Source: Edaphobacter bradus
GTDB taxonomy: Bacteria; Acidobacteriota; Terriglobia; Terriglobales; Acidobacteriaceae
Direction: 5' to 3'
Length of the DNA stretch: 64,000 nucleotides
Assembly (NCBI RefSeq): GCF_025685645.1
Contig: NZ_JAGSYF010000001.1
Coordinates: forward strand, 310,001-374,000
The notes beneath the pieces were generated by a model, which was not told the DNA's origin, did no database searches, and saw only the letters and a list, made by a program, of their open reading frames with translations. Positions 1 through 64,000 of this stretch are shown here, one piece after another. The first letter of the stretch is position 1. Each line of letters begins with the position of its first letter. The position numbers and the translations under genes were made by a program.

Positions 1-125
1 GTCACGTCGAAGTTCCGCATTGAGCGATAGCGTTCAAGCTGCTCGTCGACAGCGTCGGCAGCTTCCGAAGCTTCGCGCCCTGCCGTCTTCTTTGAGGACT
101 TTTTCGCCGCCCTGGCTGTCGCCAT
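1..125 (-). CDS. ligD: DNA ligase D, N-terminal fragment (runs off the left edge)
   Basis: Only the first 41 codons are inside the window. The frame starts at the ATG at 123-125, behind a GGAGG-type ribosome site. It opens with a Lys/Ala-rich tail and then reads LERYRSMRNFDVT, which resembles the entry to the 3'-phosphoesterase domain found at the N-terminus of many bacterial LigD proteins. LigD would seal double-strand breaks together with Ku. It lies 36 bases downstream of the Ku gene on the same strand, the usual two-gene end-joining operon. The identification rests on this short stretch plus the Ku neighbour; the polymerase and ligase domains cannot be seen. Confidence 0.72.
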   Translation of the reverse strand, partial: MATARAAKKSSKKTAGREASEAADAVDEQLERYRSMRNFDV

Positions 126-161
126 CGCCGATTCCTCCGCCTCGCTCCGGGCGAAGGCCTG

Positions 162-1103
162 TTACGCGGACCTCCGTTTGCTCGTCGGAGACTTCACCAG
201 CGAGATGCCCTTCTTCGTTTCGGCCTTCGCTCCCTCTGCCTTTACCGAAGCTGCGGGCTTCTTCTTGCCTGGGGCTGCTGCCTCCGCCTCTTTGCCGCCG
301 ACACTCTTGCGCAGAGCATCCATCAGGTTCACTACCTGGGCGCGGCGCGGAGCAGATACCTCATCCTTCGGAACAGGAAGATGCTTGATCTTCGCCTCTA
401 CGAGTTCCTTCACCGCGGCCTCATAGCCGTCCTTGAACCTACCCGGATCGAACTTCGCCGCCTTGCGCTTGATTAACTCCATCGCCAGCTCCAGCGAGTC
501 CGCGTTCACCGCCGCCTTCTTGACCTCTCTGAAGTACTCGGCTGGATCGCGCAGCTCCTCCTGATAGCGCATCGTATAACCCATCATGCCGCCCAGCTTG
601 TCGTCCTCGTCGGCGGTGACGGCGAAGACATGCTCTCGCCCGCCAAAGGCAATCTTGCCCAGCGCTGCCTTCTTTGTCTTCTTCAGTGCGGCGCGAACGA
701 CAGCGAACGCCTCTGCCTGCACATCATCCTCCGGCACGATAAAGTAAGGCTTCTCCATGTACTTCGGCGTCAGCTCATCGAGGGAGACAAACTGCGATAC
801 CTCAATGGCATGCTTCGAGGGCACGCGAAGCTCTTCAAGCTCCTTGGGCTCGATGATCACGTACTGGCCTTTGCTGTACTCGTAGCCTTTGACGATTTCG
901 TCCTTCTCCACGGGGTTTGCTGCTTCGCCTGGATTGTCCTCAAGAGCCGAGGCCAGCACCTTCTGGTGACGCACACGCTCACCGGTCGTTCGGCTGACCT
1001 GGTGGAAGCGGATCTCGCTCTTGGACTCAGTTGCTACGTAGAGCTTCACTCCAAACGACACAAGGGATATCTGGATGTGACCAGACCAGTAAGGGCGTGC
1101 CAT
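162..1103 (-). CDS. ku: Non-homologous end-joining protein Ku
   Basis: A 313-residue bacterial Ku homodimer subunit that binds DNA ends and recruits LigD. The start MARPYWSGHIQISLVSFGVKL is the canonical bacterial Ku N-terminus. The Ku core fills roughly residues 1-260 and contains the expected stretch around FIVPEDD. The last 45 residues are Lys/Ala-rich and probably unstructured, as in many bacterial Ku tails that aid DNA binding. The length is slightly above the usual 260-300 because of this tail. It is the first gene of a ku-ligD operon reading leftward. Identification is firm. Confidence 0.96.
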   Translation of the reverse strand: MARPYWSGHIQISLVSFGVKLYVATESKSEIRFHQVSRTTGERVRHQKVLASALEDNPGEAANPVEKDEIVKGYEYSKGQYVIIEPKELEELRVPSKHAIEVSQFVSLDELTPKYMEKPYFIVPEDDVQAEAFAVVRAALKKTKKAALGKIAFGGREHVFAVTADEDDKLGGMMGYTMRYQEELRDPAEYFREVKKAAVNADSLELAMELIKRKAAKFDPGRFKDGYEAAVKELVEAKIKHLPVPKDEVSAPRRAQVVNLMDALRKSVGGKEAEAAAPGKKKPAASVKAEGAKAETKKGISLVKSPTSKRRSA

Positions 1104-1289
1104 CGATGTAACCTCACGAGCGGCTGAAAAAGCCGTCTTTCAGAAATCAGATTCGGCACCCTGCCTGCAGGGATGCCCTTATTTTCGCTGAACGGCGCCT
1201 CGGCTGAATAGATGACAAGATTGTTGTTAGCAAACCTGCCAATGCAGGTGGGTGCAGATGTCGGGCGTTCTGAACAGGTTGAGGCGAAT

Positions 1290-2075
1290 CTAGGGTAGTG
1301 GAATCTGGGCAAAACGCAGAAAGGCCTGTCCGGCGGTCGAGAACTGGATCTCGACTGCCGATCCCGCGGAGCATTGCGTTATCCCGGTCCAGCTTCCCGT
1401 CGTGATCCAGTCGCCTTTCTTCAACCCTTCGGTCCGGCTCGCTCCCTCGTTGGCAAGCCACGGTAGCAGCCGCATCAGGTCGCCTGCCGTGTTCGAACCC
1501 GTCCGCTCCACGCGCACCGAGCCATCGACCGCCAGCGTTACCGACTCTTTGGTGAAGTCGATGCTCAGCCAGTTCGGAACTGCCTCACCGTAAACGAAGC
1601 CGCCATGCAACGACATATCAGCGACGTTCGTCAGCTTTGTGGCCTTCGAGGGATCGATTAGCGCCGTCTCTAGTATCTCAATCGCCGGGTGCATACTCGC
1701 AATCGCCGCAACAACCTCTTCGCGTGAGTAGGGTGTCTCGCGTGGCGGCAGATCGGCGCCAAGGTGGAACGCGATCTCTGCCTCCACTCCCCGGTACCGG
1801 TGCATCAGCCCGCGCAGTTCGCATCCGCTGCACGACATCCACGCCGCGGGCATCGGCGCAAACGATGGCGTCGCGTCGGGGGTGGGAGCTCCAACCTTCC
1901 AGCCTCCGATCGCCTCGTAGGCCCACGACATCCGGTCCTGGATGAAGTAAGCTTCTTCGAGTGTTGTCGGACGAACCTCCTTCGGGAGGTCTACAATCGG
2001 CCGGTTTGTCCTGCGAGCATCCAGCAACAAATCCGCCGCATTGATCAGGTCTTTTCTCCGCGCTCCGGTCATCAT
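1290..2075 (-). CDS. 2-keto-4-pentenoate hydratase / fumarylacetoacetate hydrolase family protein
   Basis: A 261-residue protein resembling MhpD/HpaH-type hydratases, which add water to 2-hydroxy-2,4-dienoates or decarboxylate oxalocrotonate in aromatic meta-cleavage pathways. Visible features are an N-terminal helical region with the EEAYFIQD stretch, the GWKVG turn, and the acidic metal-site segment GVEAEIAF followed by the HPAIEILE stretch. Two adjacent ATG codons at the start are equally possible. No other meta-cleavage genes lie nearby, so the substrate is unknown. The family assignment is good; the exact reaction is not supported by context. Confidence 0.8.
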   Translation of the reverse strand: MMTGARRKDLINAADLLLDARRTNRPIVDLPKEVRPTTLEEAYFIQDRMSWAYEAIGGWKVGAPTPDATPSFAPMPAAWMSCSGCELRGLMHRYRGVEAEIAFHLGADLPPRETPYSREEVVAAIASMHPAIEILETALIDPSKATKLTNVADMSLHGGFVYGEAVPNWLSIDFTKESVTLAVDGSVRVERTGSNTAGDLMRLLPWLANEGASRTEGLKKGDWITTGSWTGITQCSAGSAVEIQFSTAGQAFLRFAQIPLP

Positions 2076-2235
2076 GCCAGACAGTTTGCACCAACCTGAC
2101 GGTCTCTGTCTCGTGTATTTGCATGAAACGCGGTCATTTGCAGGAAAATTACCGCGATTCTGTTACCTTCGAAGGGCGTACTCCATCCAATAGAGAACAG
2201 GCCGCGCGGCGGCAACAAAGGAGGGAACTACATTC

Positions 2236-3225
2236 ATGCTTCTCCGCAAGTCAGAAAGCCTTGAGTCAAAGGTCAGCTCCTCAGAGATCACTCCGCAACA
2301 CGCATTTGAGCAGTTCAATCAGGATCGCCGCCGGCTGCTCACGGGCGCTGCCGTTGTCGGGGTCGGGGCAATCGCCGCCACTCGGATCCCCGGAGTCTTG
2401 ATGCCTTCCACGACCGTCCACGCGGGCGAGCAGCTTCAGGCCGTCCCAAGCAAGTACACCACGTCCGAGACCCAGACCCCCTTTGCTAAGGCCACGAACT
2501 ACAACAACTTCTACGAGTTTGGCGTCGACAAGGGGGATCCGGCGAAGCACGCCCACACCCTCCAGACCCGCCCTTGGACGGTCCAGGTCACTGGCATGGT
2601 CAAAAAGCCCCTCACCCTCGACGTCGACGGCATCCTCAAATATCGCCCCATCGAGAGCCGCGTCTACCGTCACCGCTGTGTCGAGGCCTGGTCCATGGTC
2701 ATCCCCTGGGACGGATACTCGCTCTCCGATTTCATCAACTTCTGCGAGCCGCTGCCCAGCGCCAAGTATGTTCAGTTCGTCTCCAATGTTAACCGCAAGC
2801 AGATGCCCGACCTTCCAGGCGGCTACGACTGGCCTTACACCGAGGGGCTTCGCCTTGACGAGGCCATGAACCCGCTCGCGCTTCTGACCTTTGGCTGCTA
2901 CGGACAGACGCTGCCCAACCAGAACGGCGCGCCCATCCGAGTTGTTATGCCATGGAAGTACGGCTTCAAGAACGCCAAGTCCATCGTCCGGGTTCACTTC
3001 ACCGACAAGCAGCCGAAGACCACGTGGAACCAGATCAACGCCGATGAGTATGGCTTCTACTCCAACGTTAATCCGAAGGTCGATCATCCCCGCTGGAGCC
3101 AGGCCCACGAGCGCCGCATCGACAGCTCCGCCTTCCCCCGCACCGTCCCAACGCTGATGTTCAACGGGTACGGCGATCAGGTCGCCAGCCTCTACAACGG
3201 TATGGATCTCAAGAGATACTACTGA
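2236..3225 (+). CDS. msrP: Protein-methionine-sulfoxide reductase catalytic subunit MsrP (YedY)
   Basis: A periplasmic molybdopterin enzyme that repairs oxidised methionines in exported proteins. The 329 residues begin with a cytoplasmic tail, then a twin-arginine signal (RRRLLTG, residues 31-37) and a hydrophobic stretch, consistent with Tat export of a folded cofactor protein. The molybdenum-ligand cysteine is visible at residue 148 in YRHRCVEAWSM. A strong AGGAGG ribosome site precedes the ATG. The membrane partner MsrQ follows about 56 bases later, so the two form the standard msrPQ operon, with electrons passed from the quinone pool through MsrQ haem to MsrP. Confidence 0.95.
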   Translation: MLLRKSESLESKVSSSEITPQHAFEQFNQDRRRLLTGAAVVGVGAIAATRIPGVLMPSTTVHAGEQLQAVPSKYTTSETQTPFAKATNYNNFYEFGVDKGDPAKHAHTLQTRPWTVQVTGMVKKPLTLDVDGILKYRPIESRVYRHRCVEAWSMVIPWDGYSLSDFINFCEPLPSAKYVQFVSNVNRKQMPDLPGGYDWPYTEGLRLDEAMNPLALLTFGCYGQTLPNQNGAPIRVVMPWKYGFKNAKSIVRVHFTDKQPKTTWNQINADEYGFYSNVNPKVDHPRWSQAHERRIDSSAFPRTVPTLMFNGYGDQVASLYNGMDLKRYY

Positions 3226-3281
3226 CGTCTTCCGCGAAGCAACGCTCAACGATCCATCAGGTGACACGACCAGTCAAGACC

Positions 3282-3989
3282 ATGTCTCGATCTACCATCA
3301 TTGCCCTCAAATTTCTAACGCACGTCCTCTGCCTGCTGCCTTTCGTCTGGCTGCTGCACTTCTATACCTCCGGGGCCCTTGCGCTCAATCCCGACCCCGT
3401 CAACTACATCACGCACTTTACCGGCGACTGGGCCGTCTACACCCTGCTTGCCTGCCTCATCATCACGCCTCTGCGCCGTCTCTCGCCAAAGATAGCCTGG
3501 TTCATTCGGTTTCGCAGGCTCATCGGCCTCTATGCCTTCTTTTACGCGTCGCTGCATCTTGCGACCTACATCTTTCTGTTCTCCGGCTACGATCTTCCCA
3601 CTGTGCTGACTGGTATCCGCGCCGGTCATCCCGGAATCGCTGTCGAGGAGTGGAAGCAGATCTGGCCCACAATTCTGGGCGACGTCCTCAAGAGGCGCTT
3701 CATTCAGGTCGGATTCGTTGCCTGGCTCATCCTGCTGGCGCTCGCCGTCACCTCGCCAGCCTTCATCATGCGAGCCATGGGAGGCAAGAACTGGCAACGC
3801 CTCCACCGTCTCATCTACGTCGCTGGCGCCGCCGCGATGATCCACTATTGGTGGCTCGTCAAGACCGGCGTCCGCACTCCCTGGAAGGACACCGCCGTCC
3901 TCACCGTGCTTCTGGTGGCACGAGCGCTCTATAGCGCATACAAACGTCTCCGCAGGCCCGTCCCAGCTCTCCAGCCAACAAGAAATTAG
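3282..3989 (+). CDS. msrQ: Haem-binding membrane subunit MsrQ (YedZ)
   Basis: A 235-residue integral membrane protein of the ferric-reductase-like family. Five to six hydrophobic segments are visible, with histidines placed for haem binding in ASLHLATYIF, RLHRLIY and AAMIHYWW. It feeds electrons to MsrP. The ATG at 3282 gives an N-terminus that aligns in length with E. coli MsrQ; a GTG at 3261 would add seven residues, and neither has a convincing ribosome site. It directly follows msrP, which supports the call. Confidence 0.93.
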   Translation: MSRSTIIALKFLTHVLCLLPFVWLLHFYTSGALALNPDPVNYITHFTGDWAVYTLLACLIITPLRRLSPKIAWFIRFRRLIGLYAFFYASLHLATYIFLFSGYDLPTVLTGIRAGHPGIAVEEWKQIWPTILGDVLKRRFIQVGFVAWLILLALAVTSPAFIMRAMGGKNWQRLHRLIYVAGAAAMIHYWWLVKTGVRTPWKDTAVLTVLLVARALYSAYKRLRRPVPALQPTRN

Positions 3990-4050
3990 CGATCCGATCG
4001 CAAACCACAACTTCCCATCGCAAAAGTCTGTCTAATATGGACAGGACTTT

Positions 4051-6177
4051 ATGCGCGTCTCTGCCATCCTCCTTCTGGCCGCAGCCCTCACTCCGCTTTA
4101 CGCGCAGGATGATGGACCCATGCAGCCTGCGGCAAAGTCGTCCTCTCACGCGAAGGCAGCAAGATCACATCACCCCACAACGCCAATAGAGTCTAAGTTC
4201 GCCCATCTCACGGAGCGCGAGCGCGCGGTTCAGCTTCTCAACCGCTTCACCTTCGGCCCTCGTCCCGGTGAGGTCGAGCGTGTTCTCGCGCAGGGTACGG
4301 GCAACTGGTTCGAGCAGCAACTCAGCCCCGGAGCAATCAACGACGACGCCCTCAACCGCCGCCTCAACGACTACCCCACCCTCAACATGACTCCCGAACA
4401 GGCGCTTACGGTCTTTCCTGATCGCGGCACCCTCCAGGCCGTAGCGGACGGCAAGCGCGCCTATCCCACGGACCCCAACCTTGCTGCGGTCTACGAGGTG
4501 CAGATCTTCAAGCTGAAGAAAGATATTGAAAGCAAAAAGATCAACGCGGACGGCACTCCAGCCATCACCCAGCTGACCGAAGCTGAAGTTGCCGAACAGA
4601 AGAAACTAGACCAGACCGCTGCCTCCCACATCGCCGGCGATCTTTTCAGCCTGCCGAAGAATCAGCGCATGGCCGCGCTCATCAAGCTTCCCGTCGAAGA
4701 CCGCGTCGCCTTCACGTCGTATGTCAGCGGCGACCAGCGCAATCTTCTGCTCTCCGAGTTCAACCCGCGTGAGCGCGAAGCCTTCTACGCGATGTCGTCC
4801 GGCGTCGGAACCTCGTACCAGATCATCAACGAGCTCTCGCAGGCCAGGTTTCTCCGATCCATCCTCTCCGAGCGCCAGCTTCAGGAGGTCATGACCGACT
4901 TCTGGTTCAATCACTTCAACATCTACATCGGCAAAGACTCCGACCAGTGGTATACCACCAGCTACGAGCGCGACGTTATCCGTAAACACGCCCTCGGCAA
5001 GTTTCGCGATCTGCTGCTTGCCACCGCCACAAGCCCGGCGATGATGGTCTACCTCGACAACTGGCTCTCCATCGGCCCCGACTCGCTCGCCAACGGCGTC
5101 AACACGGCCAATCCGAACTCCAAAAAGGGCAACCGAGGCCTCAACGAAAACTACGGCAGAGAAGTGATGGAACTGCACACCGTCGGCGTCAACGGCGGCT
5201 ACACACAGGCCGACGTCACCGCGCTCTCCGCCATCCTCACTGGCTGGACCGTCGATCGCCCCAATCTTGCCGGCGCGTTCCAATACGACGCCAAACGCCA
5301 CGAGCCCGGTCTGAAGCAATGGTTCGGTCACACCATCGGGGTCGCCACCACTGCGGGTGCCCCAGGTTCGGCATTCTCATCGCCTAACGCAGGTATGGAC
5401 GAAGGCGTCGAAGCCCTCACCATCCTTGCGGCCAGCCCAAAGACCGCGCACTTCATCAGCTACAAACTCGTCCAGCGCTTCGTGGCCGACGATCCGCCGC
5501 CCGCCCTCGTCGATCGCATGGCCACGACCTACATGTCTACCGATGGCGAGATTAAAGCTATCCTCCGCACTCTCGTTCAGTCGCCCGAGTTCAACTCGAA
5601 AAAGTACTTCCGCAACAAAGTCAAAACCCCCATGGAGTTCCTCGCCTCGGCCTTCCGCACAACGGCGACTGATCCCACCAACCCCGGCGCGCTAGTCAAC
5701 ACCATCAAGACCATGGGCATGCCGCTGTATTTCGCGCTCCCGCCCACCGGCTACTACATCACGGCCGACCACTGGATGAACTCCACTGCGCTCGTCGATC
5801 GCCTCAACTTCGCCTACGCGCTTACGGGAAACAAGTTCGCGAATCAGAAGTTTGACTCCGCCCACGTCCTCGCCATCGGACTGATGAGCCAACCCACCGT
5901 GATGCCCGCCACAACAACGCCCGCGGCGTCTCGCTACGCCGAGACCCGACTGACCACCGATTCCACCTCAGCCGTGCCCGTCACGAACTCTTCCGGTCAG
6001 GACTTCGCCTTGCGCATCCTCGAGGCCTCGCTCGTTGGCGGCGACGTCTCGCCAAAGACCAACGATCTCATCCACGCACAGATCACGCAGCTCACCACAC
6101 CGACCGCTCCACCCACCGACATCCTCAATCTGATCACAGCTCTCGTCATGGGCAGCCCCGAATTCCAGCTCCGCTAG
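4051..6177 (+). CDS. DUF1800 family secreted protein
   Basis: A 708-residue protein with a signal peptide (MRVSAILLLAAALTPLYAQ) and the DUF1800 region, recognised by HLLNRFTFGPRPGEV-like and NENYGREVMELHTVGVNGGY-like stretches, and FWFNHFNIY in the middle. DUF1800 proteins are common in Acidobacteria and Planctomycetes. They are usually found beside a DUF1501 partner, and their biochemical role is unknown. Here no DUF1501 gene follows; the next gene is on the other strand. The ATG has an AGGA ribosome site. Export is supported by the signal peptide, but no catalytic motif can be assigned. Confidence 0.88.
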   Translation: MRVSAILLLAAALTPLYAQDDGPMQPAAKSSSHAKAARSHHPTTPIESKFAHLTERERAVQLLNRFTFGPRPGEVERVLAQGTGNWFEQQLSPGAINDDALNRRLNDYPTLNMTPEQALTVFPDRGTLQAVADGKRAYPTDPNLAAVYEVQIFKLKKDIESKKINADGTPAITQLTEAEVAEQKKLDQTAASHIAGDLFSLPKNQRMAALIKLPVEDRVAFTSYVSGDQRNLLLSEFNPREREAFYAMSSGVGTSYQIINELSQARFLRSILSERQLQEVMTDFWFNHFNIYIGKDSDQWYTTSYERDVIRKHALGKFRDLLLATATSPAMMVYLDNWLSIGPDSLANGVNTANPNSKKGNRGLNENYGREVMELHTVGVNGGYTQADVTALSAILTGWTVDRPNLAGAFQYDAKRHEPGLKQWFGHTIGVATTAGAPGSAFSSPNAGMDEGVEALTILAASPKTAHFISYKLVQRFVADDPPPALVDRMATTYMSTDGEIKAILRTLVQSPEFNSKKYFRNKVKTPMEFLASAFRTTATDPTNPGALVNTIKTMGMPLYFALPPTGYYITADHWMNSTALVDRLNFAYALTGNKFANQKFDSAHVLAIGLMSQPTVMPATTTPAASRYAETRLTTDSTSAVPVTNSSGQDFALRILEASLVGGDVSPKTNDLIHAQITQLTTPTAPPTDILNLITALVMGSPEFQLR

Positions 6178-6391
6178 CGCATTGAATCCGCGCCCATCTG
6201 CGAAGCACCCCCCTCGGCCTTCTACACCCCAGCTGCTCTGTTCAAACGTATATGCTGCGGCCAGGGCAGCACCGCGTTCGCTGCATCGTCATCCTTGAAC
6301 CGCTCGTGCTGCGGCTCCCGCGGCGGCTTCAGAACCTGCCGCCGCGAGAGACACCTTCTGGGCGTCCACCATGTCCTGCCCCTTCTTCGAA

Positions 6392-7588
6392 CTATGCCTT
6401 CAACTGCACATGCGTCGCCTTCATCTGCGCCCGCACCACAAGCTCAGCCGCCAGCAGACACTGCGTCTGGTCCTGAGCCGTATGCGTGCGGTTCACGATG
6501 TCCGAGACGAACTGCGGACCGAAGGGAAGCGTCACGTTATTGCAGTCGATATACCGCGCCTGGTTCTTGTCTACGATGAACAGATTGTTCCCCTGCTTCG
6601 ACCGCGCGACATCGGTGTACTTGCGGACCTCGATATAGCCCTCGGTCCCCAGGATGAACAGCCTCCCATCGCCCCATGTTCCGAGGCCGTCAGGAGTGAA
6701 CCAGTCCAGCCGCACATAGCCAAAGCCCCTGTCGCCCCTTAGCATCATGTCGCCAAAGTCCTGGAACTTTGGCCGCTGCGGGTGCGCGACATTCGCCACC
6801 TGCGAGGCCACGACCTCGGCCTCCTTCGAGCCCGTGTAGAAGAGGAACTGGTCTACCTGGTGCGATCCGATATCGCAGAGAATCCCGCCATACTTCACCG
6901 GCTCCCAGAACCAATCCGGCCTGCCTCCCGCGCCACCCGCATACGGGTCCACACCATGCTGCACGATCTGGTGCGGTGCGATGTTAATTGTCTGGATCAC
7001 TCTTCCGATCGCGCCTGCCTGAACCAGCTCGCCCGCCTTCACCGCGGCCTTCACCTCCAGCCGCTCGCTGTAGAGAATCGCGTAAATCCGCTTCGTCTCC
7101 GCAATCGTCTTGCGAATCTCGTCGATCTGCTCAAGCGTCGTCGCGCCTGGTTTGTCGCTCAGGTAGTCCTTGCCGCGCTTCATCACCTTGATTCCCAGCG
7201 GAGCCCGCTCATTCGGGACTGTCGAGCTCAGTACCAGCTGAATCGAAGGATCGTCCAGAATCTCTTCCTCCGACTTCACCATCTTTGCGTCCGGAAATCT
7301 CTTTGCAAATGCGGCCACCTTGTCCGGCTCCGCTCCGTACGCCGCGACCAACACTCCGCCGCCGCGCTGCACCGCGCCCACCATTCCATAGATGTGGTCA
7401 TGGCTCATCCCGCAAACGGCAAACTTGATCGAGTACTTCGGCTTCGCGTCCGCATCCTGCCCCGGCTCAGCCACTTCATGCACGATCCGTGAGGGATCGA
7501 TGCTTGCAAACCCCGGCATCCCTGCCATCAACCCCGCCGAACCCACGCCACGCAAAAAGTTCCGCCGTCCAAACGTCTCAAAAGCCAT
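6392..7588 (-). CDS. Tat-exported Gfo/Idh/MocA family oxidoreductase
   Basis: About 398 residues. A twin-arginine signal (GRRNFLRGVGSAG) is followed by a Rossmann nucleotide-binding domain and the alpha/beta C-terminal domain typical of NAD-dependent sugar oxidoreductases. The usual catalytic EKP appears as DKP in YLSDKPGATT. The ATG at 7588 is preferred because an AAGGAGAG ribosome site lies just upstream and the Tat signal then begins near the N-terminus; a GTG ten codons earlier is also open. Exported members of this family are frequent in Acidobacteria and Bacteroidetes. The substrate is unknown; a glycan-derived sugar is an inference. Confidence 0.88.
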   Translation of the reverse strand: MAFETFGRRNFLRGVGSAGLMAGMPGFASIDPSRIVHEVAEPGQDADAKPKYSIKFAVCGMSHDHIYGMVGAVQRGGGVLVAAYGAEPDKVAAFAKRFPDAKMVKSEEEILDDPSIQLVLSSTVPNERAPLGIKVMKRGKDYLSDKPGATTLEQIDEIRKTIAETKRIYAILYSERLEVKAAVKAGELVQAGAIGRVIQTINIAPHQIVQHGVDPYAGGAGGRPDWFWEPVKYGGILCDIGSHQVDQFLFYTGSKEAEVVASQVANVAHPQRPKFQDFGDMMLRGDRGFGYVRLDWFTPDGLGTWGDGRLFILGTEGYIEVRKYTDVARSKQGNNLFIVDKNQARYIDCNNVTLPFGPQFVSDIVNRTHTAQDQTQCLLAAELVVRAQMKATHVQLKA

Positions 7589-7693
7589 GCTCTCTCCTTG
7601 CAGCCAATTTCTCTGCACTCCGAACTATATCAACTTGCAGTGACTTTTGGGTTTCGTTAACAGTTACAAGCGCCGGTTGACTCGCCTCAGGAT

Positions 7694-8290
7694 CTACGGA
7701 TACAGCCGATGCTTGATCCACACGGTCCCGCTGCGCTCAAACAGAATCCGGTCATGAAGCCGGTCCTTCCCATCGATCCAGAACTCCACGCGCTCGGGCT
7801 TGAGCACGTAGCCTTTCCACCACTCCGGACGCTGAATCTCGCCGGGAGTCCTGACCTCCAGGTCCCGCACCATCGCCACTAAGGTCTCTGGGCTCCCCAG
7901 AACCCGGCTCTGTTTGGAGACCGCTGCGCCAAGCTGGCTCTGCCGTGATCGGCTATGGAAGTAGGCGTCCGTCTCCGAGGGGGGCAGCTCCGTCACAGAA
8001 CCCTCAACCCTCACCTGTCGCCGCAACGTCTTCCAATGGAAGCACATAGCCGCCCGCGGGTTTTCGGCGAGCTCAATGCCTTTACGGCTCTGGGCATTGG
8101 TGAAGAAGCTAAACCCCCGGTCATCAACACCCTTCACCAGCACCATGCGCACGCTGGGAGCGCCGTCACGGCTCGCCGTAGCCAGTGCCGCGGCATTAGG
8201 ATCATTGATCTCCTGCTTCCGTGCCTCTTTAAGCCAATCGCGAAACACTGCAATCGGTTCTGCTGCCGCTTCAACCGCCTTCACGTTCAT
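7694..8290 (-). CDS. pdxH: Pyridoxamine 5'-phosphate oxidase
   Basis: A 198-residue FMN enzyme that oxidises pyridoxamine- or pyridoxine-phosphate to pyridoxal-phosphate, the last step of vitamin B6 synthesis and salvage. The family signatures are visible: PSVRMVLVKGVDDRGFSFFTN near the N-terminus, WKTLRRQVRVEG in the middle, the SRQSQLGA segment, and the C-terminal stretch ending in RLYP that closes the active site. Length matches the family. It stands alone between intergenic regions. Confidence 0.95.
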   Translation of the reverse strand: MNVKAVEAAAEPIAVFRDWLKEARKQEINDPNAAALATASRDGAPSVRMVLVKGVDDRGFSFFTNAQSRKGIELAENPRAAMCFHWKTLRRQVRVEGSVTELPPSETDAYFHSRSRQSQLGAAVSKQSRVLGSPETLVAMVRDLEVRTPGEIQRPEWWKGYVLKPERVEFWIDGKDRLHDRILFERSGTVWIKHRLYP

Positions 8291-8612
8291 GCGACAAGTC
8301 TACTGAGTTCAGATCTTCCTTGCCGTCCCACCCGCGACCAGTTCGCCGTCGGTCTTGGGGAGATTCCAGGTAACACAGAGCTCAATTTCTGATCGACCAG
8401 GCTCTCGAAGAAGGTAACTATAGTAACCGTGTATTTCTTGCACCTTTTCTTCACCCCGTTCTACAGGAAGGCAGACTACTGCATTGCGAAAACCTGCAAA
8501 TTCCGCGATACTTAGTTGTTGGGTTCTTACAACGGTCTCCTGTCCATTCGGGTGCGGACGTCCGTGTCATGTCACCCCGAAAATCTAAAATCGTTTTTGA
8601 GAGGCATTCCAA
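8291..8612 (+). promoter_or_regulatory. Upstream region of rpsP with a candidate promoter at 8484-8512
   Basis: This 322-base stretch has no convincing gene. The best sigma70-like pair is TTGCGA (8484-8489) and GATACT (8507-8512) with a 17-base spacer, which would give a roughly 95-base leader for rpsP. The leader contains the small palindrome GGACGTCC and a flanking CGGGTG/CACCCCG pairing, so it could fold. No riboswitch consensus was recognised. The promoter is inferred from sequence only. Confidence 0.35.
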
Positions 8613-8870
8613 GTGTTGATGATTCGTTTGGCGCGCGTTGGAGCGCGCAAGCAGCCCCACTACCGTATCGTCGTAATTGAGAAGGATCGCGCACGCAATG
8701 GCCGTTCCGTCGAGGTCGTGGGAACCTACAACCCGCGCACGAACCCGGCTTCCGTTGAGTTGAAGCGCGACCGGATCGACTATTGGACCAGCAAAGGGGC
8801 TCAGCTGTCAGAGCGCGTTGGCAAATTGCTCACCAAGGCTCCCGCAGTCGAGACTGCACCTGCCGCCTAG
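8613..8870 (+). CDS. rpsP: 30S ribosomal protein S16
   Basis: An 85-residue S16 with the canonical stretch MIRLARVGARKQPHYRIVVI and the RNGRSVEVVGTYNPR core. The GTG at 8613 has a GAGAGG ribosome site at good spacing; starting at the internal ATG (8619) would give the classic MIRLAR N-terminus and is nearly equivalent. It is the first gene of the rpsP-khpA-rimM-trmD-rplS neighbourhood conserved across bacteria. Confidence 0.97.
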   Translation: MLMIRLARVGARKQPHYRIVVIEKDRARNGRSVEVVGTYNPRTNPASVELKRDRIDYWTSKGAQLSERVGKLLTKAPAVETAPAA

Positions 8871-8883
8871 TCACTGCTTTGCG

Positions 8884-8917
8884 TATCTTTGGGAACGCCA
8901 TCAGGTTCCCAAAGATA
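8884..8917 (+). terminator. Perfect 13-bp hairpin after rpsP
   Basis: Positions 8884-8896 pair perfectly with 8905-8917 around an 8-base loop, 13 bases after the rpsP stop codon. There is no T-run behind the stem. A classical intrinsic terminator is therefore unlikely; a processing or mRNA-stability element separating abundant S16 mRNA from the downstream genes fits better. The role is inferred. Confidence 0.6.
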
Positions 8918-9152
8918 TACTGACGCGACGTATTCCAGCTATCGCTTCCTGCAAACTGCTCACGTAAACTTCGCATATTGCGCCATCGGGAATTAGACTC
9001 GGTGTCGCATAGGTAAAGCTATGCGGGTTTGGGCCCCTGCTTTATCCGAACCGTTGCTAAGCTCGTTTCAGCACACTCCTGAAAGATCTCGCTCTAGACG
9101 AGGCCTAAGGTTGAGCGTGAGCCGGCATCGTGACTCCCAGGAGGTATGTGTG

Positions 9153-9455
9153 ATGGTACAGGCCACGCAAGCAGCGACCGGGAACGACTACGTGAAGAGC
9201 ATGATGGACCTCGTAACCGAGATCGCCTGTGCCTTGGTAGACAATCCAGAGAGCGTCTCAGTTGAAGCGATCGATGAGAATGAAGGTACAGTTCTGCGCC
9301 TTCATGTTGCACAGAGCGATGTGGGCAAAGTAATTGGAAAGCAGGGAAGAACTGCCCGATCGTTGCGGACCATTCTCGCCGCAGCCAGCATGAAGATGAA
9401 GCACCGCTTCGCGCTGGATATCGTCGAAGAGAACCAACCTCCCTCGCAGCCATGA
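9153..9455 (+). CDS. khpA: KH-domain RNA-binding protein KhpA
   Basis: A small single-KH-domain protein of 100 residues. The KH signature loop is visible as VIGKQGRTARSLRTI, with the GxxG motif that grips single-stranded RNA. The ATG at 9153 sits behind AGGAGG and gives a family-sized protein; the longer open frame upstream to 9021 lacks any homology-like sequence. KhpA binds mRNA and sRNA and commonly lies between rpsP and rimM, as here. Confidence 0.93.
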   Translation: MVQATQAATGNDYVKSMMDLVTEIACALVDNPESVSVEAIDENEGTVLRLHVAQSDVGKVIGKQGRTARSLRTILAAASMKMKHRFALDIVEENQPPSQP

Positions 9456-9484
9456 TCTCGCGGCCGGGACCTAGCTGAATTTCC

Positions 9485-10087
9485 ATGCTGAATGACCTCC
9501 CTTCATGGATCGTTCTGGCGCACCTTCTACGGCCGCAGGGCCGCAAAGGGGAGCTCCTGGCCGATCTGCTAACAGACTTTCCCGAGCGCTTCAGCCAGAG
9601 GGCCAGTGTCTTTCTCGCGCCGCAGGGGTTCAAAGGCTCCCGAAGCGAGGCGCGGGAGGTTGAGGTGATATCGTCATGGCTTCCGGTGGGCAGGAACCAG
9701 GGACGGGTTGTGCTGCACTTCGCAGGGATCGATTCCATCACGGACGCTGAGTCCGTGGCGGGACTCGATGTCATCGTGCCATTGGAAGAGCGGCTTCCCC
9801 TGGACGAGGAATCGGTCTATATCAGCGATCTTGTTGGGTGCGTTGTCTACAACGGCTCTTCGCCTGTAGGGCTCATCGAGGAGGTGCAGTTCCCAGCCAC
9901 TCCGGATGGCAGCCGACGCCTTGATGAAGCGGCGCCCTTGCTCGTGGTGAGGGCCGAGAAAGGCGACGAGGTTCTGATTCCCTTCGCAAAGGCGTTTCTC
10001 AGGAATGTCGATACGAAGGCGAAGCGCATTGAGATGATGCTTCCCGCCGGCCTGCTAGAGGTCAATCGTCCAGCGGAGGAGTCGTAG
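9485..10087 (+). CDS. rimM: Ribosome maturation factor RimM
   Basis: A 200-residue 16S rRNA processing factor that binds ribosomal protein S19 during 30S head assembly. The N-terminal RimM barrel begins with IVLAHLLRPQGRKGELLADLLTDFPERF. The C-terminal PRC-barrel-like half contains YISDLVGCVVY and the typical VLIPFAKAFLRNVD stretch. It sits 29 bases after khpA in the standard order. trmD would be expected next, but an opposite-strand gene is inserted first. Confidence 0.95.
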   Translation: MLNDLPSWIVLAHLLRPQGRKGELLADLLTDFPERFSQRASVFLAPQGFKGSRSEAREVEVISSWLPVGRNQGRVVLHFAGIDSITDAESVAGLDVIVPLEERLPLDEESVYISDLVGCVVYNGSSPVGLIEEVQFPATPDGSRRLDEAAPLLVVRAEKGDEVLIPFAKAFLRNVDTKAKRIEMMLPAGLLEVNRPAEES

Positions 10088-10090
10088 TTC

Positions 10091-10957
10091 CTAGAACCGG
10101 TACGAGATGCCTGTCGAGAGGATGGGATAGACCGGGAATACCTTCAGCTTGTTGTTCAACTTCTGGATCTCCTGCTTCAGGCTCGCCTGTGCTTCAGGAT
10201 TCTGAGAGAACGCAAAGCAACCCTGGCTCGTGCACGCGGTCCCGTCGAGGATGACGTTGATCTGCGCGGCGCCGGTGTAGGCGGCTCCGATCTCGATCGG
10301 AACGGAGAAGTGCCGGCCGCTCCGGGGAATGAGGTTGCCGAAGCCAATCGTCAGCATCGGTGCATACTTCTTCGGGAAGTCTGACCGCGCCGTTCCGTTC
10401 ATCGGATCGTCTACGCTGTTGATGAAACCCTGCGACCCAAGCTCAAAATAGTGCCCGGCCGGAACGCTTGAGATGGCCGAAAGGCTGTTCCCGCCATAGA
10501 GAACACCCGGGCTTATATGGAACGATCTCCCGGTTGGAAACCAGTCGAGGTTCAGTTGCCCGGAGCGAAGATGGAGCCGCGAATCATAGTTGACGTGATC
10601 AATGCTGAATCCGAAGCCGACGTTGAGGAAATTGGCGCCGGCGCGCAGATTGAACACGCGCAAGAGGGGAGTCGCGATGTCGATTCCCGGGCCACGCGTG
10701 TCCGATCGAACCCCGAGGGCGTAAGTCCTAAAGGGCCTGATCTTGAAAGTCTTCTTCGTCGGCGCGATCGCAGACCGGATGTACGATCCTTCGCGCATCG
10801 CTCCTTCGGCACCATCGAGGCTGGAAGAGGAAGCAACGCTTGTCGTATTTGCCTCGTTCGCGGCCAGGGCGAGGTTCTGCTGGGCCCGGGCCCAATTGGG
10901 CAAGCAGAGCGCGGGGAGTAACATTACCTGTGCAAGAACGAGTTTTTTCGACAGCAT
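10091..10957 (-). CDS. Putative outer-membrane beta-barrel protein, unknown function
   Basis: 288 residues with a clear signal peptide ([26 protein letters not shown]). After a low-complexity Ala/Ser/Asn linker come alternating beta-strand-like segments ([39 protein letters not shown]), and the chain ends in SYRF with a terminal Phe, the usual sign of a BAM-inserted barrel. I do not recognise the family beyond this. The unusual point is location: it lies on the opposite strand between rimM and trmD, converging on rimM with 3 bases between the stops. Confidence 0.7.
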
Positions 10958-11039
10958 GATGGGTTCCTTCGCTCGTCCGGCAAACCGCCGGGCCTCAGTT
11001 TGTCGAGCTAACCTGAGGCCCGTGAATCAGATAAAAACG

Positions 11040-11855
11040 ATGCGTTTCGATATCATTACGATTTTTCCGGATTTCTTCCATAGCACTTTCGAGTATGGTG
11101 TCCTGAGCCGCGCTCGCGCCGCGGGGTTGGTTGAGATTGCGACTCACGACCTCCGCAGCTTCACTTCGGACCGGCACCGGACCGTCGATGACCGCCCGTT
11201 TGGCGGTGGCGAGGGCATGGTGCTCAAGGCGCAGCCGATCTATGACGCGGTCGCTGCGTTGAACGTCACTCCGAAGGCGGAACGGGTGCCCGCGCGCGAG
11301 ACAGTGATTCTCCTGTCGGCGCAGGGCAAGCCCTTCACGCAGCAGCTTGCCCAGGAGTTATCGACGATCGAGCGGGTTGTGCTGATCTGCGGACGCTACG
11401 AAGGCGTTGACGAGCGTGTGAATGAGTTGCTCTGCGACCGCGAGATCTCAATCGGCGATTATGTCCTCTCTGGCGGAGAACTGGCTGCAGCAGTCATAGT
11501 GGATGCCGTTGTGCGCCTGTTGCCGGGGGCGCTTGGGCATCCTGACTCCTCGCGGTTTGAGAGCTTTGGCTCACACGATACGGCCGAGCCGCATGAGCCG
11601 GAGGATGCCCCGCCGCGAACGACGCACGGGGCCGGAGGAATTCTCGACTACCCGCACTACACGCGGCCAGCGGAGTTTCTGGGGCTTCCGATCCCGGAGG
11701 CGCTTCGCGGAGGCAACCATGAGGAGATCCGCCGGTGGCGGCGCAGGATGGCCCTTGAAAAGACGCTACGGAACCGTCCCGATCTGCTCCAGCGGGCTGC
11801 GCTTAGCGACGAGGACCGCGAGGTGCTCGCCGAGTTGAGCGTAGCCGACGAGTAG
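11040..11855 (+). CDS. trmD: tRNA (guanine-37-N1)-methyltransferase
   Basis: A 271-residue SPOUT methyltransferase that makes m1G37 in tRNAs and prevents frameshifting. The ATG at 11040 begins [13 protein letters not shown], the canonical TrmD start; no good ribosome site is visible. Signatures include [13 protein letters not shown], the trefoil-knot SAM site in [13 protein letters not shown], and [11 protein letters not shown]. Before the LDYPHYTRP substrate motif lies a short Pro/His/Glu-rich insertion (about residues 185-205) that makes it slightly longer than usual. Confidence 0.96.
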
Positions 11856-11894
11856 CACTTAGGCCTTGCTGCCGCAAAAGTGCCTTATTTCGTG

Positions 11895-11900
11895 TACAAT
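11895..11900 (+). promoter_or_regulatory. Candidate -10 element for rplS
   Basis: TACAAT lies 33 bases before the rplS start in a short AT-rich gap. No good -35 hexamer is found at 17 bases, so this is a weak candidate for an extra promoter inside the trmD-rplS gap. Confidence 0.25.
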
Positions 11901-11932
11901 CAGTAATTGAGTTCATCATCAGGAAAGCAGTC

Positions 11933-12289
11933 ATGTCTATTCATCCCATCATGCAGAAGTTGTCCGCCAAGTTGCAGCGGACTGATATTCCCGAGTTCGG
12001 TCCCGGCGACACTGTCCGCGTGCAGGTCAAGATCCGCGAGGGCGAGAAGGAGCGTTTGCAGGCCTTCGAAGGTATGGTTATTGCGACGCGCAAGGGCGCG
12101 CAGGGCACCTTCACGGTCCGCAAGATGAGCTTCGGCCAGGGCGTCGAGCGCATCTTCCCTTACAACTCCAAGGTCGTCGACAAGGTCGAGAAGGTTCGCT
12201 CCTACGAGGTTCGTCGTGCGAAGCTGTTCTACCTGCGTGGTCTGCGCGGCAAGGCCGCCCGTCTGCGCGAGGTCGAGCGCACAAGCTAA
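11933..12289 (+). CDS. rplS: 50S ribosomal protein L19
   Basis: 118 residues matching L19, which sits at the interface of the ribosomal subunits. Diagnostic stretches are [28 protein letters not shown] and the C-terminal [19 protein letters not shown]. It follows trmD in the standard order and is followed at once by a strong intrinsic terminator. Confidence 0.97.
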
Positions 12290-12309
12290 CCACACTTCTT
12301 TCCACAGAG

Positions 12310-12334
12310 GCCACAGCTTCGGCTGTGGCTTTTT
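12310..12334 (+). terminator. Intrinsic terminator after rplS
   Basis: An 8-bp GC-rich stem (12310-12317 with 12322-12329) is closed by a TTCG tetraloop and followed by five T residues, 20 bases after the rplS stop. It should end the rpsP-rplS transcript and separate it from rnhB. Confidence 0.9.
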
Positions 12335-12372
12335 CTCTGCCCGCGAGGCGATACACTCTTGTTTGAGAGAGT

Positions 12373-13125
12373 ATGCCCCGCGTTCCAGGAACCGTTACTG
12401 CCGCTACGGCCAAACAGCGCATGCTGAAGCAGCTTGTCTGCAGCGATGCTCCCGAGCAGGCGCTGCGCTACAACGGCTTCCGCGTTATCGCCGGCGTTGA
12501 CGAGGTCGGGCGCGGTGCGCTGTTCGGGCCTGTCGTCGCTGCAGCGGTGATTCTGCCGGAGCGGATGAACAGCCTGGCTCGTGCGGGCCTGAGGGACTCC
12601 AAACAACTCGACCGCAAGCAGCGCGAGAAGTTGGATCGCAAGATTCGGCGCATGGCGCTCGCGGTGAGCGTGGCCGAGGTCGATGCGGAGACGATTGATC
12701 GCGTCAACATCTACCAGGCGACGCGACTGGCCATGCTCGAGGCGGTTCAGAGCCTTGCGATTGCGCCCGATCATCTCCTCATCGATGCGATGCGGCTCGA
12801 TCATCCCTGCGCGCAGACGAAGCTGATCTACGGCGACTCGCTGAGCCTCTCGATCGCGGCGGCCTCCGTGGTTGCCAAGGTGCATCGCGACGCTCTGATG
12901 CGAGAGCTCGATGAGGTGCATCCTGGCTATGGGCTGGCCAGCCACAAGGGCTATGCCACGCCCGCTCACCGACGCGCGCTGGCTGCGCAGGGGCCTTCGA
13001 CGCTGCACCGGCGGTCGTTTGCTCCAGTGCGTGCGGCCGATCCCGCTGCGGCGATCGAGGAGACAGTCTCCGGCGAGTTATTCGGCCGAGGACTCGAGGA
13101 GGAAGCCGAGTGGGCCAGCGACTAA
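12373..13125 (+). CDS. rnhB: Ribonuclease HII
   Basis: A 250-residue RNase HII that cuts RNA in RNA/DNA hybrids and removes single ribonucleotides from DNA. The first catalytic Asp/Glu pair is in AGVDEVGRGALFGPVV, the third Asp in LLIDAMRL, and SIAAASVVAKVHRD carries the last conserved acidic site. The C-terminus has an extra 40-residue acidic tail. The ATG at 12373 follows GAGAG. The 3' end overlaps the next gene by 16 bases, which suggests translational coupling. Confidence 0.95.
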   Translation: MPRVPGTVTAATAKQRMLKQLVCSDAPEQALRYNGFRVIAGVDEVGRGALFGPVVAAAVILPERMNSLARAGLRDSKQLDRKQREKLDRKIRRMALAVSVAEVDAETIDRVNIYQATRLAMLEAVQSLAIAPDHLLIDAMRLDHPCAQTKLIYGDSLSLSIAAASVVAKVHRDALMRELDEVHPGYGLASHKGYATPAHRRALAAQGPSTLHRRSFAPVRAADPAAAIEETVSGELFGRGLEEEAEWASD

Positions 13126-13844
13126 TGTGTGTCATCGCGCATCCGGATGATGAGTGCTACGCGTTCGGCGGCGCGCTGGCGCTGGCGGCCGACAGCGGCG
13201 TTGAGACGTCTGTGGTGTGTATGACCGACGGCCAGGCAGCGAGAAATCGCGGCGGCGCGGCGTCAGCCGAGGAGCTGGGAAGAATGCGCCGCGAGGAGTT
13301 TGCCGCCTCGTGCAAGGTGCTGGGCGTGACGCATCATGAACTGCTCGATTACGACGATGGCAGGCTCGAGTTCGTCGAGTTTTCTCGCGCGGCCAGTCGA
13401 CTGGTCGAGCGAATGCGCCGCTTTCGCCCGCAGGTGGTGATCACCTTCGGGGGCGATGGCGGCGCGAATGCTCACGCTGACCACATGGTGGTTTCTGCGC
13501 TGACAACGGCCGCGTTCCACTGGTGCGGTCAGGCGAAGCGCTTTCCTGAGCTTGGCGCCGTGCACCAGCCCAGCCGGCTGTTCTACGCGACGACAAGTGT
13601 GTTTCTGCCCGGCAGACACGCTCCGAAGCCGATGCCGTGGTCGGTCGAGCTGGACATCAGCGGCGTGCTCGAGAGAAAGTTCGACGCCTTCCGCCAGCAT
13701 GTCTCGCAAGCTCCGTTGATGGATCAGACACGGGCCTTTTTCGAGAAGCTCGGCGCGAAGGAGTTTTATGCTCTGGCGGCCGCGGTGGAACCACAACCAG
13801 CTGTGTTAAGAGACAGCCTATTCGATGGACTCTCCGGGGATTGA
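13110..13844 (+). CDS. PIG-L/LmbE family N-acetyl-sugar deacetylase
   Basis: A 244-residue zinc deacetylase-like protein. The zinc site begins with AHPDDE near the N-terminus and continues with HADHMVV around residue 125, the usual AHPDDE...HxDH pattern. Members deacetylate GlcNAc-linked small molecules, including bacillithiol and mycothiol precursors, as well as lipid or antibiotic intermediates. The GTG at 13110 has GAGGAGG upstream and overlaps rnhB. The substrate cannot be deduced; a bacillithiol-type role is one possibility. Confidence 0.88.
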   Translation: MGQRLMCVIAHPDDECYAFGGALALAADSGVETSVVCMTDGQAARNRGGAASAEELGRMRREEFAASCKVLGVTHHELLDYDDGRLEFVEFSRAASRLVERMRRFRPQVVITFGGDGGANAHADHMVVSALTTAAFHWCGQAKRFPELGAVHQPSRLFYATTSVFLPGRHAPKPMPWSVELDISGVLERKFDAFRQHVSQAPLMDQTRAFFEKLGAKEFYALAAAVEPQPAVLRDSLFDGLSGD

Positions 13845-13851
13845 CTCAGGC

Positions 13852-14113
13852 GGGTACCCCCCCCTCCAATTTCCGGTAAGTCATTTATATTTATATATTT
13901 AGCTAGATTTTCTCTCGTAAAATATTCTATTCAAATGACTTACAGATAAAAAATTGAAAACAAAAGGGTTATCTTCCAAGAAAAGAGAAAGCCCCGGAGG
14001 TCCGGAGCTTTCGTTACGCCTGAATCCATTTTACCAAAGGATAGAAACTACTCTGCCAGCTATATTTGGTCTGTTTTGAATAGTTTACGGCATTTGGGGG
14101 CTTGACAGGATTT
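13852..14113. repeat. Non-coding repeat element, copy A
   Basis: An AT-rich 262-base block in a 423-base gene-free gap. It has the same ordered landmarks as a block at 41113-41416: a GGGTACCCCCC..CTCC start, short AT-rich units resembling AAATATT.ATTC.A.ATG..TTA, an AAAGGGKTAT segment, a GCCCCGGA hairpin, a CTGCCA box and a final GCTTGACAGGATTT. Copy A also carries 11-base inverted arms at 13876-13886 and 13933-13943. Both copies begin just after a stop codon and end upstream of a plus-strand gene. No open frame in it looks real. Confidence 0.6.
13987..14012. terminator. Hairpin inside repeat copy A
   Basis: Positions 13987-13998 pair with 14001-14012 over 12 bases with one mismatch. It would give a tight GC-rich hairpin flanked by A- and T-rich sequence, and could act as a weak bidirectional terminator for the PIG-L gene transcript. 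Confidence 0.5.
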
Positions 14114-14267
14114 CTGTGGAGAACTCTCGAAGGTAATCTAACAGTCGTGTCAATGCCGGTAGTATCAAAATATATACGGAAAGTGGTTACCTTATTGCGG
14201 TAGACTCCTGTGAAGTAACAGCAGCCTAACTTGAAGGTTGCCAAGGCTGGTGGCATGAGGAGGATTT

Positions 14268-14594
14268 GTGGGCCAGGTGGTGAAGTCGAACGGAGACAAT
14301 CCGGTTCGCACTGCTGTGCGTTTTCCGATGAGACTGAATCTTCATCTGCAGACCGAGCAAGGCGTTCTGGAGGCTGTTACGGAAAATATCTCTGCCAATG
14401 GCCTGCTGTTCGTAAGTGATAGCCTGCCGGCTGTAGACAGCAGGATCGAGTTCACAATCGAGATGCCATCTTCAGTGATGGGGTCGGCGACGGATGTGAC
14501 GATCCACTGTATTGGCCGCGTGGTCCGGCACTATCTGGAAGGCGGAGAGAAGAAGGCGGCTGCTGTAATCGACGAATATTTTCTAAAGGCCTGA
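14268..14594 (+). CDS. PilZ domain protein
   Basis: A 108-residue single PilZ domain, the common c-di-GMP-binding module. It shows an RxxxR-like start (RTAVRFPMRL) and the second-box NISANGLLF, matching the D/NxSxxG motif. The GTG start at 14268 follows AGGAGG. The gene ends two bases before the next start, so it is almost certainly co-transcribed with the response regulator-like gene. The first arginine motif is loose, so c-di-GMP binding should be treated as likely, not certain. Confidence 0.85.
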   Translation: MGQVVKSNGDNPVRTAVRFPMRLNLHLQTEQGVLEAVTENISANGLLFVSDSLPAVDSRIEFTIEMPSSVMGSATDVTIHCIGRVVRHYLEGGEKKAAAVIDEYFLKA

Positions 14595-14596
14595 AT

Positions 14597-15379
14597 ATGA
14601 CTGTTGTGCATTTCGATCACTCTCGTGGCAATGAAGAAGCGCAGGAAGAGAGTTCCACGACGCCGAATATCCGCGTGATTCTGGCGGATTCGCAGGCGAT
14701 CTACCGCGTTGGAATGAAGAAGGTCTTTGCGCTGGAAGACGACATCCGCGTGGTGGCGCAGGTGGAGACGTTGAGCAATCTCTACGCGGCCCTGGAGCGC
14801 TATCCGACCGACGTTGTCGTGCTGGAGGGCCAGCTGATCGCCGGTACGATCGACGCGATTCCGTCGCTGGTGCGGCAGGCCCCGGACGCCAAGCTGATCG
14901 TGCAGGTGACGGAGACCGACGAGGCGAACACGGTGGAGATGTACCGGCGCGGCGTGCGCGGCGTAGTTCCGCGTTCGATCTCTCCGGACCTGCTGGTGAA
15001 GTGCGTTCGCAAGATCGCCGAGGGCGAGACGTGGATCGACAACAAGTCGATCAACTGGGTGATTGAGGCCTACCGGGCGCAGGCTACGACGCTGACCGAT
15101 CCTCGCGTGCAGCCGAAGCTCTCGAAGAAGGAGCTGGCGATCATCAGCTGCATTACTCGAGGCATGCGCAACAAGGAGATCGCCTACCAGATCGGCACGA
15201 CGGAGCAGGTGATCAAGAATTATCTGCGCAAGGTCTACGACAAGCTGGGAGTCTCGGACCGCCTGGAGCTGGCGCTCTATTGTCTGCACCATGAGTTGCT
15301 GAAGAAGTATGGGCAGGAGACAGAGGCGGCGATGGTTCCGAATACAGAACCCACGCAGCCATTGCGGGCGAAGATGTAG
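14597..15379 (+). CDS. LuxR/NarL-family response regulator with a degenerate receiver
   Basis: 260 residues: a receiver-like domain (about 24-140) and a C-terminal LuxR-type helix-turn-helix (about 175-237, KELAIISCITRGMRNKEIAY, then VIKNYLRKVYDKLGV). Key receiver residues are changed. The acidic pair is D31-S32, the phospho-acceptor position reads E77 in TDVVVLEGQ, and the conserved lysine is not present in GVVPRS. It therefore probably works without phosphorylation or is locked active by the glutamate. It is translated with the upstream PilZ protein, which hints at a c-di-GMP link. No histidine kinase is nearby. Confidence 0.88.
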   Translation: MTVVHFDHSRGNEEAQEESSTTPNIRVILADSQAIYRVGMKKVFALEDDIRVVAQVETLSNLYAALERYPTDVVVLEGQLIAGTIDAIPSLVRQAPDAKLIVQVTETDEANTVEMYRRGVRGVVPRSISPDLLVKCVRKIAEGETWIDNKSINWVIEAYRAQATTLTDPRVQPKLSKKELAIISCITRGMRNKEIAYQIGTTEQVIKNYLRKVYDKLGVSDRLELALYCLHHELLKKYGQETEAAMVPNTEPTQPLRAKM

Positions 15380-15406
15380 CTGTGGACTTGTAACGAGGTC
15401 CGAAAT

Positions 15407-15446
15407 GATAAGAGCCGGAGAATCTTCTCCGGCTCTTATCTTTTTT
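15407..15446. terminator. Strong intrinsic terminator between convergent genes
   Basis: A perfect 15-bp stem (15407-15421 with 15426-15440) with an ATCT loop and six T residues on the plus strand. It ends the regulator transcript and probably also serves the convergent yceI-like gene. Confidence 0.9.
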
Positions 15447-15456
15447 GCGTTGTTTG

Positions 15457-16038
15457 TTACTGCTTGTCGATTTCGACGTCGATGGAGAACTTGACGTCGT
15501 CGCCGACGATAGCGGAGCCGAACTTGGAGCCGAAGTTGAAGTCAGAGCGCTTGACGATTCCCTCGGCGGAGAAGCCGCTGCGTGTCTGACCCTTGTCGTC
15601 TGTCTGCGCAGGCGCCGGGCCGTCGACATCGAGCGTGACCGGCTTCGTGACACCGTGAAGGGTGAGTTCACCGTTGAGCTGCAGCTTGCCACCGTTGTTG
15701 GTGAGTGAAGTGGACTTGAAGGAGAGGGTGGGGAACTTGTCGACCTCAAAGAAGTCGGGCGACTTGAGGTGCTTGTCGCGGGCGTCGACGCCGGTGGAGA
15801 CAGTGGTGGTATCGACCGTAGCCGTGACGGAGGACTTGGTGATGTCCTTGTCGTTAAGGCTGATCGTTCCCTTGACTCCGGCGAGCGAGCCGTGGACGTT
15901 GGAGACTCCCATGTGACGCGTCGTGAAGTTGACGCTGGAATGTGCGGGATCGATGGTCCAGGTGGAGGTCTGTGCAAAGGCCCCTGCGCTGGCCACGGAG
16001 AGGGCAGCCGCAGTTACAGCCAACAAAAGCTTTCTCAT
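15457..16038 (-). CDS. YceI family periplasmic lipid-binding-like protein
   Basis: A 193-residue exported protein with signal peptide MRKLLLAVTAAALSVASAGAFAQ. The YceI lipocalin-like fold follows, starting WTIDPAHSSVNFTTRHMGVSNVHG, with the conserved DARDKHLKSPDFF and LTLHGVTKPVTL segments. Family members bind polyisoprenoids or amphiphiles in the periplasm. The ATG at 16038 was chosen because GAGGAAT lies upstream and the signal peptide begins there; the longer open frame has no signal sequence. Confidence 0.93.
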   Translation of the reverse strand: MRKLLLAVTAAALSVASAGAFAQTSTWTIDPAHSSVNFTTRHMGVSNVHGSLAGVKGTISLNDKDITKSSVTATVDTTTVSTGVDARDKHLKSPDFFEVDKFPTLSFKSTSLTNNGGKLQLNGELTLHGVTKPVTLDVDGPAPAQTDDKGQTRSGFSAEGIVKRSDFNFGSKFGSAIVGDDVKFSIDVEIDKQ

Positions 16039-16241
16039 TTGATATTCCTCGTGCTTTCTATTTCGATGTGAGATTGCAATGGGAGTTTGCAGTAGGATTG
16101 GATGCTCCTGTTTCTGGAGCCGATGCAAACAATCTGCTCCGATCTAACTCGAATCATCACAGTAATTTACGGAAGGCTGGTTTGTCAGAAGGTAAATGTC
16201 TTTGTTAAAACGAGTTTAAAACCTATGTGTAGTGTGGGCAG

Positions 16242-17543
16242 ATGCTAGCATCTGGCGATATGGCACTGCTGCGCGAACTGCGATCGCTGAACGCGGCCCA
16301 GAAAAGTACCTTCACTGCATGCTTTCTTGGATGGACGCTGGATGCGTTCGATTTCTTCCTGCTGACGGTGTGCCTGAAGGCGATCGCGGCGGACTTTCAC
16401 ACCGGCATTAAACAGATCGCCGAGGCGATCTTCTGGACCCTGGTGATGCGGCCGCTTGGGGCGTTGATCTTCGGCATGATGGCGGAGCGGTTCGGCAGGC
16501 GGCCGACGCTGATGCTGAACATCGTGTGCTTTTCAGTCTTTGAACTGTCGTCGGCCTTTGCGCCGACGCTGACGAGCTTCATGGTGTGCCGCGCGCTGTT
16601 CGGGATTGCGATGGGAGGAGAATGGGGCGTGGGAGCGGCGCTGGCGCTGGAGTCGTTGCCGGCCTCGGGGCGCGGGTTCTTCTCGGGTCTGCTGCAGCAG
16701 GGGTATGTTTTCGGCAACCTGCTGGCGGCGGCGCTCTACGGCGCGGTCTTTCCGCACCTGCATGGGCAGGGAATGCTGACGAACTGGCGGGTGATGTTCA
16801 TGATCGGCGCGCTGCCGGCTCTGCTGGCGTTTTACATGCAATTCAAGGTTGAGGAGTCGCCGGTCTGGAAGGAGGCTGAGAAGAGGCGCGAAGAGAGTGC
16901 GACGCGCAGAGGGGGAGTTCCGCTGCGAACTCTGCTGACGTATCTGCCGACGTTTCTGTTTCTCGTCCTTCTGATGACGGCGTTCAACTCGTTCAGTCAT
17001 GGAACGCAGGACCTTTATCCGACGCTGCTCGAGAAGGACCATGGTCTGGCGCCGGGCCGGGTTGGGCTGATCGTAGTGATCAGCAACATTGGGGCGATTG
17101 CCGGAGGGGTCTGCTGTGGGGCGGCGTCGGAGAGATTTGGCCGGCGGAGGGCGATTGTGTTCGCAGCGCTGGCAGCTATGCCGGTGATCCCGCTTTGGGC
17201 GTGGTCGCACTCGGCGCCACTGCTGGCAGTGGGAGGGTTTCTGATGCAGTTTGCGGTTCAGGGAGCGTGGGGCGTGGTTCCGGCTCACCTGAGTGAGCTG
17301 TCGCCAGGGCCGGTGCGGGCAGTGTTTCCGGGGTTTGCGTATCAGCTGGGGAATCTGTGCTCGTCGCGGAACGGGGTCTTTCAGGCGCAGCTTGCGAGCC
17401 GGTTCTCGGGCGGGACACTGAACGCGGTGATGTCGGCGACGGTGGTGGTGGCAGCGTGCATGGTGGCCCTGGTGGCGGCTCTGGGGCGAGAGGCGCGCGG
17501 CGAGGCGTGGCAGCATGAGGCTGAAAAGGAGCATGTTGCCTGA
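16242..17543 (+). CDS. MFS transporter, sugar/organic acid:proton symporter type
   Basis: A 433-residue, 12-segment major facilitator. GWTLDAFDFFLLT in the first helix and AERFGRRPTLM in the first cytoplasmic loop are typical of the lactate/sialate:H+ symporter group and related sugar-acid carriers. A second signature copy, SERFGRRRAIV, occurs in the second half. The direct neighbour downstream is phhA, but a functional link is not evident. The substrate is probably a monocarboxylate or sugar acid, by family similarity only. Confidence 0.88.
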   Translation: MLASGDMALLRELRSLNAAQKSTFTACFLGWTLDAFDFFLLTVCLKAIAADFHTGIKQIAEAIFWTLVMRPLGALIFGMMAERFGRRPTLMLNIVCFSVFELSSAFAPTLTSFMVCRALFGIAMGGEWGVGAALALESLPASGRGFFSGLLQQGYVFGNLLAAALYGAVFPHLHGQGMLTNWRVMFMIGALPALLAFYMQFKVEESPVWKEAEKRREESATRRGGVPLRTLLTYLPTFLFLVLLMTAFNSFSHGTQDLYPTLLEKDHGLAPGRVGLIVVISNIGAIAGGVCCGAASERFGRRRAIVFAALAAMPVIPLWAWSHSAPLLAVGGFLMQFAVQGAWGVVPAHLSELSPGPVRAVFPGFAYQLGNLCSSRNGVFQAQLASRFSGGTLNAVMSATVVVAACMVALVAALGREARGEAWQHEAEKEHVA

Positions 17544-17607
17544 GCAGAAGACGGCGGACAGGGACAAGATGTATTCTTCTGCTGGCTTGTAGTTTGGCCG
17601 AGGGTGT

Positions 17608-18378
17608 ATGGGGATTGTGGAATCGAGTCTGACTGCGGCACAGAGACGACTTACGGTCGCAGCGCCGTTTTTGATTGAGCAGGATTGGAACGCCTACACG
17701 CCGGAGCAGCATGCGGTGTGGGCAGAGCTGGTGAGCCGACGGATGCCGCAGCTCAGGGAGCATGCCTGCCAGGAGTACCTGGATGGATTTGACGTGATTG
17801 GGCTCAAGGAAGATCAGTTGCCCGATCTGAAGGCGGTGAGCGCGCGGCTGGCCCCGAGGACGGGGTGGCAGTCGACGCCTGTGAGCGGTTTTCTGCCACC
17901 GGATGCGTTCTTCGAGATGCTTGCGGCGCGGATGTTTCCGACGACGACCTGGCTACGGAGCAGGGAGTCGCTGGAGTACACGCCGGAGCCGGACATCTTT
18001 CACGACGTCTTCGGCCACGTGCCGATGCATGCGCATCCGGTTTTCGGGGACTTTCTGCAGCACTACGGCAAGGTTTGCGCGGGGTTGATGGCTGATCCTG
18101 TGGCGCTGGAGCGGATGGGGCGGGTGTTCTGGTTCACGGTGGAGTTTGGGGTGATCCGGCAGAAGGGCGAGTTAAAGGTGTATGGCAGCGGGCTGATCAG
18201 CTCCCATGGCGAGTGCACTCGCGTGCTCGCGGGTGGGTGCGAGATTAGGGACTTCGATCTCGATGAAGTGATGAACCAGAAGTTCGATACCGGCGCGATG
18301 CAGCCTGTGCTCTATGCTGTCGAGTCGTTCGAGCAGGTCTACGAGGCGACGAAGATGGCGGAGAAGCGGCTGGGCTAG
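17608..18378 (+). CDS. phhA: Phenylalanine-4-hydroxylase
   Basis: A 256-residue pterin-dependent monooxygenase converting phenylalanine to tyrosine. The iron ligands are visible: H132 and H137 in FHDVFGHVP and E179 in WFTVEFG. The length matches bacterial enzymes that lack the ACT regulatory domain. No pterin carbinolamine dehydratase (phhB) is adjacent. It converges on tlpA with 9 bases between the stops. Confidence 0.96.
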   Translation: MGIVESSLTAAQRRLTVAAPFLIEQDWNAYTPEQHAVWAELVSRRMPQLREHACQEYLDGFDVIGLKEDQLPDLKAVSARLAPRTGWQSTPVSGFLPPDAFFEMLAARMFPTTTWLRSRESLEYTPEPDIFHDVFGHVPMHAHPVFGDFLQHYGKVCAGLMADPVALERMGRVFWFTVEFGVIRQKGELKVYGSGLISSHGECTRVLAGGCEIRDFDLDEVMNQKFDTGAMQPVLYAVESFEQVYEATKMAEKRLG

Positions 18379-18387
18379 GACTGCCGG

Positions 18388-18915
18388 TTACAGCTTCTTT
18401 TTTGGCAGAAGACTGGTGAGAGTCGTCTCCATCTTGTTCAGATCGGTCTCGCCCTGGTAGCGGGCGAGGATCTTGCCTTCAGGGCTGATGAGATAGCTGA
18501 TGGGAAGGCCAAGGACGCCGCCGTAGAGCTCGCCGAGGTGCTCGTCTCCCATGACGACTGGATAGGTGAGTTGTTGCTTGCCGACGAACTTTTTTACTGG
18601 GGATGCGTCGTCGTCCATCGAGACGCCGATGACCTCGAGGCCTTGCGGGCCGTACTTCGTCTGCCAGCCGGAGAAGCGTGGGATCTCCGCGATGCAGGGA
18701 CCGCACCATGTGGCCCAGAAGTTGAGCAAAACGAGCTTTCCGCGGTAGCTGCTCAGGCGGATAGTCTTGCCGTCGAGGCTGGTGCGGGTGAAGTCCGGGG
18801 CGTTGTGAAGCGCTGGCTGCGTGGCGGGCTTCTGCGCCTGCTGCGCCGACACAGAGAACGGAGCGGCGAGGAGTGCTGCCGCGAGGAGAGCTTTACTGGC
18901 GAGGTGGATCTTCAT
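18388..18915 (-). CDS. TlpA-like thioredoxin-family protein, secreted
   Basis: A 175-residue protein with a signal peptide (KALLAAALLAAPFSVSA) and a thioredoxin fold carrying the redox motif WCGPC in LLNFWATWCGPCIAEIP. Its likely role is thiol reduction or cytochrome/redox maturation outside the cytoplasm. The ATG overlaps the stop of the rhodanese gene by one base, so it is the last cistron of the five-gene sulfite-reduction operon. A thiol redox protein behind cysI suggests a role in handling sulfide or sulfane sulfur, but that is inference. Confidence 0.88.
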   Translation of the reverse strand: MKIHLASKALLAAALLAAPFSVSAQQAQKPATQPALHNAPDFTRTSLDGKTIRLSSYRGKLVLLNFWATWCGPCIAEIPRFSGWQTKYGPQGLEVIGVSMDDDASPVKKFVGKQQLTYPVVMGDEHLGELYGGVLGLPISYLISPEGKILARYQGETDLNKMETTLTSLLPKKKL

Positions 18916-19406
18916 CAGCGGCCCTTGGCGACGGGGTAGCCCTTGCTAACCCAGTTGGCGCCGAAGTTGTCGGCGATGTAGAGGACCTTGAGATGGGTGA
19001 AGCCCTGGGAGTGAAGCAGGTTATACGCGGGGGCGATGTTGGGGCAGCGCTCCCAGGGGCAGCAGCCGCAGTAGAGGACGATGGCGGTGTTTTTGGGAAG
19101 GCTGGCGACGCGGTCTTTGAGGGTCTGGAGGCCTGCGTCCAGGCCGGTGGGGCCGGCGTATTCGGAGCCGGGGATGTGGGCCTCGGCGAAGAGGACGTGC
19201 GAGCCGACCTGGAGGATGAGCGGCTTCGGCGAGGCGGATTGCAGGCTTGCCGCGAGGTCCGCGGGCTGGATGAGATCGGCCGTGGGGATGGACGACGCCG
19301 AGATGTGCTGGTTTTGCGCGAGGCCGAGGTGGGCCTGAAGGGCGATCAGGATGGCGGCGACGAAGAGGAGAGGATGCCGGTGCGGCTGCATGCGAACAAG
19401 CTTCAT
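18915..19406 (-). CDS. Secreted rhodanese-like protein with a multi-cysteine active loop
   Basis: 163 residues with a hydrophobic N-terminus (LLFVAAILIALQAHLGLA) suggesting export or anchoring, then one rhodanese domain. The catalytic loop reads YCGCCPWERCPN, with four cysteines where a normal rhodanese has one. The usual structural cues (LILQVGSHVLFAEAHIPGSEYAG; HLKVLYIADNFGANWVSKGYP) are present. It likely carries sulfane sulfur or senses thiols. It lies between cobA and tlpA in the cysI operon, 16 bases after cobA and overlapping tlpA by one base. Confidence 0.85.
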   Translation of the reverse strand: MKLVRMQPHRHPLLFVAAILIALQAHLGLAQNQHISASSIPTADLIQPADLAASLQSASPKPLILQVGSHVLFAEAHIPGSEYAGPTGLDAGLQTLKDRVASLPKNTAIVLYCGCCPWERCPNIAPAYNLLHSQGFTHLKVLYIADNFGANWVSKGYPVAKGR

Positions 19407-19422
19407 TGCTTCAGTTTATCCG

Positions 19423-20160
19423 TTACCTGGAGGTTGTCTGAAGAGCTGGGCCGATGAGCAGGATGACGGGAGCCGGGCCGATGGGGTCGCTGGTGAGTGT
19501 GGCGAGGGTGGCGGTGTGGATGTGTTCCTCGGCGGTGGAGGCCTTGGAGACGGCGGCACAGGGTGTCTCGGGAGGAACACCTGAGGCGATGAGGTCTGCG
19601 GCGAGAGTTTCGAAATCGCGGCCGGGCATGTAAATGACAAGGGTCGCTCCCGCAGGCACCGTGCCGTGCCAGCTCGGAGTCAGCTCGACCTTGCCGGCGG
19701 CGTGGTGTGCGGTGGCGAGGATGAGCTTTGAGGAGCTGGCGCGGTCGGTGAGCGGCGTGCGCAGCGACGCGGCGACGGCGAAGGCGGTGGTGATGCCGGG
19801 GACGATCTCGAAGGGGAGGTTGTTCTCGCGGAGGAAGGCGATCTCCTCGCCGGCGCGGCCGAAGACGAGCGGATCGCCGGACTTGAGCCGCAATACGGAG
19901 CTGCCCGCGCTCGCGTGTTCGAGCATGAGGGCGTGAATCCCGGCCTGGGTGATGCGCGGCTGGCCGCAGCGCTTCCCGACGGGGATGATGTTTGCAGTGG
20001 GGCTGGCGAACTCGAGGATCTCGTCGGTGACGAGGTCGTCAGGGAGGATGACGTCGGCGGTCTGAAGGAGCTGGACGGCGCGCAGAGTGAGAAGGTCAGG
20101 GTCGCCGGGGCCTGCTCCGGCGAGGTAGACGTGTCCGGGTTGCGCCTCGCGTCCGTTCAT
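19423..20160 (-). CDS. cobA: Uroporphyrinogen-III C-methyltransferase
   Basis: A 245-residue SUMT that methylates uroporphyrinogen III twice to precorrin-2 using SAM. Motifs are GAGPGDPDLLTLRA, GKRCG, LKSGDPLVFGRAGEE and VPGITTAFAVAA. The usual YDRLV is PDDLV here, a mild variant. It overlaps the siroheme synthase gene by four bases. Together the two make siroheme for the sulfite reductase encoded first in the operon. Confidence 0.95.
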   Translation of the reverse strand: MNGREAQPGHVYLAGAGPGDPDLLTLRAVQLLQTADVILPDDLVTDEILEFASPTANIIPVGKRCGQPRITQAGIHALMLEHASAGSSVLRLKSGDPLVFGRAGEEIAFLRENNLPFEIVPGITTAFAVAASLRTPLTDRASSSKLILATAHHAAGKVELTPSWHGTVPAGATLVIYMPGRDFETLAADLIASGVPPETPCAAVSKASTAEEHIHTATLATLTSDPIGPAPVILLIGPALQTTSR

Positions 20161-20807
20161 CGGCTGGGCTCACCTTGTGCGGGCTTGGGATTGGTGAGGG
20201 CGTGGTTGCGGGCCATGATGCGCGATGGGCACTGGTCGTAGGCGCAGACCTCGCGCTGGGCGAGTTGGTGCAGGAAGAGGCGGCGTTCCTCGTTGAGCGG
20301 CTCGGCGGCGACGACCTCGCGGCGGAGGTTTCCGAGTTCGGCGAGCCAGTCGCCGAGGTCGAGGGGGAGCTGTTCGTGGAGCTGCTTGCGAAGCTGCTGC
20401 GCGAGCGCGGGGGAGTGGCCCGCGGTTGAGATGGCAATCTGCAGATCGCCGCGGCGGACGACGGAGGGGAAGTAGAAGTCGCAGAAGGGAGGATCGTCAA
20501 CGGCGTTGCAGAGGACGCCAGAGGATTCGGCTTCGGCGAAGACGGCGCGGTTGACGGCGGGGTCGTTGGTGGCGGCTACGACAAGGAAGGCTCCGGCGAG
20601 GTCGCCTTGCTGGTAGGGGCGGGCGTGGTAGGTGAGCTCGCCCTCATCTGCGAGATTGCGAATGCGCTCGCTGGCCGCAGGCGCGATGACGCTGATGTGT
20701 GCGCTGGCGGCCTGCAGCGACTCGATCTTCGATTCGGCGAGGTGCCCCGCGCCGACGACGACGCAGGGCCGACCGGTGAGTTTGAGGAAGATCGGGAACA
20801 GGGACAT
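20157..20807 (-). CDS. Precorrin-2 dehydrogenase / sirohydrochlorin ferrochelatase
   Basis: A 216-residue protein matching the N-terminal half of CysG (Met8/SirC family). It oxidises precorrin-2 with NAD and may insert iron to form siroheme. It has the nucleotide-binding VVVGAGHLAESKIESL, then VVAATNDPAVN and the CNAVDDPPFCDFYFPSVVRR stretch typical of the family. It lies 12 bases after cysI and overlaps cobA, so the three enzymes that build and use siroheme are translated together. Confidence 0.93.
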   Translation of the reverse strand: MSLFPIFLKLTGRPCVVVGAGHLAESKIESLQAASAHISVIAPAASERIRNLADEGELTYHARPYQQGDLAGAFLVVAATNDPAVNRAVFAEAESSGVLCNAVDDPPFCDFYFPSVVRRGDLQIAISTAGHSPALAQQLRKQLHEQLPLDLGDWLAELGNLRREVVAAEPLNEERRLFLHQLAQREVCAYDQCPSRIMARNHALTNPKPAQGEPSR

Positions 20808-20819
20808 GCGATTAGGCTA

Positions 20820-22559
20820 CTACTCTCCAGGTGCGAAGCGGCCCGCTCCGACTGGCGGAGCGTCGCGCTCGACTGGGTCGATGATCTCGCCGGCGAGTTG
20901 GGCGCGGAGAGTGTCGTCGTCGGTGCGGTCGAAGTAGGAGCGCAGATCTTCGCCTTCGTTGCGTTCTGCGAGGTAGACATTGAGCAAGCGCTCGATGGCA
21001 GCGGGAACGTCCTCGGAGGCGGCGCGGTAGCCGAGCGGGCGTGCGGGACGGGCGTACTTGCCGACGGAGCCTCCGACGCAGAAGAAGAAGGCGTCGACCA
21101 CCTGGCCGTCTTTCTTGATCTTCTTGCCCTCAAGGCCGATGTCGGCGATCCAGTGCTGGCCGCAGGAGTTGGTGCAGCCGGTGACGTGGAGTCGAATCTG
21201 CTGGTCGAAGCCGGGCAGGCGCTCCTCAAGCTCAGAGACGAGCCAGGTGTTGAAACCCTTGGTTTCGGCGATGGCGAGCTTGCAGAACTCGGTGCCGGTG
21301 CAGGCGACGGCCCCGCGCCAGAAGGGTGAGACGTCGACGTTGAGGCCGAGGGTGTTGAGCTCGACGACGAGGCCCGCGGTCTGCACGTGGGGCACGTTGA
21401 CGATGAGAATATTCTGGCCGATGGTGGCGCGGAGATGGCCGTTGCCGTACTTGTCTGCGAGGTCGGCAAGAGCGACGAGCTGGTCACCGGAGAGGCGGCC
21501 GTTGAGCACGGAGGCTCCGACGGCCGATAGGCCGGGTTGGCGCTGCGGTGTGATGCCGATGTGGTCGCGGTAGATGTCAGCGGGCGGCTGGTCGGCTGCG
21601 GGGCTGGGGTCGAGCTTGTAGCCGAGTTTTTCTTCGAGGGCTGCGAGGAAGGATTCGGCAGTCCAGCCATGGCGCATGAAGAGGTACTTAATGCGCGCGC
21701 GTGTGCGGTTTTCGCGGAGGTCGGTCTGCTCGCGGAAGATGCGGACGGCCGCGTCGACGACGGCGAGGGCCTGGTCCTGGCGGATGAAGGCGGGGATGCG
21801 CTCGGCGATGTGAGGTTCGGTGGAGAGGCCACCGCCGACGCGGAGGGTGTAGCCGATCTCTTCGGCTCCGTTGCCATCGGTTCCGATGACAGACCGCTTG
21901 ATGGCCGTCAGGGCGAGGTCGTTGATCTCGGGGTAGGTGCACCAGATGGGGCAGCCGGTGACGGAGATCTTGAACTTGCGCGGCAGGTTGTAGAACTCTG
22001 GGTTCGCGGTTAGGTGATGTGCGATCTGAACGGCTAAAGGGCTGGAATCGACGATCTCGTGATTATCGAGGCCTGCGAGCGGGCAGCCGGTGACGTTGCG
22101 GACGACATCGCCGCAGGCTCCTTTGGGCGAGAGGCCGACGGCGGTGAGGGCGTCAACGACCTCGACGAGGCCGGAGAGCGTGAGCCAGTGGAGCTGGATG
22201 TTCTGCCGCGTGGTGATGTCGGCGAGGTTGCGGGCGTACTTCTTCGCGATCTCGCCGATGACGCGGAGCTGCGCACTGGTGAGCAGACCATTGGGCAGGC
22301 CGATGCGCATCATGAAGAAGTCGGTGGCCTTGCCTTCGCCGTTGGCCCCGCCGGTGACGCCCTTGCCGTCACCCTGGGTGTAGACGCCCCACCACTTGAA
22401 GTAGAGTCCGGTCCACTCGGGCAGGACGGAGTCGCGGCCCTGACGGGCGAACTCACGCACCTCGTCCCAGGCATCCCAGGGGTTCTTTGCAAGTTTGAGG
22501 CGCTCGGATCGCTGGGCCTTGGTCTCTTTGATGGCTGGGGCCGCCGGGGTAGTAGACAT
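20820..22559 (-). CDS. cysI: Ferredoxin-type sulfite (or nitrite) reductase
   Basis: A 579-residue siroheme/[4Fe-4S] reductase catalysing six-electron reduction. Two half-repeats are visible. The cluster ligands are in CTGTEFC (about residue 420) and CTNSCGQH (about 460); the N-terminal half has TGCPLAGLDNHE and VTGCPIWCTYPEI. Sequence alone does not fully separate sulfite from nitrite reductase. The siroheme genes, rhodanese and polycysteine leader favour sulfite reduction for cysteine synthesis. The ATG at 22559 follows AAGGAATCC; the upstream open frame is the regulatory leader, not protein. Confidence 0.88.
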   Translation of the reverse strand: MSTTPAAPAIKETKAQRSERLKLAKNPWDAWDEVREFARQGRDSVLPEWTGLYFKWWGVYTQGDGKGVTGGANGEGKATDFFMMRIGLPNGLLTSAQLRVIGEIAKKYARNLADITTRQNIQLHWLTLSGLVEVVDALTAVGLSPKGACGDVVRNVTGCPLAGLDNHEIVDSSPLAVQIAHHLTANPEFYNLPRKFKISVTGCPIWCTYPEINDLALTAIKRSVIGTDGNGAEEIGYTLRVGGGLSTEPHIAERIPAFIRQDQALAVVDAAVRIFREQTDLRENRTRARIKYLFMRHGWTAESFLAALEEKLGYKLDPSPAADQPPADIYRDHIGITPQRQPGLSAVGASVLNGRLSGDQLVALADLADKYGNGHLRATIGQNILIVNVPHVQTAGLVVELNTLGLNVDVSPFWRGAVACTGTEFCKLAIAETKGFNTWLVSELEERLPGFDQQIRLHVTGCTNSCGQHWIADIGLEGKKIKKDGQVVDAFFFCVGGSVGKYARPARPLGYRAASEDVPAAIERLLNVYLAERNEGEDLRSYFDRTDDDTLRAQLAGEIIDPVERDAPPVGAGRFAPGE

Positions 22560-22586
22560 GATGGATTCCTTTGCTGGGAGTAGCCG

Positions 22587-22617
22587 GAAAATAGAAAGGC
22601 CCACTGGATAAGTGGGC
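22587..22617 (-). terminator. Attenuator-type terminator in the cysI leader
   Basis: Read on the minus strand, a 7-bp stem (22617-22611 with 22605-22599, loop TATCC) is followed by the U-rich tract CUUUCUAUUUU. It lies between the leader ORF stop and the cysI ribosome site, the position expected for an attenuator. Strength is moderate because of the short stem and interrupted U tract. Confidence 0.65.
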
Positions 22618-22643
22618 GCTGCGTAACTTTGCTGTGATCTAGG

Positions 22644-22668
22644 AAGACTGTGGAGGGAAGTCAGTCTT
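22644..22668 (-). promoter_or_regulatory. Hairpin overlapping the leader ORF stop codon
   Basis: AAGACTG and CAGTCTT form a perfect 7-bp stem (22668-22662 with 22650-22644) around an 11-base loop containing CCCTCC, complementary to a Shine-Dalgarno sequence. The stop codon of the polycysteine ORF lies at the stem base, so a ribosome stalled in or leaving the ORF would change this fold. The function is inferred. Confidence 0.5.
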
Positions 22669-22756
22669 AGATGCTGAAGCAAAGGCGACAACGCACGAGG
22701 TCGCAACAACAGCTACACATGCGACACATAGCGGTGTTCGTGCGAGAAATCGCCAT
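22667..22756 (-). CDS. Polycysteine leader peptide upstream of cysI
   Basis: A 29-codon open frame ending in TAA. Its C-terminal 20 residues contain seven cysteines, including the run CSCCC (codons TGT AGC TGT TGT TGC), and read CRMCSCCC, then DLVRCRLCFSI. Starts are possible at 22756, 22729 or 22720. None has a clear ribosome site, but the 22756 ATG falls seven bases behind a candidate -10 box, so the mRNA may be leaderless. Translation slows at cysteine codons when cysteine is scarce. The likely role is attenuation control of the five-gene sulfite-reduction operon; leaderless polycysteine ORFs with this job are known in mycobacteria. It is too short for routine gene calling. Confidence 0.72.
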   Translation of the reverse strand: MAISRTNTAMCRMCSCCCDLVRCRLCFSI

Positions 22757-22763
22757 GCTTAGA

Positions 22764-22792
22764 AGGTTACTTGTGTGGAGGGAAGCCGTCAA
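22764..22792 (-). promoter_or_regulatory. Candidate promoter of the leader-cysI operon
   Basis: TTGACG (22792-22787) and TAACCT (22769-22764) are spaced by exactly 17 bases on the minus strand. Seven bases separate the -10 box from the A of the leader ATG at 22756, which would make that ATG the first transcribed codon. The -10 is a modest match. Confidence 0.5.
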
Positions 22793-22904
22793 GGGAAAAG
22801 GCCGGGTGTTCTTCGGCGGAAGAACTCAACGCCGTGCGGCAGGAAATTCTAATCCTCTTCTTAAGCAAAGAGATAACTAGTCTCGGACCGCTTTTCTGCC
22901 CTGC

Positions 22905-23579
22905 TTATTCCGCCTGGGCGAGCGAGAACTTATGGCGCACGTCGGAGCCTCGCACCCAGAAGATGACGTCCTCGGCGATGTTGGTGGCGTGGTCGGCGGA
23001 GCGCTCGAGGTTGCGCGAGACGATGATGGCGTTGAGCGCCTGGCCGCTGATCTCGGGATGTTTCTGCATTACTTCGACCAACTCGGCCTGGACGATCCGG
23101 TTCATGTCGTCGATCTCGTCATCCATGGCGAGGACCGACTCGGCCAGCTTGGCGTCAGCTTCGAGGAGAGACTGAATGGCGCGGCGAATCATGATGCCGA
23201 CCTTCTCGCCCATGTCGGGGATGTCGATCGGAAGCTCGATCTGCTCCAGTCCCCGCTGTGCTCCGGCGCGATGCGCAATGCCGGAGGCCTGGTCGCCGAT
23301 ACGCTCGAGGTCGCCGTTGATCTTGATGACGGAGAGGATGAAGCGCAGGTCGATGGCCATGGGCTGTTCTTTGGCGAGCAGGTCGTAGGCCATCTCATCG
23401 ACCTCGCGCTCGGCGGCGTTGATGGCGGCCTCGATCTCCTTGACGTGCTCGCATAGGCTCAAGTCGTTGGTGAGGTAGGCTTCGAGCGCAAGCGAGAGGG
23501 CCTGCTGCGACAAGGCAGCCATGGCGAGGAGTTTGTCTTTCAATGCGACAAGTTGCTGTTGGAAGTTAATGCGCGGCAT
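22905..23579 (-). CDS. phoU: Phosphate-specific transport accessory protein PhoU
   Basis: A 224-residue all-helical protein with the two tandem three-helix repeats of PhoU. Metal-binding E/D motifs are visible in DLERIGDQASGIAHRA and the matching NLERSADHATNIAEDVIFWV. It dampens the PhoR/PhoB response and Pst transport. No pst or pho genes are present in this window. It reads leftward toward the cysI operon promoter region. Confidence 0.95.
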   Translation of the reverse strand: MPRINFQQQLVALKDKLLAMAALSQQALSLALEAYLTNDLSLCEHVKEIEAAINAAEREVDEMAYDLLAKEQPMAIDLRFILSVIKINGDLERIGDQASGIAHRAGAQRGLEQIELPIDIPDMGEKVGIMIRRAIQSLLEADAKLAESVLAMDDEIDDMNRIVQAELVEVMQKHPEISGQALNAIIVSRNLERSADHATNIAEDVIFWVRGSDVRHKFSLAQAE

Positions 23580-23691
23580 GGGGAGTCCCTCTCTTAGATC
23601 AGGGTTTCTATATTGTGCAGCAGTTGTCGTACCGATGGCGTGAATTTGTAGCTGTGAGGTTGCCAGCTGGGTACGTCTTTAAGGGATGTGC

Positions 23692-26600
23692 TCAGTGATA
23701 AAGGAGATAAGGCTCGCGGCGCTGCTTGAATGCGTCGAGTTCGGCCGACCATGAGGCCGCGATCTTGCGGGGGTCTTCCTTGTTCTCGAGCGCGAGCATG
23801 GTGTTGACGCTGACCAGCAGCCGTTCGGCTTTAGACAGATTGAACTGTGCAGGGTAGAGGCGGTTGAGCGCGGTGAGAAGCTCGATGCCGAGCTCGGGGG
23901 AGTCGAGTTGGCGCCGGTCGGTGAGCGTGATGTGCAGCGCGGGGATGGTCTGGCCGTGGTAGGGGTAGTGGTTGGCGTCCTCGGCGACCGTGATGGTGGA
24001 TGCGGTGAACGCGACGCCGGGGATTTTGCGGCTGGTGAGGTAGGCGGTGAGGGCGGCCGCGTCGATGTAGGGCGCGCCGAGCTGCTCGAAGGGGTGGTCG
24101 GTACCGCGGCCGACGGAGAGGTTGGTCATCTCAAGCAGTGCCACGCCGGGGTAGAGCGTCGCCTCGGTCACGTTGCGGAGGTTGGGGCTGGGATTGGTCC
24201 ACGGAAGATGCGTCTCGTCGAAATACTGCGCGCGTGACCAACTCTGCAGCGGAACGACGGTGAGTAGAGCTTCGAGCGGAACCTGAACGTTGCGCGAAGT
24301 CGGTGACGGGAGGCGGCGCTCGCCATTGATGTAGCGGGCCAGCTCGCCGAGCGTCATGCCGTGTCGGATGGGCAGCGGCATGTAGTTGGTGTAGGACTCG
24401 TGGCCAGTGTCGGAGACGGGGCCCTGCACCTGCTCGCCGCCGATGATGTTGGGCCGGTCGAGGACGATGATTTCGAGCGAGTGGCCGAGGGCTTTCTCGT
24501 TCGCGGCGGCTTCGAGGAAGTAGCCGGTGACGGTCTCGTAGGTGTAGAAGCGGACGCCGGCGTCCTGGAGGTCGATGACGACAGCGTCGAGGTCTTTGAG
24601 TTGCTCGTGCGAAGGATGGCGCTGCTCGGGCTTGGCTCCGTAGAGGCTGACGACGGGGAGGTGGGTGGTGGGGTCGGTCTCGGCAGAGATGTCGGTGGTG
24701 TCCTGCTTGCCGAAGATGCCGTGTTCGGGGGAGAAGAGGGTGGTGAGGGCCAGGCCGGGAACGTGTTTTGCTGCTTCGGTGGCGAGCAAGTCGATGGTGC
24801 GGCGGCCATTGGAGTCGAGGCCGGATTGATTGGTGAGCAGGCCGAGGCGGAGGTGGTTGCCGTGGCGGTGGGAGACTTCGGTGAGGGTCTGGTAGTGGGT
24901 GGATTCGAGGGCGTCGATACCGGTGAGGACCTGAATGCCAGCGCTGAGATGCGAATTGATCAGAGACACCGTCGAATCAACGGAGAGTCCCGGGCAGCCT
25001 GCGCAATGAGTGCATGTGCACACACCATTTGGCTTAGAGAAAGAAAGAGCCTCAAGATGGAGCGCCTGCGCCGCAGCAGTGGCGACCTGTCCGCGCAGAG
25101 TAGAGATGGGCGGGTTACCGCGCGGGTGGATAGCGTTCGAGAGCAGGATGATGTAGGTGTCGGACTGCGGGTCCATCCAGAGCGTGGTGCCGGTGAAGCC
25201 GGTGTGGCCGAAGCTGCCGATTGGGAAGACTGATCCGCGCGGGCGCGAGAACGCAGTGTTGATGTCCCAGCCGAAGCCACGCGCGGCGACGCCCTTGGTG
25301 GGCTGGCCGTCTGGAGTGAAGATGGTCGCGCCCTCCTGCGCGGTTGCGGGCTGCTCAGGCTTCGCCATCAGCTGTAGGGTGGACTGCTTGAGCGGGAAGG
25401 GTCCCTTGTTGTGCAGGAATTTTTCGAGCAGGGCATCGGCGTAGAGCGCGATGTCGTGCGCCGTGGAGAAGACTCCGGCGTGGCCGGCTACTCCGCCCAT
25501 GCGGCGGGTGGTGGGGTCGTGGACGGTGCCGCGGAGGAGATGGTCGAAGTCGGGATTAACCTCGGCGTTCAACTCATCGTCGTGCGCTGTGGGGGCGGTC
25601 TCAGGATCGAGGGCAGTAGGGCTCCAGGTATTCTGCGGGCAGACCATGTGCATCGGCAGGCGGGGATGAGGCCCGGGTTGTATCGCCGCCCCCGTGCGAA
25701 TGACGGGACCGCATGTTTTGTCGAAGGGGTGGTAGAAGGTGGACATCATCCCCAGGGGCTTGAAGATTTGCTGCTCTACATAAACATCGAGCGGCTGCCC
25801 GCTGAGCTTCTCCACCAGCACACCAAGCGTGATGAAGTTGATGTCGGAGTAAACGAACTTCGTGCCCGGGGGATTGGCGAGGGTTGATTCCATCGCGCGC
25901 TTGATGCCTTCGGCCTTGTCAGGTGCGGCGAGGCCCCACGAATCTTTGAGGCTGACGTCGGGCGGGAGGCCGGAATAGTGGGTGAGGAGTTCGCGGATGG
26001 TGACCTTCTCTTTTCCGTTGGCGGCGAACTCGGGAAGGTATTTGGCGACGGGGTCGTCGAACTGGAATTTGCCCTGTTCGTATAGCTGCATGATGGCGGT
26101 CGCGGTGGCGAGGCACTTGGTGAGCGAGGCCATGTCGAAGATGGTGTCTTCGGTCATGGGTTCGGCAGCGGATGGCTTTCCGTCGAGACCGGGCTCGCCG
26201 GCGAGCTTGCGGTTGCCGTAAGCCTTTTCGAAGACGATGTGGTTGTCGTGGCCGACGACCACGACTGCTCCGGGGAGCTTTTTCTGCTCGATGGCGTCGT
26301 TGATGAGCGCGGAGATGGGGGTGAAATCAGGGGCCGTTGTCGTCGTGGAGACTTGCGTGCTCGTGGGAGAAGCAGATTCCTCCCCTTCGGCTGCGCTCAG
26401 GGTGCGGGATGACAACAAAGAAAGGCAGGCAATGATGGCAGCGGCGACGGCCTTTCTGGCAGGTTGTTTGCGGAAGATGAGGCTGGCGAGGGAGCCGATG
26501 GCGAAGGTGACGGCTGCTCCGATGAGCACATACCAGGTGAAGGCCACGCGGGGGAGCGTAGTGTCGCCAAGCAGCGGCAGGTTGGCCAGGTGGATGGGCG

Positions 26601-27978
26601 CGGGCTGCAGCCACAGCGCCATATTCAGAGCAAAGCCCACGACCATGCCAAGGATCGCTCCGGCTTGCGTGGCGTAGCGCGTGAGCGTGCCCAGCAGGAA
26701 GACTCCGAGGAGGGCGCCATACGCGACCGAGGCGATGGAGAGGCCGATCTCGACGACGTGGCCGTGGCCGCCGGCCTTAATGCTGTAGACGGCGATGGCA
26801 AAGAGGACAAGCGCCCAGAGCAGTGTAGAGGAGCGGGAGATCATAATACGTTCGCGGTCGTCGGCCTTGGGTCGCCAGTGCATGTAAAAGTCTACGACGG
26901 TAGTGGAGGAGAGGGAGTTGAGCGCGGCGGAGAGGTTCGACATCGCCGCCGCGAGAATCGCTGCGATGAGCAGGCCTGCTACGCCGACGGGCATCTCGCG
27001 CACGATGAAGGTGGGGAAGATGCGGTCGGCGCTCGTGAAGCTGGCAGGGTGCAGGCCGTAGAAGACGTATAGCCCAGCTCCGATGAAGAGGAAGAGCGTG
27101 AACTGCAGCAGGATCACGGCGCCGGAGCTGAGCAGCGCAATGCGCGACTCGCGCAGGTTGCGCGCGGCCAGCATGCGCTGCACCATGAGCTGGTCTGTAC
27201 CGTGCGACGCCATGGTGAGGAAGGCTCCGCCGAGCAGCCCGGCCCAGAAGGTATAGGACTGGGTGAGGTTCACGGCGAAGCTGAAGAGGTGGAACTTGCC
27301 CGCTGCTGCGGCGACCTCGTGGATCTGCCCCCATCCTCCGGGAACGTGCGTGCCGAGTGTGGCGATGGCGACGATTGTGCCGGCGATATAGATGAACATC
27401 TGCACGACGTCGGTCCAGATGACGGCTGCCATGCCTCCCTCGAAGGTGTAGAGCAGCGTGAGCGCGGAGATAAGCGCGATAGAGATGACGTCTCCGGTTC
27501 CGATGGCGATGCTGACCACGATGGAGACGGCGAAGACGCGCACTCCCTCGGCAGCGGCGCGCGTGATGAGAAACAGGCCTGCGGTGACCTTGTGAAGGGT
27601 GTGGCCGAAGCGCTGATCGATGAGTTGGTAAGCCGTCAGCATGCTGCCTTTGAAGTATCGCGGCAGAAACAGCGCCGCTACGACGACGCGTCCGACCAGG
27701 TAGCCCAGCACAACCTGTAGAAAGCCGAAGTCCCCTGCGAAGGCCACGCCAGGAATGCTGATGATGGTCAGGGTGCTAGTCTCGGCGGAGACGATGGAGA
27801 GCGCGATGGCCCACCAGGGGATGGAGCGGTCGGCAAGGAAGTAGCTCTCAAGCGAGCGTGAGGCAGGCTTTTTGCCGTTGCGAAAACGCAGGCCGAAGAG
27901 GGTAATCCCAACCAGATAGGCGGCGATGAGGCCAAGGTCCAGAGTATGAAGGTGAAGTGAAGGTACTGCAGAGGGCAT
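23692..27978 (-). CDS. Three-part fusion: sodium:solute symporter, serine hydrolase (AmiE/beta-lactamase type) and NamZ-type exo-N-acetylmuramidase
   Basis: About 1428 residues in one uninterrupted frame. Residues ~10-510 are a sodium:solute symporter with some 13 membrane spans (SYFLADRSIPWWAIALSIVS; EGGMAAVIWTDVVQMFIY). A hydrophobic segment near 520-535 ending in LSAAEG looks like an internal signal that puts the rest in the periplasm. Residues ~550-960 are a class C beta-lactamase-like serine hydrolase: SLTK at 618-621, a YSD near 710 and GHTG near 924. A CxCxxCxxC linker lies near 988. Residues ~1010-1428 are DUF1343/NamZ, with LLTNQSG, SPEHGIFG and DLQDAGVRFYTYE. In Bacillus, AmiE, NamZ and a MurNAc importer are separate genes of one recycling operon; here they are one chain. 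A GTG at 28035 would add 19 residues. Confidence 0.87.
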   Translation of the reverse strand: MPSAVPSLHLHTLDLGLIAAYLVGITLFGLRFRNGKKPASRSLESYFLADRSIPWWAIALSIVSAETSTLTIISIPGVAFAGDFGFLQVVLGYLVGRVVVAALFLPRYFKGSMLTAYQLIDQRFGHTLHKVTAGLFLITRAAAEGVRVFAVSIVVSIAIGTGDVISIALISALTLLYTFEGGMAAVIWTDVVQMFIYIAGTIVAIATLGTHVPGGWGQIHEVAAAAGKFHLFSFAVNLTQSYTFWAGLLGGAFLTMASHGTDQLMVQRMLAARNLRESRIALLSSGAVILLQFTLFLFIGAGLYVFYGLHPASFTSADRIFPTFIVREMPVGVAGLLIAAILAAAMSNLSAALNSLSSTTVVDFYMHWRPKADDRERIMISRSSTLLWALVLFAIAVYSIKAGGHGHVVEIGLSIASVAYGALLGVFLLGTLTRYATQAGAILGMVVGFALNMALWLQPAPIHLANLPLLGDTTLPRVAFTWYVLIGAAVTFAIGSLASLIFRKQPARKAVAAAIIACLSLLSSRTLSAAEGEESASPTSTQVSTTTTAPDFTPISALINDAIEQKKLPGAVVVVGHDNHIVFEKAYGNRKLAGEPGLDGKPSAAEPMTEDTIFDMASLTKCLATATAIMQLYEQGKFQFDDPVAKYLPEFAANGKEKVTIRELLTHYSGLPPDVSLKDSWGLAAPDKAEGIKRAMESTLANPPGTKFVYSDINFITLGVLVEKLSGQPLDVYVEQQIFKPLGMMSTFYHPFDKTCGPVIRTGAAIQPGPHPRLPMHMVCPQNTWSPTALDPETAPTAHDDELNAEVNPDFDHLLRGTVHDPTTRRMGGVAGHAGVFSTAHDIALYADALLEKFLHNKGPFPLKQSTLQLMAKPEQPATAQEGATIFTPDGQPTKGVAARGFGWDINTAFSRPRGSVFPIGSFGHTGFTGTTLWMDPQSDTYIILLSNAIHPRGNPPISTLRGQVATAAAQALHLEALSFSKPNGVCTCTHCAGCPGLSVDSTVSLINSHLSAGIQVLTGIDALESTHYQTLTEVSHRHGNHLRLGLLTNQSGLDSNGRRTIDLLATEAAKHVPGLALTTLFSPEHGIFGKQDTTDISAETDPTTHLPVVSLYGAKPEQRHPSHEQLKDLDAVVIDLQDAGVRFYTYETVTGYFLEAAANEKALGHSLEIIVLDRPNIIGGEQVQGPVSDTGHESYTNYMPLPIRHGMTLGELARYINGERRLPSPTSRNVQVPLEALLTVVPLQSWSRAQYFDETHLPWTNPSPNLRNVTEATLYPGVALLEMTNLSVGRGTDHPFEQLGAPYIDAAALTAYLTSRKIPGVAFTASTITVAEDANHYPYHGQTIPALHITLTDRRQLDSPELGIELLTALNRLYPAQFNLSKAERLLVSVNTMLALENKEDPRKIAASWSAELDAFKQRREPYLLYH

Positions 27979-28056
27979 ACCAGCGAGTGTATAGCGGCAG
28001 AGGCGGGAAATGCTGCCCAGATTGTGCGCGCTCACGTGTCATATCATGGCTAGGTT

Positions 28057-28974
28057 ATGAGCTTTTTTCTGGCGATAGATGCAGGTGGGACGAAGACGAC
28101 AGGCGTGCTTGCCGACGAGACGCGCATCCTGGCGCGGGCCGTTACGGGAACCGTGAAGCTGATGCGAGTGAGCGAGGGGGAGGCGACATCGCGGCTGCGC
28201 GGCCTGCTGTCGCAGCTCTCGCTTGAGGCGAAGGTGAGCCTGGCTGATTTGACGCGGACGTGCATCGGGCTGGCAGGCCTTTCCATCGAAGCGGTACGTG
28301 AGTGGGCTGAGCGGGAGATCGGCGAGGTCGTTGGCGGCGAGCTTCTGTTGTGCGGCGACCAGGAGATCGCGCTCGACGGCGCATTTCGGGGCGGCGAAGG
28401 CATTCTGGTGATCGCCGGCACGGGCTCCAATGTCATCGGACGTGCCTCAGACGGGACCAGGTACAGCGCCGGAGGCTGGGGCCCGGCGCTGGGAGATGAG
28501 GGCTCGGGCTTCTGGATCGGGCAGGAGGCGCTGCGCGGGGGCTTCTGGGCGAGAGACCGCAATATTCCGACGGTGCTGCTCGAAGAGATCAGCGAGTTCT
28601 GGAAGCTGGAATCGATCGGCGAGATCGTCGAGAAGGCCAATCTCCGTCCCGGGCCGGACTTCGCCGCGCTTACTCCGGTCGTCGTCAAGTGCGCTGAGCA
28701 GGGGGACGACCTTGCCAAGGCGATTCTTGAACGCGCCGGGGAAGAGCTTGCCGAACAGGTGTCTCTGGTCGCTGTCAAGATGCTCGAAACAGGAACGAAC
28801 GGTGAAGTCGGCCTCGCCTATACCGGCAGCGTCATCGAGCACGTGGGCATCGTGCGCGAATCGATGGTGCGTGCGCTCAAGCAGTCGGCCCCGCGCGTGA
28901 AGTTGATGGAGGGAGCGGTCGACTCACTTGAAGGCGCGCTGTGGCGCGCGCGGGGGGGCGGACGGAACGCCTGA
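28057..28974 (+). CDS. BadF/BadG-family N-acetylglucosamine/N-acetylmuramate kinase
   Basis: A 305-residue ASKHA-fold kinase. The phosphate loop is IDAGGTKTTGVLAD; GDQEIALDGAF and VIAGTGSNVIGR are the second phosphate and adenosine signatures. This family includes GlcNAc kinases and the MurK kinase that phosphorylates both GlcNAc and MurNAc. It is divergent from the symporter/amidase/NamZ fusion with a gap under 80 bases. The sugar freed and imported by the fusion is the obvious candidate substrate. MurNAc versus GlcNAc preference cannot be read from sequence. Confidence 0.88.
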   Translation: MSFFLAIDAGGTKTTGVLADETRILARAVTGTVKLMRVSEGEATSRLRGLLSQLSLEAKVSLADLTRTCIGLAGLSIEAVREWAEREIGEVVGGELLLCGDQEIALDGAFRGGEGILVIAGTGSNVIGRASDGTRYSAGGWGPALGDEGSGFWIGQEALRGGFWARDRNIPTVLLEEISEFWKLESIGEIVEKANLRPGPDFAALTPVVVKCAEQGDDLAKAILERAGEELAEQVSLVAVKMLETGTNGEVGLAYTGSVIEHVGIVRESMVRALKQSAPRVKLMEGAVDSLEGALWRARGGGRNA

Positions 28975-28993
28975 TCCGGACGGACTCAGGCGC

Positions 28994-30157
28994 TCAAAAA
29001 GTAAACGCAGGAACCACGCTGCCGCTCAGGATCGTCTGGGTCAGCTCGCCTGCCGCGTTGAAGAGGTTAAAGTTCGCCGGCTGGCCAGCAGCAATGTTTG
29101 CGACAGTGTCTGTTACGCCGACCATCATGGCCGGGGTGTGCGAGGCCATGCGAACTGCGGTCCCCAGGGGAACTCCGGCGAACCGTTGCAGATTAGCTAC
29201 GGCGCGGTCGAGCGTGAGCACGCTGCCGGCAAGCGTCTGCTTGCCATGCGCGAGATCGTCGGCGGAGAGCGCGCGGCCGGCGGAGAGCTTCACCTTGAAG
29301 TTGCCGAGCATGTAGATGCCGTCTGGCATACCCGTCGCTGACATGCAGTCGGTGATAAGGATGCCCCGCTGCTCGCCTTTGGCCTTCAGCCACAATCGCA
29401 CCAGTTCGGGAGCGACGTGAATGCCGTCGCAGATCAGTTCGGCGAAGAGAGGCTCGGTATCAAGCACCGTGCCCAGAACGCCCGGTTCGCGATGGTCGAG
29501 CGGACGCATCGCGTTGTAGGTGTGGGTGGCGCTGGTGGCTCCGGCGTCGATCGCGGGCTGCGTCTCGTGCGCGGTCGCGTTCGTGTGGCCAATGCTGACC
29601 TTGATGCCGAGCGCAACAGCGTGCGTAATCATATCGATCGACCCGGGGATCTCCGGCGCGACGGTCATCAGGCGGATGTGGCCGCGGGCCGCCTGATGGA
29701 AACGATCGAGCAGAGCGATGCTGGGCGGATGGATATCTTCAGGCGGATGCACGCCTCGTTTGGCGTGGGAGATGAATGGCCCCTCCAGGTGAATCCCAAT
29801 GGGCCGCGCTTCTCCCCGGGCCGCGTCCGCCTCAATGGCATTCGCTATTCCTTCGAGGGAGCGCAACGTCTTCTCGACCGGCGCTGTCACGGTTGTCGCG
29901 AGGTAGTGGCCTACGCCGCGCGCGGCGAGAAAGCGGCTCACCGCGCCGATGGCCTTGGGCGTCCCCTCCATCACGTCGTGGCTTGCCGCGCCATGCATGT
30001 GGACGTCGAAGAAGGTGGAGGTGAGCGTCGTGTCGGCTGCACCATTTCGCGGGTCCGAGTGGATGCTCGTGATCACCCCGTCGACGACCTGGATGACCGG
30101 ATGATCAATCGTCTCCGACGATGTAATGAGACGGCGTGCTGCGAGTGTCTGAAGCAT
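28994..30157 (-). CDS. nagA: N-acetylglucosamine-6-phosphate deacetylase
   Basis: A 387-residue amidohydrolase converting GlcNAc-6-P to glucosamine-6-P. Metal and substrate motifs are FFDVHMHGA, HLEGPFISHAKRGVH (metal-binding Glu), SIGHTNA, and ICDGIHVAPE, with the catalytic Asp in LITDCMSATG. It converges on the BadF kinase gene, 19 bases between stops, and lies downstream of the GH20 gene on the same strand. It completes the kinase-deacetylase part of amino-sugar salvage; no nagB is in the window. Confidence 0.95.
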   Translation of the reverse strand: MLQTLAARRLITSSETIDHPVIQVVDGVITSIHSDPRNGAADTTLTSTFFDVHMHGAASHDVMEGTPKAIGAVSRFLAARGVGHYLATTVTAPVEKTLRSLEGIANAIEADAARGEARPIGIHLEGPFISHAKRGVHPPEDIHPPSIALLDRFHQAARGHIRLMTVAPEIPGSIDMITHAVALGIKVSIGHTNATAHETQPAIDAGATSATHTYNAMRPLDHREPGVLGTVLDTEPLFAELICDGIHVAPELVRLWLKAKGEQRGILITDCMSATGMPDGIYMLGNFKVKLSAGRALSADDLAHGKQTLAGSVLTLDRAVANLQRFAGVPLGTAVRMASHTPAMMVGVTDTVANIAAGQPANFNLFNAAGELTQTILSGSVVPAFTF

Positions 30158-30201
30158 TAGGCGTTCAGTTTAGTCCATGGGAAGAAGGTGAATGGCTGGC
30201 A

Positions 30202-30242
30202 GCCGTGCCGAGGCTTCCCGGTGTGGAGAAAGTCGGCACGGC
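30202..30242. promoter_or_regulatory. Perfect 10-bp inverted repeat between the GH20 gene and nagA
   Basis: Positions 30202-30211 and 30233-30242 are exact inverted copies of GCCGTGCCGA with a 21-base loop, inside the 107-base gap. No T-run follows on either strand. It could be a processing hairpin or an operator for a dimeric regulator; the sequence does not decide. Confidence 0.4.
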
Positions 30243-30264
30243 CATGCTGAAGCGAAGACGAATC

Positions 30265-32445
30265 TTAGTGGCTCGCGGGAGACTGATTCTCTGGCGCCGT
30301 TGTCGCAGTGGGCGGAGCAGGAATCCCCAGGTCTGCCGCCGGGGGCAGCGTCTTCAAGTTGACCCACTGGCGCTGCGCAATCCTTACGCGATCCATGCGG
30401 CTGAGCCACAACTGAATCGTCAGGTCGTAACGCTCGAGGTTGTTGCGCAGGAAGTATGGCCGGTAGCTCTTGAGCCATGCCTGCTCGTACAGGTCGCGCA
30501 GCAGCGAGTAGTTGTTGCGCAGGTCCTCCAGCTTGCCGTTGACGCTGTTGATGCCGCCCAGCTCCCGCACGAGGTCCTCGCGGTCCTCCTTGACGGTCGA
30601 GGTCTGGAGAGCGAAGGCGTGCGCGTAGCTGGTGGCGATCTCGTCGGTCAGTTCGAACTTCAGCCCGATCAGGTCCATTCGCCGCGCTCCCAACTCCAGC
30701 ACATCGAGAGCATCGGTTTCACGCAGGTTCGGATTGGCGTTCCTGGCCTCGGCGACCAGTGCGATGGCGCGCTCGGTGTGCAGACGCAGCTCCGGGAGAA
30801 TCGCCCGAATCTCAGCCGCCATGCGCTGCCCGTCGGGGTTCCACGGGTCCTGCCAGAAGAGCAGATCCTGCGCATCGGTCTTGTAGGGGGAGTCCTTCAG
30901 GAGCTTGTGCGCGGCCATCAACTCCTTCTGGGCCTGGTCGATCTTGCCGGTCGCGTCGCCGTGGAAGTTCATGCCATAGCTCGCCTGGAAGGCTGGAATC
31001 GATGCCTCGCCCTTGTGCCAGGCGGCCTCAGCTCCAAAGAGGATGCCGTACCAGTTCGCGTTGAAGAGAGCTTCGCCGTCGTCGTCCCAGATGGTGTTCA
31101 GCTGTCCGGTCGCTCCGAGCTGCTGGCCTTCGAGGGTGAACTGCTGGATGTTTTCGAGTGCGTTGTTCCAGTTGGGATAAACGCGCGACCAGTTGTTGAC
31201 GCCGGGTGAGACCCATGTCTGAAAGCCCGCGTCGGTGAATGGCTTGATGAACCGCGCAAACCCGCGTGGCTGCGGGTTGTACTCCCATGGCACGGCGATG
31301 GTCGCCTGCTTGAAGCTGTCGGGAAGCTGCTTCAAGAGGTCCGGCTCCTTCATCGCGATATCGCCCCAGAAGAGGAGCTTCCGGTTCAGCGGCTTCAGAT
31401 CGGTGACGATCCGCTGCAGGTATCCCAGATACACCGGCCCGAGCCCCTCCGCATCCACCTGCGCCTTGGTCTGTCCCTTGCCCAGCTCCACGGTCTCGTC
31501 GGCGCCGAGATGCAGGAACGGTCCCGGATAGATTCCGGCGAGCTCGTTGAACATGTCGTGGGTCAGTTTCTGTCCGTCGGGCTGGCCCGGAGCAAGCACC
31601 TGTCCGTGAGGCGTCTCACCGATCGGCGAATACTTGTCCCATGTCAGAAGATAGTGCAGGTGCCCGAAGGCCTCCTGCTCCGGGATGACGGTGACGTGGT
31701 AGTTCGCCGCATAGGCTACCAGCTTGCGCGCCTGCGCCTGCGTCAGCGTGCCCCCCGGCGGAGCCATCAGCGGGTGACCGGTGTACTGCATCGTGTGCTC
31801 GAAGTATGGCGAGTAGACGTTCAGCTTGTAGGCAGCCAGCATGCGAATTTGCTTCTTCTGGAAGTCCAGCGTTGGCACCGGGCCCCGCGAGAGGTCGTCG
31901 TGCAGGCCGCGATACTGCATCGCCGGCCAATCGCGGACCGTCGCGGTGTGGAGCACGGCATTTGTGCCGGTTCCGGTCACAAGCTGCTTGACGGTCTGCA
32001 GGGCATAGAAGATTCCCGCGTCGCTCGCGGCCGTAATAGCCAAGCCCTTGCCGTCCGGGAGGATGACGTATCCCTCCGCCTTCATCTCCGCGGGAAACTC
32101 TGACGGTGCGTCGGCAGGCTGAGGCGTTGCCTCTTTATAGATAGACTTTGCCATCGGCGAGCCATAGCGCACGACCAGCAGATTCACCGGCGAGGTCGTG
32201 TTCGCCGCGACGCCCTGCGAGGCGAGATAGCTCTTCAAGTCGTTGATGGCGAAGGCGTCTTCGGCCGCACAGGGAGCAGCGCAATTGATTCGCACGCCGG
32301 AGGCCAGCGACTGCACCTCCCCGGCACGAACCTCGCGTGGAATCGGGATCAGATTGAGTGACGGAGAAGCAGGTTGGGCCAGGGAGACGAGGGAGACAAA
32401 TGGAAGGAAAAGGGCTGCACGTCCTGCGGCACGAAACGATGGCAT
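30265..32445 (-). CDS. GH20-like beta-N-acetylhexosaminidase, secreted
   Basis: About 726 residues. A signal peptide (ALFLPFVSLVSLAQ) is followed by a GH20 N-terminal alpha/beta domain (SLNLIPIPREV; EGYVILPDGKGLAITAASDAG) and a TIM barrel. The catalytic Asp-Glu pair is in HLGADETVELGKG, near residue 340. It would release terminal GlcNAc or GalNAc from chitin, glycans or muropeptides. The C-terminal 200 residues are helical and unassigned. The ATG at 32445 is chosen because the signal peptide begins there; the open frame continues upstream. nagA follows on the same strand. Confidence 0.85.
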   Translation of the reverse strand: MPSFRAAGRAALFLPFVSLVSLAQPASPSLNLIPIPREVRAGEVQSLASGVRINCAAPCAAEDAFAINDLKSYLASQGVAANTTSPVNLLVVRYGSPMAKSIYKEATPQPADAPSEFPAEMKAEGYVILPDGKGLAITAASDAGIFYALQTVKQLVTGTGTNAVLHTATVRDWPAMQYRGLHDDLSRGPVPTLDFQKKQIRMLAAYKLNVYSPYFEHTMQYTGHPLMAPPGGTLTQAQARKLVAYAANYHVTVIPEQEAFGHLHYLLTWDKYSPIGETPHGQVLAPGQPDGQKLTHDMFNELAGIYPGPFLHLGADETVELGKGQTKAQVDAEGLGPVYLGYLQRIVTDLKPLNRKLLFWGDIAMKEPDLLKQLPDSFKQATIAVPWEYNPQPRGFARFIKPFTDAGFQTWVSPGVNNWSRVYPNWNNALENIQQFTLEGQQLGATGQLNTIWDDDGEALFNANWYGILFGAEAAWHKGEASIPAFQASYGMNFHGDATGKIDQAQKELMAAHKLLKDSPYKTDAQDLLFWQDPWNPDGQRMAAEIRAILPELRLHTERAIALVAEARNANPNLRETDALDVLELGARRMDLIGLKFELTDEIATSYAHAFALQTSTVKEDREDLVRELGGINSVNGKLEDLRNNYSLLRDLYEQAWLKSYRPYFLRNNLERYDLTIQLWLSRMDRVRIAQRQWVNLKTLPPAADLGIPAPPTATTAPENQSPASH

Positions 32446-32704
32446 ATAAACCACGGTAAACGAGTTGGCGGTTTCGTGGGGAGTTTGCGATCCAATCCAG
32501 TTACATACCTCAAGGAGCAAACTAACCATCATCGTGCAAGGTCTTGTTTTGTCTAGAAAAGATCGTGCGAATTCTTCTTCTATTCACACAACTCTGGGAG
32601 TATCAGTTACGAAACGATAAAGGGTAAGTGTCGCAGTGGAAGGCCTTTTCGTGCCTTCCAGTGGTAATGCCTGCCTTAAGTTTCCAAATAACTTGCGAGG
32701 ATTC

Positions 32705-34534
32705 ATGACGAACCAACGAAAAGCGGCACTCGCCGCGATGCTGCTTGTCAGCACCGTATCGATGCAAGCTCAGACGGCGGGAACGCCCGCCAAGACGACC
32801 ACCAAGAAGGCCGTCAAAAAGAAGGCGCCCGTCGAATCAGCGACAGAGCGCGAGTTGCGGGAGTTGCGCGAACAGATGCTCAACCAGCAGGGCCAGATCA
32901 ACGCGCTGAAGCAGCAGGTCGCTGACCGCGACGCCAAGCTGGCGACAGCTGCGAGCGATGCCCAGGCTGCCAACGCGTCGGCTGCAGCGGCAACCGCGCA
33001 GGCCCAGAGCGTCAGCTCCAGCCTGCAGCAGAACAACGAGGCGGTTACGGCGCTCAGCTCTAGCGTTACCGACCTCAAGAACTCCAATGCAGGGCTGGCC
33101 CAGACTATCAGCGATACCAAGAAGGACATCACTGCGGCTATGGAGTCGCCGATAGCGCTCCATTACAAGGGCGTCACCATCACTCCGGGCGGATTCTTTG
33201 CGTTGGAGTCGGCATATCGCACCCGCGCACTGAACGCAGACATCAATACTCCGTTCAACGCGACCCCCTACCAAGGTGCTGGGCAGGCACATACAAGCGA
33301 GCTCAACCTGTCGGGGCGTCCGACTCGCCCCACCGTCCTTGTTGAAGGCAACGCGGGCCCGTTCAAGCTGCTCGGCTACCTCGAAGCTGACTTCCAGAGC
33401 GCAGGCGTCACGAGCAACGACAACCAGAGCAACAGCTACACCCTTCGTCAACGCCAGGCCTTCGCTCAGGTCGCTTTGAACAGCGGGCTCACCGTCACGG
33501 GCGGGCAGATGTGGTCGCTGGTGACGGAAACCAAGAAGGGAACTGACAACCGAACCGAGAATACGCCTCTCGTGATCGATCACCAGTACAACGTCGGTTT
33601 CAGCTGGGCTCGTCAGGCTGCCCTCCGCGTGCAGCAGAAGATCGGCATTACAACCATTGCTGCTTCGCTTGAAAATGCGCAGATTATCTATTCTGCGACC
33701 AATGCGAATGCCAACTTCTTCATCGGAAACGCTGGTGCCGGCGGGGGACTTTACGACCAGTTGGCGAACTACTCGAGCAACGTTGCACCGGACATCATTG
33801 TGAAGGCTGCTTTTGACCCGAAGGTCGGTCACTACGAAATCGGTGGCCTCGCCCGGTTCTTCCGCGACCGTTACTACCCTGGTCAGACGAACACCCCTCC
33901 CACCGCTGCAGGTGGTACGAACGACACGAAGACGGGCGGCGGTTTCTTCGCAAACGCGCGCTTTCCCATTACTCATTATGTGGACTTCGGCGTGCACGGA
34001 CTTGCTGGTACGGGCGTAGGCCGCTACGGCACGTCAACCTTGCCTGACGTGACGGTTCATCCAAACGGAACACTCGCTCCGATCAAGGGCTACCAGGGCC
34101 TGGTCTCGATCGAGCTTCACCCGAACAAGAAGCTGGATCTGTTTGGTTACGGCGGCGGCGAGTACGCGCAGCGCACGGTCTACGTAAACACGCTGGGCCC
34201 GGCGGCTACCATTGGCCGGCTCGTTGGTTATGCTCCTCCTACCGCCTCGAACGCAGGCTGTAACACGGAGACCTTGCCGACGAGCACTGGAAATGGATTT
34301 GCCGGCGGCGCCCCGTACAATCCGGGTACCCCCGCAAGCTGCCTTGGCGCGACGCGTGCGATCTTCGAGGGAACGGCAGGCTACACCTACCGCTTCTACA
34401 ACGGTCCCAGGGGCCGCCTCCAGTACACCCTTCAGTACAGCTACCTGACCCGCACGGGCTGGGTGGGTGTGGGTGGCGCACCGAAGGCGACCAACAACAT
34501 GGTGTTCACGAGCCTGCGTTACTACCTCCCGTAA
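32705..34534 (+). CDS. Coiled-coil porin-like outer-membrane protein
   Basis: 609 residues. A signal peptide (LAAMLLVSTVSMQAQ), a Lys/Thr-rich spacer, and a long coiled coil from about residue 50 to 145 (ERELRELREQMLNQQGQINALKQQ... with Ala/Gln/Ser heptads) precede a beta-rich barrel of about 430 residues that ends in SLRYYLP. Similar coiled-coil porins with an N-terminal tether are common in Acidobacteria. The ATG at 32705 follows GAGGA; the earlier in-frame start has no signal. Channel specificity is unknown; the upstream amino-sugar and downstream uronate genes suggest sugar or sugar-acid uptake. Confidence 0.8.
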   Translation: MTNQRKAALAAMLLVSTVSMQAQTAGTPAKTTTKKAVKKKAPVESATERELRELREQMLNQQGQINALKQQVADRDAKLATAASDAQAANASAAAATAQAQSVSSSLQQNNEAVTALSSSVTDLKNSNAGLAQTISDTKKDITAAMESPIALHYKGVTITPGGFFALESAYRTRALNADINTPFNATPYQGAGQAHTSELNLSGRPTRPTVLVEGNAGPFKLLGYLEADFQSAGVTSNDNQSNSYTLRQRQAFAQVALNSGLTVTGGQMWSLVTETKKGTDNRTENTPLVIDHQYNVGFSWARQAALRVQQKIGITTIAASLENAQIIYSATNANANFFIGNAGAGGGLYDQLANYSSNVAPDIIVKAAFDPKVGHYEIGGLARFFRDRYYPGQTNTPPTAAGGTNDTKTGGGFFANARFPITHYVDFGVHGLAGTGVGRYGTSTLPDVTVHPNGTLAPIKGYQGLVSIELHPNKKLDLFGYGGGEYAQRTVYVNTLGPAATIGRLVGYAPPTASNAGCNTETLPTSTGNGFAGGAPYNPGTPASCLGATRAIFEGTAGYTYRFYNGPRGRLQYTLQYSYLTRTGWVGVGGAPKATNNMVFTSLRYYLP

Positions 34535-34559
34535 ACACTACGAAAGCTAAGACAGAGAG

Positions 34560-34592
34560 GTGGCGCTTCTTCGGAAGCGCCACTTCTCTTTT
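34560..34592 (+). terminator. Intrinsic terminator after the porin gene
   Basis: A perfect 10-bp stem (34560-34569 with 34574-34583) with a TTCG loop, followed by TTCTCTTTT. It should stop the porin transcript before uxaC. Confidence 0.88.
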
Positions 34593-34716
34593 CATCCCGA
34601 AGGCCCTTCCCGATTCGTCATCGCAGCGAAGATCTGCATATTCCGTCTGATCACTTCTCCGGATCTGAGGCTGGAGTACGGCAGCTATCGATTAGAGGTT
34701 TCATCCGTACGATTCG

Positions 34717-34724
34717 TGGTACCA
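34717..34724. promoter_or_regulatory. TGGTACCA palindrome upstream of uxaC
   Basis: A TGGT/ACCA palindrome about 90 bases before uxaC. GntR-family regulators of uronate genes (ExuR/UxuR type) bind TGGT..ACCA sites. Related sites occur before uxaE and between kduD and kduI, but the centre spacing differs in each, so this is only a candidate operator. Confidence 0.25.
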
Positions 34725-34814
34725 GCGTGTGGGTCGAATCTGGTACGCTTCCTCAGTTGCGCGTTTGTTCGAAGTCGCGATTAAATGATCTTCTTTCGAT
34801 AGCGAGGTGCTGCA

Positions 34815-36212
34815 ATGCTTGACCCCATGCGATTGTTTCCTGCCGACGCGTCTACGCGATCGGTTACTGCGAGGTTGTACGAGACTGTAAAGAACCTGCC
34901 GATTATCTCTCCACACGGTCACACTGACCCTCGCTGGTTCGCCGAAGACGGCGCATTTCCGAACCCCACCGCGCTCTTCATTCAACCCGACCATTACGTC
35001 TTCCGCATGCTCTACTCGCAGGGCATTTCGCTTGAGTCGCTGGGAATACCGCAGAACGACGGAAAGCAGAACGCCGACCCGCGCGAGGTCTGGCGTGTCT
35101 TCGCGAAGAACTACTATCTCTTCCGCGGCACTCCGACGCGTCTGTGGCTCGACTATGCTTTCGAAAACCAGTTCGGGCTGAAGGAGCGTCTGAACGCGAG
35201 CAACGCCGATCACTACTACGACGCCATCGCTGCGGAACTGGCGACTCCGGCGTTCCGTCCCCGCGCTCTCTACGAGAAGTTCAACATCGAGGTCATCTCG
35301 ACCACTGACTCTCCCCTAGACACGCTGGAATACCACAAGGCCATTCGCACTTCAGGCTGGAAGGGGAAGGTTCTTCCAACCTTCCGCCCCGACTCCGTGA
35401 TCGACGCTGAGTACGCGGGCTTCGTCCAGAACATCGAGAAGCTCGGCGAGATTACCGGCGAGAACATCGGAACCTACAAGGGCTATCTCAACGCGCTGAG
35501 AAGTCGCCGCGAGTTCTTCAAGTCGCTCGGAGCCACGGCGACCGACCACGGCCACCTTACGGCCATGACTGCAGACCTTGATCCTTCCACCGCAGAGGCT
35601 CTCTACGGCCGCATTCTCTCAGGCCGCTCCGTGCCGCAGGAGCAGGAGATCTTCCAGGCCCAGATGCTCACCGAGATGGCCGGCATGTCCGTTGAAGACG
35701 GCCTGACCATGCAGCTCCACCCAGGCTCGGTGCGCAATCACAACCGGCTGCTCTACGAGCAATTCGGCCGCGACAAGGGTGCCGATATACCGTCGGCCAC
35801 CGAGTACACGCGCAACCTGCGGCCTCTGCTCAACAAGTATGGCAACGATCCACGCCTGACCTTCATTCTCTTCACGCTCGACGAAACGACCTACTCGCGC
35901 GAACTGGCTCCGCTGGCCGGGCACTATCCTGCTCTGCGCCTCGGCCCCGCCTGGTGGTTCAACGACTCGCCTGAGGGCATGATGCGCTTCCGCGAGCAGA
36001 CCACGGAGACGGCGGGCTTCTACAACACCGTCGGCTTCAATGACGACACGCGTGCCTTCCTCTCCATTCCAGCGCGCCACGATGTCGCACGGCGCATCGA
36101 TTGCGCATTCCTGGGCCGTCTCGTGGCTGAGCACCGGCTCGATGAAGATGAGGCGTTCGAGCTTATCGTCGATCTAACGGTCAACCTGGCGAAGAAGGCC
36201 TACAAGCTATAG
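34815..36212 (+). CDS. uxaC: Uronate isomerase
   Basis: A 465-residue amidohydrolase-fold isomerase that converts D-glucuronate to D-fructuronate and D-galacturonate to D-tagaturonate. The metal-site motif is SPHGHTDPRWF near residue 32. Further family stretches are STTDSPLDTLEYH, MQLHPGSVRNHN and GFNDDTRAFLSIPARHDVARR. Length matches the family. It opens the first uronate block; tagaturonate epimerase follows 2.3 kb later. Confidence 0.96.
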   Translation: MLDPMRLFPADASTRSVTARLYETVKNLPIISPHGHTDPRWFAEDGAFPNPTALFIQPDHYVFRMLYSQGISLESLGIPQNDGKQNADPREVWRVFAKNYYLFRGTPTRLWLDYAFENQFGLKERLNASNADHYYDAIAAELATPAFRPRALYEKFNIEVISTTDSPLDTLEYHKAIRTSGWKGKVLPTFRPDSVIDAEYAGFVQNIEKLGEITGENIGTYKGYLNALRSRREFFKSLGATATDHGHLTAMTADLDPSTAEALYGRILSGRSVPQEQEIFQAQMLTEMAGMSVEDGLTMQLHPGSVRNHNRLLYEQFGRDKGADIPSATEYTRNLRPLLNKYGNDPRLTFILFTLDETTYSRELAPLAGHYPALRLGPAWWFNDSPEGMMRFREQTTETAGFYNTVGFNDDTRAFLSIPARHDVARRIDCAFLGRLVAEHRLDEDEAFELIVDLTVNLAKKAYKL

Positions 36213-36265
36213 CAAAGTGAGAGGCCGGAGTGATCCGGCCTCTTCCGATTCCGCCAGCCAGCCCC

Positions 36266-37009
36266 TCACGAGAGAGCCGCCTTGAACAGCTCAGTCATCT
36301 TGCCGTAGGCCCGTTCGGCCTCGGGTTTGTTGTACGACGCGCTATCCGGAACCGTCCAGCCATGAAATGCGCCGCGATAGGTTTCGCTCTCGTACTTCCC
36401 GCCCCAGCTATTCAGAGCCTGCTCGAAGTGTGTGATCGCATCAGCCGGCATAAGCTGGTCTTTGTCCGCATGGCCGAAGTAGAGACGCGCCTTGACCTTC
36501 GGCAGAACCAGATGCGGGCTGGCTGGATCGTTCTCTTCGTACAGTCCGCCTCCGTGAAACGACGCAGCGGCTCGAACCTTCTCCGGTCGCACCGCCGCAG
36601 TCCGCAACGCACAGCCTCCGCCGAAGCAGAAGCCAACGACTCCGATCTTGTTGGGCAACACGGAGGTCTGCGACGCTAAATAGTCAACGTAAGCAGCTAT
36701 GTCCTGCTCCTGCGCCTCGGGCGTCAAGGGAGCAATCAGTTCCTTCATCCGCTCCATTGTCTTTGCATCTCCCGGCTTGCGCTCGAACGGGAAGACCGGC
36801 GGTCTGCTGGTGCGATAGAAAGGATTGGGCATCAGGACAACGTAACCCTCCGCGGCCAGCCTGCGGGCCATCGCGCGCTGGGACTCCCGGATGCTGCCTA
36901 TGTCGGGAATGTGCACGATTCCAGGAAGCGGTCCGGAGGAGCCGGGAAGAAAGAGCACTGCATCGGCGTTTCCGCCGGGCATCTTGAGCTGAAGAGCCTG
37001 TTCTGTCAT
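36266..37009 (-). CDS. Dienelactone hydrolase family protein
   Basis: A 247-residue alpha/beta hydrolase. The Cys nucleophile is in GVVGFCFGGGC, an Asp is in FGHADKDQLM and the His is in AFHGWTVP, giving the Cys-Asp-His triad of the dienelactone hydrolase family. It sits on the opposite strand between uxaC and the LarA-like gene, diverging from the latter by 57 bases. The substrate is unknown; a lactone of a sugar acid would suit the surroundings but nothing in the sequence shows it. Confidence 0.85.
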   Translation of the reverse strand: MTEQALQLKMPGGNADAVLFLPGSSGPLPGIVHIPDIGSIRESQRAMARRLAAEGYVVLMPNPFYRTSRPPVFPFERKPGDAKTMERMKELIAPLTPEAQEQDIAAYVDYLASQTSVLPNKIGVVGFCFGGGCALRTAAVRPEKVRAAASFHGGGLYEENDPASPHLVLPKVKARLYFGHADKDQLMPADAITHFEQALNSWGGKYESETYRGAFHGWTVPDSASYNKPEAERAYGKMTELFKAALS

Positions 37010-37066
37010 TTTGTCTCCATTGGCGACCTCTAGAGCCGCTCACATCCCAGAGTAAGATGAGATGCT

Positions 37067-38341
37067 ATGAGCCTTTATTTTGCTGCCGGAAGCCAGACGA
37101 CGGAGATGTCCGCCGATGATCTGCGCGCCAACCTGTTCACTGCGCTGGATGCGATCGGGAAGAAGAACAAAGTGCTGGCTGTGCCACCCGATATCACTCG
37201 CTTTTACTCTCAGGCGGGCAAGCTGACGGAGCTGGCGTGGCAGTACTACCAGGACAGGCTCGTCGACATTCTTCCCGCACTCGGGACCCATAAGCCGATG
37301 ACCGACAGCGAGATCGCGACGATGTACGGATCGACTCCGCGCACGCTCTTCCGCGTTCACGATTGGCGCAACGACGTCGTGACCCTTGGCGAGGTTCCGG
37401 GCGAGTTTCTCTACGAGGTCAGCGAAGGCAAGGTGGATTACACGTGGCCGGCGCAGGTCAACAAACTGGTGCGCGATGGCGGCCACGATCTCATCCTCTC
37501 CATCGGGCAGGTCGTGCCGCACGAGGTCATCGGCATGGCGAACTACAACAAGAACATCTTCATCGGAACGGGCGGCTCAGTCGGGATCCATCGCAGCCAT
37601 TTTCTCGGCGCGGTCTATGGGATGGAGCGCATGATGGGACGCGCCGATACGCCGGTTCGACGCGTTCTGAACTACGCCAGCGAACACTTCGCGAAGAATC
37701 TTCCCATCGTGTACGTCCTGACCGTCATCGGGAAGAATCCGGCCGGTGAGCTTGTGACCCGCGGCCTCTACGTTGGCGACGATGCTGAGTGCTTCGAGCT
37801 TGCTGCCGCGTTGAGCGTAAAAGTGAACTTCCAGATGCTCGACCGCGAGATCAAGAAGGCCGTCGTGTTTCTCGATCCGCACGAGTTTCGCAGCACGTGG
37901 CTGGGCAACAAGAGCGTCTACCGCACCCGCATGGCGCTCGCCGATGGAGCTGAGCTGATTGTGCTCGCTCCGGGCGTCCACGAATTCGGCGAAGACGGCG
38001 CAATTGACAAGCTGATCCGCAAATATGGCTACTGCGGAACTCCGCGGACTCTGGAGGCGGTCAAGGAAGATCCTGCGCTCGCGGGAAACCTGAGCGCTGC
38101 GGCTCACCTGATCCACGGCTCGAGCGAGGGCCGTTTCACCATCCGCTATTGTCCCGGCCACCTGACCCGGCAGGAGATTGAGAGCGTCCACTTCGAGTAC
38201 GGCGACCTGGCTCAGATGACGGCGAAATACAATCCAGATGTTCTCAAGGATGGCTGGAACGTAGTCGATGGAGAGGAGATCTTCTATATCTCCAATCCCG
38301 GACTCGGCCTGTGGGCCTACAAAGGGCGGTTTGGCCAGTAG
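37067..38341 (+). CDS. LarA-family nickel-pincer-dependent hydroxyacid epimerase
   Basis: A 424-residue homologue of lactate racemase LarA. The motif GTHKPMT (H75) matches the LarA active-site loop. PHEVIGMANYNKNIFIG places H152 and K162 ten residues apart, the same spacing as catalytic His174 and the cofactor-bearing Lys184 of Lactobacillus LarA. GIHRSHFLG supplies a histidine (H177) at the nickel-ligand position. LarA relatives include racemases and sugar-acid 2-epimerases. Because uxaC, uxaE, gntK and an SDR surround it, a D-mannonate/D-gluconate 2-epimerase role is proposed. larB, larC, larE and a nickel permease in this window can supply the cofactor. Confidence 0.85.
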   Translation: MSLYFAAGSQTTEMSADDLRANLFTALDAIGKKNKVLAVPPDITRFYSQAGKLTELAWQYYQDRLVDILPALGTHKPMTDSEIATMYGSTPRTLFRVHDWRNDVVTLGEVPGEFLYEVSEGKVDYTWPAQVNKLVRDGGHDLILSIGQVVPHEVIGMANYNKNIFIGTGGSVGIHRSHFLGAVYGMERMMGRADTPVRRVLNYASEHFAKNLPIVYVLTVIGKNPAGELVTRGLYVGDDAECFELAAALSVKVNFQMLDREIKKAVVFLDPHEFRSTWLGNKSVYRTRMALADGAELIVLAPGVHEFGEDGAIDKLIRKYGYCGTPRTLEAVKEDPALAGNLSAAAHLIHGSSEGRFTIRYCPGHLTRQEIESVHFEYGDLAQMTAKYNPDVLKDGWNVVDGEEIFYISNPGLGLWAYKGRFGQ

Positions 38342-38422
38342 CTCCAGGCCAATTACGCCAAAGTTCGCACTAAATATTTGCTCATGTCCCGATAAACCAG
38401 TTATGCTGGGACGGCTGCAAAG

Positions 38423-38433
38423 TGGTTAGACCA
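38423..38433. promoter_or_regulatory. TGGTTAGACCA candidate GntR-type operator before uxaE
   Basis: TGGT-TAG-ACCA lies 32 bases before the uxaE start. FadR-subfamily GntR repressors commonly recognise TGGT/ACCA half-sites. A close relative, TGGTTGACCA, lies between kduD and kduI. No regulator gene of this type is present here, so the assignment is tentative. Confidence 0.35.
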
Positions 38434-38464
38434 ATCGCAGCCGATAAGAGAAGGTGTATGTCGT

Positions 38465-39727
38465 ATGGGCGAAGGGCTGCGGCTTCCGAAGTACTCGGTT
38501 GGAGTGGGTGATCGATTTGCCCATCAGGCGAAGGCCCAGCTTGCTGCTTGCGTGAAGGCCGCCGATGCGGGCATCGAGGTCTCGCCGGTGTGGAACAAGT
38601 CCAACCGGGAGCACATGATTATCGGATCGGATCCGAGCCAGACTCGCGCGGCTGCCGATGACGCGGTGAAGGAGCTCTGTTGGGCCGGACCGTACTTTCT
38701 AGACGCCGACCACATCAATTTGAAGACGGTGGAGCGGTTCCTTGCTTCGTGTGACTTCTTCACGCTCGATGTTGCGGAGATGATCGGAAAGCCGGCGGAC
38801 GTGAAGGATGTTGCTGCGTTTGTGGCGCGGCACCCGGAGTTGATTGGGACGGTAACGATTCCGGATATCGCCGAGCCCTTCAAGACGGATGAGGCGTTCG
38901 TGACGGGGGTTGCGAACAAGTTTCTGGCCGCGGTGCAGGACGCTAGCCGGATCTACCGGTTTCTGGTGGAGAAGAAGGGCGCGGGCACGTTTGTGCCTGA
39001 GGTTTCGATAGATGAGACCGACTCGCCGCAGACCCCGATGGAGCTATTGATCATTCTGGCGGCCATCGCCGACGAGAAGATTCCGATTCAGACGGTTGCT
39101 CCGAAGTTCATGGGGCGCTTCAACAAGGGCGTGGACTACGTTGGCGATGTCACGCAGTTCTCCAAGGAGTTCAACGAGGACCTGGCAACGATTGCGTTTG
39201 CTGTCAAGACCTACGGTTTGCCTGGGAATCTGAAGCTCAGTGTGCATTCGGGTTCGGACAAGTTTTCGATCTACAAGTCGATTCACGACGCGATAAAGCG
39301 GTTTGATGCCGGAGTTCACCTGAAGACGGCCGGAACAACGTGGCTCGAAGAGCTGATCGGGCTTGCCGAGGCGGGCGGTTCGGGCCTTGCGATTGCCAAG
39401 GAGGTCTACTCCGAGGCTTATGCGCACGCCGAGGAGCTCTGTGCGCCGTATGCCGCGGTGATCGACATCGATCCGGCGCGTCTTCCGAAGCCCGAGAGGG
39501 TATGTGGTTGGACCAATGGGGAGTTCACTGCGGCCCTGCGGCACGATCAGAGCAACACGGCCTACAATCCCAGCTTCCGGCAACTGCTGCATGTGGGCTT
39601 CAAGATCGCGGCGAAGTTGGGAGGTCGCTATCTGAAGGCTCTGGAGGCAAACGAGGAGGTTGTGGCGAGGAACGTGACCACGAATCTTTTTGAACGGCAT
39701 ATCAAGCCGGTCTTCCTCGGATTGTAG
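38465..39727 (+). CDS. uxaE: Tagaturonate/fructuronate epimerase
   Basis: A 420-residue protein of the UxaE family, which interconverts D-tagaturonate and D-fructuronate so that galacturonate can enter the glucuronate route. Recognisable stretches are GVGDRFAHQAKAQL at the start, DADHINLKTVERF, PKFMGRFNKGVDYVGD and KLSVHSGSDKFSIY. It starts 123 bases after the LarA-like gene and is followed after 42 bases by gntK. The ATG is the first in frame. Confidence 0.9.
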   Translation: MGEGLRLPKYSVGVGDRFAHQAKAQLAACVKAADAGIEVSPVWNKSNREHMIIGSDPSQTRAAADDAVKELCWAGPYFLDADHINLKTVERFLASCDFFTLDVAEMIGKPADVKDVAAFVARHPELIGTVTIPDIAEPFKTDEAFVTGVANKFLAAVQDASRIYRFLVEKKGAGTFVPEVSIDETDSPQTPMELLIILAAIADEKIPIQTVAPKFMGRFNKGVDYVGDVTQFSKEFNEDLATIAFAVKTYGLPGNLKLSVHSGSDKFSIYKSIHDAIKRFDAGVHLKTAGTTWLEELIGLAEAGGSGLAIAKEVYSEAYAHAEELCAPYAAVIDIDPARLPKPERVCGWTNGEFTAALRHDQSNTAYNPSFRQLLHVGFKIAAKLGGRYLKALEANEEVVARNVTTNLFERHIKPVFLGL

Positions 39728-39769
39728 GCGCGTCTTGATTCAGTGCTTCAGGGTTGAGAGGATGTTGGG

Positions 39770-40279
39770 ATGGTTGTGGTTTTGATGGGCGTGTCCGGTT
39801 CGGGAAAGACAACGATCGGCACGCTGCTGGCTGAGCGGACGGGCGCTGTGTTTGCTGATGCAGACGACTATCACCCTTTGGCGAACAAGCAGAAGATGGC
39901 TGCAGGGCATCCGTTGAACGACGACGATCGGCAGCCGTGGCTCGTGACGCTGAACAAGTTGATGCGTGGCTGGTATGAGGCGGGCAGGAGCGGGATTCTC
40001 GCGTGCTCGGCCCTGAAGGAGAAGTACCGCGCGACGCTGGCGGACGGAATTCCCGAGGGCATGGTGCGGTTCGTTCTGCTGGATGGGTCGAAGGAGCTGA
40101 TCAGCGAGAGGCTGGCGGCGCGTCACCACGAGTTTATGAACTCGTCACTGTTGGACAGCCAGTTGGCGACGCTTGAGCTGCCGAAGGACGCGCTGCGGAT
40201 CGTCAATGACCGGTCGCCTGAGGCGATTGTGAACCAGATTCTGGAACATATTCCGCTGGAGCGAGCGGGCAGGCAATAA
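39770..40279 (+). CDS. gntK: Gluconokinase
   Basis: A 169-residue P-loop kinase phosphorylating D-gluconate to 6-phosphogluconate. The Walker A motif is GVSGSGKTTIG at the N-terminus; DADDYHPLANKQKMAAGHPLND is the characteristic gluconokinase segment, and LACSALKEKYR follows. In this block it would act on gluconate made by the LarA-like epimerase. The next gene begins about 40 bases downstream. Confidence 0.95.
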   Translation: MVVVLMGVSGSGKTTIGTLLAERTGAVFADADDYHPLANKQKMAAGHPLNDDDRQPWLVTLNKLMRGWYEAGRSGILACSALKEKYRATLADGIPEGMVRFVLLDGSKELISERLAARHHEFMNSSLLDSQLATLELPKDALRIVNDRSPEAIVNQILEHIPLERAGRQ

Positions 40280-40320
40280 TTTTCTGCGATATTTTTGCAA
40301 TGAAGAAAGGACGTTTTTCG

Positions 40321-41097
40321 ATGGGGCATCCGTTGTTTGATTTGAGCGGCAAGTCGGCTGTGGTAGTTGGAGGAACTTCGGGCATCGGGCTGGCGATGGC
40401 GATTGGGCTGGCCGAGGCCGGAGCCGATGTCGTCGCAAGCTCGCGGCGGCTGGAGCAGGTGGACGAGGCCGCGAAGGCAATTGAGGCCAACGGCCGCAGG
40501 TCGCTGCGGATCGCGTCAGATGTGAACGACCGTGCTTCGCTCGAGAAGCTTCTCGAAGGCACGGTGAAGGAGTTCGGCAAGGTCGATATCCTGATCAACT
40601 CCGCGGGAAAGATCAAGCGCGAGCCCACGCTCACGGTCTCGGAGGAGACATGGGACGACATCATGAACACGAATGTGACGGGCACACTGCGCGCCTGCCA
40701 GGTCTTCGGCAAGCACATGCTTGATCGCGGATACGGCAAGATCATCAACATCGCTTCGTTGAACACGTTCGTGTCGCTCAAGGAAGTGACTGCTTATGCG
40801 GCGAGTAAGGCAGCCGTGGGAGCGCTCACGAAGTCTCTGGCGGTGGAGTGGAGCTCGCGCGGTGTGACCGTGAATGCAATTGCCCCGGGAGTCTTCCGCA
40901 CGGCCCTGAACCAGAAGTTGCTGGATGAGAGCGACCGCGGCAAGGAACTCCTGATGAGGACCCCGATGGGGCGGTTCGGCAAGACTGAGGAACTGGTTGG
41001 CTCGGCGATCTTCCTGGCCAGCGATGCTTCCGCGTTTGTTACGGGCGAGATTCTGGTGGTCGATGGCGGTTTCCTGGCTAGCGGCGTGAATCAGTAA
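40321..41097 (+). CDS. SDR oxidoreductase, gluconate 5-dehydrogenase/KduD-like
   Basis: A 258-residue short-chain dehydrogenase. The nucleotide motif is VVGGTSGIGLAMA, then INSAGKI, a catalytic Ser in IASLNT, and YAASKAAVG with the Tyr-Lys pair; it ends VVDGGFLASG. The ATG at 40321 has AAAGGA at good spacing; an ATG at 40300 is also open. It resembles gluconate 5-dehydrogenase and 2-keto-3-deoxygluconate 5-dehydrogenase. As the last gene of the larA-uxaE-gntK group it could reduce fructuronate (a 5-keto-hexonate) to mannonate; this is inferred. Confidence 0.85.
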   Translation: MGHPLFDLSGKSAVVVGGTSGIGLAMAIGLAEAGADVVASSRRLEQVDEAAKAIEANGRRSLRIASDVNDRASLEKLLEGTVKEFGKVDILINSAGKIKREPTLTVSEETWDDIMNTNVTGTLRACQVFGKHMLDRGYGKIINIASLNTFVSLKEVTAYAASKAAVGALTKSLAVEWSSRGVTVNAIAPGVFRTALNQKLLDESDRGKELLMRTPMGRFGKTEELVGSAIFLASDASAFVTGEILVVDGGFLASGVNQ

Positions 41098-41112
41098 GGC
41101 TCCTTTCGGCGT

Positions 41113-41416
41113 GGGGTACCCCCCTCCCCCCTGTTTTGGGCAAAATCTTTATTTTGTTTGGCTTAGTTTGTTGCTTGAGGTTTAAAGTATTCCATCTAAA
41201 GGGGTTATGGTCAAAATATTGATTCCAGATGGTTTAGACGAAAAAGCCCCGGATCGAAATCCGGGGTTTTTTGTTGTCTGTTTCTATTTTAGTTGGCGGA
41301 CGATAACTAATCTGCCACTTTCAGCGAGTTATTTTTTGTCGGATAAATTACTTTGTTTCTTTCGGTTATGGCTTTGTAGCCCGATTTTCCACAACTTTTG
41401 GAGCTTGACAGGATTT
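41113..41416. repeat. Non-coding repeat element, copy B
   Basis: A 304-base AT-rich block filling most of a 366-base gap, with the same ordered landmarks as copy A at 13852-14113. It begins GGGGTACCCCCCTCC 16 bases after the SDR stop. It then has three loosely repeated units of about 28-30 bases (for example GTCAAAATATTGATTCCAGA near 41210), a bidirectional terminator hairpin, an ATCTGCCAC box, and ends GGAGCTTGACAGGATTT. No open frame in it looks coding. Function unknown. Confidence 0.6.
41241..41272. terminator. Bidirectional terminator inside repeat copy B
   Basis: CCCCGGAT (41247-41254) pairs with ATCCGGGG (41259-41266) around a CGAA tetraloop. The stem is extended by an A-run on one side and a T-run on the other, so it can end transcription from both directions, including the gntK-SDR message. 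Confidence 0.85.
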
Positions 41417-41463
41417 TCGATCTCTGGAGCGGAATGAAGCGCAAACAGGAGTAAATTAGCTGT

Positions 41464-42291
41464 ATGCGGCGCTCTTTGGCAGCTCTGATTTTCCTCGCCG
41501 CGGCTGGTCTCTTTGCCGTATCTCCAGCGTCTGCCCAGCGATCCGCAACTGGCACACATTTTTCAGGCGGACACATGGGTGGAGGCCGAATGGGCGGCTT
41601 CTCGGCCCCAGCAGCCGGCGGTTTCTCCGGCCGGACTCCGAGCAGTTTCAATTCAGTGCCGCGCATGAATTTCGGTGGTGCGCCACGGGGTAATTTTTCC
41701 CGAACATATCCGACGCGCAACTTCATGCCTTCTCGGCGCTTTGCGACGCCGGGATCACGCGCTCCTTATGGCCCGCATAGCCCGCAGACACGATGGGATC
41801 GCGGCGGTGGCCCGAGATGGGACCATCACAGGCGCGATCATTTCCGCAGGCCATTCTTCTTTGCGAGTTCCACATATCTCTGGCCTTACTGGCCTTACTG
41901 GCTTGGGTATCCCGAGTTCAACGGTTACAACAACGGTTACTACAACAACGGTTACTACAACGGGGACCCAAATGCTTCGACGCCTGTTGCGAGCCAGAAT
42001 GCGCAGTACGATTCAGAAGACAAAGACAACGCGCCAACGCAGTCAAATGGTCCTGCGTATCAGACTCCCTATGTGCCGCCCGCGCCTGAGCCCGAACTCA
42101 CTGTGATTTTCAAAGATGGCCACTCGCTGAAGATTCGCAACTATGCTCTCACGGCCAGCACGCTGATTGTCCTGGACCGTGTTTCATCTGAGCATCAGAA
42201 CCTTATTCCGCTCGATGAAGTAGATGTGTCCGCAACTCAGCGGACCGCGCGCGATGCAGGGCTGGACTTTACTCCGCCATCAGGTTCCTAA
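41464..42291 (+). CDS. Secreted Gly/Tyr/Asn-rich protein, unknown function
   Basis: 275 residues with a signal peptide (RRSLAALIFLAAAGLFAVSPASA). The mature chain is low-complexity: Gly/Arg/Phe-rich to about residue 135, then a Trp/Tyr-rich hydrophobic patch (YLWPYWPYWLGYPEF) and short tandem NGYY/NNGYY repeats around residues 155-170. The C-terminal 70 residues form a compact-looking domain (LTVIFKDGHSLKIRNYALTA, then LIVLDRVSSEHQNLIPLDEVD), resembling small beta-domains in other acidobacterial exported proteins. Family unrecognised; a surface or envelope role is likely from the signal peptide only. Confidence 0.75.
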   Translation: MRRSLAALIFLAAAGLFAVSPASAQRSATGTHFSGGHMGGGRMGGFSAPAAGGFSGRTPSSFNSVPRMNFGGAPRGNFSRTYPTRNFMPSRRFATPGSRAPYGPHSPQTRWDRGGGPRWDHHRRDHFRRPFFFASSTYLWPYWPYWLGYPEFNGYNNGYYNNGYYNGDPNASTPVASQNAQYDSEDKDNAPTQSNGPAYQTPYVPPAPEPELTVIFKDGHSLKIRNYALTASTLIVLDRVSSEHQNLIPLDEVDVSATQRTARDAGLDFTPPSGS

Positions 42292-42504
42292 AGGCATGTT
42301 CTCATTGCTGCCAGAGCGCCATCGCCCTCTAACCTGCCGTTCGCACTCCGTATCACAAGACCGATCTGAACCGAAAGGGACGTGCCGGGACACATGCTGA
42401 GATTGTCCTGCAATCTCATGAAACGAGGCGCCAGACGCTGATCTGCACCTATACCTAGCTCTTGGGCGAATCGGATCGATTCACTCAAGCGATTGGAGCA
42501 TGCG

Positions 42505-43443
42505 ATGAACAAGTTCGAACAACCGATGACACCGCACCGCATCGGAACGGAAGGCCGGGGATCGTTAGAGAACTTCAGAGCCCGTCGCCGAGCGTTCCGC
42601 GCTCTCCATGAGGCAGGCTGTTTCGTGATTCCGAATCCGTGGGACGTCGGCTCTGCACGGTACCTGCAGCAGCTCGGATTCCCCGCGGTGGCGACGACCA
42701 GCGCGGGTTTTGCGTTCTCGCAGGGGCTGCCTGACTCCGAAGGTGCGCTAACTTGTGAGCGTAACCTGGCATACATAGCCGATATCGCGGGCGCGGTCGA
42801 TGTTCCGGTCAACGCGGACTTCGCGTCCGGCTACGGAGCGTCACCGCAAGATGTGGCCGATAATGTCACGCGCTGCATCGCGGCCGGCGTCGCGGGCCTG
42901 TCGATCGAGGATGCAACCGGTGATCCATCGTCGCCGCTTTACGAGCTGCCGCTCGCCGTCGAGCGTGTGCGCGCTGCGCGCGAGGCGATCGATCAGTCCC
43001 GTGCCGACGTCCTGCTGACGGCTAGGGCAGAATGTTTCCTTGTCGGCCATCATGATGCGCTCCGCGAGTCGGTCCGGCGTCTGCAGGCATTCGCTGAGGC
43101 GGGGGCGGACGTGCTATTCGCACCCGGCCCCCACGATCCCACGGCGATCAAAGCGCTCGTTGACGCGGTTCGGCCGAAGCCGATCAACGTCCTGGTGGTT
43201 CGGGACAGTGGCTTGAGCGTCGCCGACATTGCGGCGCTCGGCGTGCGACGCATCAGTGTCGGCGGCGCGTTGGCTCTTGCTGCATGGACCGGTTTCACGC
43301 GCGCAGCGCAGAAGTTGAAGTCGGAGGGGAGTTTCGCAGGCCTCGCGAGCTTGGTGTCGTACGCCGACATCAACGGCTTCTTCGTGACCGACTACCGCAC
43401 GCGGCAGGCAGACGGGCGGCGATCGGCAGGGTCACGAAGCTAA
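42505..43443 (+). CDS. Isocitrate lyase/phosphoenolpyruvate mutase family protein
   Basis: About 312 residues of a PEP mutase/isocitrate lyase TIM barrel. PNPWDVGSARYLQQLGFPAVATTSAG is the typical start, VPVNADFASGYG carries the metal-site Asp, and GLSIEDATGD follows. LTARAECFL replaces the KKCGH-like loop of true isocitrate lyase, so it is a C-C lyase or hydrolase of the carboxyphosphonate/oxaloacetase type with unknown substrate. The ATG at 42505 follows GGAG. The base composition and the broken gene behind it suggest an acquired patch. Confidence 0.85.
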   Translation: MNKFEQPMTPHRIGTEGRGSLENFRARRRAFRALHEAGCFVIPNPWDVGSARYLQQLGFPAVATTSAGFAFSQGLPDSEGALTCERNLAYIADIAGAVDVPVNADFASGYGASPQDVADNVTRCIAAGVAGLSIEDATGDPSSPLYELPLAVERVRAAREAIDQSRADVLLTARAECFLVGHHDALRESVRRLQAFAEAGADVLFAPGPHDPTAIKALVDAVRPKPINVLVVRDSGLSVADIAALGVRRISVGGALALAAWTGFTRAAQKLKSEGSFAGLASLVSYADINGFFVTDYRTRQADGRRSAGSRS

Positions 43444-43593
43444 GTATTCAAGGAGGCGACAGATGACAAGAGTGGATACCGCGTGACTCGCGCTCCTGAC
43501 AGGTTCAGTTGGACCCATCGTGCGCCAATCTCCGAGCACTCCTCGCACTGTCTCGCTTTCGGGTGCTTAATGGTCTTGATGACGTTCGGTCAT
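43440..43593 (-). pseudogene. Broken UBP-type zinc-finger gene fragment
   Basis: Just downstream of the flavoprotein fusion, the minus strand reads KTIKHPKARQCEECSEIGAR then WVQLN, matching the first half of UBP-type zinc-finger proteins, with the CEEC metal pair. The ATG at 43593 is one base out of frame: dropping the A after ATG would restore the reading frame from the second codon. The second half, with the remaining Cys/His ligands, is missing where the convergent PEP mutase-like gene ends. Such zinc-finger genes often accompany thioredoxin-reductase-like flavoproteins, which supports the reading. Confidence 0.6.
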
Positions 43594-43616
43594 TTGAGAT
43601 CTCGATGGTCTGCGAA

Positions 43617-45614
43617 CTACTCGGCCAGCGCGCGGTGGACAAACGAAACCGCGATCGACCCTTCACCGACTGCCGATGCCACGCGTTTGACGTTGCCGCA
43701 CCGAACGTCACCCACGGCGAACACGCCCGGAAGCGAGGTTTCGAGCAGATGCGGTGAGCGGTCGAGCGGCCATCGGGCAGCGGCGAGATCTTCCTTCGTC
43801 AGGTCCCATCCGGTCTTGATGAAACCTTTCGCATCGAACGCGACACGGCCATTCAGCCAACCGGTGTTCGCGTCGGCCCCCGTCATCAGGAATACGTGCT
43901 TAATATCCTGACTCGTTACTGCGCCCGTGCCGTCGCGCCACCGCACACGCTCAAGATGTTCGGTTCCCTCCAAAGCCACGATCTCGGTTCTCGTCCTGAC
44001 CTGGATTGTTGGGTTCTCCTCGATGCGTCGAATCAGGTATCGCGACATGCTCGCCGAAAGACTGCTGGAGCGGACGAGCAGATGAACGTGTCTCACCGTC
44101 TGCGCCAGAAACACCGCAGCCTGGCCGGCCGAGTTCGCTCCGCCGACGACTATGACTTCATCACCGTCGCAGAGCTGTGCTTCCATGAAAGTCGCGTTGT
44201 AGTAGACACCCGCACCTTCGAACTGACCGAGATTCGCGAGCGACGGCCTATGGTATCGAGCCCCAGTGGCAATGACCACTGTGCGAGCCGGGATGGTCAC
44301 GCTGTCGTCGAGTCTCACGCCGTAGGCGTTGTGTTCGCAGACCAACTCCGCGGCGCCTTTCGCGATCATGACCTCGGCGCCAAACTTCTGTGCCTGGGCG
44401 TAGGCGCGATCGGCCAGCTCTCGCCCTGAAATCCCCGTTGGAAATCCAAGGTAGTTCTCGATTCTCGAGCTCGAGCCCGCTTGTCCTCCAGGCGAGCTCG
44501 CCTCGATAACCAGCACATCGAGTCCCTCGGAAGCCGCGTAAACGGCGGCCGCAAGACCCGCTGGTCCGGCGCCGACGATCACGACATCGCGCCGGTGGGT
44601 GTGATCGATCCCAATATTGAAGCCGAGACAGTCGGCGATCTCCTGATTGCTGGGATTCTTCAGCACCGCCTCGCCGCGGCAGATCACGACAGGTATCTCC
44701 GCCGGCTCCACGTGAAAGCGATCGAGCAATTGCCGTACATCGGCGTCCCGGTCAAGATCGAGGTACTTGAAGGGGTGGCCATTGCGCGTTAGGAATTGTT
44801 TGGTTCGTAGCGTTGCCCCGGACCCGACGGAGCCGATGAGCAGCACGTCGCCAATCCCCTGCGCAACCACCGCGACACGTCGATGGATCAACGCACTCAT
44901 CAGCACTTCGCTGATTTCAGCGTCGGTTTGAATGAGGGCGTGCATCTGGTCGCGTGTCAGTTGGACAACTTCGCCAGAGTCACTCACACGGAGGCGCATC
45001 TGCGCGGGGCGACCGAGGATCATGCTGATGTCACCGGTGAACTGAGCCGGCCCGACAGTCGCGACCAGAATCTCGTCCAGTGCCGATGGGCGAATGACCT
45101 CGATCTCACCAGCCTTCAGAACAAAGAACGGCACGTTGGTTTGGCCGCCGTCGATCAACACTTCGCCGCGGGTGATTGGACGAATCACTCCGTGCGAAGC
45201 AATCCGTGCAATCTGCGCGGAACTCAACACCGGAAACATGAGCGCTGCATTCGCGGCGCTTGAGAGCAGCGGCGAGCGTGCGGTCTCAGTCACACGTCGC
45301 TCGTTTTGGACAGCAAGTATGAGCGGAACGTCGACGCGCCCAACTTCGCCGTCGACCGTCACGCAGTAGGTCTTGAGGGGATCCTTCGCCGGGCCTCGCA
45401 GCACGGCGCCAGTCCGCACGTCAAATTGCGAGCCGTGCAGCGGGCATGTCACTGTCGATCCGTCGAATGTGCCCTCATTCAATAGACCTTGCATGTGCGT
45501 GCAGCTGGCTTGGGTGGCGCAGAAACCCCCTTCGACGCTGAACACCGCCACATCGCCCATCAGCAGGACCGATCCAAGCGGCACTTCACTGATTCGAAAT
45601 TCGTTCTTCTTCAT
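43617..45614 (-). CDS. Four-part fusion: Rieske ferredoxin, cyclic-nucleotide-binding domain, thioredoxin-like domain and thioredoxin-reductase-like flavoprotein
   Basis: 665 residues. Residues 1-100 are a Rieske [2Fe-2S] domain with ligands C38, H40, C57 and H60 (CTH...CPLH). Residues ~120-235 are a cNMP-binding/Crp-like sensor domain (FFVLKAGEIEVI; FTGDISMILGRPA). Residues ~250-330 look like a thioredoxin/glutaredoxin fold without a CxxC. Residues ~340-660 are an FAD/NAD(P)H reductase (VVIVGAGPAGLAAAVYAA; VIVVGGANSAGQAAV; GVFAVGDVR). The thioredoxin-reductase CATC active site is absent; the segment reads GVYYNATFMEAQLC. It is likely an NADPH-driven electron-transfer protein gated by a ligand. 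A broken zinc-finger gene lies behind it. Confidence 0.85.
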   Translation of the reverse strand: MKKNEFRISEVPLGSVLLMGDVAVFSVEGGFCATQASCTHMQGLLNEGTFDGSTVTCPLHGSQFDVRTGAVLRGPAKDPLKTYCVTVDGEVGRVDVPLILAVQNERRVTETARSPLLSSAANAALMFPVLSSAQIARIASHGVIRPITRGEVLIDGGQTNVPFFVLKAGEIEVIRPSALDEILVATVGPAQFTGDISMILGRPAQMRLRVSDSGEVVQLTRDQMHALIQTDAEISEVLMSALIHRRVAVVAQGIGDVLLIGSVGSGATLRTKQFLTRNGHPFKYLDLDRDADVRQLLDRFHVEPAEIPVVICRGEAVLKNPSNQEIADCLGFNIGIDHTHRRDVVIVGAGPAGLAAAVYAASEGLDVLVIEASSPGGQAGSSSRIENYLGFPTGISGRELADRAYAQAQKFGAEVMIAKGAAELVCEHNAYGVRLDDSVTIPARTVVIATGARYHRPSLANLGQFEGAGVYYNATFMEAQLCDGDEVIVVGGANSAGQAAVFLAQTVRHVHLLVRSSSLSASMSRYLIRRIEENPTIQVRTRTEIVALEGTEHLERVRWRDGTGAVTSQDIKHVFLMTGADANTGWLNGRVAFDAKGFIKTGWDLTKEDLAAARWPLDRSPHLLETSLPGVFAVGDVRCGNVKRVASAVGEGSIAVSFVHRALAE

Positions 45615-45671
45615 ACCGCATCTCCACGTACGCTCGGCGGGCTGGGGAGAAATCCAAATACGTATCAGTAC

Positions 45672-45791
45672 CTAACTCACGTGTTTTACGACGCCCTTGG
45701 CCTTTTTGGCGGCCTTCGCGGTTCCGCAAGCAGTGGCCTTGGCGGCTTTCTTGGTTCCGGAAACTGTCGCGTCAGCCTTGAGTTCTGTCAC
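45672..45791 (-). CDS. Possible small Lys/Ala-rich protein or gene remnant
   Basis: A 39-codon frame from a GTG at 45791 ending TKKAAKATACGTAKAAKKAK then GVVKHVS, like a histone H1-type tail. The same frame stays open upstream to a stop near 45897 and reads sensibly (GGRLRDEVRYNLSKENNRE, then GYAKFRHVSV) but has no ATG or GTG there. It is either a small protein with an unusual start or the remnant of a longer gene. It lies 57 bases upstream of the Rieske fusion on the same strand. No ribosome site is seen. Confidence 0.3.
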   Translation of the reverse strand: MTELKADATVSGTKKAAKATACGTAKAAKKAKGVVKHVS

Positions 45792-45896
45792 GGAAACGTG
45801 GCGAAATTTCGCATACCCATTCGCCTCGCGGTTGTTCTCTTTACTGAGATTGTATCGAACTTCGTCCCTTAGCCTGCCGCCCTTGTGATTCAGGAT

Positions 45897-46231
45897 TCAC
45901 GCTGATGAGTCCTGATTAACGACGAAACCGTCCAAGTGCCCGCCCAATCCAGAAGTCCGGTGGTGGGAAGTTCACCGTTTCACCGGATCGGTATTGGAAA
46001 CGCCGTAGGGTTCAGTGAATTCCAGTGGGGGACTTTGCACGTGGACGAAGAGTCGGCATTTCGGACAAGTGACCCTCGGCGATCAGCTGTTAAGAACAGG
46101 ATTTCTGACAAGATCAATTCGTAATTAATGCGCGACTGCCTTGGGTTCTGCGGTTTATGGGCTCCGCCAAGGATTAGTACTGATATGTCGGCTTATGGAA
46201 GTAAAGATATGGAGCGCGACGTTCTGGGATA
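45897..46231. other. Gene-free stretch
   Basis: About 335 bases between the small Lys/Ala-rich frame and the aldo/keto reductase gene. Short open frames exist on both strands, but none has a ribosome site, domain-like sequence or sensible start. No terminator hairpin or promoter could be assigned. It may be debris at the edge of the acquired patch. Confidence 0.4.
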
Positions 46232-47248
46232 TCAACCTAAGGACTCGGGGCGGTGGGCGGTTCCGTCGAAGTGGCTGGTGGTCTTGAAGGGCTCGTACTT
46301 GCCTTCGAGGGCGGCTTCGCGGGTGCGGGCGAGGAGACTTGCGACCTCAGTTTGAGTCATGGGCTTGAAGGTGCGGGCGGCGGTGAGGGCCTGCTCGAGG
46401 ATGGCGGGCGAGTCGATACCGGTGATGACGACGGAGACGGGCTGGGTGAGTCCGTAGTGCAGGGCCTCGATGGGTTCGACGGTCTTGCTGTCGAGGATGA
46501 AGTGGTCGCCGAAGGTCTTCATCGCGAGGACTGCGATGCCTTGTTCGAGTGCTACGGGCATGACGTCTTTGGTGAATGAGCGGAAGTGCGCGTCCATGAC
46601 GTTGATGGGCATCTGGATGGTGTCGAAGTGGAAGTTGTGCTTCTTCGCGGTCTCGAGCATGCGGAGCATGACGATCGGGTCTTTGTGGCCGGTGAAGCCG
46701 ATGTAGCGGATCTTGCCTGCCTGGCGCGCGGCTACTGCGGCTTCGATGGCTCCGCCGGGGGCGAAGTAGCGGTCGGGGTCTTCGAGGCGGATGACCTCGT
46801 GGAACTGGACGAGGTCGATGACGTCGGTCTGGAGGCGGCCGAGGGACTGCTCGAGCTGTTTGTTGTACGAGTCTTTGGTGCGACCGTTCATCTTGGTCAT
46901 CAGAAAAACTTTTTGACGGTAGCCATCGCGGAGGGCCCAGCCCATGCGGACTTCGCTGAGGCCGTCGTTGTAGTCCCATGAGTTGTCGAGGAAGGTGATG
47001 CCGCTGTCGATGCCCTGGCGGATAAGTTTGATGCTGGCGTCGGCGTCGGGGGATTTTCCGAGATGGTAGCCTCCCATGCCGATGGCGGAGACGCGCTCGC
47101 CCGTCTTGCCGAGCTCGCGGTAGATCATGCCAGGAGCCTCGGGGCGGGTGGTGTGAGCCGGCGCGGCTGGGGATTGCGCGAAGGATCTGGTGGTGGCGGT
47201 TGCGATTCCGGCTGCGGTGGCGGACTTGAGAAAGGTGCGGCGCTCCAT
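46232..47248 (-). CDS. Tat-exported aldo/keto reductase
   Basis: 338 residues. A twin-arginine-like signal (MERRTFLKSATAAG) precedes an aldo/keto reductase TIM barrel: ELGKTGERVSAIGMGGYHLG at the start, Asp and Tyr of the catalytic tetrad in LDNSWDYNDG, Lys in LMTKMNG and His in VQFHEV. NADPH would be the usual donor, which is odd for an exported enzyme; exported members may use a bound cofactor. It is downstream of larB on the same strand with a gap of about 190 bases. The substrate is unknown. Confidence 0.88.
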   Translation of the reverse strand: MERRTFLKSATAAGIATATTRSFAQSPAAPAHTTRPEAPGMIYRELGKTGERVSAIGMGGYHLGKSPDADASIKLIRQGIDSGITFLDNSWDYNDGLSEVRMGWALRDGYRQKVFLMTKMNGRTKDSYNKQLEQSLGRLQTDVIDLVQFHEVIRLEDPDRYFAPGGAIEAAVAARQAGKIRYIGFTGHKDPIVMLRMLETAKKHNFHFDTIQMPINVMDAHFRSFTKDVMPVALEQGIAVLAMKTFGDHFILDSKTVEPIEALHYGLTQPVSVVITGIDSPAILEQALTAARTFKPMTQTEVASLLARTREAALEGKYEPFKTTSHFDGTAHRPESLG

Positions 47249-47435
47249 GCGGTTTCTCCTGTTTGGAGATTTGGATGCTGGAACGGGGAGAGATGGTTTT
47301 GGACAGGCGGAGTCCTGTGGATGGTTTTAGTTTGCGTGCGCGGCGCGGGCAATAAGGGTTGCAGCGTTGACGCAAGCGAGCTACAGGCTACGTGCCATTC
47401 TCGCGATCAAAGTGGCGGTGTTGACGCAAAGCGCG

Positions 47436-48194
47436 CTATTGGCGATGTGCCATCCTTGCGATGAGGGTGGCGGTGTAGGCGGCTCCGAAGCCGTTATCGA
47501 TGTTGACGACAGTGACGTTGGGGGAGCAGGAGTTCAGCATGCCGAGGAGCGCTGCGGCTCCGCTGAAGCTGGCTCCGTAGCCGACTGAGGTGGGAACGGC
47601 TATGACTGGGACTCCGACGAGTCCTCCGACGACGGAGGGGAGCGCGCCTTCCATTCCAGCGCAGACGATAACCGCGCTGGCGGAGGTGAGCTGTTCGCGG
47701 ACGGCGAGGAGGCGGTGGATTCCGGCGACTCCGACGTCGTAGAGGCGGGAGACACTGGTGTGGAAGAGCTCTGCGGTGACTGCGGCCTCTTCGGCGATGG
47801 GGAGGTCGCTGGTTCCGGCGCAGACGACGGCGATGTGGCCGTGGGGCTCGTGGTGAGTGGATTGGCGGAGGGTGATGGCGCGGGCCTTCGGGTGATAGAC
47901 GGCGGCGGGGACCGCAGAGAGGACAGCGGCGGCGGTGGCCTCGTCGGCGCGGGTAGCGAGGACGTCCGAGCCGGCGGCGGCCATGCGGGTGAAGATCTCG
48001 GCCGTTTGCGCGGGTGATTTTCCTGCGGCGTAGATGACCTCAGGAAGACCTGTGCGGAGCGTGCGGTGGTGGTCGATGCGCGCGTGGCCGAGGTCTTCGA
48101 AGGGAAGATGGGTGAGGCGCTCGGCGGCGGCGGCGGAGGTGAGGTCGCCGCGTTCTACGGAGGCGAGGAGTTCGAGGAGGGTGGTTTTGTTCAT
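47436..48194 (-). CDS. larB: Nickel-pincer cofactor biosynthesis protein LarB
   Basis: A 252-residue protein of the AIR-carboxylase-like LarB family, which carboxylates and hydrolyses nicotinic acid adenine dinucleotide to pyridinium-3,5-biscarboxylate mononucleotide. The C-terminal PurE-like domain shows IAVVCAGTSDLPIAEEAAVTAE, CAGMEGALPSVVGGLVGVPVIAVPTSVGYG and NIDNGFGAAY. The ATG at 48194 is chosen because homology-like sequence begins there. It lies 108 bases downstream of larC on the same strand and works in the same pathway. Confidence 0.95.
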   Translation of the reverse strand: MNKTTLLELLASVERGDLTSAAAAERLTHLPFEDLGHARIDHHRTLRTGLPEVIYAAGKSPAQTAEIFTRMAAAGSDVLATRADEATAAAVLSAVPAAVYHPKARAITLRQSTHHEPHGHIAVVCAGTSDLPIAEEAAVTAELFHTSVSRLYDVGVAGIHRLLAVREQLTSASAVIVCAGMEGALPSVVGGLVGVPVIAVPTSVGYGASFSGAAALLGMLNSCSPNVTVVNIDNGFGAAYTATLIARMAHRQ

Positions 48195-48302
48195 TGTCTT
48201 ACGGGTCGATTTTCGGTGCGGGGTAGGAGTGCGGTTCGCTTCGCGAATGCCCACATCTCAAAATCGAGATATAGGGCATCCAGATCTGTGGGGATACTTG
48301 CT

Positions 48303-49736
48303 TCATTGCTTTGCTTGAAGGTAGGCGGCGGTGGCGGCCTGGAGGACTTGTTTGACGGGGACGTTGTGTTGTGCGGCGGCGGTGCGGCAGTCTTCGAACT
48401 CGGGGGCGGCGTTGAAGACTTCGTTGTTGCGTGAGCCGACCTTGATGCGGATGTCTCCGTAGGGGGTGGTGACGGTGGTGTGGGCGCGGTCGAGGCAGGA
48501 GCGGCGCTCGTGATGGATGCGGACGCCGAGGGTGCTGGTCTCGCGGAGGAGGAGATTTTCGAGCACGGGGGCGTGATCGTCGTCGGCGAGGATCGTGATG
48601 AGGGCTCCGAGGCGGCCCTTCTTCATCTGGACAGGGGTGCACATGACGTCAAGCGCGCCGAGGGCGAGCGCGGATTCGGTGACGTGCGCGAGGATCTGCG
48701 GGGAGAGGTCGTCGAGCGCGGTCTCGAGGACGGTGACAGTCGTAGTGCCGTGTTCCTGTGGCAGAGAAGCAGGTCCCTCCACTACGGCGGCAAAAGGCGC
48801 CGCCTCCGGTCGGGATGACACATTTTGGGCTGATAACAGGTCTTTGACTGAAGGGGCCTCAACAGATTCGCCGATGGAGAGGCGGAGGACGTTGGGGAAG
48901 TCTTTGTGGTTGCGGCTGCCTGCTCCGTAGCCGATGTGCTGGACGCGCATGGCCGGTTGCTGGCCGAAGGTGGGCGCGAGGGCGCGGAGGATGGCGGCTC
49001 CGGTTGGGGTGACGAGTTCTTGCTCGACGTGAGCCGAGTAAGTAGGCAGGCCGCGGAGGAGATCTGCGGTGGCGGGGGCGGGGACGGGGAAGCGGCCGTG
49101 GGCACAGTCGACCATGCCGCCGCCTATGTTGAGGGGCGAGCAGTGCCATTTGTCGATGCCTAATGCGTGGATGCCTGCTGATGCGCAGACGATGTCGACG
49201 ATGGCGTCGACGGCACCTACCTCGTGGAAATGGATCTTTTCGATGTCGACGTTGTGGATTTTGGCTTCGCTGGCGCCGAGGAGTTCGAAGGCTTGGATGG
49301 CGGTCTGTTTGACAGGCTCAGCGAGCGGCGCGGATCGGATGAGTGAGCGGATGACCGAGAGGGAGCGGCCGTGGGGGTGGGGATGATCGTGCGAGTGGCC
49401 GTGGTCGTCGTGGTGATGATCGTGATCGTGGGTGTGTCCGACTTTGTGATGGTGCTGGGTTTTGGGGTGGTGATGATGCTCGTGGTGGTGCTGGTGCGTG
49501 GCCTCGGCGGGGGAGTGGGTGTGCGTGGTCTCGGCGGGCTTGCCATTCTCGAGGACGTGAACTCGGGTGGCAGAGATTCCGCTGCGGTCGACCTTCTCTA
49601 TCTTGAGGCCGACGTTAAGATGGAGGGCGCCGGCGGCGTCGTGGAGGACCTTTGGGTCGAGGCCGGAGTCGAGGAGAGCAGCGAGGAACATGTCGCCGCT
49701 GATTCCGGCGAAGCAGTCGAGGTATGCGATCCGCAT
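48303..49736 (-). CDS. larC: Nickel insertase LarC (pyridinium-3,5-bisthiocarboxylate mononucleotide nickel chelatase)
   Basis: 477 residues. It starts MRIAYLDCFAGISGDMFLAAL, the classic LarC opening, and inserts nickel into the dithiolated cofactor using CTP. A histidine-rich loop spans roughly residues 70-125 (HHHEHHHHPKTQHHHKVGHT and more), a probable nickel store. CNAVDAIVDIV-like and FHEVGAVDAIVDIVCAS stretches follow. In Lactobacillus LarC needs a programmed frameshift between LarC1 and LarC2; here both halves are one continuous frame. It heads a larC-larB pair reading leftward. Confidence 0.95.
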   Translation of the reverse strand: MRIAYLDCFAGISGDMFLAALLDSGLDPKVLHDAAGALHLNVGLKIEKVDRSGISATRVHVLENGKPAETTHTHSPAEATHQHHHEHHHHPKTQHHHKVGHTHDHDHHHDDHGHSHDHPHPHGRSLSVIRSLIRSAPLAEPVKQTAIQAFELLGASEAKIHNVDIEKIHFHEVGAVDAIVDIVCASAGIHALGIDKWHCSPLNIGGGMVDCAHGRFPVPAPATADLLRGLPTYSAHVEQELVTPTGAAILRALAPTFGQQPAMRVQHIGYGAGSRNHKDFPNVLRLSIGESVEAPSVKDLLSAQNVSSRPEAAPFAAVVEGPASLPQEHGTTTVTVLETALDDLSPQILAHVTESALALGALDVMCTPVQMKKGRLGALITILADDDHAPVLENLLLRETSTLGVRIHHERRSCLDRAHTTVTTPYGDIRIKVGSRNNEVFNAAPEFEDCRTAAAQHNVPVKQVLQAATAAYLQAKQ

Positions 49737-49971
49737 GAGGCCATTGTTTCACGGTTGTGGCGCGGCGGAGCGCAAGGGTGACGGGGTCTTCGTATTCAAA
49801 AGGTATGAATTTTCAGCATCATGAGACAAAAGGCAGGTGTAGAATTCCGGCGTCTCACCATCCACTGCTTTTCCGGCCCTTGTCGAGCGGTATGGGCTTC
49901 ACGCGGCTCGATGCGCGCCGTCGGGCCCCGCATCTGAATTCGAACTTGAGAAGCCAAAGGAGGCTATCGAA

Positions 49972-50859
49972 ATGAAGAAGCTAACAGGGCTATTTGCTGG
50001 AGGTTGTCTGCTGATTGGCGGTCTGTTTTGTGGTGTCACCGGAGTGGCGTCGGCACAGGAGATGAAGGGGCCGCCAAAGGTTCTGGTCGTCGCCCGTGAA
50101 TTTCTGAAGCCGGGCCGGGCAGGTAGCATTCATGAGAAGTCGGAGAGCGCGTTTGTGCGGGCGATGGCGGAGGCGAAGTGGCCACAGCACTACTTTGCGG
50201 CGGACTCGATGTCGGGCCGGTCGCGTGCACTGTTCTTTGTTGGCTACGATTCCTTTGCTGCGTGGGAGAAGGACAACCAGGATACGGAGAAGAACGCGAC
50301 GCTCTCTGCAGCGCTGGATCGTGCGGCTCTGGCAGATGGCGACCTGCTGTCGGAGTATGATTCGGGCGTTCTCGTCTACCGGGAAGAGATGAGTCTTCGC
50401 CCTAACGTTGATATCGCACAGATGCGCTACTTCGAGATATCGGTTTTTAAGGTTAAAGCGGGACACCAGAAGGACTGGGAGGACCTGGTGAAGATGTACA
50501 AGGAGGGGTACGAAAAGGCTGTCCCTGATGCGAAGTGGGCCGTCTTTGAGAGTGCCTATGGAGCCGACAATGGTGGGGTGTTCGTCGTCTTCAACCCGAT
50601 GAAGTCGCTGGCGGAAGTGGACAAGGGCTTCGCCGACGAGAAGAAGTTCATGGAGTCGATGGGCGAGGACGGGATGAAGAAGCTGAGCGAGTTGTCCGCC
50701 AAGTGCCTTGAGTCGGAGCAGTCGAACCTGTTCCATTTCAACCCGAAGATGAGCTATCCACCGGAGGAGTGGATCAAGGCCGATCCGTTCTGGAAGCCGA
50801 AGGTGGTTGCTGCTGCTCCGGCGAAGGCGACTGCTGCGGCTGCTAAGGCTGGACAGTAA
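49972..50859 (+). CDS. Secreted protein with two ABM/NIPSNAP-like ferredoxin-fold repeats, unknown function
   Basis: 295 residues with a signal peptide (LTGLFAGGCLLIGGLFCGVTGVASAQ). Two related alpha/beta halves follow: VLVVAREFLKPGRAGSIHEKSE with RALFFVGYDSFAAWEKD, and YFEISVFKVKAGHQKDWEDL with VFVVFNPMKSLAEVDKGF. This pattern resembles dimeric alpha/beta-barrel (antibiotic-monooxygenase-like) domains. The C-terminus is Ala/Lys-rich. A strong AAAGGAGG site precedes the ATG. No catalytic residues can be named. It diverges from larC. Confidence 0.75.
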   Translation: MKKLTGLFAGGCLLIGGLFCGVTGVASAQEMKGPPKVLVVAREFLKPGRAGSIHEKSESAFVRAMAEAKWPQHYFAADSMSGRSRALFFVGYDSFAAWEKDNQDTEKNATLSAALDRAALADGDLLSEYDSGVLVYREEMSLRPNVDIAQMRYFEISVFKVKAGHQKDWEDLVKMYKEGYEKAVPDAKWAVFESAYGADNGGVFVVFNPMKSLAEVDKGFADEKKFMESMGEDGMKKLSELSAKCLESEQSNLFHFNPKMSYPPEEWIKADPFWKPKVVAAAPAKATAAAAKAGQ

Positions 50860-50926
50860 GGCGGTTGCTGGTGATCGAACCGACGGCTCCGCTCTGTCGC
50901 TCAGGTGATGGAGTGGGGTTCGTCTG

Positions 50927-51760
50927 TCAGCGAGCGGCTGGCGCGATGGCGCTTGAGGGGAGGACTTCGTTCATGCTGCCGGAGCGATAGCCCTGGGTGT
51001 CGAGCGTGATGTAGAGGAAGCCGAGTGGCTTGAGCGCGGCGGTGATGCGGTCGAGGGTCTCGAGGTCGAGGGCGAGAGGGAGTTCGTCGCGGGCGATCTC
51101 GATGCGCGCGAGATCGCCGTGGTGGCGGACGCGGACTTGTTTGAAGCCGAGGGCGTGGAGGGCGTCTTCGGCCTGTTCGACCTGCGAGAGGGCCTCGCGG
51201 GTTACGGGGCGGCCGTACTCAATGCGCGAAGAGAGGCAGGCGGAGGCGGGTTTGTCCCAGAGGGGGAGATTCGCCTCGCGGGCCAGGGCGCGGATCTCGG
51301 ACTTGGCGAGCTGCGCGGTGACGAGCGGGGCTACGGCGTGATGAAGCGCGGCGGCCTGCTGGCCGGGACGGAAGTCGCCGCGGTCGTCGAGGTTCATTCC
51401 GTAGGCGATGTGCAGAAAGCCTCGTGCTGCGCGCTCGGCTTCCATTTGCGTGAAGAGCTCGTCCTTACAGTGGAAGCAGCGGCGTGAGTCGTTGCGCTGG
51501 TAGTCGGGGTTGTCGAGCTCGGCGGTGTGGAGGATGTGGGTGGGGATGTTGTGTGTGGTGGTGAAGGCGAGGGCTGCGGCGAGCTCGGCGCGCGGAAGCG
51601 AGGGGGAGTCGGCGATGACAGCGAGCATGTTGGAGCCGAGGACCTGGTGCGCGGCGAAGGCGAGGTAAGCGGAGTCGGTTCCGCCGGAGTAGGCGACCAT
51701 GATGCTGCCGAGATCGCGGAGAGCGTCGTAGAGTAGGGCGCGTTTGGCGGCGAGATCCAT
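50927..51760 (-). CDS. larE: ATP-dependent sulfur-donating enzyme LarE
   Basis: A 277-residue PP-loop pyrophosphatase that adenylates the biscarboxylate intermediate and donates sulfur. The PP-loop is MVAYSGGTDSAYL (residues 21-33), with RCFHCKDELF near 95. C175 in DKPASACLSSRIEYG is at the position of the sacrificial Cys176 of Lactobacillus LarE, so sulfur probably comes from the protein itself. The ATG at 51760 begins the family-like sequence; the longer open frame is not supported. It lies 1.2 kb from larC. Confidence 0.95.
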   Translation of the reverse strand: MDLAAKRALLYDALRDLGSIMVAYSGGTDSAYLAFAAHQVLGSNMLAVIADSPSLPRAELAAALAFTTTHNIPTHILHTAELDNPDYQRNDSRRCFHCKDELFTQMEAERAARGFLHIAYGMNLDDRGDFRPGQQAAALHHAVAPLVTAQLAKSEIRALAREANLPLWDKPASACLSSRIEYGRPVTREALSQVEQAEDALHALGFKQVRVRHHGDLARIEIARDELPLALDLETLDRITAALKPLGFLYITLDTQGYRSGSMNEVLPSSAIAPAAR

Positions 51761-51863
51761 GACGTAGATGGTACGCGTTGGGGGTGGGTGTTTGTCGAGT
51801 TGTTGCGGGTGATTGAGAAGTTCCGAGATGATGGTGTGGAGCGCGCGGATCGAGGAGATGAGG

Positions 51864-53699
51864 ATGGCCTGGCGGATGTGTTGTCGTGGATTGTCAGTGG
51901 TGATGGTGTTATCTGCTGGGCTGGCTGGTGGATCGTGCGCGGCGATTGCACAAGGTAGCATGGCCGGGCATGACATGGGCTCGATGAGAGAGGTCACCCC
52001 GCCGGAGAAGTTGCCGCCGCCGGTGAAGATGACTGGGATCGGGAACAGTCACCTTGCGATTAAGGCGAGCCCTGAGGCGCAGATGTGGTTCGATCAAGGG
52101 TTGAATCTGCTGCATGACTTCTGGGACTATGAAGCATCGCGGGCATTTGAGCAGGGAGTACGTGTCGATGCGCAGTGCGCGATGTGCTATTGGGGGATCT
52201 ATCAGGCGCAGAGCTTCCGGCATGGCCCGGGGCCGACCTACGCTCAGCCAGCCCTTGATGCGGCGGCGCGGCTGATGGGGCATGCGAGCAAGGAAGAGCG
52301 GCTGTATATCGAGGCTGCCGTCGAGGAGAGTGCGGCGGACAAGGCTGCTGCGGGTGGGCAGCCGAATTATGAGAAGGTGACTGCCGTGTGGCGGCAGGCG
52401 GTGAAGGAGAATCCGAAGGACTCGCAGGCGAAGATCTTTCTGGCGGAGAGTCTTGTTGACGGATACGACAAGGCGGGGGAACCGAAGAAGGGAACCGGGG
52501 AGGCGGTAGCGATTCTGCAGGAGGTTCTGGCGGAGGCGCCGAACGATTCGGCGGCGAACCACTACTGGATTCACGCGGTGGAAGCGGGTTCGCATCCGGA
52601 GCTTGCGCTGCGGAGCGCGACAGTTCTGGCGAGCCTGGCTCCTGCATCTGGGCACATGGTGCATATGCCGGGGCACATCTTCTACCGGGTGGGGGATTAT
52701 GCGCAGGCGGAGCACTGGTTTGCCGCTTCAACTGAGGTGGATGAGCGATATCTGCGCGAGCAGCATGTGGATGTGGACAACGACTGGAACTACGTCCACA
52801 ACCTGATGTATTCGATCGCCAACCTGATGGAAGAGGGCAAGTTGCAGGAGGCGACAGCGCTCTCGGCCAGGCTGGCGGGCGCACGCGGGCAACTGGCGGC
52901 AACCCTTTATGTCAGCTCTCCGAGAGACGGGATGGCGCGGCTGGATGAGCGGCTTCCTGTGGCGATGCGAATGGGAGACTGGGCGAGCGTGCTGAGGATG
53001 CTGGCGGAAAGCAAGCCCGAGGCGAAGCTCGAGAACCTGAACTTTCTGGCGGGCCAGCTTCGCGAGTTCGCGAGTGGAATGCTTGCGGTGCAGGCTGGCG
53101 ATGCTGCGAACGCGGAGGCGGCTTCGACGAGGCTGGATGCGGAGCTTTGGCGTATGTCGCAGCACGTGAAAGATGTGCCCAGGAAGAAGATGGATGAGAA
53201 AGGGCCGGTGATGGCGGAGGTGTTGCCTGATGCTTTGCCAGCTCCGCTGATGTCGAGTCTTTCGATCATGTCGCTGGAGCTGCGCGCGTCGATTCTGGCG
53301 CAGCAGAAGAAGCTGCCGGAGGCGAAGGCGCTGTTTGCCGAGGCCGCCCAGGAAGAGAAGGCTTTGGGGTATCGCGAGCCGCCGAGCTTCATTCGACCGG
53401 TGGGCGAGACTGAAGGCGACGCCTTGATGCGGGCGGGCGACTTTGCTGGCGCGCATAAGGCCTTTGCCGCGGCGCTTGAGGAGAGGCCGAAGTCTGGCTT
53501 TGGGCTGTTCGGCATGGCTCGGAGCAGCGAGGCTGCGGGCGATTCGTCGGCGGCGTTTGCGGAGTACACGAAGTTTATGGACGCGTGGAAGAACGGCGAT
53601 GAAGGTCTGCCGGAGATGACGCACGCGCAGGAGTTCATCGCGCGGCAGAATGTCGTTGCGAGCCTCGGGAGTTCACGCGGAGAGGCGTTCGTTCGATAA
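51864..53699 (+). CDS. Secreted TPR-repeat protein
   Basis: About 611 residues with a signal peptide (GLSVVMVLSAGLAGGSCAAIAQ) followed by Gly/Met/His-rich residues (GSMAGHDMGSM) that could bind metal, then tetratricopeptide-like helices: QGLNLLHDFWDYEASRAFEQ, VAILQEVLAEAPNDSAANHY, RVGDYAQAEHWFAAS and AGDFAGAHKAFAAALEERP. The conserved IHAVEAGSHPELAL and MPGHIFYRVGDY stretches belong to an exported family seen in Acidobacteria and Proteobacteria; function unknown. The ATG at 51864 has GAGGAG at six-base spacing. It diverges from larE. Confidence 0.82.
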   Translation: MAWRMCCRGLSVVMVLSAGLAGGSCAAIAQGSMAGHDMGSMREVTPPEKLPPPVKMTGIGNSHLAIKASPEAQMWFDQGLNLLHDFWDYEASRAFEQGVRVDAQCAMCYWGIYQAQSFRHGPGPTYAQPALDAAARLMGHASKEERLYIEAAVEESAADKAAAGGQPNYEKVTAVWRQAVKENPKDSQAKIFLAESLVDGYDKAGEPKKGTGEAVAILQEVLAEAPNDSAANHYWIHAVEAGSHPELALRSATVLASLAPASGHMVHMPGHIFYRVGDYAQAEHWFAASTEVDERYLREQHVDVDNDWNYVHNLMYSIANLMEEGKLQEATALSARLAGARGQLAATLYVSSPRDGMARLDERLPVAMRMGDWASVLRMLAESKPEAKLENLNFLAGQLREFASGMLAVQAGDAANAEAASTRLDAELWRMSQHVKDVPRKKMDEKGPVMAEVLPDALPAPLMSSLSIMSLELRASILAQQKKLPEAKALFAEAAQEEKALGYREPPSFIRPVGETEGDALMRAGDFAGAHKAFAAALEERPKSGFGLFGMARSSEAAGDSSAAFAEYTKFMDAWKNGDEGLPEMTHAQEFIARQNVVASLGSSRGEAFVR

Positions 53700-53749
53700 G
53701 AAGTGTTTTGCGGGTCCGGGCCTCGTGATACGTTGGGCAGCGGAGAGGA

Positions 53750-55363
53750 ATGTTCATGCGTATGGGCTTGGTGAAGTTAGGGCTTGCTATGTTGGTGTTT
53801 CCGGGGGTTGTGGCGGTTGCCTCGTATGCGGAGGGCCCGCTGCAGGTGAAGACGGATAAAGGGAAGATCGAGGGGTCCTTCACGGCGGACAATCAGGTTC
53901 GCGCCTTCAAAGGGATTCCGTACGCCGCGCCTCCGGTGCGTGAGCTGCGCTGGCAGCCTCCGCAGCCTGCGGAGAAGTGGAAGGGCGTCTGGCTCGCGAA
54001 GGACTTTGGGAAGCACTGCCTGCAAGGAGTCACGTATCCCGACATGGTCTTCGACGATCCGGGCGCCAGCGAGGATTGCCTCACGCTGAATGTGTGGACG
54101 CCGAGCAATCCCAAGGGCAAGCTGCCGGTGATGGTGTGGATCTACGGCGGCGGATACGTGGGTGGGAGCACGTCGGAGGCGCGGCAGAATGGGGAGTTTC
54201 TGGCGCACCGCAACGTTGTGGTCGTCTCGATGAACTACCGGCTGGGGATCTTCGGGTTCCTGGCGCATCCGGACCTGACGGCGGAGTCTCCGCATCATGC
54301 CTCGGGCAACTATGGGCTGATGGACCAGGCGGCAGCGATTGCGTGGGTGAAGAACAATATCAGCGAGTTTGGCGGCGATCCGAAGAACATCACGATCTTC
54401 GGCGAGTCAGCCGGGTCGTTTTCGGTGAGCGCGCTGATGGCATCGCCAATGTCGAAAGACATGATCGCGAAGGCAATTGGCGAGAGTGGTGGAGCGTTCT
54501 ATTCTGCAGGGCTGCGCTTTCCGACGCGCGAAGTGGCCGAGAAGCAAGGCGCAGAGTTTGCCGAGAATGTGTTGCACGCGAAGAGCATCTCCGTGATGCG
54601 CAGGATTCCTGCAGAGCAACTGCTGAACATCGCGTCTGACCGGGAGAACCATGCTCCAAGGTTTGTCCCGGATGTGGATGGGTATTTTCTGCCGGACTCG
54701 GTCCCGAACATCTACGCGGCAGGGAGCCAGGCGCATATTCCGTTGCTGGCGGGGTGGAATGCGGATGAGGGGAGAGCCGCCGTCGTGATGGCTCCCGTGA
54801 AGCCTACGGCGGCAAGCTTTGGCGAGCAGGCGAAGAAGGAGTTTGGGGACGCCTCGGCGCGATTTCTCACCGTGTATGGCGCGGCGACGGATGAAGAGGC
54901 GCTGCGGTCAGCCGGTGATTATGCAGGCGATCGCTTTATCGCGTACTCGACGTGGCGATGGATGGGGGTCCATGTGGAAACGGGAGCGTCGCCGGTGTAC
55001 CGGTACTTATTCGCGCTGGGCTCGCCGGGGGACAAGTTTCATTTGGTGGCGATGGGCGCGTTTCACTCCGACGACATTGAGTATGTCTTCGGGACGCTGG
55101 ATTCACGGCAGGGTGCGGCGTGGCGGCCGGAGGATCGAAAGCTCTCCGAGTTGATAGGCGCGTATTGGACGAACTTTGCGCGGACTGGCGATCCGAATGG
55201 CGCCGGGCTGCCGATGTGGCCGTCCTACAACGCCACCGGAGGGTGGCAGGTGATGCACCTCGATGCGGACTCCGCAGCGAAGCCGGATGCTTACCGCGAA
55301 CGGTATCTGTTTCTGGATTCGGTGTGGAGCAGGCCGAAGGTCGAGGCTGCGGGGAGCCACTAG
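53750..55363 (+). CDS. Type-B carboxylesterase, secreted
   Basis: A 537-residue esterase with a signal peptide (LGLAMLVFPGVVAVASYA). Carboxylesterase-B motifs are FKGIPYAAPPVRELRW, EDCLTLNVWTP, IYGGGYVGGS (oxyanion hole), and the nucleophile S220 in FGESAGSFS; the acid and His are in the second half (GAFHSDDIEYVF). Likely substrates are acyl or aryl esters from plant material. An ATG two codons later has better ribosome-site spacing. It overlaps the convergent dehydrogenase gene by 4 bases. Confidence 0.93.
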   Translation: MFMRMGLVKLGLAMLVFPGVVAVASYAEGPLQVKTDKGKIEGSFTADNQVRAFKGIPYAAPPVRELRWQPPQPAEKWKGVWLAKDFGKHCLQGVTYPDMVFDDPGASEDCLTLNVWTPSNPKGKLPVMVWIYGGGYVGGSTSEARQNGEFLAHRNVVVVSMNYRLGIFGFLAHPDLTAESPHHASGNYGLMDQAAAIAWVKNNISEFGGDPKNITIFGESAGSFSVSALMASPMSKDMIAKAIGESGGAFYSAGLRFPTREVAEKQGAEFAENVLHAKSISVMRRIPAEQLLNIASDRENHAPRFVPDVDGYFLPDSVPNIYAAGSQAHIPLLAGWNADEGRAAVVMAPVKPTAASFGEQAKKEFGDASARFLTVYGAATDEEALRSAGDYAGDRFIAYSTWRWMGVHVETGASPVYRYLFALGSPGDKFHLVAMGAFHSDDIEYVFGTLDSRQGAAWRPEDRKLSELIGAYWTNFARTGDPNGAGLPMWPSYNATGGWQVMHLDADSAAKPDAYRERYLFLDSVWSRPKVEAAGSH

Positions 55364-56364
55364 GTCGCTCTCAAACTGTTCCATATCTCGGGATCGACGG
55401 GGACGCCGAGGCGGAGGTTCTCTTCGCGTAGGCGCAACGTTTGCTCGCCGGGATAACGGATGGGCTTTGCGGGATCGATGGGCGCAGCGTGGCGGAGCGA
55501 ATCGATGATGCCGTCTGCGATGCGGTCGAGCTCTTGTCCGCTGGCTAGCGAGGCTGGGTCGATGACAAGGAAGATTTGTGACTGGCCTGTCTCACGGAGT
55601 GGTTCGTCCGAGAACTGATGGGTGGCGTTGCCTCCGGAGAGCATGGCTCCGAGCATGTCGAGGACGATCGCGAGGCCGGAGCCCTTCCAGTAGCCGATGG
55701 GCAGAGCGCGCTGTGAGGCTTCGATGGCGGAGGCGTCGGTGGTGAGATTGCCTGCGGCGTCGTAGCCTCCGGGGACGGGGAGCGGCTTGTGGCGTTTGGA
55801 GTATGAGGCAAGCGTGCCGTAGGAGAACTGGGAGACGGCCATGTCGACGACGACTGGGCCTGCCGCGCGCGGGACGGCGATGACCAGTGGGTTGTTGCCG
55901 ATGGAGGGCGTGGTCGCTCCCCAGGCAGGGACGTTGGGGAGGGTGTTTGACCAGCAGATGGCAAAGAGACCTTGCTCGGCGGCGAGCCAGCCGTAGGTTC
56001 CGCCACGCATCCAATGGTTGGTGTTGCCAAGGGCGACGCCGCCGATGCCGTTCTGTTTCGCGAGTGCGATGGCCCGGTGGACGGCGACGTGAGCGTTGAG
56101 GTTGCCGGGGCCGCAGCGGCCGTCCCAACGCTCGAGCGCACCGAGGCCGGAGACGCGGGTGGGTTCGGCGTGGACGTCGATGCTGCCGTTGCGGACCATG
56201 GCTTCAAAGCGAGGAAAGCGGTTGAGGCCGTGAGTGTAGACGCCGTCACGTGTGGTTTCGGCAAAGAGGCGCGCGCAAAGCTGGGCGCGGCATTCGCGGA
56301 GGCCGAGCCGATGCATGGCTCTTTTGAGGGCTTCGTAGAGGTCGTCGAAGGGGACGCGGAGCAT
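55360..56364 (-). CDS. YiaK-like 3-dehydro-L-gulonate 2-dehydrogenase (Ldh family)
   Basis: 334 residues closely resembling E. coli YiaK/DlgD, which reduces 2,3-diketo-L-gulonate with NADH. Family stretches are TTRDGVYTHGLNRFPRF, NTNHWMRGGTYGW, SIGNNPLVIAVPRA, MAVSQFSYGTLA and LPIGYWKGSGLAIVLDMLGA. The ATG at 56364 gives the same N-terminus and length as YiaK. It fits a sugar-acid catabolic setting beside kdu/kdg genes, although none of the other yia genes is present. Confidence 0.9.
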   Translation of the reverse strand: MLRVPFDDLYEALKRAMHRLGLRECRAQLCARLFAETTRDGVYTHGLNRFPRFEAMVRNGSIDVHAEPTRVSGLGALERWDGRCGPGNLNAHVAVHRAIALAKQNGIGGVALGNTNHWMRGGTYGWLAAEQGLFAICWSNTLPNVPAWGATTPSIGNNPLVIAVPRAAGPVVVDMAVSQFSYGTLASYSKRHKPLPVPGGYDAAGNLTTDASAIEASQRALPIGYWKGSGLAIVLDMLGAMLSGGNATHQFSDEPLRETGQSQIFLVIDPASLASGQELDRIADGIIDSLRHAAPIDPAKPIRYPGEQTLRLREENLRLGVPVDPEIWNSLRAT

Positions 56365-56410
56365 ATAGCCGAGTTTAGAGGATGGAGTGACCGCGGATGC
56401 TCGCGGAGAG

Positions 56411-57169
56411 TCAGCGGACGAGGGGAGGGAGCTTGTCGCTAACACCGAAGAGGAAGATGGAGCCGATGGTGAAGCTGTAGGCGGCGGTGAGTGAGGTGAC
56501 GAGGGTCTGGAGGCGCGGACGGTGGGTGCTGGAGGCGAAGACTCCTGAGGCGCTGGCGGTCATGAGCGTGTTCATGACGAGGAGGCCGGCGATGAAGCAG
56601 AGCAGGCCGAAGAAGCCGCGGCTGGTTCCGCCGAGGTTGGCGGCGAGGAGGAAGAGAAGAAGCTGCGAGGGGGTTTCGGCGCCGAGGCCGTGGATGATGC
56701 CGACGACGAAGACGGAGCCGCGGTCGTAACGGAAGGCGAAGGGGGCGGGCTTTGGCGCTTCAGGGTTGCGAAGCCTCTGGATGCGCCAGGCGATGTGGCG
56801 CGCTCCGCTGATGAGCAGGGCAATTCGGCTTTGTGGAATGACGTGATGATGCCCGGTGTCCGGCTTGCGGCGAAGGAAGGAGATGACGACGTAGATGGCG
56901 AGAAGGATGAGCGTGGCTCCGACGAGACGCTCGCCGATAGCGTCGAGGCGCGCGGGCAGCCCGAGGTGCAGGAAGATGACGGCTGCTCCGAGGACGGCGA
57001 CGGTGAGGGCGTGGCCGAGCGCGTAGAGCAGGCCGAGCCGCATGCCCTCGTGCCAGTTGCGCTGGACGGAGGTGATGTCGGTGATGGCGGCGAGATGGTC
57101 GTAGTCGAAGCCGTGGCGGAGGCCGAGAAGGGCGCAGGAGAAGAGGGCGAGTTCGAGCGCAGAGGACAT
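56411..57169 (-). CDS. Nickel/cobalt permease, NiCoT/HoxN-like
   Basis: A 252-residue membrane protein with about six hydrophobic segments. RHGFDYDHLAAITD in helix II matches the HX4DH signature of nickel/cobalt transporters; GLGAETPSQLLLFLL is a second conserved site and LGHALTVAVLGAAV lies between them. It is shorter than NixA, in the range of UreH/RcnA-like relatives. A likely role is nickel import for the LarA-type enzyme, whose cofactor genes lie 5-9 kb away. Nickel versus cobalt cannot be decided from sequence. Confidence 0.85.
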   Translation of the reverse strand: MSSALELALFSCALLGLRHGFDYDHLAAITDITSVQRNWHEGMRLGLLYALGHALTVAVLGAAVIFLHLGLPARLDAIGERLVGATLILLAIYVVISFLRRKPDTGHHHVIPQSRIALLISGARHIAWRIQRLRNPEAPKPAPFAFRYDRGSVFVVGIIHGLGAETPSQLLLFLLAANLGGTSRGFFGLLCFIAGLLVMNTLMTASASGVFASSTHRPRLQTLVTSLTAAYSFTIGSIFLFGVSDKLPPLVR

Positions 57170-57290
57170 CTTCTGGTAGGGTACGGGCGTGCGCGGACTG
57201 GCGCAAGGTTAGCAGATTTCTCATGGGCGCCGTGGGCGCACCGTAATTTTTGACAATAGAATGTCGCTTGAGCAGATGAAAGAGGTAACG

Positions 57291-58370
57291 ATGGATCTGG
57301 AGAAGGTGATTCTTGAAGCTGCGCCGCCGAGGCCCAGAGTGGCGAAGCCGATTGTGATGGTGGGTGCAGGTGGCATCGTGCACGACGCCCATCTGCCGGC
57401 TTATGCGAAGGCTGGCTTTCCCGTTGCGGCGCTGGTGGATGTGAGCCGCGAGAAGGCGGAGGTGCTGGCGAAGAAGTTTGCGGTTCCGTTTGCGACAGAT
57501 TCGATCGCGGAGGCGATCGGGTATGCGCCAAAGGATGCGGTGTTCGATGTTGCAGTTCCGGCGAAAGCGATTGCCGGAATTCTGCCACAACTGCCGGATG
57601 GGGCGGCGGTGCTGATTCAGAAGCCGATGGGCGAGACGTTGGCCGAGGCTGAGGAGATTCTGAATATCTGCAGAGCGAAGGGGCTGACAGCAGCGATTAA
57701 TTTTCAGCTTCGGTGGGCTCCGAACATGCTGGTGGCGCGGGCGCTGACTGAGAGCGGTGCGCTGGGTGAACTGCATGACATGGAGGTCTCAGTAAGCTGC
57801 CATATGCCGTGGGAGCTGTGGAGCTTTCTGAGTACGGCCCCCAGGCTGGAGATTTTGTATCACTCGATTCACTACGTGGATCTTGTGCGGAGCTGGTTCG
57901 GGAATCCTCGCGGCGTGTATGCCAGGACTGTGAGGAGTCCGCGGACGCCTGAGTTGGCGGCGACAAAGAGTGTGATCACGCTTGATTATGGGACCGATAA
58001 GCGGGTCTTCATCGCTTCGAATCACAGCCACGACTTCGACCCGAAGATGCAGCGCAGTTTTGTGCAGTGGGAGGGGATGACGGGTGCGATGCGGGCGCAG
58101 ATGGGGGTGAATCTGAATTATCCGGTCGGCTTGCCTGACAGCCTCGAATATGTGATCCGGGGCGACGGGGGATGGAAGGACGCTTCTGTGCCCGGGAACT
58201 GGTTCCCGGATGCGTTCATGGGTTCGATGGGGTCGTTGCAGGCCTACGTGCAGGGAGAGACGAAGGCGCTGCCCACCAGTGTGGAGGACGCAATCGACAC
58301 GATGCGCGTGGTGGAGGCGGCGTATATCTCCAGCGAACGCGGTGGTGTAGCGCTGCCGGGGATCGAGTAG
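57291..58370 (+). CDS. Gfo/Idh/MocA family oxidoreductase
   Basis: About 359 residues without an export signal. The Rossmann motif is IVMVGAGGIVHDAHLPAYAKAG, the catalytic EKP is QKP in VLIQKPMGETLAEAEEIL, and HYVDLVRSWFG lies in the C-terminal domain. The ATG at 57291 has AGAGG upstream; an ATG at 57261 is open. It directly precedes the convergent kduD gene, so an NAD-dependent step on a sugar acid is a reasonable but unproven guess. Confidence 0.87.
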   Translation: MDLEKVILEAAPPRPRVAKPIVMVGAGGIVHDAHLPAYAKAGFPVAALVDVSREKAEVLAKKFAVPFATDSIAEAIGYAPKDAVFDVAVPAKAIAGILPQLPDGAAVLIQKPMGETLAEAEEILNICRAKGLTAAINFQLRWAPNMLVARALTESGALGELHDMEVSVSCHMPWELWSFLSTAPRLEILYHSIHYVDLVRSWFGNPRGVYARTVRSPRTPELAATKSVITLDYGTDKRVFIASNHSHDFDPKMQRSFVQWEGMTGAMRAQMGVNLNYPVGLPDSLEYVIRGDGGWKDASVPGNWFPDAFMGSMGSLQAYVQGETKALPTSVEDAIDTMRVVEAAYISSERGGVALPGIE

Positions 58371-58385
58371 GAACGGCAGGATGGA

Positions 58386-59180
58386 CTATCGTCCCATCCA
58401 GCCTCCATCGACGGTGAGGACGGTGCCGGTGACGTAGTCGCTGGCAGCAGAGCTGAGGAAGAGCGCGGCTCCGGCGAGGTCGGTGGGCTGGCCCCATCGG
58501 CCGGCGGGAATGCGCTCGAGGATCTGGCGATTGCGGGTCTCGTCGGCCTGCAGGGCTTCGGTGTTCATTGTGGCGAAGTAGCCGGGGGCAATTGCGTTGA
58601 CCTGGATGCCTTTGGGGGCCCACTCGTTGGCGAGGGCCTTGGTGAGCTGGGCGACTCCACCCTTGCTGGCGGCGTAGGCAGGCACGCGGATGCCGCCCTG
58701 AAAGCTGAGGAGCGAGGCGATGTTCACGATCTTGCCGGAGCTTCGTTTTTCCGCGTTTTCGCTTTTGTTTCTTTCGATCATGTCGCGGGCGGCGAGCTGC
58801 GAGAGCTGAAAGACGCTGGTGAGGTTGACCTGCAGGACAGTCCGCCAGTCTTCGATGGGGTACTCCTCGGCGGCGTGGCGGATGATGGTGCCGGCGTTGT
58901 TGACGACGATGTCGACGCGGCCGAACTTTTCTTTGACCTGAGAGAAGAGATCGGCGGCTCCGGTGGTGGAGGACAGGTCGGCGCGGAAGGCGGCGGCTTT
59001 GGGGCCGATAGCTTCGGCGGTCTCGGTTGCGGGGCGGCGGTTGCCGTGGACCGCGACGGAGGCTCCGGCCTGCGCGAGCGCGGTGGCGATGGCGGCTCCG
59101 ATGCCGCTGGCGCCGCCTGTGACGAGGGCGACCTTGTTGTCGAGACGGAAGAGATCGAGGACGTTGATCTGAGTGGGCAT
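58386..59180 (-). CDS. kduD: 2-dehydro-3-deoxy-D-gluconate 5-dehydrogenase (KduD)
   Basis: A 264-residue SDR: VALVTGGASGIGAAIATAL, NNAGTIIRH, a catalytic Ser in IASLLSFQGG and YAASKGGVAQL, ending VTGTVLTVDGGW. The FQGGIRVPAYAASKGGV block is typical of KduD. It interconverts 3-deoxy-D-glycero-2,5-hexodiulosonate and KDG, downstream of KduI. It is divergent from kduI. The ATG at 59180 gives the family-length protein. Confidence 0.92.
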   Translation of the reverse strand: MPTQINVLDLFRLDNKVALVTGGASGIGAAIATALAQAGASVAVHGNRRPATETAEAIGPKAAAFRADLSSTTGAADLFSQVKEKFGRVDIVVNNAGTIIRHAAEEYPIEDWRTVLQVNLTSVFQLSQLAARDMIERNKSENAEKRSSGKIVNIASLLSFQGGIRVPAYAASKGGVAQLTKALANEWAPKGIQVNAIAPGYFATMNTEALQADETRNRQILERIPAGRWGQPTDLAGAALFLSSAASDYVTGTVLTVDGGWMGR

Positions 59181-59236
59181 GGTCAATCCAACTGTAATTC
59201 CGCGTTGAGCGGCGGGCAAATGGTTGATCTCACGAG

Positions 59237-59246
59237 TGGTTGACCA
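59237..59246. promoter_or_regulatory. TGGTTGACCA candidate operator between kduD and kduI
   Basis: TGGT-TG-ACCA lies in the 186-base divergent gap, which also contains a second TGGTTGA at 59221. It resembles the TGGTTAGACCA site before uxaE, hinting at one GntR-type regulator for both uronate blocks. The centre differs by one base, so this needs care. Confidence 0.35.
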
Positions 59247-59366
59247 GAGGGCTCGGGGTTCGTATGGTTGCAGAGACGGAATCAATGTCATGAGAGTGGG
59301 GGAAGACGCGAAGTTATTCCTTTTGCAGGTAAAACACGTACTCTTTTGATTACGAGGTGAGTGGTT

Positions 59367-60197
59367 ATGCGGCTGTATCAGATGGCGGACGCGGTCCGGT
59401 ATGAGTTGATGAATACCGAGGACCTGCGCGAGACGTTTTTGCTGGAAGGCTTGTTTCAGCCGGGCGAGATCGAGTTCGCTTACGTGGACCTGGATCGCAC
59501 GGTGATTGGCTCAGCAGTTCCCATGGACGAGGCGTTGAGGCTGGAGACGGAACCAGAGCTGCGTGCAGAGTACTTTCTCGAGCGGCGCGAGCTGGGTGTG
59601 CTGAACGTCGGCGGTGTGGGCGCAGTTGTAGTGGATGGCAAGATGTTCGCGCTGGACAAGCTGGACTGCCTGTACGTCGGACGAGGATCGAAGGACGTCT
59701 CGTTCTCAAGCAAGGATGCGAAGAACCCCGCACAGCTTTATCTGCTCAGCTATCCGGCGCACGCGGAGCATCCGACGGCGATGGTGAAGTTCGCCGATCT
59801 GAAGCCAGTGGAACTGGGCTCAGTGGAGACGTGCAATAAGCGCAGGATCTACAAGGCGATCTATAAAGAGGGCATCAAGAGCTGCCAGCTGGTGATGGGC
59901 TTTACGATGCTGGAGACAGGGAGCAACTGGAACACGATGCCTCCGCACACGCACATGCGGCGGAGCGAGGTCTACTTCTACTTTGACGTTGATCCGACGC
60001 ATCGCGTGCTGCACCTGATGGGGCCGCCGGATGCGACGAGCCATCTGGTTGTGGCTGACAAGGAAGTGGTGGTCTCGCCGGGATGGTCGATCCATGCGGG
60101 TGTGGGCACGAAGAACTACACGTTCTGTTGGGGTATGGGCGGAGAGAACCAGGCGTACGACGATATGGACGGCGTGGCAATCGCCGACCTGAGGTGA
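59367..60197 (+). CDS. kduI: 5-dehydro-4-deoxy-D-glucuronate isomerase (KduI)
   Basis: A 276-residue cupin-type isomerase acting on the unsaturated uronate released from pectin or alginate-type oligosaccharides. It has the GRGSKDVSFSS stretch and the metal-site PPHTHMRRSEVYFYF (His, His, Glu) with a further His in SIHAGVGTKNY. The ATG at 59367 follows GAGGTG. The stop overlaps the next start in TGATG, so it is translationally coupled to the kinase. Confidence 0.96.
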   Translation: MRLYQMADAVRYELMNTEDLRETFLLEGLFQPGEIEFAYVDLDRTVIGSAVPMDEALRLETEPELRAEYFLERRELGVLNVGGVGAVVVDGKMFALDKLDCLYVGRGSKDVSFSSKDAKNPAQLYLLSYPAHAEHPTAMVKFADLKPVELGSVETCNKRRIYKAIYKEGIKSCQLVMGFTMLETGSNWNTMPPHTHMRRSEVYFYFDVDPTHRVLHLMGPPDATSHLVVADKEVVVSPGWSIHAGVGTKNYTFCWGMGGENQAYDDMDGVAIADLR

Positions 60198-61306
60198 TGA
60201 CGGCTGGCGAGGCCGGTCCGGTGGGGCTGGCGATACGGCCGAAGCAGGAGTGCCGCTGGGATCTGCTGAGCCTCGGCGAGGTGATGCTGCGCTTCGATCC
60301 CGGCGAGGAGCGGATCTCCGTGACGCGGAACTTTCGCGTGTGGGAGGGCGGCGGCGAGTACAACGTGGCTCGCGGGCTGCGGCGTTGCTTTGGCGAGCGG
60401 ACGACGCTGGTGACGGCGCTGGCGGACAATCCTGTGGGTCGGCTGCTGGAGGACCTGATGCTGCAGGGAGGCGTCGACCTGTCGCACCTGCGATGGGTGG
60501 AGTACGACGGCATCGGACGTGAGGCGCGGAACGGGATCTATTTTCTCGAGCGCGGGTTTGGCAACCGCGGCGCAATGGGAATGATGGACCGCGGGCACAC
60601 TCCGGTGTCGCAGATGAAGCCGGGGCAGGTGGACTGGGACGCAATCTTCGGCGGGGAGGGCGTGCGGTGGTTCCACACGGGCGGCGTGTTCTGTGCCCTG
60701 TCGGCCAGCACGGCTGAGGTAGCGGGTGAGGCGATGCAGGCCGCCAAACGGAATGGCGTCGTGGTGTCGTACGACTGCAACTACCGGCCTTCGCTGTGGA
60801 AGAGCTCAGGCGGGCGGCAGGCGGCGTGCAATCTGAACCGCGAGTTGGCGGAGTATGTCGATGTGCTGTTCGGGCACGAGGGCGATCTGGCGGCGTCGCT
60901 CTGTGAGGCGACGCAAGGGCCGCCGTGGCACGACCGCAACAGCTACGACGCGATGGCGCGGCGAGTGTTGGCAGAGTTTGCGAACATCAAGGTGATTGCA
61001 ACGACGATGCGGCGGTCGAAGACGGCCAACCGTAACGACTGGGCGGCGTTCGGATATGCGAACGGGCAAGTCTTCGAGAGCGTCGCGTTTGATGATCTGG
61101 AGATATTTGACCGCGTCGGCGGCGGGGATTCCTTTGCGTCGGGCCTGATCTATGGGCTGATGGAAGCCAAAGGGATGCAGTGGGCGCTTGATTGCGGAGT
61201 CGCGCACGGCGCGCTGACGATGACGACGCCGGGAGATAGTTCGATGGCGACGCTGGCAGAGGTCGAGCGGCTGATGCAGGGTGGATCGGCTGCGGTGCAA
61301 CGTTGA
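60197..61306 (+). CDS. kdgK: PfkB-family 2-keto-3-deoxygluconate kinase
   Basis: A 369-residue ribokinase-fold sugar kinase. GEVMLRFDPGEERIS at the start and FDRVGGGDSFASGLIYGL at the end carry the substrate and catalytic Asp motifs; GGGEYNVARGLRR is the N-terminal substrate loop. It is longer than E. coli KdgK (about 310), owing to a C-terminal insertion. KDG specificity is inferred from its position between kduI (1-base overlap) and eda. Together they turn KDG into pyruvate and glyceraldehyde-3-P. Confidence 0.88.
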   Translation: MTAGEAGPVGLAIRPKQECRWDLLSLGEVMLRFDPGEERISVTRNFRVWEGGGEYNVARGLRRCFGERTTLVTALADNPVGRLLEDLMLQGGVDLSHLRWVEYDGIGREARNGIYFLERGFGNRGAMGMMDRGHTPVSQMKPGQVDWDAIFGGEGVRWFHTGGVFCALSASTAEVAGEAMQAAKRNGVVVSYDCNYRPSLWKSSGGRQAACNLNRELAEYVDVLFGHEGDLAASLCEATQGPPWHDRNSYDAMARRVLAEFANIKVIATTMRRSKTANRNDWAAFGYANGQVFESVAFDDLEIFDRVGGGDSFASGLIYGLMEAKGMQWALDCGVAHGALTMTTPGDSSMATLAEVERLMQGGSAAVQR

Positions 61307-61325
61307 GGACGAACAGGAGAGTGAG

Positions 61326-61982
61326 ATGAATAAGGCGGAGGTGTTGCAGCGGCTGCGCGAGATTGGGCTGGTTCCAGTGCTTCGGGCTGAGTCCGTGGAG
61401 AAGGCGCTGGCGCTGGCCGAGGCGATTGCCGCGGGTGGTGTGACGGTGCTGGAGATCACGATGACGGTGCCTGGAGCGATCCAGGTGATGCGCACACTAG
61501 CGGAGAAGCGGCCGGATATCCTGATCGGCGCAGGGACGGTGCTCGATGCAGAGACGGCAAGGATGTGCATCCTCGAGGGCGCGCAGTTTGTGGTGAGCCC
61601 GGCGTTGAACCTGCAGACGATCGAGATGTGCCATCGGTACTCGATTGCGGCGCTGCCCGGCGCGCTGACGCCGACCGAGGTCGTGACGGCGTGGCAGGCG
61701 GGCGCGGATGTGGTGAAGATCTTCCCGGCGAGCGCGATGGGCGGGGCGAAGTATCTGGCATCGCTGAAGGCTCCGTTGCCGCATGTGGAGATGATTCCGA
61801 CGGGCGGGGTTTCGCTGGCGACTGCGGTGGACTTCCTTGAGGCAGGAGCGTTTGCGCTCGGTGTGGGCGCCGATCTTGTGAACGCGAAGGCGATGGCCGA
61901 GGGCAAGCCGGAGGTTGTGACAGAGAGCGCGAAGAAGTATATGGCGATCGTGAAGGAGTTCCAGTCGCGTTCGAAGAAGTAA
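61326..61982 (+). CDS. eda: 2-keto-3-deoxy-6-phosphogluconate aldolase
   Basis: A 218-residue class I aldolase. VPVLRAESVEKALALAEAI at the start, VLEITMTVPGA, GAGTVLDAETA, and the Schiff-base lysine in VVKIFPASAMGG followed by PTGGVSLATAVDFLEAGA. It cleaves KDPG to pyruvate and glyceraldehyde-3-phosphate. The ATG at 61326 follows AGGAGAG. It ends the kduI-kdgK-eda operon. It also handles KDPG from 6-phosphogluconate if edd exists elsewhere, tying in the first uronate block. Confidence 0.95.
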   Translation: MNKAEVLQRLREIGLVPVLRAESVEKALALAEAIAAGGVTVLEITMTVPGAIQVMRTLAEKRPDILIGAGTVLDAETARMCILEGAQFVVSPALNLQTIEMCHRYSIAALPGALTPTEVVTAWQAGADVVKIFPASAMGGAKYLASLKAPLPHVEMIPTGGVSLATAVDFLEAGAFALGVGADLVNAKAMAEGKPEVVTESAKKYMAIVKEFQSRSKK

Positions 61983-62050
61983 TTTGAAGTTCAAGTTGAA
62001 GAGAGGTTGGGTGGTTGCCGCCTGGCCTCTGTTGTTGCGACTGTTCGCAG

Positions 62051-63262
62051 TCAGGGACGGGGCCGAGTGACCCAGAGCAGCGGTTGGCTGATGGGAAAGG
62101 TTCGCTGAAGCGGGGGGATAGTGGTGTCGGGCGGCAGCCTTCGCCAGAGGTCAGCGTACTCGGGGCGGCTGTAAGCGCGGGCAGCGAGCAGCAGGCTTGG
62201 TCGGCGAAGGGGAAGCGCGGTGAAGTAGTTCAGGTCGGCGCTGTAAGGCCAGGTGCCGCGGTCGAGCATGAAGGGATAGTGGCGCGCAATGGCAGAGCGC
62301 ATACCGGGGCCATCCTGCAGGTCGTAGGTCCAGACGCTCTCAAAGCGTGTGGAGAGGAGATCGCAGGCGGCGGCGAGCATGTCAAGGTTGAAGAGCGAGT
62401 TGCGATAGGGGTTGGGCGAGGCGATCTCGTGGGGAAAGGTTCCGTCGGCGAGAATCTGGGCGCGGATCGTGGTGGACTTGAACTGGTGGCGCAGTGCGGT
62501 GAGCGGGGCGTCGTCTTTGGTGTTGAGGCGGGCGCAGGTGGCGGCTTGCAGGAGCCATGAAGAGCCGTGGTGGTTCTTCAAGTCGCGGGCGAGGCCGGCG
62601 ATGCGCGATGTGGTGAGCCAGTTGTGATAAGTGGTGAACCATGTAGTGAGGGCGTCGAGTGTGGGCTGCGGGAGCGATTCAGACGTGGCGAGGAAAGGGA
62701 TGGACTGGGCGATCTCGGCGAGGAAGACGCCTTCGACGATGCCCTCAGGCCGGCCGGTCTTCGCTGGAGGAATGATGCCTGCGTAGAGGAGCGCGGGTGT
62801 CATGCTTGTCGCAGGTTCGATGAACCATGCATTCAGGTGCGTGACAGCGTGATGGGCGTAGCGGTCTTCGTGCGTGAGGACGAAGGCTGAGGTGAGTGCT
62901 CCGACGGCGAGGCTGAGGTTGAGCAGAGCATCACGATGCGCGGTGAAAGCTGTAGGGTTGGGGGCTCCGCTGCGCTGGGTGTAAGGGGCTTCGGGGTTGG
63001 CGGGGTCGGGCCAGTAGTTGTCGGCTTCGGAGTAGAAGTCGTGTGGCGTGCCAGGGCTGTGTGGGCTGGGGAGAGTGGTGAGCGGAGTGGGGGACTGCGA
63101 GAGGTAGTGTTCAGCTTGAGTGAGAATGCGGTCGTGATCGATGGCGGCTACGTCGGGGTGTGCCGTTGACCGCGAAGAACCCGGTTGCTGAGCCAACAGA
63201 ATGCGTGGTGCGAGGAGAAGCGTTGCGGCCCGGGAACAGAAGACTCTGCGCGTAGTAGACAT
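62051..63262 (-). CDS. Alginate-lyase family (PL5-like) secreted protein
   Basis: 403 residues with a Tat-like signal (TTRRVFCSRAATLLLAPRILLAQ). The alpha/alpha-barrel alginate lyase pattern is visible: DNYWPDPANPEAPYTQRSG, RTLNLSLAVGAL-like helices, and KNHHGSSW, matching the family's NNHGSW-type active-site motif. It would cut uronate polysaccharides by beta-elimination, giving substrates for KduI/KduD. It faces away from the TonB receptor gene. True alginate specificity is not shown; related polyuronates are possible. Confidence 0.85.
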   Translation of the reverse strand: MSTTRRVFCSRAATLLLAPRILLAQQPGSSRSTAHPDVAAIDHDRILTQAEHYLSQSPTPLTTLPSPHSPGTPHDFYSEADNYWPDPANPEAPYTQRSGAPNPTAFTAHRDALLNLSLAVGALTSAFVLTHEDRYAHHAVTHLNAWFIEPATSMTPALLYAGIIPPAKTGRPEGIVEGVFLAEIAQSIPFLATSESLPQPTLDALTTWFTTYHNWLTTSRIAGLARDLKNHHGSSWLLQAATCARLNTKDDAPLTALRHQFKSTTIRAQILADGTFPHEIASPNPYRNSLFNLDMLAAACDLLSTRFESVWTYDLQDGPGMRSAIARHYPFMLDRGTWPYSADLNYFTALPLRRPSLLLAARAYSRPEYADLWRRLPPDTTIPPLQRTFPISQPLLWVTRPRP

Positions 63263-63347
63263 AACGGCTTTTGCCGGAAGGGTACCACGGAAGATTGAAG
63301 CCTGCTGGGAGTGTAGAACGTCTTAGAGACTATAGGGACGGATAGGA

Positions 63348-64000
63348 ATGCGAGTTTCTGTTGGAACAGTAGCCGTTGCTCTCGCTTGCCTCTTGTGCAG
63401 GTGTCCGCCTGTGCATGCAGCGGAGAGAGCGGTGCGTGTGTGTGTCCGCGATGAGAGTGGCGGGGCGGTCGCTGACGCCAGCGTACAGGTGCAGGGAGAC
63501 TCAGGCAGAAGAGTTGTAAGCGATGCGACTGGTTGTGCGAGTCTCACCGTGTTGGGAGAGCAGTCGAGGCTGGAGGTTGCGCACGCTGGCTTTGATGGCG
63601 TCGTACGGGCACTGGGGGATGAGGCGGAGATCGCGGTTGTGCTGCGAGTGGCTGCACGGGAGGAGGCGGTGGAGGTGACAGCCGCGCGGACTCCGCTGGC
63701 GCTGGACGCAAGCGCGAGCAGTGTGCGGACGATGTCGCCGCAGCAGCTTGAGGAGGCTCCTGCGCTGACGCTCGATGACAGGCTGCGGCAGGTGGCTGGG
63801 TTTCAGTTGTTCCGCAGAACGAGCTCGTGGGTGGCGAATCCGACGACGGAAGGGACTTCGCTGCGTGGGCTGGGTTCGACGGCGGCAAGCCGGACGCTGG
63901 TGTTGAGCGACCTGGTTCCGCTGAATGATTCCTTTGGCGGGTGGATTCACTGGAATGAGATTCCGCAGCTCGCGACGCGCGAGGTGGAGCTGATGCGCGG
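63348..64000 (+). CDS. TonB-dependent receptor, N-terminal part (runs off the right edge)
   Basis: 217 codons are visible. A signal peptide (VGTVAVALACLLCRCPPVHAA) is followed by a carboxypeptidase-regulatory-like beta-sandwich (VRVCVRDESGGAVADASVQV to about residue 100) and the start of the plug domain (LEEAPALTLDDRLRQVAGF; GTSLRGLGSTAASRTLVL). Such receptors import oligosaccharides or chelates across the outer membrane. It is divergent from the alginate-lyase-like gene with 85 bases between starts, so uronate oligosaccharides are a plausible cargo. The frame is open to the window edge, and the barrel is not visible. Confidence 0.85.
   Translation, partial: MRVSVGTVAVALACLLCRCPPVHAAERAVRVCVRDESGGAVADASVQVQGDSGRRVVSDATGCASLTVLGEQSRLEVAHAGFDGVVRALGDEAEIAVVLRVAAREEAVEVTAARTPLALDASASSVRTMSPQQLEEAPALTLDDRLRQVAGFQLFRRTSSWVANPTTEGTSLRGLGSTAASRTLVLSDLVPLNDSFGGWIHWNEIPQLATREVELMR

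Follow-up and report, generated by a model that had tools for sequence, protein, structure and literature searches.

Classical attenuators of the trp and his type combine regulatory codons, a terminator and an alternative pairing, and in polycysteine attenuators of the mycobacterial type the ribosome-binding site (RBS) of the 3′ gene is sequestered. Cysteine-responsive attenuation by mycobacterial polycysteine open reading frames (ORFs) was reportedly shown by Canestrari in 2020, and is said to have been described there as translation attenuation. Frames as short as the leader ORF discussed below are often overlooked by annotation. In mycobacteria, Cys-rich leaderless upstream ORFs (uORFs) were proposed as attenuators (Shell 2015, PMC4633059), and translation attenuation has been reported for M. 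smegmatis (PMC13236596), as far as the available portions of both papers go. Another study, in its accessible part, describes Cys leader peptides for Mycobacterium, Propionibacterium and Bifidobacterium and reports no conserved terminator hairpin ahead of the Mycobacterium cys operon (Seliverstov 2005, PMC1262725).

Related devices have been described in other bacteria. The uORFC-8-2 element before cysS in Rhodobacterales is predicted to act by ribosome-mediated attenuation, with Cys codons in the uORF and an intrinsic terminator, according to the sections available (PMC8632094). The S. lividans leaders trpL1, ilvL and leuL2 are leaderless leader peptides accompanied by hairpins and a U-rich stretch, and the metL peptide before metNIQ (ending ARCMCRRMCAF) contains three Cys that are left undiscussed in the part of the paper at hand (PMC8079986). 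Short leader genes in Acidobacteria have been counted, without mention of cysteine in the accessible text (PMC4833913). No acidobacterial cysteine attenuator is found among the literature matches listed, which comprise titles and abstract openings and leave most subscription papers outside their coverage.

The window analyzed here is a stretch of 64,000 nucleotides from Edaphobacter bradus. A preliminary description, made from its letters alone, had placed on the minus strand a 29-codon ORF with seven cysteines, a TTGACG-17-TAACCT promoter ending 7 nt ahead of an ATG at 22756, a hairpin over the stop codon, and an intrinsic-type terminator with a U-rich tract ahead of a reductase gene. All four are recovered by direct reading:

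22787..22792, minus strand: -35 element TTGACG, read directly (most listed relatives have TTGACN)
22764..22769, minus strand: -10 element TAACCT, with 7 nt between its end and the ATG and a 17-nt spacer to the -35 element
22756 (ATG) to 22667 (TAA), minus strand: predicted leaderless polycysteine leader ORF, 29 codons plus TAA, coordinates rechecked
22644..22668, minus strand: stop-codon hairpin AAGACTG...CAGTCTT (arms 22668-22662 and 22650-22644), from direct reading and the genus alignment
22599..22617, minus strand: intrinsic-type terminator GCCCACT-TATCC-AGTGGGC with the tail CTTTCTATT, from sequence and conservation

The ORF translates as MAISRTNTAMCRMCSCCCDLVRCRLCFSI, with seven Cys in its last 20 residues, CSCCC among them. 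Considered as a single sequence, the leader is unremarkable. A generic scan called no promoter, the score of TAACCT being too low; no Rfam covariance model matched positions 22300-23000 at an E value of up to 5; and one terminator-like site was scored, vs 0.5 in shuffles. With such features near chance, the case rests on conservation.

The reductase gene starts 107 nt past the leader stop codon. It had been called cysI in the preliminary description, an identity that has to be given up: the best NCBIfam model is the NirA family PRK09567 (382 bits, below the cut-off of 523), and the closest solved structure is M. tuberculosis NirA 1zj8, a sulfite reductase. The siroheme genes noted downstream are indeed there, and the region reads as follows:

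22567..22572, minus strand: AAAGGA, likely RBS of nirA, from direct reading
20820..22559, minus strand: NirA-family ferredoxin-type sulfite/nitrite reductase (nirA), from family models and the structure neighbor
20157..20807, minus strand: precorrin-2 dehydrogenase (CysG N-terminal domain)
19423..20160, minus strand: uroporphyrinogen-III C-methyltransferase (siroheme)
18915..19406, minus strand: rhodanese-like protein, probable operon member
18388..18915, minus strand: thioredoxin/AhpC-TSA-like protein, probable operon member

Sulfite reduction by this operon is inferred. The gene upstream of the leader, on the same strand, is phoU, and a biopterin-dependent aromatic amino acid hydroxylase gene (17608-18378, plus strand) is convergent with the probable nirA operon, at its end. 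The nearest named genome among the NirA matches listed is Edaphobacter modestus, at 87%, in a list from which the window's own genome may be missing. Acidobacteriaceae-like nirA genes (54-69% identity) also occur at four loci labelled Verrucomicrobia, Opitutia or Methylomirabilota (L191, L203, L249, L257).

NirA was found in 95 of 150 genomes from the family (Acidobacteriaceae), giving 100 matches. The upstream set (n=100) consists of 90 of these and 10 extra matches from the genus; the ten left out were partial, near a contig end, or lowest-scoring. A short ORF with at least three Cys within 10 residues occurs in 90/100 of the nirA upstreams, vs 13.5% of dinucleotide shuffles and 6/100 opposite strands, a count that includes a few chance ORFs (L054, L091). 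Stricter thresholds leave 71/100 with at least four Cys (shuffles 1.4%, opposite strand 1/100), 52/100 with at least five (0.1%, 0/100) and 25/100 with at least six (0.0%, 0/100). Counted by genus (n=47), at least three Cys are found in 45, at least four in 39, and the strict promoter described below in 31. In a collection of named genomes, which overlaps the main set and again includes a few chance ORFs (e.g. L249), 77 of 80 loci were readable, three being short of upstream sequence, and the ORF is present in 69/77 with at least three Cys and in 49/77 with at least four.

The Cys block aside, these leader peptides are alike within a clade and diverge between clades (e.g. MSHSTIPVLCCGCCICVRRTLSE, MALCPMPVMCCACCCALRRTCG and MSASCATRCQCCTCCCTRVSTGARGPLT), and the number and spacing of the cysteines vary widely among loci. 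The Cys codons of the leaders show a UGU:UGC ratio of 326:170, vs 2:42 in nine window ORFs; in the nirA genes it is about 98:799. A protein search of the 150 family genomes with the 29-residue peptide retrieved, besides the window, a leader before nirA only in G098 (L028) among the loci inspected. The other matches of that search looked like noise, and eleven on the minus strand were reread without yielding a further leader. Among the ten nirA loci without an ORF of at least three Cys, there are two (G108 and G054) whose coordinates place yeiH immediately ahead of nirA, and there the polycysteine ORF stands before yeiH. Outside the family, 7 of 9 genomes of the phylum with a distant NirA were read; none of the seven has a short ORF with at least four Cys in 10, and one locus (L173) has an ORF with at least three Cys, 490 nt away.

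The promoter spacing is conserved as well. A strict TTGACN-(16-18)-TANNNT motif ends 4-12 nt ahead of the chosen ORF start in 58/80 loci, with a mode of 6-7 nt, and occurs elsewhere in those 80 loci only 4 times in about 51.7 kb. This count is somewhat favored, because the start codon was chosen with the promoter in mind. An independent count, in which any Cys-rich ORF behind the strict promoter was accepted, gives 65/100 upstreams, vs 0/100 opposite strands and 1/2000 shuffles. The spacing fits an mRNA that begins at or next to the AUG; with 5′ ends unmapped, this start is an inference.

A U-tailed hairpin follows the ORF in 88/90 ORF-bearing nirA leaders. All 88 hairpins reach a terminator score of at least 22, vs 3/88 single mononucleotide shuffles. 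The sole two leaders without a terminator, L054 and L091, were judged to be chance ORFs and excluded from the structure tests. Within the genus, 97.4% of cells are paired at the terminator in the alignment. In a clade marked by CUGGCG near the ORF end, the terminator arm extends into the 22 nt ahead of the nirA start in 18/24 loci, which would allow the hairpin to hide the start as well. At many of the loci L106-L141 the nirA start codon directly follows the terminator U-run, and no separate Shine-Dalgarno sequence is visible. At the stop-codon hairpin (helix 3), 80.4% of cells are paired in the genus alignment and 4/6 pairs have changed on both sides. Conservation of both hairpins had been proposed as a check on the leader: it holds across the family for the terminator, and the compensatory changes in four pairs of the stop-codon hairpin are confined to the genus, within which alone that hairpin was scored. 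The comparison of upstream regions of reductase orthologues, suggested in the preliminary description, thus finds the ORF, its Cys codons, the promoter spacing and the terminator strongly conserved, and on that ground supports the reading as a cysteine attenuator.

The window leader is therefore considered a probable ribosome-mediated, cysteine-specific attenuator, in which a shortage of Cys-tRNA would cause stalling and prevent termination. Transcription start, translation, stalling, termination, the switch and the cysteine response are all inferred in this model. Transcription would start at or next to the AUG and allow immediate ribosome loading on the polycysteine frame without a Shine-Dalgarno sequence. 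When Cys-tRNA is plentiful, the ribosome would reach the stop codon and cover the 3′ part of the ORF, so that the hairpin ahead of nirA could form and transcription would terminate. When Cys-tRNA is scarce, the ribosome would stall in the Cys block and leave the 3′ end of the ORF free to pair just 5′ of the terminator 5′ arm, or in many relatives within it, and RNA polymerase would read through into nirA and the siroheme genes. The elements proposed for this pairing in the window are:

22678..22684, minus strand: proposed 5′ strand of the antiterminator core, CUUUGCU, within the ORF
22627..22633, minus strand: proposed 3′ strand of the antiterminator core, AGCAAAG
22691..22696, minus strand: proposed 5′ strand of the outer antiterminator helix, GUGCGU, with proposed partners GCG and CAC within 22612-22619

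Complementarity between the 3′ end of the ORF and the region just 5′ of the terminator 5′ arm, often inside it, is seen across loci. Examples are CUGGCG/CGCCAG in one large clade, CUUGUGGG/CCCAUAAG in L057 and CUUUGCU/AGCAAAG in the window. The duplex mean z for the ORF end against the pre-terminator region and 5′ arm is -1.15 over 88 loci; with a narrower target it is -1.20 over 86 loci (L054, L091, L059 and L122 left out), vs -0.34 for the nirA start region. Because the loci are related, these means are not independent evidence. The per-locus tests are only moderately significant (24/88 at p<=0.05, 9/88 at <=0.01), and the wider test for the window alone gives p 0.020. In the genus alignment of 13 sequences, the antiterminator and stop-codon hairpin together have 90.1% of cells paired; pairing fraction and covariation score are each reached by 1/500 shuffles and lie above all slid versions. 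Six pairs have changed on both sides (13/500 shuffles reach 6): the four in the stop-codon hairpin and 2/6 in the outer antiterminator helix (helix 1). The core helix (helix 2) is paired in 96.2% of cells, with zero pairs changed on both sides. Shuffles of this kind can be beaten by related sequences even in the absence of structure, and the same 13 sequences served to draw the one tested. The alignment of the CUGGCG clade hardly varies and contains no compensatory change for its antiterminator.

Folding gives a less favorable picture. Over 86 loci, equilibrium sequestration of the terminator arm is 0.47 vs 0.38 in shuffles, with 20/86 individually at or below 5%; several loci fall below their shuffles, among them the window, at 0.13 vs 0.18. 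Equilibrium folding of the window keeps the terminator at 0.96-0.99 with the ribosome stalled at any Cys codon. The partner region of the outer helix (22612-22619) overlaps the terminator arm; the core has no such overlap, and core helix and terminator coexist in the fold. For the putative antiterminator, then, complementarity over many loci counts in favor, covariation adds only weak support, and folding of the window, which does not favor the outer helix either, adds none. Given these mixed tests of folding, sequestration and complementarity, cysteine-sensing attenuation can be called well supported and termination its likely outcome across the family; the exact form of the switch is unproven for the window leader.

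Other explanations of the same data have to be weighed. In a mechanism like that of the mycobacteria, the stalled ribosome would block a structure that otherwise hides the nirA RBS, and the hairpin would be incidental or serve only to mask the start. This is unlikely as the general explanation, though it cannot be set aside. Within the window, the ORF segment CCUUUGCU shows complementarity to AGCAAAGG, which lies at the start of nirA. The ORF end there scores z -1.9 against the nirA start and only z -0.8 against the pre-terminator region, and values of -2.9 and -2.6 for the nirA start are seen at two further loci of the genus. The overlap of start region and terminator arm in the CUGGCG clade would also suit this mechanism, as would the cysD leaders of three genus members, which lack a terminator. 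Overall, however, complementarity to the nirA start is weak, as the mean over 86 loci indicates, and it averages only -0.42 over 15 loci of the genus; the U-tailed hairpins of nearly all ORF-bearing leaders also count against a purely translational output. For the window itself, masking of the nirA start stands as an equal alternative to the antiterminator.

It is very improbable that the ORF encodes a functional Cys-rich micro-protein, for instance one that binds metals or thiols, and is placed before nirA for co-expression only. In favor of such a protein, the frame is conserved and its cysteines are clustered. Against it, their number and spacing vary widely, and from clade to clade so does the remainder of the peptide; where the C-terminus is conserved, as GAGRLLT, its codons include the CUGGCG stretch, to which the terminator arm is complementary. 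Furthermore, the UGU bias and the hairpin downstream of the ORF point to a role in cis. Chance, or low complexity, was a reasonable concern for the single sequence, since GC-rich intergenic DNA often contains hairpins and short frames rich in Cys. Besides the terminator-like site barely in excess of shuffles, 622 overlapping tiles over both strands of the window contain an ORF with at least three Cys in 41 cases and with at least four in 6, the leader ORF included. This explanation is refuted by the shuffle and opposite-strand controls on 100 nirA upstreams and on those of cysD and yeiH, and can be regarded as practically ruled out. What favors a cysteine-specific attenuator is read from the DNA alone, in the ORF, its Cys codons, the promoter spacing, the terminator-like hairpin, their conservation, and the similar leaders before cysD and yeiH.

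A scan of the window's own genome for the strict leaderless promoter followed by ATG gave 16 matches vs 4 in the control. Two of the 16 are polycysteine ORFs, namely the window's own and MGLMRNALCTCCPCCMGDGCCCVGSLLT, which is followed by a 41-residue ORF and a putative sulfate exporter of the YeiH family (PF03601; the TIGR00698 score falls short of its cut-off). With GTG as start codon there were 13 matches vs 19 in the control and no new polycysteine leader. A bare CxCCC codon pattern gave 61 matches vs 34 in the control; in 20 loci fetched only the window ORF stood out, and a match outside those 20, at C4:401214, is the cysD leader. This third polycysteine ORF of the genome, MVSSIKRACCCCCMSLAPCCRR, lies ahead of a cysD-cysN-cysH operon. 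Three leaderless-type micro-ORFs of the same genome, at L144 (G000:C1:571786), L151 and L152, read MTHAAAAAA, MFSRHCRK and MFVHTQIS.

Both gene contexts recur in relatives. For yeiH, 30 of 34 matches were read and 29 had enough upstream sequence; an ORF with at least four Cys is present in 12/29, vs 12/580 shuffles and 1/29 opposite strands, not counting a Cys-rich frame in L287 that overlaps the gene start. All 12 of these leaders have a terminator. By coordinates, yeiH is found on the nirA strand, a few kb past nirA, in at least six of the remaining genomes, a position in which it need not be expected to have its own leader. For cysD, 30 of 39 matches were read, and ORFs with at least three Cys occur in 26/30 loci (vs 97/600 shuffles and 6/30 opposite strands) and with at least four in 22/30 (vs 9/600 and 2/30). 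A terminator score of at least 22 is reached by 10/23 valid cysD leaders, and the cysD leaders of the three genus members have no recognizable terminator (0/3). Such leaders must thus have some output besides termination, and a translational one is suggested for those of the genus. Several sulfur operons therefore seem to share the leader device.

Further Cys-rich ORFs, three in number, were found in the congener G098 among 15 of 28 leaderless-pattern matches read. At L339 (G098:C2:695300-708000) the leaderless ORF MMVSVQPEHIAMQISEWTPCRSCCRCY is followed by an outer-membrane beta-barrel gene and two sulfatases, an arrangement that suggests cysteine control of organosulfate scavenging. At L338 (G098:C1:133000-150000) there are two ORFs of this leaderless, Cys-rich kind, MTMDTMPLICCCSCCEQAQLRG, which has a terminator-like hairpin, and MFTVETDHLPCSQAALRGMYCCCA; the cluster has a beta-barrel gene and sugar enzymes and adjoins an opposite-strand alkanesulfonate-monooxygenase-like gene (below the model cut-off). 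In G028, no polycysteine ORF was present among 15 of 24 leaderless-pattern matches read, and its own nirA leader lies outside those 15.

A slightly better than even case can be made for a cysteine 'ribulon' in Acidobacteriaceae, in which nirA, cysDNH and yeiH each have their own leaderless polycysteine sensor. At least one species would have further sensors at clusters that combine outer-membrane beta-barrel genes with sulfatases or adjoin an alkanesulfonate-type monooxygenase. Such sensors would share little beyond their Cys codons, and their output would be termination or, where the terminator is missing, translation control. The ribosome, rather than a repressor protein, would coordinate sulfur acquisition, and the arrangement has perhaps arisen independently of the mycobacterial one.

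Measured against the known systems, the window leader resembles trp/his-type attenuators in its regulatory codons, its terminator and its proposed alternative pairing. It differs from them in that the leader ORF has no Shine-Dalgarno sequence, the proposed antiterminator uses the ORF's own 3′ end, and mutual exclusion in the window is undemonstrated. The likeness to ribosome-mediated transcription attenuators, that is, a leader ORF rich in codons for the pathway product together with an intrinsic terminator, is one of sequence only; the mutual exclusivity of antiterminator and terminator has in its favor the complementarity over loci and the two doubly changed outer-helix pairs, and is not shown by folding of the window. 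The uORFC-8-2 element differs in its two tandem Cys codons, usually at positions 14-15, its association with cysS and its place in Alphaproteobacteria, and a leaderless start is not mentioned in the part of that paper available. The acidobacterial leaders usually have three or more clustered Cys codons and precede nirA, cysD and yeiH, cysS upstreams lying outside the comparison. With the S. lividans leaders, as far as the accessible text describes them, they share a leaderless peptide, a hairpin and a U-rich stretch, although the amino acids and the phylum are different.

The closest likeness is to the mycobacterial polycysteine ORFs, which, going by the sources as available, are short, leaderless, with clustered Cys codons, first in sulfur or cysteine operons, and several per genome. 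A short ORF with clustered Cys before sulfur or cysteine genes, the feature of that type, is present in the acidobacterial leaders too. The acidobacterial leaders belong to another phylum, and those of nirA have a terminator-like hairpin between ORF and gene. A mycobacterial type without terminator and with a sequestered RBS is not matched by the nirA leaders, with their 88/90 hairpins and a pairing at the start that is weak overall, whereas the cysD leaders of the genus (3/3) do agree with the absence of a terminator. The acidobacterial leaders may thus work like the mycobacterial sensors, with the addition of a terminator reportedly missing there, in another phylum and gene context. If this is true, a second phylum joins the Actinobacteria in having cysteine-sensing leaderless leader peptides, and their likely output differs there, which suggests that the polycysteine leader is a simple sensor able to evolve more than once.
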